Virus record (IMG/VR): IMGVR_UViG_3300007229_000004
Coordinates: 1 to 29,421 of that record
Source: a virus
Strand: one strand, 5' to 3'
Length of the DNA: 29,421 nucleotides
Below are positions 1 to 29,421 of the stretch, piece by piece. Below the pieces are notes generated by a model. That model saw only the letters and a list, made by a program, of their open reading frames with translations, ran no database searches and was not told the DNA's origin. A program made the translations under genes and the position numbers. Every line of letters begins with the position of its first letter. The first letter of the stretch is position 1.

Positions 1-120
1 TAGTGCGCCGACTCAATCTTCAGGCGGATGGACTTCAACTGATCGTCCAAACTCTCGTGGAAAAACGCAATACGGAACCTCTACGCAAGTTCGATTAGGT
101 CCAGCTACATGGCAACTACA
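1..120. repeat. Terminal direct repeat, left copy (circular closure)
   Basis: These 120 bases are identical to 29302-29421. Both copies lie inside the coding sequence of one tail protein, whose frame runs smoothly through the join. An assembly overlap of a circular or circularly permuted genome is therefore more likely than a true physical terminal repeat. The unique genome length is about 29,301 bp. Confidence 0.95.
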
Positions 121-265
121 GAGGGCGGCAAACTCGAATGGTAGTTTGGGAACACACGTGCCATCAAGCATAAAGGAAAGCCTGTTGTATAGCACCACGC
201 TCAGTCCTGCGGACGTGTTGCAAAACTACAATGCTTATATCAGTACCTACGGAGCAATAAACTAA
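1..265 (+). CDS. LamG-like tail protein, C-terminal part (continues from 28598 across the join)
   Basis: This is the 3' end of the gene that starts at 28598. Codons begin at base 2 and the stop is TAA at 263-265. After circularisation the whole protein is 322 aa. The part here closes a beta-rich concanavalin-like fold, with a glycine/serine-rich segment followed by the conserved-looking end LLYSTTLSPADVLQNYNAY. In LamG-type domains a line of this kind ("…iy.ralsaaEi…n") forms the last strand and helix. The stop overlaps the next start in a TAATG arrangement. See the entry at 28598 for role and context. Confidence 0.85.
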   Translation, partial: SAPTQSSGGWTSTDRPNSRGKTQYGTSTQVRLGPATWQLQRAANSNGSLGTHVPSSIKESLLYSTTLSPADVLQNYNAYISTYGAIN

Positions 266-531
266 TGTGGATACCTCCTGACAGACGATACTTTGTAGTG
301 GACGCACGAGAAATCGATGTGGTTACGTTTGAATACTTTTTGGAGACTGGATGGGATACGTGCCTGTACAGCAACGACGGCACTAAGTCTGTTTTGAAGT
401 ATGACAATCCGGAACCTGCGTATGAGTTTGTGTATCCAGTGCAAGGGCCATACAACGTAGAAGAGATTTTTGACATTGTACACGGCCCCGATTGGCCTCA
501 AGACCAAATGGACACAGGAACGGAAGAATGA
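265..531 (+). CDS. Small acidic protein of unknown function
   Basis: This 88-aa product is not recognised. It is rich in Asp, Glu, Tyr and Trp and has no membrane segment or cysteine pair. It starts with ATG overlapping the stop of the LamG-like tail gene (TAATG), so it is translationally coupled to the end of the structural operon. The N-terminal part alternates strand-like and helix-like stretches, and the C-terminus is hydrophilic. It is the first of several small acidic genes between the tail fibre genes and the terminator at 2854. It could be an accessory anti-host protein, but nothing in the sequence proves this. Confidence 0.7.
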   Translation: MWIPPDRRYFVVDAREIDVVTFEYFLETGWDTCLYSNDGTKSVLKYDNPEPAYEFVYPVQGPYNVEEIFDIVHGPDWPQDQMDTGTEE

Positions 532-737
532 TGGAGGCGATCAGCGTATTTGAAATATTGACTTTGCTTGCGGGCATTGTGGGTGTCTACCTGAAATTGA
601 CGCAAGAAGTGGGACGGCTAAAGGGTCGCATCGCTCTGCTGGAACGTCAGGAGACAGAGGTAAAAAAAATTTTGACTGACCTTGTGACGGCAGTCAACGA
701 CATTAAATTGCTCTTAGCAGAAAAAGGAATGCGATGA
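528..737 (+). CDS. Small membrane-anchored coiled-coil protein, possible holin or XhlA-like lysis protein
   Basis: The product is 69 aa, starting at the ATGATG that overlaps the previous TGA. Residues ~5-25 (ISVFEILTLLAGIVGVYLKL) form one hydrophobic segment. Residues ~27-65 form a heptad-like charged helix (QEVGRLKGRIALLERQETEV and onward). One N-terminal TM followed by a coiled coil, close upstream of an amidase, resembles haemolysin XhlA-type or class III-like holin accessory proteins. The role is inferred from topology and position, and another small membrane protein (2392-2568) is an equal holin candidate. The gene contains an A8 run at about 662-669, where slippage could occur; I saw no extended frame to support that. 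Confidence 0.75.
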   Translation: MMEAISVFEILTLLAGIVGVYLKLTQEVGRLKGRIALLERQETEVKKILTDLVTAVNDIKLLLAEKGMR

Positions 738-883
738 AACGACCAGTAGAACGAGAAGTGCAGAACGCTTTAGCCGATGCGTTAGACGTTATTGAAGATT
801 ACCAAAACAGCACTAACCCCGGCGCAATGGAAGAGATTTGGGAATTGGTAGGTAGAGCCTTTGACATTAGCAAAGGCTATTAA
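734..883 (+). CDS. 49-aa helical protein of unknown function
   Basis: A short open frame starting with ATG that overlaps the previous stop (ATGA) and ending TAA at 881-883. The product is predicted almost wholly helical (EVQNALADALDVIEDYQNST, then a second helix around AMEEIWELVGRAFDI). It has no TM segment and is acidic. Tight coupling to its neighbour and the gap it fills support it being real. No family is recognised. Confidence 0.65.
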   Translation: MKRPVEREVQNALADALDVIEDYQNSTNPGAMEEIWELVGRAFDISKGY

Positions 884-892
884 AACGGCTCG

Positions 893-1234
893 ATGACGGA
901 AACGATAGCATTGTACATTGAGGTCTTTGGCGATTTAGAATGCCTCCGGCAACAAGGGGTAGAGGACATAGATTTTGACCCCCCCAAAGGGGTCAACGGA
1001 GAACCCGGCATAGCTGACTTTGGCTACAACCGTCTGCACATTCGATTCTATGTCGATTTGTATGGCGGCGTTGATTGGCGCGACGTTATTAGCGGAGACC
1101 GCAGCGCAATGGGTCCGGACGTGAGAGGCAAATGGAAGCCGCGAAGAGAGGAGGATTACGAAAATGCCGTGTTGCAACAATTACCGAATTGCGATAGGGT
1201 AGATGTGATGGCTGAAGACTGGCAACTATTGTGA
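893..1234 (+). CDS. Hypothetical protein, 113 aa
   Basis: The ATG lies 9 nt after the previous stop. The product has an N-terminal strand-like segment (TIALYIEVFGDLECL), a Pro/Gly-rich middle with many Asp residues, a second strand pair around YNRLHIRFYVDLYGGVDW, and a mixed-charge C-terminal helix. It is not recognised. The gene carries a perfect 8-bp hairpin at 975-996 inside its coding sequence. It lies between the small membrane protein and the amidase, in the operon that ends at 2833. Confidence 0.7.
   Translation: MTETIALYIEVFGDLECLRQQGVEDIDFDPPKGVNGEPGIADFGYNRLHIRFYVDLYGGVDWRDVISGDRSAMGPDVRGKWKPRREEDYENAVLQQLPNCDRVDVMAEDWQLL
975..996 (+). other. Perfect stem-loop with a C7 run inside a gene
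   Basis: TTGACCCC (975-982) pairs perfectly with GGGGTCAA (989-996) around a six-base loop. No T-tract follows, so it is not a classic terminator. The C7 tract (979-985) is the longest C run I noticed. It may be an mRNA structure, a binding site or chance. Confidence 0.5.
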
Positions 1235-1259
1235 CATACAACAAGACAACAAAAAAAAG

Positions 1260-1469
1260 ATGAATAAGATAAGAAAATGGTTTGAAGAGACCGGGTGGCC
1301 CTATGAGATGTACCAAGGCATTTTGACGTTTGTGCTGGGTAATCAGGAGTATGACATTGTTGACGAGGGGTCATACGGGTACTCTATCTACAACGCGGGC
1401 GGCGCACATCCGTTGGAGCAGTCTATGGACGTGCAAGACGTTATTGATTGGTTGGAGGACGGCGCGTGA
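1260..1469 (+). CDS. Hypothetical small acidic protein, 69 aa
   Basis: Starts with ATG directly after an A8 tract (AAAAAAAAGATG), an A-rich leader typical of Bacteroidota translation starts without a Shine-Dalgarno sequence. The product has an N-terminal basic helix (MNKIRKWFEETGW), then strands, and ends in a helix DVQDVIDWLEDGA. The layout resembles the protein at 10441-10650, which also ends in a helix with the pattern …FVNWLNKH, so the two may be related. The stop directly abuts the amidase start. Function unknown. Confidence 0.7.
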   Translation: MNKIRKWFEETGWPYEMYQGILTFVLGNQEYDIVDEGSYGYSIYNAGGAHPLEQSMDVQDVIDWLEDGA

Positions 1470-1880
1470 ATGCGTGACATTAAGCGCATCATACTTCATT
1501 GTACGGCGACGCGTGAAAGTCAAGCAGTAAGTGTGGCGGATATAGACAAGTGGCATAGGTCCAGGGGCTTTAAGAAAATCGGATACCATTACGTCATTCA
1601 CCCGCAAGGCGAGTTATCGTTAGGTCGTCCCGTTGCAGATCAAGGCGCACACGTCAAACATGAGAATGTTGATTCTATTGGTGTCGCCTATATTGGAGGA
1701 CTGACCGATACTGGCGAAGTTGCAGACACAATGACCATCCATCAGGACGTAACCTTTTTAATGCTTGTACGCGCCCTGCGTATGGTATTCGGTAACCTGA
1801 CGCTGCATGGACACAACGAATTCAGTAATAAAGCCTGTCCGTCCTTTGACGTGCAGGAAAAATATTCATTCATACTATGA
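1470..1880 (+). CDS. N-acetylmuramoyl-L-alanine amidase (endolysin, T7 lysozyme-like)
   Basis: This is a 136-aa Amidase_2 family enzyme. It cuts the bond between N-acetylmuramic acid and L-alanine in peptidoglycan to release progeny. Visible zinc ligands are H10 (in ILHCTATRE), H115 (in HGHNEF) and C123 (in NKACPSFDV). Y39 (in RGFKKIGYHYVI) and K121 match the catalytic Tyr and Lys of T7 lysozyme. The length is close to that of T7 lysozyme (151 aa), with no separate wall-binding domain and no signal peptide, so it would need a holin. Two small membrane proteins (528-737 and 2392-2568) flank it. The ATG abuts the previous TGA. The C-terminus is slightly short after the FDV motif, but no core motif is lost. 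Confidence 0.93.
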   Translation: MRDIKRIILHCTATRESQAVSVADIDKWHRSRGFKKIGYHYVIHPQGELSLGRPVADQGAHVKHENVDSIGVAYIGGLTDTGEVADTMTIHQDVTFLMLVRALRMVFGNLTLHGHNEFSNKACPSFDVQEKYSFIL

Positions 1881-2143
1881 CTGAGACATACAACGATTTG
1901 ACCGACGAGTTGGACCGCCTGCCGTTTTTAGCTGACCACACTCACTTCGGGCCAGGCGGCTTGGGAGGTGTTCGTGGTGACCAATTGCTGTCTATGCGTA
2001 TCAAAGGCAACAAAGGATATTTGACGCCTGCGCAAGGAGACGAGTTGGAAGACATCATTTACGATTACGGATACGAAATCGTGTCTCGTATTTTTGATTA
2101 CCCTGCTCCGGGTCATATGGAGTACCGCGTTCGCCTTATTTAA
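1877..2143 (+). CDS. Small acidic alpha/beta protein, member of a dispersed family
   Basis: The 88-aa product starts with ATG overlapping the amidase stop (ATGA). Its C-terminal half reads GDELEDIIYDYGYEIVSRIF and then a strand EYRVRLI. The protein at 20228-20467 has the same arrangement (…MYDDLSMYDYGYEVCDHRP… then YGIYVIF), so I place both in one family: helix, DYGYE-V strand, loop, final strand. The N-terminal part contains a Gly-rich loop (GPGGLGGVRGD). Function unknown. Family members are interspersed among structural and lysis genes. Confidence 0.75.
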   Translation: MTETYNDLTDELDRLPFLADHTHFGPGGLGGVRGDQLLSMRIKGNKGYLTPAQGDELEDIIYDYGYEIVSRIFDYPAPGHMEYRVRLI

Positions 2144-2158
2144 GTACAAAGAATAAGG

Positions 2159-2386
2159 ATGTTTGACGAATTAGAAAACTTGGTGATTAGGATTGCCGAC
2201 CGCGTGACCCAACATGGTTACTCCTTGGATTACATCGACCCTGTTAGACCAGGAAAAGACGTTCCGGCTATTGAAGTTGTGTGCGGGTCTGACGATGACG
2301 CATACGCAGTGGCTGAGATGGCAGAACAAAAAGGGATGTACGTAGACCTTCAGGGCTTCGTAGTTTACATTGAACTTTACGGATAA
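2159..2386 (+). CDS. Small acidic alpha/beta protein, dispersed family
   Basis: The 75-aa product starts 15 nt after the previous stop, preceded by AAGG. The order is helix (ELENLVIRIADRVTQ), strand (YSLDYI), strand (AIEVVC), helix (DDDAYAVAEMAEQKG), strands (MYVDL, VVYIEL). This is a ferredoxin-like or ACT-like alpha/beta layout. It strongly resembles the proteins at 20482-20685 and 20710-20943, which end in VFVEVR and VVVEILR. It has no catalytic motif. Possible roles are a small accessory or anti-host protein; this is unproven. Confidence 0.75.
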   Translation: MFDELENLVIRIADRVTQHGYSLDYIDPVRPGKDVPAIEVVCGSDDDAYAVAEMAEQKGMYVDLQGFVVYIELYG

Positions 2387-2391
2387 GACAA

Positions 2392-2568
2392 ATGGAATTG
2401 ATTACAGCAAATTGGAGCGAACTGCTCTTGGGACTTATTACCTTTTTAGGTACTTACACTGGACTCACTGAAACTGAAAAAGACGACAAGTTTTTGGACG
2501 TAGTCAAGCGGGTAGTACAGGCCATCGTATTTGGATCAGTCATCAAAGGCAAGGTGACCAAGAAGTGA
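2392..2568 (+). CDS. Small membrane protein, holin candidate
   Basis: A 58-aa open frame with ATG at 2392 and TGA at 2566-2568, filling a gap between two clear genes. Residues ~7-25 (NWSELLLGLITFLGTYTGLT) form a hydrophobic segment, followed by a charged patch ETEKDDKF. A second, weaker hydrophobic stretch (VVQAIVFGSVI) and a Lys-rich tail KGKVTKK follow. One or two TM segments with a charged hinge and a basic C-terminus, close to an amidase, fit a small holin. The 528-737 protein is the alternative. Confidence 0.7.
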   Translation: MELITANWSELLLGLITFLGTYTGLTETEKDDKFLDVVKRVVQAIVFGSVIKGKVTKK

Positions 2569-2575
2569 TTGGATT

Positions 2576-2833
2576 ATGGTTGGCTACAACTCTATCATCT
2601 CGGAACTTTTTGACCTGACTGTCCAAGGGTTGAACTACCTCATGGATCAGAACATGATGGGTATTGACCAACATGGTCGGACGGCAGACCCTAATGACTT
2701 GTACGACGATTTGGAGCATTACTTCGTATCTGACAAGGACAAGATGTTCGTCAACCTTGTCCAGGATAATATCCATTTGTTCCCTACGCGCACTGCAAGT
2801 CATATTCAAGATTTGTTAGAGAAGGTCCGGTAG
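2576..2833 (+). CDS. Hypothetical acidic protein, 85 aa, last gene of the late operon
   Basis: ATG at 2576, 8 nt after the previous stop. It has two helical segments, one at the N-terminus (IISELFDLTVQGLNYLMDQN) and one ending in IQDLLEKVR, separated by an Asp-rich loop. There are no cysteines or membrane segments. It is the last gene before the terminator at 2854-2894, so it closes the long structural/lysis transcript. Not recognised. Confidence 0.7.
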   Translation: MVGYNSIISELFDLTVQGLNYLMDQNMMGIDQHGRTADPNDLYDDLEHYFVSDKDKMFVNLVQDNIHLFPTRTASHIQDLLEKVR

Positions 2834-2853
2834 GATTGCTTAGATTTGTTATG

Positions 2854-2894
2854 GGTCCGGTTGTTGAGTTCATCCGGGCCTTCTCTCTCTGTTT
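2854..2894 (+). terminator. Rho-independent terminator ending the late operon
   Basis: GGTCCGG (2854-2860) pairs with CCGGGCC (2874-2880) with one G-U pair around a 13-base loop. It is followed by a pyrimidine-rich tract TTCTCTCTCTGTTT. It lies 20 nt after the stop at 2833 and before the promoter of the next gene, so it plausibly separates late from early transcription. The T-tract is broken by C, so strength is uncertain. Confidence 0.6.
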
Positions 2895-2932
2895 ATGGGG
2901 TGGCCCTGGGCGTATGCTTGGGGCCATTTCTT

Positions 2933-2963
2933 TTGGCACTATGCACACATTTATGTATATTGC
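2933..2963 (+). promoter_or_regulatory. Bacteroidota-type early promoter candidate
   Basis: A TTG at 2933-2935 (in TTTTGG) lies 20 nt before TATATTGC (2956-2963). The Bacteroidota consensus is about TTTG-N17-23-TAnnTTTG, so the -7 box matches with one T missing. The ATG of the 219-aa gene is 4 nt beyond the TTG of the box, so the transcript would be leaderless or nearly so. A terminator just upstream supports a new transcription unit here. Confidence 0.5.
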
Positions 2964-2966
2964 GGC

Positions 2967-3626
2967 ATGAGAGAAACACAACCCACCCCATCACAGGTCA
3001 CGCAAGACTTGACCTTCTGCCTACCATTACACAGCGACACCGACCATCACGCTCAGGCTCGTGCTTTGTTCGCCCACATCGAAGGCCAAACGCCACACGT
3101 TGCAGAGGCTATCGTGTCAGACTCAACCTACCTCAACGACGCGGCGTTTAGTTGTGTCATTGCTCCTTATGGTTGCGACCCTTCTGATAAGGGTTTAAGG
3201 TTCTTCCTTGCCAATCCCGATGAAGGATTCGACTTTGCGCAAGTGTTTGCGGGACCATACTGCGACGAGACCATTGACATCTACGGCGACCACGACGGCA
3301 AGTTCACCGATGTGGCTGACTTCACTGATTGGCTGTTTAAGGTCATGCAACCAAAGCACCCTATGTTCAAGGACTTTGGCATCACTCCTTTGGCCTTGAT
3401 GGACCGACAGAAAGTAGAAGTGTACTTGACTCTACTGCACAAGCATGGGTTGGGATACCATATGGACGACTGCCCGTGGGATTGTCTGCGTGAGGCAGAC
3501 TTGACAATTTGGGAGCGCGTCTTGATTCACTACTATCACGACCAATGCATCAAGTGGTGCAAGGAGAATGACGCAGATGTGCATGGCATCTGCTTGGACG
3601 TAATGGCTAACGCCTTGGAGTCATAA
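2967..3626 (+). CDS. Early protein of unknown function, single-gene unit
   Basis: 219 aa, taking ATG 2967 as the start because the promoter-like box sits immediately before it. An upstream alternative at 2895 would add residues encoded inside the promoter region. The product is acidic and unusually rich in Asp, His, Cys and Trp, with clusters such as HSDTDHHAQA, YGDHDGK and YHMDDCPWDC, which could bind metal. No known fold is recognised and there is no signal peptide. It is bounded upstream by a terminator and promoter and downstream by a strong terminator (3659-3684), so it appears to be expressed alone. Such isolated early genes often act on the host, but that is inference here. Confidence 0.8.
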   Translation: MRETQPTPSQVTQDLTFCLPLHSDTDHHAQARALFAHIEGQTPHVAEAIVSDSTYLNDAAFSCVIAPYGCDPSDKGLRFFLANPDEGFDFAQVFAGPYCDETIDIYGDHDGKFTDVADFTDWLFKVMQPKHPMFKDFGITPLALMDRQKVEVYLTLLHKHGLGYHMDDCPWDCLREADLTIWERVLIHYYHDQCIKWCKENDADVHGICLDVMANALES

Positions 3627-3658
3627 GGCATGGCTACAGGTACTTATTCCCATCCAAT

Positions 3659-3684
3659 GGGCGCGGTTTCCGCGCTCTTTTTTT
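3659..3684 (+). terminator. Strong Rho-independent terminator
   Basis: GGGCGCGG (3659-3666) pairs with CCGCGCTC (3670-3677), eight pairs with one G-U, around a TTT loop, followed by T7 (3678-3684). It lies 33 nt after the stop of the 219-aa gene. No clear promoter follows before the next gene, so it may be leaky and act as an attenuator that keeps downstream early genes lower. Confidence 0.85.
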
Positions 3685-3737
3685 ATTGCGTCCATCCCGC
3701 TGTTGAGAGCCACGACTACGACGTGCCATCAACCCCG

Positions 3738-3875
3738 ATGGACATTGAAATCCAAAAGGTCTTTCTGACCGACGACAAAGTAACCATAGAGGTCACATCG
3801 TGCATCGAAGAGTTGTGCGGACTTAATTTAGCAGAAATCGAAAACCAAATAATTGAGAGTTATGACAGAGAGTAA
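3738..3875 (+). CDS. Small acidic protein, 45 aa
   Basis: The frame is open further upstream (to 3630), but that extension would encode the terminator hairpin, so I place the start at ATG 3738. The product has strands (IEIQKVFL, KVTIEVTS) and a helix LNLAEIENQIIESY, with two cysteines (CIEELC). It overlaps the start of the SSB-like gene by 14 nt, which suggests coupling. Not recognised. Confidence 0.5.
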   Translation: MDIEIQKVFLTDDKVTIEVTSCIEELCGLNLAEIENQIIESYDRE

Positions 3876-4332
3876 AGTAGTAAGCGTGAAGTTCACAGGC
3901 ACTTTCAATCCGGAAGTGGGTGTGGAGTTGTACAAGTACGATTACGCAATGGAAGACGGAACGACATTGACTGCGTTCCACAAAACGAACTCCGCAGCAG
4001 TGGGCGTTGGTGAACCTGCGGCCTATGAGGTCAAGAAGTCGGGCGCACGTGGCAATTCGGGTAGCGTAAGAAAACCCGGAGACTTTTCGACTCGGTCCAG
4101 TGGCGGGTCATCTCAAAAGGACGACAGAGATTGGGACCAAGTCGGAAGGCAATGGGCGGTCAACGCCGCAATCCAATTCATGACGAGTACGAGTGCAGAC
4201 CCAAGCAAGATTGACCTGCCTTGGTTGGCGGGTACGGCAAAGCATATGTGGGAGATGAGCCAGGATTTTGACACCTACTTGGAAAAGGTAAAGGAGTCAA
4301 AGCCCAATGATGGCGAAGACCTGCCCTTCTGA
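3862..4332 (+). CDS. Single-stranded DNA-binding protein-like protein
   Basis: 156 aa from ATG 3862. Residues 1-58 look like a beta-barrel (VVSVKFTGTF, ELYKYDYAMEDGTTLTAFHK, AAYEVKK). Residues ~60-90 are a Gly/Ser-rich flexible linker. Residues ~92-145 are helical. The protein ends in EDLPF, matching the acidic DDDIPF-type tip by which SSBs recruit replication and repair partners. It would coat single-stranded DNA during phage replication. The barrel is too divergent for me to name a Pfam family. It is the first replication gene, just ahead of the initiator. Confidence 0.7.
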   Translation: MTESKVVSVKFTGTFNPEVGVELYKYDYAMEDGTTLTAFHKTNSAAVGVGEPAAYEVKKSGARGNSGSVRKPGDFSTRSSGGSSQKDDRDWDQVGRQWAVNAAIQFMTSTSADPSKIDLPWLAGTAKHMWEMSQDFDTYLEKVKESKPNDGEDLPF

Positions 4333-4478
4333 TGTCAGCGATAAAAAACCAAATGCATTGTTCGCAGTGCGGAGACAAGTACGGCCCCGTGAGTTGCACG
4401 GGGTCATGCTTTACCGATCAGAGCAAAACAGATGACAAAACAAGAAGAAGAGGTAAGCCTGTTAGGGTACATCGATGA
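4332..4478 (+). CDS. 48-aa putative zinc-ribbon protein
   Basis: ATG overlaps the SSB-like stop (TGATG). The product has four cysteines in the pattern HCSQCGDKYGPVSCTGSC, which looks like a small zinc ribbon, followed by a basic tail (KTRRRGKPVRVHR) that could contact nucleic acid. Its last 47 nt overlap the next gene, which lowers confidence. Not recognised beyond this. Confidence 0.5.
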   Translation: MSAIKNQMHCSQCGDKYGPVSCTGSCFTDQSKTDDKTRRRGKPVRVHR

Positions 4479-4674
4479 GGTACACGGGGGGCAAAGGGGG
4501 TTGGATAGGTATTTGGGCTTGCCATACAGGACCATCTATCGATACTACAACAAGACACCTTCCCAACTTCTCATGCATCACGTTAAATTGCGGGAGAGCA
4601 TAGACTTAAACTTGCTCAGTAAATTAGTGCAGCGTCGTGAATCTGACTTATTGGCTACAAAATCTGACGATTGA
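4432..4674 (+). CDS. Small helix-turn-helix protein, possible early regulator
   Basis: 80 aa. Residues ~18-45 (GGQRGLDRYLGLPYRTIYRY) form a helix-turn-helix with a recognition-helix-like segment RTIYRYYNK. The N-terminus is acidic (MTKQEEEVS). The ATG lies inside the end of the zinc-ribbon gene. It could be a transcription regulator of the early genes. It is too small and divergent to call a repressor, and no matching operator was found. Confidence 0.7.
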   Translation: MTKQEEEVSLLGYIDEVHGGQRGLDRYLGLPYRTIYRYYNKTPSQLLMHHVKLRESIDLNLLSKLVQRRESDLLATKSDD

Positions 4675-4819
4675 AGAAGTCAAGCACCTGCGTCGGTGTT
4701 TGTTGTATAGAGTGGTTTTGCCTTACAAGGTGAAGACCCCGTCAACATACCGCATATGGTTGCGCAAAGTCAATCAACACTTAAACGAGAGATGTCAGAC
4801 AACGAAGTACGGGCTATGA
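4637..4819 (+). CDS. Basic small protein, 60 aa (GTG start)
   Basis: GTG at 4637 overlaps the end of the HTH gene by 38 nt, and the stop at 4817-4819 overlaps the replisome organiser by 28 nt. It fills a gap of about 117 nt that would otherwise be empty. The product is strongly basic and helical (LTIEEVKHLRRCLLYRVVLP, then TYRIWLRKVNQHLNE), which suits nucleic-acid binding. No family is recognised. A later start is possible. Confidence 0.45.
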   Translation: MNLTYWLQNLTIEEVKHLRRCLLYRVVLPYKVKTPSTYRIWLRKVNQHLNERCQTTKYGL

Positions 4820-5436
4820 CCCGTCAATTTAAGGGGCTGTGGATTCCGATAGAAATCCTGGAGATGAGGGTGGGTGCTGTCGCTTGCTTTCTGTGGGCAG
4901 ACATTCATTGCTTTAGTGGCAATGGACACACGTGGTTTAAGTCCAGGGCGAGAGCCGCCGATGAGTTCGGGGTAAGTGAAAGAACGATTACCCGCGCTAT
5001 GGGTGACTTGGTCAAGTCCAAGTTGGTCATAGAGATGAGCAATAATGGACGCACACGTCACTTTGTTGCGCGTCTGCCGGGACATATTGACGCGTCTGCC
5101 GGGACAGAAGTGTCTCATCAGCCGAGCCAAATTGTCCCGCATAGTAAACAAGAGAGTAAACCAAAGAGAAAAACAACTGAGAGTGCGCCCGCTGACCAAA
5201 TTGTGGTTGAGGATTACTTTGTGTTTTTAGGCAGTTCTAATGCCGAGGCCGCAAAGTTCACAGACTACTACACGGCAAACGGATGGACGCAAGGTCGAGG
5301 CAAGCCAATCAAGGATTGGAAAGCTGCGGCCCGAAATTGGACACGCAATGAAAAATCATTTAGATCAGAAAAACGAGGGTTCAGCCCTGACAACTTTACC
5401 CCTGACGGCATCGGCAATTTCATTGCTAACGGGTAG
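4792..5436 (+). CDS. Winged-helix replication initiator / replisome organiser
   Basis: 214 aa from ATG 4792 (an in-frame ATG at 4756 would add 12 residues). Residues ~25-95 form a winged helix: AVACFLWADI, then RARAADEFGVSERTITRAMG as the HTH, then a wing around NNGRTRHFVARL. Residues ~96-135 are a polar linker. Residues ~136-190 contain the segment AKFTDYYTANGWTQGRGKPI followed by KDWKAAARNW, which I recognise as the C-terminal signature of phage replisome organisers and DnaD-like proteins. It would bind the origin and recruit the helicase loader. Two 16-bp direct repeats lie in the linker part of the gene, as in lambda O. Overlaps the next gene by 89 nt. Confidence 0.85.
   Translation: MSDNEVRAMTRQFKGLWIPIEILEMRVGAVACFLWADIHCFSGNGHTWFKSRARAADEFGVSERTITRAMGDLVKSKLVIEMSNNGRTRHFVARLPGHIDASAGTEVSHQPSQIVPHSKQESKPKRKTTESAPADQIVVEDYFVFLGSSNAEAAKFTDYYTANGWTQGRGKPIKDWKAAARNWTRNEKSFRSEKRGFSPDNFTPDGIGNFIANG
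5069..5139. other. Iteron-like repeats, candidate replication origin
   Basis: CGCGTCTGCCGGGACA occurs at 5069-5084 and again at 5091-5106, a 22-bp period. An inverted half copy TGTCCCG sits at 5133-5139. Because 22 is not a multiple of three, the copies are read in different frames (RLPGH and ASAGT), so the repeat is conserved as DNA and not as protein. An A/purine-rich stretch follows (about 5140-5185) that could melt. The position in the linker of the initiator gene mirrors lambda ori in gene O. Confidence 0.6.
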
Positions 5437-5920
5437 GCGCATTCAAATCAAGCCGCGCGACGCGTGGGAGCAAGGCACAAGCGTCCGAAAGGCATTGCGC
5501 TTGGCTCCGGAAGCAACTAGGGGCTACATCCTAAAGGAGGTCGCTGGACTATGCAAGGAGATGGACATGAAGAAAACCATTGCTACAGACGATGAGTTGG
5601 AGTTTGTGTGTCGCTCCATCATTGAAGACTTCCCGACGTTGAAGGTGGAAGAAATCAAAATCGCCTTCGACCGAATACGCAAAGGAGATATGCAGCTCTT
5701 TGAGCGGCTGAAGGGACCGGAGTTGTTGCAGTGCATCCGCACCTACGAGGGTGAAGTACGCGCACCAATCTTAGAGCGCATTCACCACGAGCATAGCGGC
5801 ACGACAAAGGAAACTCAGAAGTGGTTGGGCAACGTGGAATTTGAAATACCAGAAGACACAGGCCCGGCTCAAATCCAAGACGGGATTGGATCACGTTTGA
5901 AGCGCAAACACAATGGCTAA
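5348..5920 (+). CDS. Early replication-associated protein (unknown, conserved in Bacteroidota phages)
   Basis: 190 aa from ATG 5348; the frame is open further upstream but that would overlap the initiator even more. The central part, ATDDELEFVCRSIIEDFPTL then KVEEIKIAFDRIRKGDMQLF, is a helical segment that I associate with replication-region proteins of Bacteroidota phages. The N-terminus is polar, and the C-terminus is charged and ends RLKRKHNG. The position directly after the initiator suggests a helicase loader or partner. No ATPase motif is visible, so this is inference only. Confidence 0.75.
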   Translation: MKNHLDQKNEGSALTTLPLTASAISLLTGRRIQIKPRDAWEQGTSVRKALRLAPEATRGYILKEVAGLCKEMDMKKTIATDDELEFVCRSIIEDFPTLKVEEIKIAFDRIRKGDMQLFERLKGPELLQCIRTYEGEVRAPILERIHHEHSGTTKETQKWLGNVEFEIPEDTGPAQIQDGIGSRLKRKHNG

Positions 5921-6308
5921 AAAACCATCTCGCTCTGCCGCAGTCAAAAGGGCTGACACATGGTTTAGTCGCTTTGTGCGAAAGAGTGCCTCTATGACCA
6001 ATGGTGGGGTCAGGTGTTTCACCTGTGGCATGGTTGGCGATTGGAAGCATGAGATGCAAGCCGGTCACTTTCAATCCAGGGCTAAGTATTCTGTAAGATG
6101 GTCAGAGACCAATGTAAAGCCCCAGTGCGTCAGATGTAATATCAGCAATGGAGGTCAGCAATACACCTTTGGAATCCGATTAGATCAAACGCATGGCGAA
6201 GGCACAGCCCAACGATTGGTGCAGGAGGGCATGGTGCTGAAGAAGTGGACGACACAAGAAATTGTAGATATTGCAGATAGATATAGACAAAAATTCAATT
6301 CATTATGA
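5913..6308 (+). CDS. NinG/Rap-like recombination endonuclease
   Basis: 131 aa, with ATG overlapping the previous stop. The N-terminus AVKRADTWFSRFVRKSAS is the typical NinG opening. It is followed by zinc-binding CFTCG (C35, C38), QAGHF (H52) and NVKPQCVRCN (C72, C75), and the YTFGIRLDQTHGEG segment. Lambda NinG (Rap) is a structure-specific nuclease that cuts branched recombination intermediates, and this protein would process replication or recombination forks in the cytoplasm. All key Cys and His residues are present. The length (131 aa) is shorter than lambda NinG (about 200 aa), as in many phage homologues. Confidence 0.9.
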   Translation: MAKKPSRSAAVKRADTWFSRFVRKSASMTNGGVRCFTCGMVGDWKHEMQAGHFQSRAKYSVRWSETNVKPQCVRCNISNGGQQYTFGIRLDQTHGEGTAQRLVQEGMVLKKWTTQEIVDIADRYRQKFNSL

Positions 6309-6721
6309 CAGACAAAAAACAGCAACCCGCGCCGAAGAAGCCACGTGCGCCGCGCAAAAAGAAGAGCCAGGGTTTAGGCGACACAATCGAAAAGGTCACA
6401 GAGGCCACAGGAATAAAGGCAGTAGTTAAAGCGGTATTAGGAGATGACTGTGGATGTGATGACCGGAAGGCCAAACTCAATGAGATGTTTCCATACTTGG
6501 GAGATAAGAAAATGGACGACCGACAGAAGCAAGTGTGGACTTCTGTGATTGTACCTGCACGTCGTCGGGGTCGGCTAAAGCCTGTAGAGGCAACGGCGTT
6601 GACTACGCTCTTTATGGATTTTGGCATCACTAAGCCAAAGTGGAGGCGTTGCGGATCATGTGCGACGAAAGCATTGAATGAGATGCAAGCGATATACGAC
6701 GCGTCGTGCGAGACAAATTGA
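6305..6721 (+). CDS. Conserved phage protein with Lys-rich N-terminus and CGC motif
   Basis: 138 aa. The N-terminal 25 residues are Lys/Pro-rich (KPRAPRKKKSQ), followed by GLGDTIEKVTEATGIKAVVK and DDCGCDDRKAKLNEMFPYLG. The C-terminal half has a second Cys pair RRCGSCATKALNE. I recognise the GLGDTIEKVTEATGI…CGCDDRK pattern from Bacteroidota phages, but no function is known to me. The paired cysteines could bind metal and the basic head could bind nucleic acid. The ATG overlaps the NinG stop. Confidence 0.8.
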   Translation: MTDKKQQPAPKKPRAPRKKKSQGLGDTIEKVTEATGIKAVVKAVLGDDCGCDDRKAKLNEMFPYLGDKKMDDRQKQVWTSVIVPARRRGRLKPVEATALTTLFMDFGITKPKWRRCGSCATKALNEMQAIYDASCETN

Positions 6722-7071
6722 CCTTAGCGGCTGTACTTGATGGGTATAGCCGTCGCAAAGACCGCTCAGTCAGCATCCGTTTCCACACGCAGGAGTTGAC
6801 AAGTGGCGACATAATGGAGATAGACGAGATGTGCGATTCTTTCGGAATCCTGTACTTTCGTCCTGGAGAGAAAGCCGACCGCGACGAGTTGGCACATTTA
6901 GACAAGGTTGACCTCACTGACTACGACACGAAAAAGTCGCAGTCCCAACGCCTACGCGCGGTGCTATACAAACTGCACCAAGTGAAAGAGTCGCCTATGT
7001 CGTTTGAGGAGTTTTATCGTCAAGAAACAGAGAGAATCATAAACCACTATAAGAACAAGTTGGATGAGTAG
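6706..7071 (+). CDS. Conserved phage protein of unknown function
   Basis: 121 aa from GTG 6706 (TTG 6718 is the alternative, overlapping the previous TGA). The order is an N-terminal LAAVLDGYSRRKDRSVSIRF strand pair, a central acidic helix DIMEIDEMCDSFGILYF, the segment KKSQSQRLRAVLYKLHQ, and a final EEFYRQETERIINHYKNKL helix. The SQRLRAVLYxLHQ pattern recurs in early-region proteins of Bacteroidota phages as I recall them. No catalytic motif is visible. Possibly a replication or transcription accessory. Confidence 0.78.
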   Translation: MRDKLTLAAVLDGYSRRKDRSVSIRFHTQELTSGDIMEIDEMCDSFGILYFRPGEKADRDELAHLDKVDLTDYDTKKSQSQRLRAVLYKLHQVKESPMSFEEFYRQETERIINHYKNKLDE

Positions 7072-7429
7072 AAAAAGCAGAGAGACATTTATGCAGCAAC
7101 TCAAGGACGGCAGTTACACAAGCAAACAAAAGGAGGTGTACGCCTTAGTCAAAGCGGCAGGTGCATCGGACATTGAGCAGTTGAGGTCGGCGTGTTCCAT
7201 ACCTCACCAAACCCTAACCAGTAGACTGTCGTCACTGATGGACATGGGTGTTATTGCGCAAGACCACGAAGACAGGTTTTGCTTAGTGCATGAGAGCCGC
7301 CATGAACATATGGCAAAGGTGCGCACGGACTTTAGGTATATGCGTTGGATCAACAAGGGGAGGCAAGAAGGCTTCTTTGAGCGATTGGCAAACGACCATA
7401 TGGAAAACCTAAACGTTCCTGCGCTATGA
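7064..7429 (+). CDS. Winged-helix DNA-binding protein
   Basis: 121 aa. Residues ~17-66 form a winged HTH: SKQKEVYALVKAAGASDIEQ, then the recognition-helix segment IPHQTLTSRLSSLMDMGVIA, and a short wing EDRFCLVHE. The IPHQTLTSRLS line is typical of MarR/Lrp-like or phage wHTH regulators. The C-terminal half is basic and helical. Likely a DNA-binding regulator or replication accessory, and not a repressor in an obvious immunity region. Start and stop overlap both neighbours. Confidence 0.78.
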   Translation: MSRKSRETFMQQLKDGSYTSKQKEVYALVKAAGASDIEQLRSACSIPHQTLTSRLSSLMDMGVIAQDHEDRFCLVHESRHEHMAKVRTDFRYMRWINKGRQEGFFERLANDHMENLNVPAL

Positions 7430-7647
7430 AGTTAGAGAAGCACTTGCGCCAAATGATTGTAGCGCAACTCACCCGGCTCACATACGAACAGAGGTTGGAG
7501 TACGTGAAAGACGCTCATGCCGAATTAGGCTATATAGATTTTATGGCTGTGATGATGGTTGCCTTAGAACTACCCATATCGAAGGGGGGTGTCTTATCAG
7601 AGGACATACAGAAACTCACCGATCATGACTCACGGAAGTCTTTTTAG
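7426..7647 (+). CDS. Hypothetical helical protein, 73 aa
   Basis: ATG overlaps the preceding stop (ATGA). The product is helical (HLRQMIVAQLTRLTYEQRLE) with a hydrophobic second helix around YIDFMAVMMVALELPI. The second helix is only moderately hydrophobic, so a membrane location is not certain. The end overlaps the start of the methyltransferase by 23 nt. Unknown function. Confidence 0.65.
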   Translation: MKLEKHLRQMIVAQLTRLTYEQRLEYVKDAHAELGYIDFMAVMMVALELPISKGGVLSEDIQKLTDHDSRKSF

Positions 7648-8797
7648 CGGCATTGGCGGCTTTGACTTAGCCGCAAGAAACGTAGGGTGGACTAATGTCT
7701 TCCACTGCGAAAAAGATGAGTTTGCTGGAAAGGTGCTAAAGCATCATTTCCCGGAGGCCGAAACATTCACAGACATAAAAGAATTTGATGCAACTCCGTT
7801 TCGAGGACGTGTACAGTGTATTTCAGGTGGATTCCCTTGTCAGCCATTTAGTGCAGCGGGAAAGCGGGCCGGGACATCCGACGATAGACATCTCTGGCCC
7901 GAAATGCTTAGAGTTATATCAGAGGTTATGCCCCGATGGGTCGTGGGCGAGAACGTTCGCGGTCTCCTTGGTTGGGGCGATGGGACTGAGGGGACAGAAG
8001 GGATGGTACTCAACGAAATTGTCTCTGACTTGGAAAGTCTCGGTTACGAAGTCTTCCCAACCATACTTCCTGCTTGCAGCGTCGAAGCCTCGCACAGACG
8101 GGACAGACTTTACGTTGTTGCTTACTCCAACCACCAAGGAGAATCCAGTGGATTTAGAGGTGTTCCAAAAACGGATGGAGAAGTACCCGAACGGGACACT
8201 CATTCCAAACTTGGCAACACAGGTCCAGCAGATGCTACCAACGCCGACGCGGTTCGACTACAACAGCGCACGGACACCGGAGAAGTGGGAAGAGGACAAA
8301 GCGAAGTACGCGGCCAAGGGCATAAACCTACAGAACCCACTGAAGCAACACGCGCGGCTAGGGATGCTACCAACGCCAACGACCAAGAATGTCAGCGGCG
8401 GAGCAGTGCAAGTCAATGCGAACGGCAAGAGGCAGAACAAAGGGGGCACGGAGTTCTCGGCTCAGTTACACGACTTGGCCAAGAGTCAGATGCTACCTAC
8501 TCCGACGGCAACGGATTTCAAGGGGGCGTACCCACCAACGAGCATAGACAACAACCCGGCACGGAAGAGTCTGCTGAGGAACGTGTACCATATGGATCAG
8601 ACGCAAGGGTACGATTCCAAAGATTCCCAACTCAGTCCCCGGTTTGTGGCGGAGATGATGGGCTTCCCACCGAATTGGACGGAATTACCTTTTCAAAATG
8701 GAGAAGGGAAAGCATCAAGTGTTACGGGAACGCAATCGTAGTTCCATTAGTAGAAATGATATTCAACGCAATCAATGAACAAGAAGGGATTTTATGA
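7625..8797 (+). CDS. C5-cytosine DNA methyltransferase
   Basis: 390 aa from ATG 7625, which opens directly onto motif I. It transfers a methyl group from S-adenosylmethionine to C5 of cytosine, presumably protecting phage DNA from host restriction. Visible motifs: I, HGSLFSGIGGFDLA; IV, SGGFPCQPFSAAGKR with catalytic C72; VI, GENVRG (109-113); VIII, HRRDRLYVVAYS (~157-168); X, CYGNAIVVPLVEMI near the C-terminus. Residues ~170-330 are low-complexity (repeats of DATNADxxR) where the target-recognition domain should be. This middle is read over a second long frame (7788-8741). The end segment RFPTQSPVCGGDDGLPTELD is a line I recognise from genuine C5 methyltransferases, so the full frame looks real. 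Confidence 0.93.
   Translation: MTHGSLFSGIGGFDLAARNVGWTNVFHCEKDEFAGKVLKHHFPEAETFTDIKEFDATPFRGRVQCISGGFPCQPFSAAGKRAGTSDDRHLWPEMLRVISEVMPRWVVGENVRGLLGWGDGTEGTEGMVLNEIVSDLESLGYEVFPTILPACSVEASHRRDRLYVVAYSNHQGESSGFRGVPKTDGEVPERDTHSKLGNTGPADATNADAVRLQQRTDTGEVGRGQSEVRGQGHKPTEPTEATRAARDATNANDQECQRRSSASQCERQEAEQRGHGVLGSVTRLGQESDATYSDGNGFQGGVPTNEHRQQPGTEESAEERVPYGSDARVRFQRFPTQSPVCGGDDGLPTELDGITFSKWRRESIKCYGNAIVVPLVEMIFNAINEQEGIL
7788..8741 (+). CDS. Overlapping frame inside the methyltransferase gene (LPTPT-repeat protein)
   Basis: A 317-aa open frame, +1 relative to the methyltransferase and lying wholly inside it (ATG 7788; TTG 7785 is also possible). From about residue 85 it reads like a real protein: LSLTWKVSVTKSSQPYFLLA, four spaced TPT motifs (LLLTPTTKE, MLPTPTRFDY, MLPTPTTKN, MLPTPTATDFKG), and RFVAEMMGFPPNWTELPF near the end. 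I recall this LTWK…LPTPTxxD…MGFPxxWT pattern as a family seen with phage C5 methyltransferases. Possibly the same DNA yields two proteins, or the second frame supplies a target-recognition segment. Whether it is translated is unknown. Confidence 0.55.
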   Translation: MQLRFEDVYSVFQVDSLVSHLVQRESGPGHPTIDISGPKCLELYQRLCPDGSWARTFAVSLVGAMGLRGQKGWYSTKLSLTWKVSVTKSSQPYFLLAASKPRTDGTDFTLLLTPTTKENPVDLEVFQKRMEKYPNGTLIPNLATQVQQMLPTPTRFDYNSARTPEKWEEDKAKYAAKGINLQNPLKQHARLGMLPTPTTKNVSGGAVQVNANGKRQNKGGTEFSAQLHDLAKSQMLPTPTATDFKGAYPPTSIDNNPARKSLLRNVYHMDQTQGYDSKDSQLSPRFVAEMMGFPPNWTELPFQNGEGKASSVTGTQS

Positions 8798-8999
8798 CCG
8801 TGACGGGCAGTTGTCACACGACTTCAAAGAGTGGGTGCTTGGCATGACCTCAGAGGTGAAATTGGATATGCTGCAAACGTGCAGAGATAGTAAAAGCAAG
8901 ATGTACCCGCGCCTACTTAACCTGTTGGTAGCGACATCAGAAAAGGAAGGGGGAGTGCCTCATGAAGAGGTGCAGATATTCTTACGGAGGAACAAATGA
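8775..8999 (+). CDS. Hypothetical protein, 74 aa
   Basis: ATG lies 23 nt inside the end of the methyltransferase. The product is helical and charged (FYDRDGQLSHDFKEWVLGMT, then a Lys/Arg-rich middle and HEEVQIFLRRNK). No family, TM segment or cysteine cluster is recognised. It begins a run of very small overlapping genes that closes the early region. Confidence 0.65.
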   Translation: MNKKGFYDRDGQLSHDFKEWVLGMTSEVKLDMLQTCRDSKSKMYPRLLNLLVATSEKEGGVPHEEVQIFLRRNK

Positions 9000-9142
9000 G
9001 AACAGCAACAGCAGAGCAACAAGATGTCATCCGAGACTTGGATGCATACAAGGCTAAACTCAGAGAAGTAAAGGTCTTGCTGATAGAGTTAGAGGCAATG
9101 ATTGCAATCGACGCATTGAACCGAGCCAGGATACATGACTGA
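8996..9142 (+). CDS. 48-aa coiled-coil protein
   Basis: ATG overlaps the previous stop (ATGA) and the frame ends TGA 9140-9142. The product is one long amphipathic helix (ATAEQQDVIRDLDAYKAKLR, then EVKVLLIELEAMIAIDALNR) with heptad-like leucines. Coupled spacing on both sides supports it being a gene. Unknown role. Confidence 0.55.
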   Translation: MRTATAEQQDVIRDLDAYKAKLREVKVLLIELEAMIAIDALNRARIHD

Positions 9143-9233
9143 AGACGAATACCAAATGGACAGACTCGTGCGATATGCGCGGTGGTTGGCTTTGTATGGA
9201 CACTACAGGATGATACACAGATGGAAGAAGTGA
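9135..9233 (+). CDS. 32-aa basic peptide
   Basis: ATG 9135 overlaps the previous gene by 8 nt, TGA 9231-9233. It is rich in Arg, Trp and Tyr (DRLVRYARWLALYGHYRMIH), so it is a basic amphipathic helix. Very short, and accepted only because it fits the overlapping chain of starts and stops. Confidence 0.4.
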   Translation: MTEDEYQMDRLVRYARWLALYGHYRMIHRWKK

Positions 9234-9331
9234 GCGAGTGTTGCGGGGCGGCTCCGGTTGGGGCAAGCCAAGACATCGGTATTTGCCCGTCGTGCATGGA
9301 GCATTGCGATTACATAGATGAAGTATATTAG
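9221..9331 (+). CDS. 36-aa zinc-ribbon peptide
   Basis: ATG 9221 lies 13 nt inside the preceding frame, TAG 9329-9331. Cysteines ECCGAA … ICPSCMEHCD form a small zinc ribbon of the CCGA…CPxC type. The next protein carries the same CCGA…CPLC layout, so the two look like a tandem pair. Such small ribbons are common in phage early regions and have no assigned function. Confidence 0.55.
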   Translation: MEEVSECCGAAPVGASQDIGICPSCMEHCDYIDEVY

Positions 9332-9536
9332 GCACATGACAGAGATAGTTTCAATGTGCTGTGGAGCCAGGCAACGGGAGGAAGAACAACACTGCCCCCT
9401 GTGCTATGACGATGCAGCTTGGGTAGACATCCACTATTACATAGCGAATAGGAATGAACCCGCTCAGTACAGCAACGCACCATCGCAAAAGGAATTGACT
9501 GCTTGGGTACGGCGCATAGCCTTTGGACGCATTTGA
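9318..9536 (+). CDS. Zinc-ribbon protein, 72 aa
   Basis: ATG 9318 (ATG 9336 is an alternative). Residues ~13-30 read SMCCGARQREEEQHCPLCYD, a CCGA…CPxC zinc ribbon like that of the preceding gene. The C-terminal half is helical (SQKELTAWVRRIAFGRI). It is the last gene of the early cluster. Probably binds a partner protein or nucleic acid; unknown. Confidence 0.65.
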   Translation: MKYIRHMTEIVSMCCGARQREEEQHCPLCYDDAAWVDIHYYIANRNEPAQYSNAPSQKELTAWVRRIAFGRI

Positions 9537-9581
9537 TTGTAAACAACAACGAACAACAAACAGCATGAGGTGACCCGCCGC

Positions 9582-9603
9582 TTGGATAGCAATTCTTAAA
9601 TTG
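9582..9603 (+). promoter_or_regulatory. Weak promoter-like sequence before the packaging/late genes
   Basis: The 75-nt gap 9537-9611 is the largest break between the early and late blocks. It contains TTGG (from 9582) and TAAATTG (9597-9603), 9 nt before ATG 9612. The -7-like box resembles TATATTG at 2956, but the 12-nt spacing to TTG is too short for the Bacteroidota consensus. No hairpin terminator is seen. This is the logical place for a late promoter; the sequence evidence is weak. Confidence 0.25.
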
Positions 9604-9611
9604 GTCAAGTA

Positions 9612-9866
9612 ATGGTTAGTATAGATATTCCAGATTTTCATGGCTACGTCGTTGACCTCATTGAAGAGATGAGTGCAGACGGCGAAGTAGAGGTTCACCC
9701 TATGGGCGGATACATAGAGACGTTAGCTATGTACGTTGTCGAGGCTTTAGATTATGAGGGTCGATACGATGCAAGCAAGCGTATCGTAGACGACGAATAC
9801 ATCAAGCTAGTTATACGCGAGGAGTATGACCGCACCGCACGTAATCGCAAAGGAGGAGGTATTTAA
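9612..9866 (+). CDS. Hypothetical acidic protein, 84 aa
   Basis: First gene of the late block. It has strand SIDIP, a helix YVVDLIEEMSADGEVEVH, a second helix around ETLAMYVVEALDYEG, and a final EEYDRTARNRKGGGI tail. The helix-strand arrangement and acidity recall the dispersed small alpha/beta proteins but the match is weak. The end of its coding sequence contains AAAGGAGGAGG, which is a strong Shine-Dalgarno for the following small terminase, an exception in this genome. Confidence 0.65.
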   Translation: MVSIDIPDFHGYVVDLIEEMSADGEVEVHPMGGYIETLAMYVVEALDYEGRYDASKRIVDDEYIKLVIREEYDRTARNRKGGGI

Positions 9867-10183
9867 TGCCATTTGAGAAAGGACAGAGCGGAAACCCAGC
9901 AGGGAGACCGAAGGGATCAGCGAACAAGGTGACGGCTGACAAGCGCATCCTATTTCGGTCAATCATGGAGGGTCAGGTAGACCACATTGAAGACAGCTTA
10001 GACAGGATTAGGGAGGAGAGCGACGAGAAGTATGTCAAGGCTCTGACGGGGCTACTGCCTTACTTCCTGCCCAAGCAGCAGGAGATTGAACTAAACGTAA
10101 AAGACGCGCCCAAAGCCCCTACTTGGTTTGAGCAGGTGGACACGGACGCGTCTGATACGACATGGTTGGACAAAGAGGATTAA
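9866..10183 (+). CDS. Terminase small subunit (DUF5681-like)
   Basis: 105 aa. The N-terminus FEKGQSGNPAGRPKGSANKV is the DUF5681 signature (FKxGQSGNPxGRPKGSxNK), a DNA-binding segment found in phage small terminases and related proteins. A helical middle (DHIEDSLDRIREESDEKYVK) suits oligomerisation, and the C-terminus is acidic. It would recognise the packaging site and feed DNA to the large subunit at 10647. Its TAA shares bases with the stop of the converging minus-strand gene. Confidence 0.85.
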   Translation: MPFEKGQSGNPAGRPKGSANKVTADKRILFRSIMEGQVDHIEDSLDRIREESDEKYVKALTGLLPYFLPKQQEIELNVKDAPKAPTWFEQVDTDASDTTWLDKED

Positions 10184-10401
10184 CTGCGCCTCTCGTGTTT
10201 GGCGAAGTGCTTCAGGTAATCCGAACGCCCGAACGAGACGATGGAGCGTCGAAACCTCAACTCCATAGCGTAGTTAGAACTCGCCTCCGGTTCGTAGCCT
10301 TTCCACTCTCTCCATTCGCTTGACAAGTTCAAGGTGCGCAGGTTGTAGATGTTGCGTCGGATAGACGCTTTGAGCAATTTGAGTCTCTTCTGTTCTGTCA
10401 T
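10180..10401 (-). CDS. Only minus-strand gene, unknown 73-aa protein
   Basis: No plausible plus-strand gene covers 10184-10440, while the minus strand is open from ATG 10401 to TAA 10180-10182. The product is basic (TEQKRLKLLKASIRRNIYNL, later MELRFRRSIVSFGRSDYLKH), with a Trp-rich stretch SEWREWKGYEPEA. It is not recognised and has no HNH or GIY-YIG endonuclease motif. A -7-like TATTCTTG box lies just upstream on the minus strand, giving a leaderless start. It sits between the two terminase genes like an independently expressed accessory gene (moron). Confidence 0.65.
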   Translation of the reverse strand: MTEQKRLKLLKASIRRNIYNLRTLNLSSEWREWKGYEPEASSNYAMELRFRRSIVSFGRSDYLKHFAKHERRS

Positions 10402-10405
10402 AACA

Positions 10406-10437
10406 CAAGAATACACAACACTCTCGCAACCTATTTG
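10406..10437. promoter_or_regulatory. Divergent promoter region between minus- and plus-strand genes
   Basis: On the minus strand TATTCTTG (10413 to 10406) matches the Bacteroidota -7 element TAnnTTTG in seven of eight positions and ends 5 nt before ATG 10401. On the plus strand TATTTG (10432-10437) lies 4 nt before ATG 10441. I see no good -33 TTG at the right distance for either, so both calls are tentative. Confidence 0.35.
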
Positions 10438-10440
10438 CGA

Positions 10441-10650
10441 ATGACAAGGAAAGACAGGACAGCGTCAAAAGCCATGTTAGAGAGTCTGCTAACGCAGAGC
10501 GGACACCAATGGTCAATTGCATCGCCAGGGCAATACAGGGTCAGTGGCATCATCTATCACTACAAGGTGATGGGATACCCAACAGGTGGGGTGTGGAACA
10601 CGTTCGAAAGCCATCAGGCATTTGTCAATTGGCTTAACAAGCACCAATGA
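10441..10650 (+). CDS. Hypothetical basic protein, 69 aa
   Basis: ATG 10441 is preferred to the in-frame TTG at 10435. The product starts with a basic helix (MTRKDRTASKAMLESLLTQS), continues with strands around YRVSGIIYHYKVMGYPTGGV, and ends in ESHQAFVNWLNKHQ. The helix-strand-helix layout resembles 1260-1469. Its stop overlaps the large terminase start (ATGA), so it is coupled to packaging genes. Function unknown. Confidence 0.65.
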   Translation: MTRKDRTASKAMLESLLTQSGHQWSIASPGQYRVSGIIYHYKVMGYPTGGVWNTFESHQAFVNWLNKHQ

Positions 10651-11813
10651 AGCAGCCGACCACATACTACAACGTCAAGGAATGCACGAGTCGCATCCAA
10701 GTCCACCAAGGAGGAACGCGTAGTGGCAAGAGTTTTTCCATTTTGACTGCGCTGTGTGAGTTGTGTTATGCCAACCCGGATGGGGGCTTAGTCATCACTG
10801 TGGTACGTAAGTCCTTCCCTTCCCTGCGTGGCTCAATCCTGCGTGACTTTATGGAGATATTGAATAGGGAGGATTGGTACGAGGAGGCCAACCACAACAA
10901 GACGGAGCAGACCTATGCCCTGTTTGGCAATATGTGGGAGTTCATCAGCGCGGACGACGCACAAAAAATCCGAGGGCGGAAGCGATCACTGGCGTTCCTC
11001 AATGAGGCGAACGAACTATCCTTAGAGTTCTTCCGGCAAATCAGTTTGCGGACTGTGGGTATCGAAGGCGGCCCAGGAATCATCATGGACTACAACCCGT
11101 CTGATGAGTACAGCTACATCTACGACGACATCATCCCACGCGACGACGCAACCTTCTTTAAGACGACGTACAAAGACAACCCGTTCTTGGAACCGGAGGT
11201 AATCGAGGAAATCGAAAGGCTGCGAGACACGGACGAGAACTATTGGCGCATCTATGGGTTGGGCGAAAGAGGTGTCAGTCGGGAGACCATCTTCCAAACC
11301 GAGACATATACAGAGTTGCCCGATCACGCGAAGCGCGTTGCCTATGGGTTGGACTGGGGCTACACTAATGACCCGACCGCAGTGGTTGCAGTGTACGTAG
11401 ATGGCGGTGACTTATACATCCAAGAGTTAGTTTACTCCGGGGGCTTAACCAACCCTGACATTGCCGAGAAACTGCGGGAGCATGGCATAGCCAGGACAGA
11501 CGAAATCGTAGCTGACTCAGCCGAGCCAAAGAGTATAGACGAAGTCCATCGAGAGGGGTTCAACATCAAGCCAGCCAAGAAGGGGCCGGACTCGGTGCGC
11601 ATTGGTATTGACGCGATGAGACGATACAAGTTGCACATCCACGAGGACGCGCTGAACACACAGAAGGAGTTTCGCAACTACAAGTGGAAGACAGACAAGG
11701 AGGGCAGGATGCTCAACGTACCACGCGACGAATTCAATCACGCTATCGATGCGGTGAGGTATGTTTGCCTGAACAAGCTGATTCGCAAAACGGGACAATA
11801 CTATATGCAATGA
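10647..11813 (+). CDS. terL: Terminase large subunit
   Basis: 388 aa, the packaging motor ATPase and nuclease. Walker A is GGTRSGKS (22-29). Walker B is SLAFLNEAN with catalytic Glu at ~120. The NPS coupling motif follows at 150-152. The RNase H-like nuclease has D236 (GLDWGYTNDPTAV), D290 (EIVADSAEPKS) and D368 (HAIDAVRY). This architecture matches the PBSX/Terminase_3 type. The length is near the lower end for the family but all core motifs are present. It pumps DNA into the prohead through the portal (25451). It is followed at once by the tail module and not by the portal. Confidence 0.95.
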   Translation: MKQPTTYYNVKECTSRIQVHQGGTRSGKSFSILTALCELCYANPDGGLVITVVRKSFPSLRGSILRDFMEILNREDWYEEANHNKTEQTYALFGNMWEFISADDAQKIRGRKRSLAFLNEANELSLEFFRQISLRTVGIEGGPGIIMDYNPSDEYSYIYDDIIPRDDATFFKTTYKDNPFLEPEVIEEIERLRDTDENYWRIYGLGERGVSRETIFQTETYTELPDHAKRVAYGLDWGYTNDPTAVVAVYVDGGDLYIQELVYSGGLTNPDIAEKLREHGIARTDEIVADSAEPKSIDEVHREGFNIKPAKKGPDSVRIGIDAMRRYKLHIHEDALNTQKEFRNYKWKTDKEGRMLNVPRDEFNHAIDAVRYVCLNKLIRKTGQYYMQ

Positions 11814-12385
11814 AGGTCAACATTCAGATACCCGCAGACTACGACAGCATCACCATTGGTCAGTTCCAAGAGTTGGACGCAGTATGGAAGAAGAGCGAAG
11901 ACCCAAGGTGGAGGGCTGTACAAGGGGTGCGCATACTTTGCAACTTGGAGCCAAGCGTAGCCGAGGGTTTGACGCTAAGGACGTTAGACAAGGTCTACGA
12001 GAAGTTGGATTGGCTTATGGGTCAGAGTGAACACACACATGACTTGATTCCAAAGATGGAGTTTGGCGGCAGGGAGTACGGGTTTATACCTGACTTCACT
12101 AAGCTGCAACTTGGTGAGTTCATCGACTTAGAGACCTATGCAAAGCAAGGTTTCTTTGACAGCTTGCACCAAGTCATGTCCATCTTGTACAGGCCGATCA
12201 AGGAGCAACTCCGGGAACACTACATCATCGAGGCGTATGAGCCATGCGAGTCCAAGACGTTGGCGATGAAGAATGCCCCAATGAGCGTGGCGTTAGGGGC
12301 TATGGTTTTTTTTTTGAATATCGCGAACAGATTGTCCGTCGATTCAATCAGCTATTTGAAGGAGGAGGAGAAGGGTCGGCATTAG
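11810..12385 (+). CDS. Putative tail assembly chaperone, zero-frame product
   Basis: 191 aa from ATG 11810, overlapping the terL stop. The N-terminus NIQIPADYDSITIGQFQELD and the helical body (VRILCNLEPSVAEGLTLRTL) are of a kind I know from a Bacteroidota phage protein in this position. Near the end (residues 166-168) the gene runs through T10, after which the -1 frame stays open to 12552. Siphoviruses commonly make a long chaperone form by -1 frameshifting (lambda G/GT), and a tape measure gene lies downstream. The zero-frame end FFLNIANRLSVDSISYLKEE is also protein-like, so both forms may exist. A role in tail tube assembly is inferred. Confidence 0.75.
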   Translation: MKVNIQIPADYDSITIGQFQELDAVWKKSEDPRWRAVQGVRILCNLEPSVAEGLTLRTLDKVYEKLDWLMGQSEHTHDLIPKMEFGGREYGFIPDFTKLQLGEFIDLETYAKQGFFDSLHQVMSILYRPIKEQLREHYIIEAYEPCESKTLAMKNAPMSVALGAMVFFLNIANRLSVDSISYLKEEEKGRH

Positions 12386-12552
12386 GTAACAAGTGGGGAT
12401 GGTATCAGACCCTGTATCGATTAGCAGATGGAGACATCTTGAAAATTGAACCTGTGACCCTGGTTCCAGTAGAGCAAGTCTTTACGTTCTTGTGCTACGA
12501 ACAGGACACGCAAACCTCCGATAACGTCAAGGTGAATGCAAACAGTAAGTGA
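12244..12552 (+). CDS. -1 frame extension of the putative tail chaperone
   Basis: This frame overlaps the chaperone gene by 142 nt. It has its own ATG at 12244, but the stretch before T10 reads poorly as protein, while after it (from about 12313) it reads well: EYREQIVRRFNQLFEG, then GNKWGWYQTLYRLADGDILK and EQVFTFLCYEQDTQ. The KWGWYxxLYxLA line looks like a conserved domain. A -1 slip on T_TTT_TTT (12307-12313) would give a fusion of about 247 aa. If no slip occurs, this would be a separate small protein. The stop overlaps the next gene. Confidence 0.6.
   Translation: MRVQDVGDEECPNERGVRGYGFFFEYREQIVRRFNQLFEGGGEGSALGNKWGWYQTLYRLADGDILKIEPVTLVPVEQVFTFLCYEQDTQTSDNVKVNANSK
12306..12315 (+). other. 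T10 slippery sequence, candidate programmed -1 frameshift
   Basis: Ten consecutive T residues, in zero frame GTT TTT TTT TTG, contain an in-phase T_TTT_TTT heptamer. A -1 slip links the chaperone N-terminus to the open frame ending at 12552. Ribosomal slippage or polymerase slippage (one extra U) would both work. A sequencing length error at the homopolymer is the main alternative. Confidence 0.6.
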
Positions 12553-12991
12553 CATAGAAACAGCCTTCAAAACGTTTGTGGATAGACACGAACAGCTCAA
12601 GCAGTTCTATACGAACTCTGTGGAGGAAATGGACATTGACAAGATGGACGTGGTGCTGTTCCCTTTTCTTTACGCTCAAGTAGAGAACGCGGAGATTGGC
12701 GTAGGATTCACGGAATTGCAATACCGCATCATCGTGGCTGACTTGGTCATCGAGCAGCAGTTGCCCAATTTAGACATCGTGTACACGGATACCCTGCTCA
12801 TCATGCAGGATTGCATTGCCAGTTTCTACAACTCCAACCAATCTGTAGTGCCTGTACAATACGGAATAGGAATGCCTGTTCAGTGCAGTCCGTTCACTGC
12901 GTCATATGACAACCTGCTAACAGGTTGGGATTGTCAAATGAACATACGTGTACCCAATGCATTGGAGTTGTGTGACATCCCTATCACTTAA
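12536..12991 (+). CDS. Putative neck/tail completion protein
   Basis: 151 aa. A helical N-terminus (DIETAFKTFVDRHEQLKQFY) leads into a beta-rich body with YRIIVADLVIEQQLPNLDIV, then TDTLLIMQDCIASFYN, and ends TGWDCQMNIRVPNALELCDI. The GW…MNIRVP…CDIPI ending is one I associate with a tail-terminator-like protein placed between terminase and tail genes in Bacteroidota phages. It would cap or join the tail. The family name is not certain. Confidence 0.7.
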   Translation: MQTVSDIETAFKTFVDRHEQLKQFYTNSVEEMDIDKMDVVLFPFLYAQVENAEIGVGFTELQYRIIVADLVIEQQLPNLDIVYTDTLLIMQDCIASFYNSNQSVVPVQYGIGMPVQCSPFTASYDNLLTGWDCQMNIRVPNALELCDIPIT

Positions 12992-13654
12992 ATGGCACTC
13001 TACGACCGCAAGATTCTCAAGCTGACATGGCAAACCTCAAATGAGGGAACCAAAAAGGTCAAGCTGAAAAACACAACGGACGTGTTGCATCGCATGGGCG
13101 ATCAGTGGGTGCGCGATGCAAAAAAGGCTTTGGTAGCCGGAGACAAGGTTGCCAGTGGAAGGCTGAAGGACAGCCTTGGTGTCAACCTAAAGGTCAAGAA
13201 CGACACTATCATACAAATGGCTATGATGGGTGAACCCTATGGTCCGTATGTAGACCAGGGCGTACAGGGAGCGGGACCATTCACACCACCAAAAAACCCA
13301 AGTGGGAAAAGCACCAAGCCATACACAAACCGCGCTCCAGACAGCCCATTCAAGTTTGGTAGCAAAACGGGTAAAGGCAAAATCAGGGAAGGTATCTTAG
13401 GGTGGTTGCGTACCAAGCGGTTTCAATTCCGAGATGATGCAGGGCGGTTCATGAGTTACGAGCAGATGAGTTACCCGATTAGCCGCAACGTCTATCGCTA
13501 TGGTATTGAACCCTTTCCATTTATTAAGAAGCCGTGGGAAGCGGCTTGGAGACGTTGGAACGGCAAACTCGCAGGGGCATGGAAGGTGGACATCAGAACG
13601 TACATGGATAGCAATGAGTTCCCAACGAAGTTCAAGATTAAGATTGAGGCATAA
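12992..13654 (+). CDS. Putative tail completion protein (HK97 gp10-like)
   Basis: 220 aa. An N-terminal helix followed by DKVASGRLKDSLGVNLKVKN resembles the conserved SGxLxxSI segment of HK97 gp10-type head-tail joining proteins. The middle is Pro/Gly/Lys-rich (GPFTPPKNPSGKSTKPYTNR), and the C-terminal half is basic and aromatic (YPISRNVYRYGIEPFPFIKK). The insert is longer than in the typical ~130-aa gp10. It directly abuts the preceding neck protein, supporting a shared role at the head-tail interface. Confidence 0.65.
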   Translation: MALYDRKILKLTWQTSNEGTKKVKLKNTTDVLHRMGDQWVRDAKKALVAGDKVASGRLKDSLGVNLKVKNDTIIQMAMMGEPYGPYVDQGVQGAGPFTPPKNPSGKSTKPYTNRAPDSPFKFGSKTGKGKIREGILGWLRTKRFQFRDDAGRFMSYEQMSYPISRNVYRYGIEPFPFIKKPWEAAWRRWNGKLAGAWKVDIRTYMDSNEFPTKFKIKIEA

Positions 13655-14934
13655 TGGCAATCAGCATAACACAACGACCCTCTACGATATTGGACACGTA
13701 CCCAGTGTACGACCCGGTCATTTATGTAGTCAAGGAGACATCAGTAGGAACATACAAGTTCAGCTACACGTGTACCATTGAGCATTACAACGGCAGTACC
13801 TATGTGGCAGCCGCAACCTTACGCATCCCAAAAAACAGCGAGGATGTGGGCGTGTTTGACTTAGCAGAAATATTGCAAGCCTACTTCACGCACACCTTGC
13901 CCGCAGAGTCGGCGGCTATTATGGCTCCAGCAGAGAGTGCGCAGAGATTCAAATTCACTTTTGGCAGTGAGCAAGCGGCAACGGCCACAGGCGCACCCAT
14001 TGCCAATGCCAGCACGGTTATTGACACTGACCAACTCTTCTATAGCGGACAGGCACTTAAAGACACGTCAGGGTATGCCGAAAACAGCAACAACAGCTTC
14101 GCGTTAGACAACAGCGCGACAGACCGAATGCTCACGTCATCAGGTTGGCCTCAATACAATCCGCGATACGATGTGAGAGCCGATGAGAAGGGAAGCATTG
14201 ACTTCGTGTATGACCAAACCACAGATGCGGCAACAAAGGTGCGCATCACCTATTACGGGGCGAGTGGCCTATTGAGCGCGACAGACATTACGTTGGCGAC
14301 ATATGCCACAGGTTCCGCTCAGGAAAATGCGGTCATGAGGTTCTATTGCTACCCACAGGATTTGGACGATCACGGCGCGGGCGCGGTACGACCTTCAGAT
14401 GCGGGCAATAGTGGTTGGACTCGGTACACGTTGCAGTTTAGAAAAGCAGTAAACGAGAGCGTGACGCATACCTTCTATTTGACTGACCAATGTGCGCCGC
14501 AAGAGTTAAGGTTTCAATGGCTCAATCAGTTCGGCGGATGGGAGCAGATGTACACCACAGGAAATTGGAGAGTTCGCAACACATACACAGACAAGAGGTA
14601 TGAGACAGTCCGAGGCAATTGGTTCACGACAAGTGGCACGACGAACTTTGCGTATAGCGCACAAGACAGGGGAACCAATAGGATGGTCACATCATTGCAA
14701 CGCACGTTTAACGTAGCGACAGGCGTTCGCATAAAGGAAGACAACGGAGCCATAGAAAGCCTTTTGCGGAGTCGCTCGGTGTTCGTCACTAACCCTGAAA
14801 GCGACTCACCAACCCTACTGCCATGTGTCATTGACGCGAAGTCCTTGAACGTCATTGAGCAGTTCCATCCGGAGATAAGAGAGTACACTTTCGACATGAT
14901 GTTGTCTAATCAGCCTCAGCCCATGACGCTATGA
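13654..14934 (+). CDS. Tail structural protein, 426 aa
   Basis: The start overlaps the previous stop (TAATG). The protein is beta-rich throughout, with many Thr, Ser and Tyr, e.g. YKFSYTCTIEHYNGSTYVAA, then the EILQAYFTHTLP segment, and RFQWLNQFGGWEQMYTTGNW. The LNQFGGWE line recurs in large structural proteins of Bacteroidota phages as I recall them. It has no enzymatic motif. It probably forms part of the tail tip or baseplate together with the 976-aa protein that follows with overlapping start. Confidence 0.75.
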   Translation: MAISITQRPSTILDTYPVYDPVIYVVKETSVGTYKFSYTCTIEHYNGSTYVAAATLRIPKNSEDVGVFDLAEILQAYFTHTLPAESAAIMAPAESAQRFKFTFGSEQAATATGAPIANASTVIDTDQLFYSGQALKDTSGYAENSNNSFALDNSATDRMLTSSGWPQYNPRYDVRADEKGSIDFVYDQTTDAATKVRITYYGASGLLSATDITLATYATGSAQENAVMRFYCYPQDLDDHGAGAVRPSDAGNSGWTRYTLQFRKAVNESVTHTFYLTDQCAPQELRFQWLNQFGGWEQMYTTGNWRVRNTYTDKRYETVRGNWFTTSGTTNFAYSAQDRGTNRMVTSLQRTFNVATGVRIKEDNGAIESLLRSRSVFVTNPESDSPTLLPCVIDAKSLNVIEQFHPEIREYTFDMMLSNQPQPMTL

Positions 14935-17861
14935 TAGCTATTTACGGATACAAGGACGGCGACTACCAACTCCTGGACTCTCCGTCTACGTCTGTGGAGT
15001 TGTCGTTTCGCATTTCTGATTTGCGGCGACCCAACGTCAAGACTGCGCCGTTTAGTTTGACGTTTGAGATGCCCTTTTCGTTGGTCAACAACACCTTCTT
15101 TGGTCACCAACAGGAGCCTTCATTGCAAACGTCAGACTTTGATCTAAACAAGAAGACCAGCGGTCGCTTGCTAGACGACCAAGTGCCAATCATGGACGGG
15201 GTCATCCAAGTCACTTCCATCGATGTATCCGCCCGCGTGTACAAATGCCGCTTCTTCTCTGAGACGGCGGATTTCTTTGACGCAATCAAAGGACGCGCGT
15301 GGTCGGATGTATGGAGAGACACAGCGGGAAATGTGTTTTGTCCATTAGACCATGCGCTAACGGCCAGCAACGTACAGAACACGTTTACAGGTACTCAACC
15401 TGCGGGAACCACATTGCCGTTAAGCACTATCATCTATGCGTTGACCGACGTAGGGATACCGCTGCAACAAGGCTTAGATTATCCGGCCTATTACTTAGGC
15501 TATTGGGATACGGAAGTGCGCTTCCAAAATTTTAGGCCATGTGTCAATGTGCCTTACTTGGTTGACGAAATCTTGAATTACGCGGGGTTTACGAGAGACA
15601 CGGCCAACTGCTTTTTCAGCGACACAACATACAACTCTGAAAACCTGTACATGATGTGCGGGCTTGGAAGTCAGTCGTTGCCTACAAGACTTGCCTATGG
15701 GTTTTCGGTGCAAAGCCTGGGCAGTCAAAACACATTGATTTGTGGAACTAATGCAGCGTATGGTACGCCACGGGTAACGTATTGGGACGCACCGCCACAG
15801 GCCCCTTTCTACGACCCGGATTCTCAACTTAGTGTCATTGGGTGGTCTCCACAAGTCAATCAAAACGTGTCTTTTGAGTTTACGTTTTTGACTACGGCAT
15901 ATACCGGAACGACTCCAACGCCCAACTTTCAAGCCAGCCTAAACGTTTTGGGCGGTGACACGTTGGCTACATATGAGTGGGATTACGAAGACTCCTTAGA
16001 CTCTGCAATCACTTGGACTCCCACAATCGCAGTTGAAGCGGGTACAACTATTTCGTTGTTCATGCAAGCCACAGGTGACTCCGGCGTAAGTCAAAGCGTT
16101 CAAGTGGCTATCACTTGGGCTGTCACGGCATTTGACGTAGTTGGTGGTGACGATGCCACGCGCATTCAATTTGTGGACGCGCTTGGCCCAGGGGTTGACA
16201 CATTTATTCAAGGCTTGTGCGACACATACAATTTGGTCATTAACGTTTCTGAGCGCACCAAAGAAGTGTCATTCCAACTCTATGACGAATGGTTGGAAAG
16301 CGGTGGAGGGCCAATTGATTGGACAGGCAAAGTCAACGCTGAAGGTCCAATGGAGATTTTGCCAAGCACAGACTATGTGCCACGCACAATGCAGTTGACT
16401 CCAGCGGAGGCTACGGATCACCGCAATGGATTTTACACTCGAAAATTTGGAGTCCGTAAAGGAGCATACCGATACCAAAGCCGCAATGACTTCGCCACGG
16501 AGGATTTAGTAGTCGGAGACCAATTTACCCTATTGAGAAACACGCGTCTCAAAGGTTTGTGGATGAGTAATGGAGAGGTGAACACAAACGTCAACACTCC
16601 AAACATCGTCATCAGCGAACTATGGTCTTCGTTTGATGGGAACCGAGTGACCTATGAGGGTATGCCAAATGCATTGTGCTACTATCATGGTTCGCAAGAC
16701 CTGACAGACAATCCAATCGTTGTAGATTCTGCGGTGACGGCTGCACCGCTTTTCACGCCATACAGCGGCAGTGGCTCGGACAGCAACATCTTTAGCTTAG
16801 AATACGCTTTGAGCGCACCCGACTTCACATCCAGCGATGTAATTGGGTTGGCGGTCAATGGGCTTTACGACAAGTTTTGGTACAACTACTTGCAATCGCT
16901 GTTCAGTCGCGATGCTAGGGTGTTAAAGTGTCAAGCGTATCTATCAGCAATTGACATCAACGCCTTAGACTTTTCGCGGTACGTCAACATACAGAACGTG
17001 CAATACCGAATCATCGCCATCGACAACTACGAGGTTGGCACGAACGGATTGTGCAACTTGACTCTGTTTAAGCGGGCCGACGGGTTCTTGTACGATTGCA
17101 GCCTAACACCAACTGTGAATGCAGATGGTCGCGTGACATGGCAAGACGGAGCAGGGGCTACAACATCTCCAACGGAGTTGTGTTGCGTCAGTTATGGATA
17201 CACGTGGAACGCAGGGAACAACACTTGCACTGTCCACAACAACCGATCAGTTGACATCGAGTCCGGAGACAATGGGCAAGACACGGGTGGAGGAGTCGTA
17301 AACCGCAGTAGCGGAGAAAGTATGAGTCTTACGGGTAACGCGGCGCGAACCTTTTACACTCAACTACAAAGTGGCATTACTCAGGAACAATGGGGGATGT
17401 CCACCACAACACGATTCGCAGTTCCATCTATCGCTCAATCCTTAGTTGGGCAAACGACCTTTAAGATTCCACCGCAACGAGTCTTGACTGTAAAAGTCGA
17501 TTGGTTAGCTGTGGTTACGTTAGGGACAGATGTAGGCGATTCTGCAAGTGGTGAAGAAGAGTTCTTGCTATCTACAATCGATAGCAATACAAGCAAATCG
17601 AGTGGCTCCCTCTATACGCGTGGATTGCCAGGATTTAGCGTGGATTTAGTCATAGTCAACTCTATAGGTGGAAGCACATTTCAAGTGCAATGCACGGGAG
17701 TAGGTGGAAGCGAACATGATTGGTTTGTGGAAGTCAGTACAACCATGTACGACACAGGAGCCTTAAAACCCACACAGCCATTTTTGGTTGCGGCGTTCCA
17801 AGACAACGACACCATCCTTTTCCAAGATAACGACATAATGGAATTCAATGTCTACTCGTGA
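14931..17861 (+). CDS. Large tail tip/hub-like protein, 976 aa
   Basis: The largest gene. The N-terminus (LSFRISDLRRPNVKTAPFSL, later VYKCRFFSETADFFDAIKGR) resembles the start of hub-like tail proteins in Bacteroidota phages. Residues ~330-400 contain an Ig/PKD-like stretch (FQASLNVLGGDTLATYEWDY). After that the segment VDTFIQGLCDTYNLVINVSE, GGGPIDWTG and RNGFYTRKFGVRKGAYRYQS looks like a hub core. Near residue 750 a cysteine-rich knob CCVSYGYTWNAGNNTC occurs. The C-terminal ~200 residues are Ser/Thr-rich. It would sit at the tail tip and contact the host envelope. The tape measure gene follows. Confidence 0.75.
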   Translation: MIAIYGYKDGDYQLLDSPSTSVELSFRISDLRRPNVKTAPFSLTFEMPFSLVNNTFFGHQQEPSLQTSDFDLNKKTSGRLLDDQVPIMDGVIQVTSIDVSARVYKCRFFSETADFFDAIKGRAWSDVWRDTAGNVFCPLDHALTASNVQNTFTGTQPAGTTLPLSTIIYALTDVGIPLQQGLDYPAYYLGYWDTEVRFQNFRPCVNVPYLVDEILNYAGFTRDTANCFFSDTTYNSENLYMMCGLGSQSLPTRLAYGFSVQSLGSQNTLICGTNAAYGTPRVTYWDAPPQAPFYDPDSQLSVIGWSPQVNQNVSFEFTFLTTAYTGTTPTPNFQASLNVLGGDTLATYEWDYEDSLDSAITWTPTIAVEAGTTISLFMQATGDSGVSQSVQVAITWAVTAFDVVGGDDATRIQFVDALGPGVDTFIQGLCDTYNLVINVSERTKEVSFQLYDEWLESGGGPIDWTGKVNAEGPMEILPSTDYVPRTMQLTPAEATDHRNGFYTRKFGVRKGAYRYQSRNDFATEDLVVGDQFTLLRNTRLKGLWMSNGEVNTNVNTPNIVISELWSSFDGNRVTYEGMPNALCYYHGSQDLTDNPIVVDSAVTAAPLFTPYSGSGSDSNIFSLEYALSAPDFTSSDVIGLAVNGLYDKFWYNYLQSLFSRDARVLKCQAYLSAIDINALDFSRYVNIQNVQYRIIAIDNYEVGTNGLCNLTLFKRADGFLYDCSLTPTVNADGRVTWQDGAGATTSPTELCCVSYGYTWNAGNNTCTVHNNRSVDIESGDNGQDTGGGVVNRSSGESMSLTGNAARTFYTQLQSGITQEQWGMSTTTRFAVPSIAQSLVGQTTFKIPPQRVLTVKVDWLAVVTLGTDVGDSASGEEEFLLSTIDSNTSKSSGSLYTRGLPGFSVDLVIVNSIGGSTFQVQCTGVGGSEHDWFVEVSTTMYDTGALKPTQPFLVAAFQDNDTILFQDNDIMEFNVYS

Positions 17862-18018
17862 GTACATAGATAGCGTGGGTAAGTTGGTATGTCCGGCTAT
17901 CGGAATTAGTCAAAAGCAGTTGTACCATAACTACAAGCCTTATATGCGGTGGTATGGTTACTACAGCCTAAGCGGATCAGTGCTACACAAATTCAAACTA
18001 TACAGGAGCAATGGCTAA
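17848..18018 (+). CDS. 56-aa hypothetical protein between tail genes
   Basis: ATG 17848 overlaps the end of the 976-aa gene by 14 nt, and TAA 18016-18018 overlaps the tape measure start by 8 nt. It fills the only gap here. The product is basic and rich in Tyr (QKQLYHNYKPYMRWYGYYSL), with no TM segment. It is not recognised; a small tail accessory is possible. Confidence 0.55.
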   Translation: MSTREYIDSVGKLVCPAIGISQKQLYHNYKPYMRWYGYYSLSGSVLHKFKLYRSNG

Positions 18019-19948
18019 CTTTTACAGCCTTCTTGGTGATACGGAAATCGATACTTCTAAGGCGGAGGCTTCTTTAGATAGGTTGCAGCGGCGCATTCGG
18101 CAAACAGGTCAGGCAGGAGCGCAAGCGGGGCAAAATGCCAGCCAATCGTTCGGCGAATTGAACTCGATTTTTGGTGGCCTGTTGCCTCGCAATATGCAGT
18201 CTATTGTACGTCGATTCCAATCGACATCCAGGGCGGTGCGTAGGGCTGGACGCTCCATGAGTTTCTTTAAGAAGACATTGGTGTCCCTTGGGTTGCCCGC
18301 TCTGATTATTGTCATTGGAGAGTTGATTGCCAATTGGGAAAAGTTCACCGACCTGTTGGGCATTACGTCAGAGGAAACACGTCAGCTAAAGAAAGACCAA
18401 GAGGCGTTGAACAGAACGATTATCGCGGCCACTTCTGCTATCGAACCATACTTAGAAGTTGTTACGGACTTAAATCGAGAATTGAAAGACCGCAAGGTGG
18501 CTCAGGACCAACTTTCTCAAACTGTGAGAGCGGCGGCGGGCATTGACTTAGAGGCGGAGGATGCGGTTGTACGACTAACAGCCGCTACAGCCAACTATGT
18601 TGCGCAACAGGAAACGCAAAAGCAATTGGCCTTAGTCCAAGAGAAGATCAACAAGAAGCGAGAGGAACAAGCGGCGGCGGAATTGTCGTGGGTGTCTATG
18701 GGATATAGTGCGCAAGGCAAGGCCAACGCTGAAGCCAAATTACGTGCGGAGTTAGAGAAGGAAATTCAGCCGTTAGAAAAGGAACGGAACGAAATCATCA
18801 AGCGTCAAATTGAGTTGCAAAATGATTTGAATGAAGAATTAGAGCGTCAGCGTGAAGAGAAAGAAGCAGAAGCACAGGCGGCAAGGGATGCAGCGGAGGC
18901 ATTAAGGGAGCAAGAGCGTTTGGCACAGAAGGCCGCACAAGCACGAGAGCAACGTGAGAAGCGAGAGACGGAAGCGGTAGAGCGTCGGATACTGCAAGAC
19001 GAGCAGGTCAGCATGAGCGCACAGCAATTGTTCTTGGACAACCTGCGCCGATCAGAGGAGGAAGAGTTAGCCTTGGTGGAAAGCGAGGAAGCCAAGTTTG
19101 CAATCATAGCGTTCTATGAGGAGAAGAGGCGCGTGTACTTTGAAGACAAGTACAACCAAGAGCAAGCTGACTTAGCTGCAAAGGCTGAAAAGGAGGAGCA
19201 AGACTTAGCACGTAGGACGGAGTCCGCACAGAAGGCTATCGATACCGCAGAAGAAAAAGCGTTCCAAGAGCGCAACACAGCGGACATGAGCGCACGAGAG
19301 ATTGCGTTGATGGAGAACGAACAGCAGTACAACGCGCTCTTAGATCAAGCCAATCAATTTGGCTTAGACACGACTCAATTAGAGGAGGACCGCAGGTTGA
19401 AGGAAAACGCCATCAACGACAAGTACAACGCTGAAGATTTAGAGAGCGCAAAGAAGAACCAAGAAGCAATTACAGCCGCCAAAACGAGGGCTGTCGGTGA
19501 AGGGGCCAGGCTTGTAAGTCAAATGGGCCGCTTGGCTGAGGAAGGAACCAATGCCTCAAAAGGATTTGCCATCACAGAGGTGTTATTGAACCAAGCTATT
19601 GCAATGTCTGAGGCTGTCAAGGGTGCGTCTAAAGCGTCTGCGGCTGGAGGCCCAGCGGCTCCATTCCTTATGGCCGGATATATGCTATCAATGGTTGGGG
19701 GTGTAGTATCTTCGTTTTCAGCTATTAAAGGAATTTTGGACGACGCAGACGCGGGGGGCGGATCAGGAGCAGTAGGTTCAGGTGGTGGTGCAGGGCGGCA
19801 GATGTCTTCGCCATTGGTTCCCGAACAGAACTTTGATGTTGAGAACAATGCAGCCCAAAACGTCAACGTATCGGCATTTGTCGTACAATCGCAACTACAG
19901 GGTTCGCAGTTAGACCAAGCCTCTGCTATGGCCCGTGCAACACTTTGA
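18011..19948 (+). CDS. Tape measure protein
   Basis: 645 aa. ATG 18011 is preceded by AGGAG. Residues ~25-70 are Gln/Arg-rich helices (LDRLQRRIRQTGQAGAQAGQ). A hydrophobic segment follows (VSLGLPALIIVIGELIANWE, ~95-115). Residues ~125-530 are a long Glu/Lys/Arg/Ala coiled coil (KEAEAQAARDAAEALREQER and similar). A second hydrophobic, Gly/Ala-rich region (~545-585, SKASAAGGPAAPFLMAGYML) precedes a Gly-rich tail. This arrangement is typical of tape measure proteins, which set tail length and are ejected ahead of the DNA. At about 1.5 angstrom per residue a tail near 100 nm would result (inference). Confidence 0.88.
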   Translation: MANFYSLLGDTEIDTSKAEASLDRLQRRIRQTGQAGAQAGQNASQSFGELNSIFGGLLPRNMQSIVRRFQSTSRAVRRAGRSMSFFKKTLVSLGLPALIIVIGELIANWEKFTDLLGITSEETRQLKKDQEALNRTIIAATSAIEPYLEVVTDLNRELKDRKVAQDQLSQTVRAAAGIDLEAEDAVVRLTAATANYVAQQETQKQLALVQEKINKKREEQAAAELSWVSMGYSAQGKANAEAKLRAELEKEIQPLEKERNEIIKRQIELQNDLNEELERQREEKEAEAQAARDAAEALREQERLAQKAAQAREQREKRETEAVERRILQDEQVSMSAQQLFLDNLRRSEEEELALVESEEAKFAIIAFYEEKRRVYFEDKYNQEQADLAAKAEKEEQDLARRTESAQKAIDTAEEKAFQERNTADMSAREIALMENEQQYNALLDQANQFGLDTTQLEEDRRLKENAINDKYNAEDLESAKKNQEAITAAKTRAVGEGARLVSQMGRLAEEGTNASKGFAITEVLLNQAIAMSEAVKGASKASAAGGPAAPFLMAGYMLSMVGGVVSSFSAIKGILDDADAGGGSGAVGSGGGAGRQMSSPLVPEQNFDVENNAAQNVNVSAFVVQSQLQGSQLDQASAMARATL

Positions 19949-20221
19949 ATGATGAATAGACGACATGAACTTCGCGGCACAACTTTAGGTGAGTTGCATG
20001 CATATGACGGTGGTGAAGAGTATATCGAAGGCACAGACGATTTCGATGACCTCATTTACAACATGGGGCGAGATTTAGACGATGGGTATATTGGAAATGA
20101 ACCCATGACTTTGATTTGGGTTAGTGGCAGTTCCCGCCGAGTGTGGGCTACAACGGACCCGAACCCAACGGGCCGCACCATCATGGAATTGGTTATTGAC
20201 GCAGGAGGTTTTGGATACTGA
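19949..20221 (+). CDS. Small acidic protein, 90 aa
   Basis: ATG directly follows the tape measure stop. The middle is strongly acidic (GGEEYIEGTDDFDDLIYNMG, RDLDDG); by hand count the net charge is near -10. Strands around PMTLIWVSG and a C-terminal helix TIMELVIDAGGF follow. First of four small acidic genes inserted between the tail and head modules. Not recognised. Confidence 0.7.
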   Translation: MMNRRHELRGTTLGELHAYDGGEEYIEGTDDFDDLIYNMGRDLDDGYIGNEPMTLIWVSGSSRRVWATTDPNPTGRTIMELVIDAGGFGY

Positions 20222-20227
20222 AGAAAC

Positions 20228-20467
20228 ATGAATCAGCAAGAAATCACACGTCAGTTAGAAAGTCGATTTGATGTCCTTGTGGAATGGCAGTACGAGGACA
20301 CGATGTACGTTGAGTACATTGAGAGCGGCATGGGCGAACCAGTAATGCCGGACTGGATGTACGACGACCTTTCCATGTATGACTATGGATATGAGGTTTG
20401 TGACCATCGACCCGAACGATACGGGTACGGCATCTATGTCATTTTCTGTGACGCAATTAGACCTTAA
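20228..20467 (+). CDS. Small acidic alpha/beta protein, DYGYEV family member
   Basis: 79 aa. A helix (EITRQLESRF) and strands (DVLVEWQY, TMYVEYIE) are followed by WMYDDLSMYDYGYEVCDHRP and a last strand YGIYVIF. The DDL…YDYGYEV element matches EDIIYDYGYEIV in the protein at 1877-2143, about 11 kb away on the circle. Net charge about -12 by hand count. Function unknown; acidity and Asp/Glu spacing could suit a DNA mimic, but this is speculative. Confidence 0.75.
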   Translation: MNQQEITRQLESRFDVLVEWQYEDTMYVEYIESGMGEPVMPDWMYDDLSMYDYGYEVCDHRPERYGYGIYVIFCDAIRP

Positions 20468-20481
20468 AGACATTTGTTGAA

Positions 20482-20685
20482 ATGAGGATTGATGCAGCTA
20501 TTGACGCTTTAGAGCGCGAAGACTTTACAGTTCATTTGGCGTTTGGCTATTTGGACTATTCCTTAGAAATCTTGGCGGACGAAGACGAGATTGACTCAAT
20601 CATTAGAATCATTGAGTCTACCGGACACTCTGTAGGTCAAGTGGATTTTGAAGAACCCGCTTACGTATTTGTCGAAGTGCGATAA
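20482..20685 (+). CDS. Small acidic alpha/beta protein, VEVR-type
   Basis: 67 aa. A helix (AAIDALERE), strand (FTVHLAF), strand (YSLEILA), helix (DEDEIDSIIRIIESTG), strands to AYVFVEVR. Same order of elements as the following gene (ending VVVEILR) and as 2159-2386. Net charge about -13 by hand count. Its TAA overlaps a short ghost copy of the protease start (20685-20708), which points to a past duplication of this small gene type. Confidence 0.75.
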   Translation: MRIDAAIDALEREDFTVHLAFGYLDYSLEILADEDEIDSIIRIIESTGHSVGQVDFEEPAYVFVEVR

Positions 20686-20708
20686 TGGCAGACCGCAAAC
20701 TGATTTAA
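20685..20708 (+). pseudogene. Ghost copy of the protease gene start (MADRKLI-stop)
   Basis: TAATGGCAGACCGCAAACT occurs at 20683-20701 and again at 20941-20959, where it starts the protease gene. Here the frame reads MADRKLI and stops at TAA; the real gene has CAA (Gln) at that position. It is a leftover of the protease 5' end, separated from the intact gene by one small acidic gene, as expected if that gene was duplicated or inserted in front of it. Confidence 0.7.
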
Positions 20709-20709
20709 T

Positions 20710-20943
20710 ATGAGATACGTGAATAGAAATACAGCACAGGCTATCGTCGATGAGTTAGAAGAGTACTCGTTCTTTCTGGTTGACCAACTCGGAAGTGAGT
20801 TGTTTTTTGCAACTAACACAGGTACTGTTGACGACGATTATTTGGACTTGGCATACAATGTGGCAAGCGAATATGAAGCGGTTCACGTGTACCCTGCATT
20901 TCACCAAGGCCAGGATTGTGTAGTAGTCGAGATTCTACGCTAA
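20710..20943 (+). CDS. Small acidic alpha/beta protein, VEILR-type
   Basis: 77 aa, located exactly between the ghost and the real start of the protease. The order is helix (AQAIVDELEEY), strand (FFLVDQL), strand (ELFFATN), helix (DDDYLDLAYNVASEYE), strands to CVVVEILR. Probably a paralogue of 20482-20685. Net charge about -11 by hand count. Both genes end with a TAATGGCAGACC junction, consistent with tandem insertion at the same spot. Confidence 0.75.
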   Translation: MRYVNRNTAQAIVDELEEYSFFLVDQLGSELFFATNTGTVDDDYLDLAYNVASEYEAVHVYPAFHQGQDCVVVEILR

Positions 20944-22619
20944 TGGCAGACCGCAAACTCATACAATTACTGATAGACGAGGAGCAACAAAACTTCGCGG
21001 TTGAGGCGTTGAGTTTGGTTAAGTTCCCGGCAATCGAAAGCGACTTCATTTTCCTTGCAAAGGAGAATCGGTATCTCTCATTAGCTACCATCGACGAAGA
21101 GCAACGGACACTAATTGGCCCGGCACTGATTCCGGACAAGAACATCCCGCGCTTTGATGAGGAGACCCAAGAGGAGTACGACGTGTACTTCAGCGTGGAC
21201 ACAGTGAAGAGAGCATCCGAATTGTTCTTAGAGCAAAAGCGCACAAGCGAACACACGTTCGAACACTCCAGTAAAATCGACGATGTCCATGTAGTGGAGA
21301 GTTGGTTGGTGCAAGACCCCGATCAAGACAAGTCGAAGTCCTACGGCATGAGCGTTCCCAAAGGAACGTGGATGGTACGCGTAAAGGTGGACAACGATGA
21401 AGTTTGGGAGTCCGTCAAGAATGGCGAGGTACGGGGGTTCAGCATTGAGGGTTATTTCGTTGACCAAGTAGAGCAAATGAGCAGCAAGGTGAAAAAGACA
21501 AGCATGGCGCAAAGGCTGTATGAAGCCGTGATGGGTGTAGTCAAGGGGCGCAATTTTTACGCTGAGGTGAGCCTGACTACAGGCGCAACTATGGTCACTG
21601 AGGCTGACGCTATGGAATTGGGTGTCCAAGTCCAGGCTTTGGATGACGAGGGCAAGCCCGTTGACATGAAAGATGGTCAATACGAGACTGAGGCAGGAAT
21701 CTCCTTGCGCGTGGCATCCGGACAGCTTGTTGAGTTGGACGGCGAAGTTTTGACAGAGGAGGTTGTTGAAGAAGAAACGACATCCGCAGAAACCTTGCGA
21801 AGTGATATGCTTACTTTGTACTACAAGAAATTGCTCGAACAGCAAAGCAAAACGGCAATGAGTCAAGAAAGAACTTTGGGCGCAGAAAGCGATTTGGACA
21901 AGTGGTGGATTTTCATGGAGCCTTACAACTACGACTATCGTGGCCAGGGTTTCTACATCTATCCTTTCCAACACGGGTCTTACGACAAGTTCCAAACGGC
22001 TCTGACGGATATGTACGCTACGTTCCCGCCTGACGCAGAAGAGTGGGAAAACGTCGATGCGGACGGAATGTTTGAATTGACTACAGCGGGATACGGCATG
22101 ACCGAAGCTGCTTACAAGTTCTTAGAGGAGTTTGCCGAATGGTGTGACGACAACGGATTAGAGCTGTTCGAGACATATAAGGCTATCGGTCAAGCTATTA
22201 GTTCAGACGTTCTCAAGATAGGAATGTCGTATATCGAGGAGTCGTATCAGGGCCAATGGAAATCGCTAAAGGATTACGTCATCGACGTTGTATCTGACTC
22301 AGGCATCAGCGAGCAACAGGCGGAACGCTATTTCAGCTTTGATCGGTTTGGGCGCGATGTGCAAAGCGACCTGTCCAGCATGGAGTATGACAGAGTCATC
22401 GACGACGGAGGAACCGAGGAAGAGGCCGAGGCAGCAATGGACAAAATCGACCAAATGCGCAACGACGAGGTTGCAGAAATGTACATCTATGATATGCTTG
22501 GTGGTTTAGACCAACTGAGCAAGAACGATAAGGAAGCCTACTTGGATTGGGACAAGATGACTCGCGACTTCTCATATGAGTACAGCTTCGTAGACGGCAT
22601 GGTTTTTTGGAATCACTAA
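20943..22619 (+). CDS. XkdF-like prohead protease fused to an ArdA-like antirestriction domain
   Basis: 558 aa from ATG 20943. Residues ~25-178 look like an XkdF-type prohead protease, with candidate His at 104/107 (SEHTFEHSS) and Ser167 in VRGFSIEGYF. Residues ~203-270 are a beta-rich segment (MVTEADAMELGVQVQALDDE) seen after such proteases. Residues ~317-558 resemble ArdA: WWIFMEPYNYDYRGQGFYIY, FAEWCDDNGLELFETYKAIG, ESYQGQWKSLKDYVIDVV, RYFSFDRFGRD, then YLDWDKMTRD and FVDGMVFW. ArdA mimics B-form DNA and blocks type I restriction enzymes. The fusion would place it inside the prohead, possibly released by proteolysis and injected with DNA. ArdA is normally about 165-180 aa; here an acidic insert separates two YxxxxxxxRD motifs. 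Scaffold and capsid genes follow. Confidence 0.8.
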   Translation: MADRKLIQLLIDEEQQNFAVEALSLVKFPAIESDFIFLAKENRYLSLATIDEEQRTLIGPALIPDKNIPRFDEETQEEYDVYFSVDTVKRASELFLEQKRTSEHTFEHSSKIDDVHVVESWLVQDPDQDKSKSYGMSVPKGTWMVRVKVDNDEVWESVKNGEVRGFSIEGYFVDQVEQMSSKVKKTSMAQRLYEAVMGVVKGRNFYAEVSLTTGATMVTEADAMELGVQVQALDDEGKPVDMKDGQYETEAGISLRVASGQLVELDGEVLTEEVVEEETTSAETLRSDMLTLYYKKLLEQQSKTAMSQERTLGAESDLDKWWIFMEPYNYDYRGQGFYIYPFQHGSYDKFQTALTDMYATFPPDAEEWENVDADGMFELTTAGYGMTEAAYKFLEEFAEWCDDNGLELFETYKAIGQAISSDVLKIGMSYIEESYQGQWKSLKDYVIDVVSDSGISEQQAERYFSFDRFGRDVQSDLSSMEYDRVIDDGGTEEEAEAAMDKIDQMRNDEVAEMYIYDMLGGLDQLSKNDKEAYLDWDKMTRDFSYEYSFVDGMVFWNH

Positions 22620-22879
22620 TGGGTCTACTGAATCGCATCAGTGACATTTGGTTAGGCGGCCCTCAAGAAGAGGCGTTGCGCATGATTGACGACTTCCGGT
22701 TTGAATACGCATCGTATCTAAACCTGGACGATATGCACTATGTGTATGACCTCATCAACGACCGCCAATACGAAGAGGCGTTTTACGCCATTCAAGAATA
22801 CAGCGACGTTATCCATGAAGCGGATATGCGCTTAATCCTCCGGCTTTTGCAAGAGGCAAACATGGAATACAACATATAA
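22619..22879 (+). CDS. Small acidic helical protein, 86 aa
   Basis: ATG 22619 overlaps the protease stop (TAATG); the open frame's TTG at 22607 is rejected. The product is mostly helical (QEEALRMIDDFRFEYASYLN, then MHYVYDLINDRQYEEAFYAI and MRLILRLLQEANMEYN). It lies between protease and scaffold, where a minor capsid or scaffold accessory could sit. Not recognised. Confidence 0.7.
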   Translation: MGLLNRISDIWLGGPQEEALRMIDDFRFEYASYLNLDDMHYVYDLINDRQYEEAFYAIQEYSDVIHEADMRLILRLLQEANMEYNI

Positions 22880-22881
22880 TT

Positions 22882-23445
22882 ATGCGAAGAAAGTTTGAAG
22901 AAGAAGTGGTCGAAGAAACCACTACAGAAGAAACCACTGAGGAAGGAACCCCCGACGCTCATGGTCAGTTTGTAACACTCTTAGAGGACATGGGGTTGTC
23001 CGCTGAACAAGCAGAAGCAATCCACCAAATGGCAATGGATTTAGTAAATAACGCGCCCGCAGAAAGCGGAGCAGAAGGCGAACGCGTCGAGGCATCTCGT
23101 ATGCGTAAGCGCACATATAGCGGTCGCCCAGGCCGATCAAAGATGGGTCGGTCACGTCGTCGGGGCATGAGCCGTAACGAGCGTACACCACGCAATGAAT
23201 TTAGCCGTTCTCCACGTGGAGGTCGTCGTGAATTCAGCGATGTGGAGCGCATGGAACGGACCATCGCACGTCAGCGTCGCCAAATGTCAAAGATGCAGGA
23301 GCAACTTGACGCAATGGGCCAACGCCCTGGAGCAGAAAAATTGAACTCTGCCCCTAATGTAAACTTGACTTCTATCGACCCCGGCGTTCCCGCAGGTGGC
23401 AGCGTGAAGTCTCGTGTATTTGAAATGATGAAAAGTGTACTCTAA
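22882..23445 (+). CDS. Scaffold-like protein with Arg/Ser-rich core
   Basis: 187 aa. Residues 1-25 are Glu/Thr-rich. Residues ~28-55 (HGQFVTLLEDMGLSAEQAEA) are helical. Residues ~72-118 are strongly basic and Arg/Ser/Gly-rich (RKRTYSGRPGRSKMGRSRRR). Residues ~122-150 form a coiled coil (RTIARQRRQMSKMQEQLDAM), and the end GGSVKSRVFEMMKSV is typical of capsid scaffolds next to the MCP as I know them. The place between protease and MCP supports a scaffold. The basic core could also bind DNA or the acidic ArdA domain. Stop overlaps the MCP start. Confidence 0.7.
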   Translation: MRRKFEEEVVEETTTEETTEEGTPDAHGQFVTLLEDMGLSAEQAEAIHQMAMDLVNNAPAESGAEGERVEASRMRKRTYSGRPGRSKMGRSRRRGMSRNERTPRNEFSRSPRGGRREFSDVERMERTIARQRRQMSKMQEQLDAMGQRPGAEKLNSAPNVNLTSIDPGVPAGGSVKSRVFEMMKSVL

Positions 23446-24494
23446 TGAGTTATAGCAATCACACACTATCCCGCTCTAATAAGCGGAAGTTCGCCACCAC
23501 TAATCCGGTCGGTGTAGACTCACTTACCTACGCAGGAGAGTTGGCAGATTTTTACGTGACCCCTGCTTTGAAGGCGGCGGACACGCTTGCAAACAACTAC
23601 GTGACTCAGCTTGACGGATTGTCAAACAAGGCTGTCGTCACAGGTGCAACTGTTGCAGACGACGTTATTCAAGCCGCAAATTGCGACTTTACAGACGGCG
23701 ATAGCGTAACGGTAGACGAGCGAGTCCTGACCTTGAGCGACTTGATGGTCAATGAGGAGTTGTGCCGTGGCACAATCCTTCCTGCTTGGTGGTCTATCAA
23801 GGGATCACGTAACAGCGATTGGGCGACTCCAGAATTCCGCAATTTTGTTTTGGCTACTGTGGCCGCTAAAGTTGCTGATGGCGTAGAGACATCTATTTGG
23901 AATAGTAGCGCGGCCATGACAACCGGGTTCTTGTCTAACGATGGCGTCTTTAATAGAGCTGGTCTTGGTGCGGCAATTTTGGTTCCGGGAGCATCAGCAA
24001 CGGACTATATCGCAGCAGGTAAAGCAACGGGTGTTGCCATTGCCGCAATTACTGCCAATAACTGCATCGCTGGATTCGGGTCGGTTCACAGCAAAGCGGC
24101 TGAGACTGCACCGGGCATCTTGAGCAAGGCAGATTTGGCGTTCTATGTTGGACCGAAGACTTTTGCCCTGTATCAACAGGCTTTGGCTACAGCAGGTGGA
24201 GCAGGTTATGTCCAACAAGTGACCAACCAAAACCTTGGTGAGTTGAACTACCTCGGTGTCCCTGTACGTCGGTGTCCCGGTATTCCTGGCGATGCCATCG
24301 TGTTGACCTACGCGTCAAACCTGTTTGTCGGAAGCAACTTGCGGACTGACTACACACAAGTGCAGTACATCCCCGCATACCAATACGACGGATCAGACAA
24401 CGTGAAAGTCACGATGCGCTTTGGCTTGGGTTGCCAAGTGGGTACACCTGACGACGTCATCGTAGGTAGTACTACCGCAATCCTTCCCGCTTAA
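23445..24494 (+). CDS. Major capsid protein (HK97-fold inferred)
   Basis: 349 aa, with ATG overlapping the scaffold stop (TAATG). It follows the protease and scaffold, the usual order. The N-terminus (SYSNHTLSRSNKRKFATTNP) is polar, then helices and strands such as LTLSDLMVNEELCRGTILPA and EFRNFVLATVAAKVADGVET. Repeated hydrophobic beta segments lead to VTMRFGLGCQVGTPDDVIVG. Size fits phage capsid proteins of this type. The HK97 fold is assumed from context, not from a motif. Confidence 0.85.
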   Translation: MSYSNHTLSRSNKRKFATTNPVGVDSLTYAGELADFYVTPALKAADTLANNYVTQLDGLSNKAVVTGATVADDVIQAANCDFTDGDSVTVDERVLTLSDLMVNEELCRGTILPAWWSIKGSRNSDWATPEFRNFVLATVAAKVADGVETSIWNSSAAMTTGFLSNDGVFNRAGLGAAILVPGASATDYIAAGKATGVAIAAITANNCIAGFGSVHSKAAETAPGILSKADLAFYVGPKTFALYQQALATAGGAGYVQQVTNQNLGELNYLGVPVRRCPGIPGDAIVLTYASNLFVGSNLRTDYTQVQYIPAYQYDGSDNVKVTMRFGLGCQVGTPDDVIVGSTTAILPA

Positions 24495-24504
24495 TTTTTG
24501 GCTG

Positions 24505-25026
24505 ATGTCTTGTACTATTTCAAGCGGGTATACTATCCCATGCCTAAATGGTATCGGTGGCATCAAAGCCATCTATATCAGCGCGGCAGACGCTGTCGAT
24601 ATGCCGTCTTTGGCTGACTTCACTGTAGCCACTAATTTGGTTACTACAATCACGGCTATGTCGGCATACAAATTCGAGTTGAAGCGGGAACTCTCCAATA
24701 TGGAGGTGACCACTACGCGCGACGGAAACAACGGCACGTCCTATGACGAGCAGTCTTTGACTTGCGTGTTTTTGAAGCCAGACGAGAACGACCACGCCTT
24801 GCTTGTGTCTTTGGCACAGCGCAGAAACAACATCTTCGTTGAAGACAACGATGGTGAGGTTTACTTGATTGGGGCGACTCAAGGAATGGACGTAACGACA
24901 GGTGCAATGGCGACAGGTACTTCCTATGGAGACCAAAAAGGCATGACCATGTCTTTCTCCGGTCGGGAGCCACAGACGTACTATTGCAACGCGATTGCTA
25001 ATATTACCAATTTGACTATCTCCTGA
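24505..25026 (+). CDS. Putative major tail protein or capsid-associated protein
   Basis: 173 aa. The opening CTISSGYTIPCLNGIGGIKA with two cysteines and GGIKAIYIS is a pattern I associate with structural proteins following the MCP in Bacteroidota phages. The body is beta-rich (YKFELKRELSNMEVTTTRDG, LTCVFLKPDENDHALLVSLA), as in tail tube proteins. A terminator follows its stop, so the transcript may end here at high level, as suits a major structural protein. Tail tube versus head decoration cannot be decided. Confidence 0.65.
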   Translation: MSCTISSGYTIPCLNGIGGIKAIYISAADAVDMPSLADFTVATNLVTTITAMSAYKFELKRELSNMEVTTTRDGNNGTSYDEQSLTCVFLKPDENDHALLVSLAQRRNNIFVEDNDGEVYLIGATQGMDVTTGAMATGTSYGDQKGMTMSFSGREPQTYYCNAIANITNLTIS

Positions 25027-25057
25027 TAGCAATTTCGTTCATATCGTATATACAAGG

Positions 25058-25091
25058 AAAGGGGGGCATTGGCTCCCCTTTTCTATTTTCA
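25058..25091 (+). terminator. Strong Rho-independent terminator within the structural region
   Basis: AAAGGGGGGC (25058-25067) pairs with GCTCCCCTTT (25072-25081), ten pairs with one G-U, around a 4-base loop, followed by a T-rich run. It lies after the 173-aa structural gene and only 14 nt before the next ATG. It may let part of the transcripts stop after the capsid and tail genes. Confidence 0.85.
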
Positions 25092-25095
25092 CTCT

Positions 25096-25458
25096 ATGCT
25101 TCAGTTGAATTCCTCAGCGTCACCTTCCGAGGTCATGTATGTGCATTTCCCGGCAAACGTGACACTTAATGATTTGAATCTATATCCTATGCGTTTAGTC
25201 AATGTGGCTACAGGCGTTGCGACTGGGACAACGGACTACATCGCGGGCGTGACGAATCGTCGCACGACTGAAGTGCGGTTCGCCACGTATCAGTTAGATT
25301 TGGGGATGTACACGGCTCAGTTTAGTGACGACCGGGGGAATGTAATTTATAGTTGCCTGTGCTACGCAAGTCCAGGAGGTAACACAGCGATTCCGCAAAC
25401 CACCTACGAGTTAGCCGATCAAGTCTCAGAGAGCATCTACATCTATTACGATGAGTAA
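25096..25458 (+). CDS. Small structural protein, 120 aa
   Basis: ATG 25096 is chosen because the upstream open extension (from TTG 25069) would encode the terminator stem. The product is beta-rich (EVMYVHFPANVTLNDLNLYP, later TTEVRFATYQLDLGMYTAQF), with no membrane segment, and the C-terminus SESIYIYYDE overlaps the portal start by 8 nt. It is likely a minor virion protein. No family assigned. Confidence 0.65.
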   Translation: MLQLNSSASPSEVMYVHFPANVTLNDLNLYPMRLVNVATGVATGTTDYIAGVTNRRTTEVRFATYQLDLGMYTAQFSDDRGNVIYSCLCYASPGGNTAIPQTTYELADQVSESIYIYYDE

Positions 25459-27232
25459 ATTCAACTTCAATATGTTTGACTACGCAAACCCGGTCACCCC
25501 GGAGTTTGTGGAAGTCACTGACCCTTCTCATCCTTGGGTCAAATTAGGCGCAGACAACGCGTATCCGCATTACTTAGAAAACCTCTACACAGGCAGCAGT
25601 ATCCACTCTGCTATCGTTAAGGGTGTAGCGGAGATGATTTACGGGCATGGGCTTACAAGCCCAAACAAAGACGAACACGTCGAGCAGTACCTGCAAGTCA
25701 AAGCAATGTTTGCCGATGACAATTGTCTCAAGAGAGTATGCTTTGATTTCAAGCTGTACGGGCAAGCGTACTTAAATGTCATCTACAGCGAGGACCGCAC
25801 ACGGATTAGTGCTGTACACCACATTCCGGCGGCCAATATCCGAAGTGGTCAGTGTGACGACGAAGGCAACGTAACGACCTTCTATCACAGCACCAATTGG
25901 TTGGAAGTAACCCAGGGTCGTCAAGAGCCGAATCCTATTCCGGCGTTTAGTACAACCGACCGCGTCGCCGCATCTCAGTGTCTGCACCTTATGCAGTACA
26001 GCCCAATCAGCTATTACTATGGCGTGTGCGATTACATTGGATCACAGCGATACATAGATTTAGACCGGGAGATTTCGGAGTTTCACCTGAGCAACATCCG
26101 CTCCGGCTTGTTCCCATCGATGGTAATTTCCTTCAATAACGGCGTTCCCAGTCAGGAGGAGCGGGCGGATATGGAGAGACTTCTGTACGATAAGTTTGGA
26201 GGCGCAACCAATGCCGGAAAGTTCCTGATGACGTTTAACGACTCACAGGAAAACGCACCTACTATTGAGGCGTTCCAACCTACTGACCCTCAAAAGACAT
26301 ACGAATTTATGTCTAAGGAAGTGGTCGCTAAAATCTTGTCCGGACACCGAGTCACTTCCCCTTTGCTGTTTGGAGTTCGTGATGAGGGAGGTGGGTTTGG
26401 TAGCAACGCGGACGAAATGCGTGACGCATACGACCTCTTTAGTCGAACCGTGGTGCAGCCTATGCAAGAGAAAATCCTGGAGGGGTTGCAACGCTTGTTT
26501 AGCGTCAACAACGTCATCCTGCCTATCGAATTTGAGCGGTTAGTACCCGCTTCATTTGTAGAGCAGAAGGAGGAGCCAAAACAGGATATACCACACACGT
26601 TTAGTGCGGAGCCAAAAAAAATTAGTCAAGGTCAGGGTGACGTATGGTTGAACCACTTAAAGTTTAAGGCCAGTTTGCCCGACGAGAAGTGGGTGGAAAT
26701 TGCACGTGAACCTGTTACGGATCACAACGTGGATGCCAGGATTCATGAGCGTCAACACTTCTACAACTTGCGCGACTACGAGAACTTTAAGGAGCCAAGT
26801 GAATGGGGAGACGTGACCGGACCAAAGGGTACGCAGTTTGCTTTGCGATATGCCTACGAGCAGACGGACAGCACTCCGCGCAAGCATGGCAGCCGGGAGT
26901 TTTGTGAGGAGATGATGAAGCTATCCGATTCAGGCGCGTTGTATCGTTACGAGGACATCAACGATATGTCTGACGACGGAGTCAATTCGCAGTTTGCGGC
27001 GAGTGGCGAATCATCTTACAGCATCTTTGAATTCAAAGGGGGTGTCTATTGCCGACATGGATTTGTACGGGCAATTTTTGCCAGTCAAGCAGACACGACA
27101 TTGTCCCGTGAAGAACTGAAAGAAGAATGGGATGAGGTGATGCGTCGAGTAGGCGCAAACCCGTATGTGCCAGGAGTAGGTATTGAGCGAGAGGCTCCAA
27201 ACCAAATGCCAAATAGAGCGAGTCTAAAATGA
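25451..27232 (+). CDS. Portal protein with extra C-terminal domain
   Basis: 593 aa. Residues 1-~370 are the portal core: FNMFDYANPVTPEFVE, LGADNAYPHYLENLYTGSSI, KGVAEMIYGHGL, and the helical stem near LSGHRVTSPLLFGVRDEGGG. The portal is the dodecameric ring at one capsid vertex through which terminase pumps DNA. Residues ~395-593 form a second domain: GSREFCEEMMKLSDSGALYR, DDGVNSQFAASGESSYSIFE, KGGVYCRHGFVRAIF. I know this pattern from head proteins of Bacteroidota and crAss-like phages, with conserved Cys and His that may bind metal. At the domain junction an A8 run (26614-26621) is a potential slippery site. The start overlaps the previous gene. Confidence 0.85.
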   Translation: MSKFNFNMFDYANPVTPEFVEVTDPSHPWVKLGADNAYPHYLENLYTGSSIHSAIVKGVAEMIYGHGLTSPNKDEHVEQYLQVKAMFADDNCLKRVCFDFKLYGQAYLNVIYSEDRTRISAVHHIPAANIRSGQCDDEGNVTTFYHSTNWLEVTQGRQEPNPIPAFSTTDRVAASQCLHLMQYSPISYYYGVCDYIGSQRYIDLDREISEFHLSNIRSGLFPSMVISFNNGVPSQEERADMERLLYDKFGGATNAGKFLMTFNDSQENAPTIEAFQPTDPQKTYEFMSKEVVAKILSGHRVTSPLLFGVRDEGGGFGSNADEMRDAYDLFSRTVVQPMQEKILEGLQRLFSVNNVILPIEFERLVPASFVEQKEEPKQDIPHTFSAEPKKISQGQGDVWLNHLKFKASLPDEKWVEIAREPVTDHNVDARIHERQHFYNLRDYENFKEPSEWGDVTGPKGTQFALRYAYEQTDSTPRKHGSREFCEEMMKLSDSGALYRYEDINDMSDDGVNSQFAASGESSYSIFEFKGGVYCRHGFVRAIFASQADTTLSREELKEEWDEVMRRVGANPYVPGVGIEREAPNQMPNRASLK

Positions 27233-27801
27233 GCGAATTAGTTTTCTTTGTCAGCCCAGGAAGGGTAAAGCGTGATACAGCACTACAATCCACTGTAGAC
27301 GAAAGTGTCATCCGACCATTCATACAGATTGCCCAAGACCGCCACATTTGGCCCGCACTTGGAACTAAGCTGTATGAGCATCTCAAAACTGAAATCAAAT
27401 TAAATCGTCTTAGCGGCGACTATGAGACCTTGGTGAACACGTACATCATGCCAGCTTTGTCGCAGTTTGTATTTACAGAGTTGGCTTACGTCGTTCGCCT
27501 TAGATTCAGCAACAACTCAATAACCATAGCCAATAGCGAGGTGGGTTCAAGCGCGTCAATTGCTGACGTGAGATTGGTTAAGGAGCAAGCTGAGTCTATT
27601 GCCATGTTCTATCGTGAGCGCATGATTAACTACCTATGCGACAACACCGAACTTTTTCCGCAATACACTCAGAACACGGGGTCAGACCTATCACCTTCAA
27701 CACGCAATTACTTCCAAGGATTGAACGTGTACCCACGTTCGCCTAAAAGCAATCAAGCCATTGCCTACCTACAGGCAATTGGGGTCAAAACCAACAACTG
27801 A
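27229..27801 (+). CDS. Head-tail connector protein (DUF6712-like)
   Basis: 190 aa, with ATG overlapping the portal stop. The pattern ESVIRPFIQIAQDRHIWPAL, GTKLYEHL, NTYIMPALSQFVFTELAYVV and EQAESIAMFYRERMINYLCD matches what I remember of DUF6712, an adaptor family near portal genes in Bacteroidota phages. The protein is largely helical, as connectors are. It would bind beneath the portal and link it to the neck proteins. The start and stop overlap both neighbours. Confidence 0.75.
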   Translation: MSELVFFVSPGRVKRDTALQSTVDESVIRPFIQIAQDRHIWPALGTKLYEHLKTEIKLNRLSGDYETLVNTYIMPALSQFVFTELAYVVRLRFSNNSITIANSEVGSSASIADVRLVKEQAESIAMFYRERMINYLCDNTELFPQYTQNTGSDLSPSTRNYFQGLNVYPRSPKSNQAIAYLQAIGVKTNN

Positions 27802-28598
27802 TGGCAACCAGTAAACTCACTGATCGCACAGAACTTACGACTACTCCTGCGTCTGACGACGTATTGCACATTGTCGATGTAAACGACACGACAGGTAGCC
27901 CGGCGGGTACGAGTAAAAAAATCAAGTACAGCAATTTAGTATCTGCGTCTTCCGGTGTCACATCGGTCACAGGTACAGCACCCATTGCATCCACAGGAGG
28001 CACTACACCCGCAATCAGCATTGCAGCCGCAACGACATCAGCGGCAGGTTCTATGTCATCTGCGGACAAGACCAAGTTGGACGGAATTGCGGCAGGGGCT
28101 GAGGTAAACGTGCAAGCAGATTGGGACGAAACTGATTCGGCGGATGACTCGTTTATCGCAAACAAGCCGAACACCAACGAATTGGATGGTCAAATTTTGG
28201 AGTACATCACGCGATCAACCGCGTATGCCAATGGCACTATTGAGGGTGAGGTGCTTAAATACGGCGGTGGCACTTTAGTTGAAACCAAGGCTTATGTGTA
28301 CGCATCCTCTGCGTGGGTTGCTGTAGACGCAGACACGGAAAACAAGACCAAAGGCTTGTTTGGCATTGCCTTGGGAACCAGTGGATTTGCTAACGGCCTT
28401 CTCATTCGAGGCGTGATGAAGCACACATCCTTTTCGACTTTTGCCATTGGCGACATTTTGTACATCAGCACAACGGAGGGCTTGGTCACAAACGTCGCAC
28501 CGAGTGCCACAGGAGACTTTGTGCGTGTCGTTGGTTACGCTTTGGGTAATAGTTACATCATGGTGGACGCATCCGCTACCTACATTGAATTGGCCTAA
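27801..28598 (+). CDS. Tail fibre-like virion protein, 265 aa
   Basis: The N-terminus (SKLTDRTELTTTPASDDVLH) leads into VTSVTGTAPIASTGGTTPAI and MSSADKTKLDGIAAGAEVNV, a repeat type very common in phage tail fibres. The C-terminal half is beta-rich (VKHTS-like strands, FAIGDILYISTTEGLV) and ends VVGYALGNSYIMVDASATYI. It most likely forms part of a trimeric fibre or a tail appendage that touches the host surface. It overlaps the next gene by 1 nt. Confidence 0.75.
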   Translation: MATSKLTDRTELTTTPASDDVLHIVDVNDTTGSPAGTSKKIKYSNLVSASSGVTSVTGTAPIASTGGTTPAISIAAATTSAAGSMSSADKTKLDGIAAGAEVNVQADWDETDSADDSFIANKPNTNELDGQILEYITRSTAYANGTIEGEVLKYGGGTLVETKAYVYASSAWVAVDADTENKTKGLFGIALGTSGFANGLLIRGVMKHTSFSTFAIGDILYISTTEGLVTNVAPSATGDFVRVVGYALGNSYIMVDASATYIELA

Positions 28599-29421
28599 TG
28601 CCTGATATAGCGAAATTGAGCGGTATAGCCCCTGCTGATTTTGCAGAGGTAAGCGGATTGCCGAAGGCTAACATAGCGGACATCAATGGGTACACCTTAC
28701 CCTCTGCTCCGTCAACATCTTATGTTACGGCAGGAATGGAATTGCATCTTGTCGCGGCAGATAGCAGTAGCTACAGCGGTCCAGGTGCTACATCATGGAA
28801 CGACATATCCGGCAATAGTCGAGTTGTAACGCTGTACAATGGTGCGTCAGAACCTGTGGCTGGAGACAATTACGTTCTGTTCGATGGGGTCGATGACTAC
28901 GGGGAATTGACGTGGCAAAGTGGAGATCACTTCTACCCCCTCTCTCCTGTTGCTACGATGCCCAATAATTATTCCGCGTGTTGGATTGCGGCTTTTCCTG
29001 AAGATGGAACGACAGGTTTTTGTAACAGTTTAAGTATGACGCATTGGGGGTCAAGGCAACAATCAGGAGGAAAGCGGTGTCTATTTATTCGTTCGCTGTA
29101 TTGGACGCAGTATAATGCATGGGCATATGGTTCAGCCGCATACTTCTTTTGGCCTTCCACCCCGTCAGTAGACTTCCAATACAATTCTACGCGCGGGCGC
29201 AACGAACTTTATCCCGATAGGTTCTACCACTTTGCGATGACATGGGACAAGAACGCCAGTGGTAACGACCAACTAAGGTGGTACATAAATGGTCAGCCGT
29301 ATAGTGCGCCGACTCAATCTTCAGGCGGATGGACTTCAACTGATCGTCCAAACTCTCGTGGAAAAACGCAATACGGAACCTCTACGCAAGTTCGATTAGG
29401 TCCAGCTACATGGCAACTACA
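28598..29421 (+). CDS. LamG/concanavalin-like tail protein, N-terminal part (continues at 1-265)
   Basis: The gene starts with ATG overlapping the previous stop and is open to the end of the window; with bases 1-265 it encodes 322 aa. Residues 1-35 (FAEVSGLPKANIADINGYTL) resemble the linker that anchors fibres. From ~50 the protein follows a LamG/concanavalin A-like layout: SWNDISGNSRVVTLYNGAS, YVLFDGVDDYGEL, RFYHFAMTWDKNASGNDQLR, WYINGQPY. The FDGVDDY line and the MTWDK…WYINGQ pair are typical of LamG domains in phage receptor-binding proteins. It probably binds host surface glycans. It was cut only by linearisation. Confidence 0.85.
   Translation, partial: MPDIAKLSGIAPADFAEVSGLPKANIADINGYTLPSAPSTSYVTAGMELHLVAADSSSYSGPGATSWNDISGNSRVVTLYNGASEPVAGDNYVLFDGVDDYGELTWQSGDHFYPLSPVATMPNNYSACWIAAFPEDGTTGFCNSLSMTHWGSRQQSGGKRCLFIRSLYWTQYNAWAYGSAAYFFWPSTPSVDFQYNSTRGRNELYPDRFYHFAMTWDKNASGNDQLRWYINGQPYSAPTQSSGGWTSTDRPNSRGKTQYGTSTQVRLGPATWQL
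29302..29421. repeat. Terminal direct repeat, right copy
   Basis: Exact 120-bp copy of bases 1-120. It belongs to the same place in the LamG-like gene and marks circular closure. When joining, bases 29302-29421 should be counted once. Confidence 0.95.

Follow-up and report, generated by a model that had tools for sequence, protein, structure and literature searches.

Dual coding in a phage C5-cytosine DNA methyltransferase gene: a nested second gene that probably sets the target sites

Introduction

Strongly evidenced long overlapping genes on the same strand are rare, and a stretch of viral DNA of 29,421 nucleotides (IMG/VR virus record IMGVR_UViG_3300007229_000004, positions 1 to 29,421; hereafter the window) raises the question of whether a methyltransferase gene in it contains another gene, and what such a gene might do. 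Inside the gene of a C5 methyltransferase (alpha), the +1 frame runs without a stop from position 7779 to a TAG at 8739-8741, and the first ATG in it, at 7788, would give a protein of 317 aa (beta). A first-pass annotation had described this open frame (7788-8741), as we also find it, and had suggested that it could be one of a long-lived overlapping gene pair or a target-recognition region that has switched frame; both ideas proved largely right. A literature search for overlapping methyltransferase genes in phages found no direct report of such a case.

Results and discussion

Layout of the locus

The features of the locus are listed in Table 1. An alternative alpha start is possible at an upstream GTG (7589), and the PF00145 match spans alpha residues 2-384. 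The alpha frame has the C5 methyltransferase motifs I, IV (PCQ), VI (ENV), VIII (QRxR-like), and X (GN), whereas canonical motif IX, which the canonical set has, is absent from it in all overlap-type loci tested. In relatives, the recurring beta ATG lies approximately 20 codons before motif IV (median -20), ahead of a Q-L-x-L/F motif.

Table 1. Features of the alpha/beta locus in the window
Feature	Position	Strand	Evidence
alpha: C5-cytosine DNA methyltransferase, 390 aa, motifs I-VIII and X	7625..8797	+	PF00145 E=1e-44; TIGR00675 E=4e-37; phrog_363 E=4e-65
beta: nested gene, +1 frame, 317 aa, stop TAG	7788..8741	+	phrog_1008 E=4e-21; open in relatives; purifying selection
beta, likely start codon	7788..7790	+	recurring ATG in relatives; alpha synonymous constraint starts there
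alpha motif IV GGFPCQPF, catalytic cysteine	7826..7849	+	sequence
beta conserved segment SLTWKVSVTKSSQPYFLLA, overlapping the alpha region before motif VIII	8022..8078	+	near-invariant columns; predicted beta hairpin
alpha motif VIII region SHRRDRLYVVAYS	8090..8128	+	sequence
beta module array, four modules (M0, M1, M8, M4) joined at LLTPT/MLPTPT	8115..8624	+	module clustering; module exchange
alpha linker, invariably open, with almost no constraint on its residues	8129..8640	+	stop counts; dN/dS
DNA repeat GATGCTACC(A/T)AC(G/T)CC, module joints, copies at 8231, 8363, 8489	8231..8503	+	sequence
beta motif IX-like segment SQLSPRFVAEMMGFPPNWTELPF	8625..8693	+	hhalign to canonical motif IX; M.HhaI PDB match
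alpha motif X GNAIVVPL	8726..8749	+	sequence

Both frames are kept open across relatives

When the codons of the methyltransferase were shuffled synonymously, the +1 frame of the overlap contained 5.5 stops on average, against none in the actual sequence, and it was open in 0/200 shuffles; the +2 frame there has 12 stops. Considering viral loci fetched by the N-terminal half of alpha alone (motifs I-VIII), a set not biased toward beta, the same +1 frame was open in all 79, with a length of 160-392 aa except for one contig cut at 127, and in nearly all of them it runs to a motif ending in MGFP. By a stricter count, 128/130 loci have the open frame, and the remaining two represent a matching artefact and an MDFP variant. 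As a control, we examined canonical viral C5 methyltransferases that contain motif IX in their own frame, and the +1 frame was closed in 37/37 of them (mean 6.5 stops). According to the first-pass annotation, the frame should be considered a by-product if homologous loci had stops freely in it and showed no constraint at synonymous sites; one stop was observed versus 532 expected in 141 loci, and the synonymous sites are constrained (see below). The openness is also seen in the other direction: the alpha frame is open in 309 of the 320 full-length beta ORFs among all fetched loci, and when beta codons were shuffled in 140 loci, 643 stops were expected in the middle part of alpha, where none occurs.

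Selection acts on different frames in different parts of the overlap

We counted substitutions at alpha codon positions 1/2/3 in 67 independent pairs, where alpha position 1 corresponds to beta position 3. Before the overlap, the counts were 371/215/1058; over motifs IV-VIII they were 1183/664/2101, and over the middle part that follows motif VIII they were 865/294/300. The final part of the overlap gave 229/103/250, and the region beyond it gave 129/80/424. Given the correspondence of alpha position 1 to beta position 3, it is the beta protein, not the alpha protein, that is conserved in the middle part. In this part, the per-site rates were 0.083 for changes that are alpha-synonymous and beta-changing, 0.352 for alpha-changing and beta-synonymous ones, and 0.388 for those silent in both frames (few sites), which corresponds to a dN/dS of about 0.2 for beta (purifying) and about 0.9 for alpha (nearly neutral), doubly silent sites being few. 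A similar comparison of the window with its nearest relative (L013) gave 0/0/10 ahead of the overlap. Within the overlap, the counts were 6/0/0 for the first part, 29/5/3 for the middle, and 0/0/3 for the last part, and beyond it they were again 0/0/3. In a sliding view, the alpha synonymous rate drops from 0.57-0.72 to 0.32-0.42 at the beta start and returns to 0.55-0.60 past the beta stop, so that the constraint on alpha synonymous sites coincides exactly with the second frame; a synonymous-constraint analysis had been proposed as a check in the first-pass annotation.

The middle of alpha thus has no stops and nearly neutral residues, and therefore must be read through as a linker: one frame acts as a nearly neutral linker, while the other encodes the selected protein.

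It could be argued that the open second frame is an untranslated by-product of repeat or codon composition, considering that a DNA repeat is present and that only one of the two frames is annotated in many phage records. Such an explanation appears extremely improbable for a frame that is open across hundreds of divergent loci and closed in canonical relatives, and it is contradicted by the position-specific purifying selection. Shuffling, the substitution pattern, and the closed frame in canonical controls rule out chance or composition as the origin of the open frame. The nested +1 frame is confirmed as a real second gene, and the overlap is dual-coding.

Beta contains an array of exchangeable modules

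Beta has a conserved N-terminal half and, toward its C-terminus, a motif IX-like segment; the region separating the two contains 0-5 modules joined at LPTP. Clustering into families yielded 360 modules in 137 proteins, with a median length of 36 aa. The same module types were found at differing positions with up to 14 left neighbours, and 36 module pairs are at least 85% identical in phages whose alpha proteins are less than 65% identical. The beta modules are swappable and are shuffled between phages. In the window, the module order is M0-M1-M8-M4, and M1 is missing from the relatives L012 and L013.

These joints explain several features noted from the sequence at first sight. All the protein-like features named in the first-pass annotation were found, namely LSLTWKVSVTKSSQPYFLLA, four TPT motifs (8115, 8232, 8364, and 8490), and MGFPPNWTELPF. 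Its suggestion that one repeated DNA element lies behind the repeats of both frames holds for three copies of GATGCTACC(A/T)AC(G/T)CC, which are spaced by 132 and 126 nt and each encode MLPTPT when read as beta and DAT(N/Y)(A/S)(D/N) when read as alpha, but not for the fourth TPT motif (8115-8132), which is outside the repeat. The TPT motifs, the DNA repeat, and the low-complexity appearance of the alpha frame all arise because beta modules join at LPTP. The DATNAD repeat that had been attributed to the methyltransferase is present; since the alpha frame is hardly constrained there, it is most likely a mere shadow of the LPTP joints.

A second, free-standing beta copy was observed right after an intact alpha/beta pair in L045 (3244-3789; also in L046). 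The alpha frame of this copy is broken and its modules differ from those of the first beta, which suggests that beta can act in trans and that one alpha may work with more than one beta. Tentatively, beta might be a modular specificity subunit in which each LPTP module has its own target, phages shuffle modules, and one alpha serves more than one beta, although we give this extension somewhat less than an even chance. If true, it would represent a combinatorial C5-methylation specificity system concealed within the gene of its own catalytic polypeptide, in another reading frame.

A motif IX-like segment near the C-terminus of beta

All 120 relatives aligned matched phrog_1008, and no Pfam family match was found for beta. 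The C-terminal consensus of beta, L-N/S-P-x-F-V-x-E-M-M-G-F-P-x-x-W-T, resembles that of canonical motif IX, V-R-R-L-T-P-x-E-C-E-R-L-Q-G-F-P-D-G-W-T, and the two segments were aligned by hhalign with E=0.0013 and a probability of 18.5%, a short and modest match. A PDB profile search with the C-terminal segment gave M.HhaI 268-301 as the only match (E=0.25). In nearly all of 306 loci, the motif IX-like segment stands at a fixed distance of 65 nt before the alpha GN motif X, close to the canonical spacing of 19 residues between motifs IX and X. In the alpha frame, the same bases of the window encode SPVCGGDDGLPTELDGI.

With regard to structure, a beta hairpin (strands E79-86 and E92-99) was predicted with moderate confidence for the conserved segment SLTWKVSVTKSSQPYFLLA. 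AlphaFold gave no confident fold for beta alone (pLDDT 64, pTM 0.29), and a Foldseek search of the PDB with this beta model found no match. In an alpha-beta in-frame proxy, the alpha part was modelled well and the beta part had a pLDDT of 32-57, below usable confidence.

A two-polypeptide methyltransferase as the probable product

Based on the motif content and selection pattern of the two frames, we consider it quite probable that the locus is a gene pair on one stretch of DNA encoding a two-polypeptide C5-cytosine DNA methyltransferase, with beta determining which sites are targeted. Alpha would provide the cofactor-binding and catalytic motifs I-VIII, followed by a linker that needs only to be open and by motif X. 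Beta, presumably translated from its own ATG at 7788, would carry what canonical enzymes have between motifs VIII and X, i.e., a target-recognition region (modules of ~36 aa at LPTP) and a motif IX-like segment. The two polypeptides may bind each other as a heterodimer to form one active enzyme, in which the beta modules would determine the target sites, and the methylation would probably protect phage DNA from host restriction. In this respect, the earlier notion of a target-recognition region shifted to the other frame is supported.

Beta might instead be a real overprinted protein with an unrelated function (e.g., a regulator or an anti-defence protein) next to an alpha that is a complete enzyme alone, and the lack of a Pfam match and of a confidently predicted fold could be taken in this direction. 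We regard this as unlikely because alpha has no motif IX and its middle part is near-neutral, implying that alpha contains no conserved target-recognition region, and because the last part of beta includes a segment resembling motif IX, placed ahead of motif X just as in canonical enzymes.

A different way of combining the two frames would be a programmed double frameshift. The ribosome would leave the alpha frame for beta once past motif VIII and return to it ahead of motif X, so that one canonical enzyme would be produced and no separate beta. Selection does switch frame near motif VIII and back before motif X, and the joined motifs would be in canonical order. However, the middle of alpha would not need to stay open if it were skipped, yet it lacks all of the stops expected there; moreover, constraint on beta is already seen ahead of motif VIII, an ATG of its own recurs in relatives, and a free-standing beta copy is present in L045. 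A double frameshift therefore appears quite improbable, and separate translation of beta is the best-supported reading of the open alpha middle, the recurring ATG, and the upstream constraint. Thus, we favour two separately translated polypeptides that may act as one enzyme.

Distribution of the gene pair

By tblastn of phage records, relatives were detected in phages of Bacteroides, Porphyromonas, Paenibacillus, and Lacticaseibacillus, in an Escherichia phage, and in a marine phage, and the two-frame layout is the same in the loci read from these records. It was also found in a podovirus and a cyanophage. Bacterial genomes, mostly of Bacteroidota, carry the pair as well. Overall, the overlap is seen repeatedly in Bacteroidota, Bacillota, enterobacteria, actinobacteria, cyanobacteria, and marine hosts, either in their phages or in their genomes. 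A variant occurs in Mycobacterium phage Seabastian (gp75/gp76; L253), where two overlapping ORFs in different frames make up alpha and the third frame contains the MGFP motif.

The arrangement is common in phages, and usually only one of the two genes is annotated. Because many records keep one gene only, cloned phage methyltransferases may in many cases lack their target-choosing part, and the specificity of such enzymes now becomes directly testable.

Unusual alpha genes in relatives

Several observations concern alpha in loci outside the window. In some relatives (L380, L459/L044, L038, L154, the viral contigs L479-L528, L556, and L583), an in-frame stop and a YYN codon are inserted precisely at the Pro-Cys junction of the catalytic motif (GGFP-stop-x-CQP). 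A scan for any 6-nt insertion at this point detected 49 contigs; in each, the insert consists of a stop and then a codon for L, P, or S, and all 40 distinct inserts fit the rule of a stop plus YYN (TAA in 27, TGA in 10, and TAG in 3; the next codon is CTN in 20, CCN in 14, and TCN in 6). The proline codon before the insert is CCG in 19/40 inserts versus 9/361 loci without an insert, and alpha downstream of the stop is still conserved as a protein (157/118/338 substitutions in 16 pairs). The stop is possibly a site of natural ribosomal hopping, in which the ribosome would leave CCN, pass the stop, and land on a codon able to re-pair with tRNA-Pro (G-C/G-U); if so, GGFPCQP would stay intact. Readthrough with two extra residues is also possible, and for a 7-nt case (L556) a +1 frameshift could also be an explanation. 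In-frame stop hopping was described from synthetic constructs in a 2016 review, with no natural occurrences known (PMC5009743).

In four loci from Bacteroides genomes (L226, L227, L238, and L240) and in L001 (MT835926.1), the stops in the alpha frame are all TGA, and beta has none. The conserved TGAs stand at positions where tryptophan is expected, and these elements may decode TGA as Trp; in B. faecalis, the flanking regions of about 20 kb contained no tRNA gene. L001 also has an intein-like insertion in alpha at the catalytic cysteine (GGFPC ... VVHN CQPF), and its beta start falls inside the intein coding region.

Comparison with known methyltransferases

In methyltransferases of the M.EcoHK31I type, both polypeptides are needed for methylation and the target is YGGCCR; in 1995, Lee, Kam and Shaw reportedly found that a different reading frame within the alpha gene encodes the beta polypeptide of M.EcoHK31I. 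In M.EcoHK31I, alpha contains motifs I-VIII and X, and the smaller polypeptide contains motif IX only (PMC3404938). By description, the window locus would share this two-polypeptide split, with motif IX (or a motif IX-like segment) in the smaller polypeptide, with M.EcoHK31I and M.EaeI, and a small polypeptide in another frame inside the alpha gene is likewise found here, nested in +1 with a dual-coding signature. However, the target-recognition domain of M.EcoHK31I was predicted in the larger subunit (PMC3404938), whereas selection in the window locus places the target-recognition region in beta, together with a variable module array. A case closer to the description of M.EcoHK31I was seen in L282, a canonical-type C5 methyltransferase with only motif IX (RRLTPAECERLQGFPDGWT) in the +1 frame, which could also be due to a local frameshift or sequence error.

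The active M.AquI enzyme is also formed from two polypeptides (PMC3404938). It results from a single cut within the variable region, with motifs IX and X both in the small subunit; in contrast, the window locus has IX in beta and X in alpha on the same DNA.

The target-recognition domains of the multispecific Bacillus phage enzymes are about 40 aa, similar to the beta modules. Such domains are arranged in tandem in the variable region of the C5 methyltransferases of phages SPR, SPbeta, phi3T, and H2 (PMC8936443). These enzymes use one frame and one polypeptide, whereas the modules of the window locus, which may recognise DNA, are in a nested frame. The family of the beta relatives, phrog_1008, is labelled by function only as 'DNA methyltransferase'. 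The same nested arrangement as in the window is present in Paenibacillus phage Diva (DIVA_49/DIVA_50), where DIVA_50 is annotated as 'g49 internal gene'.
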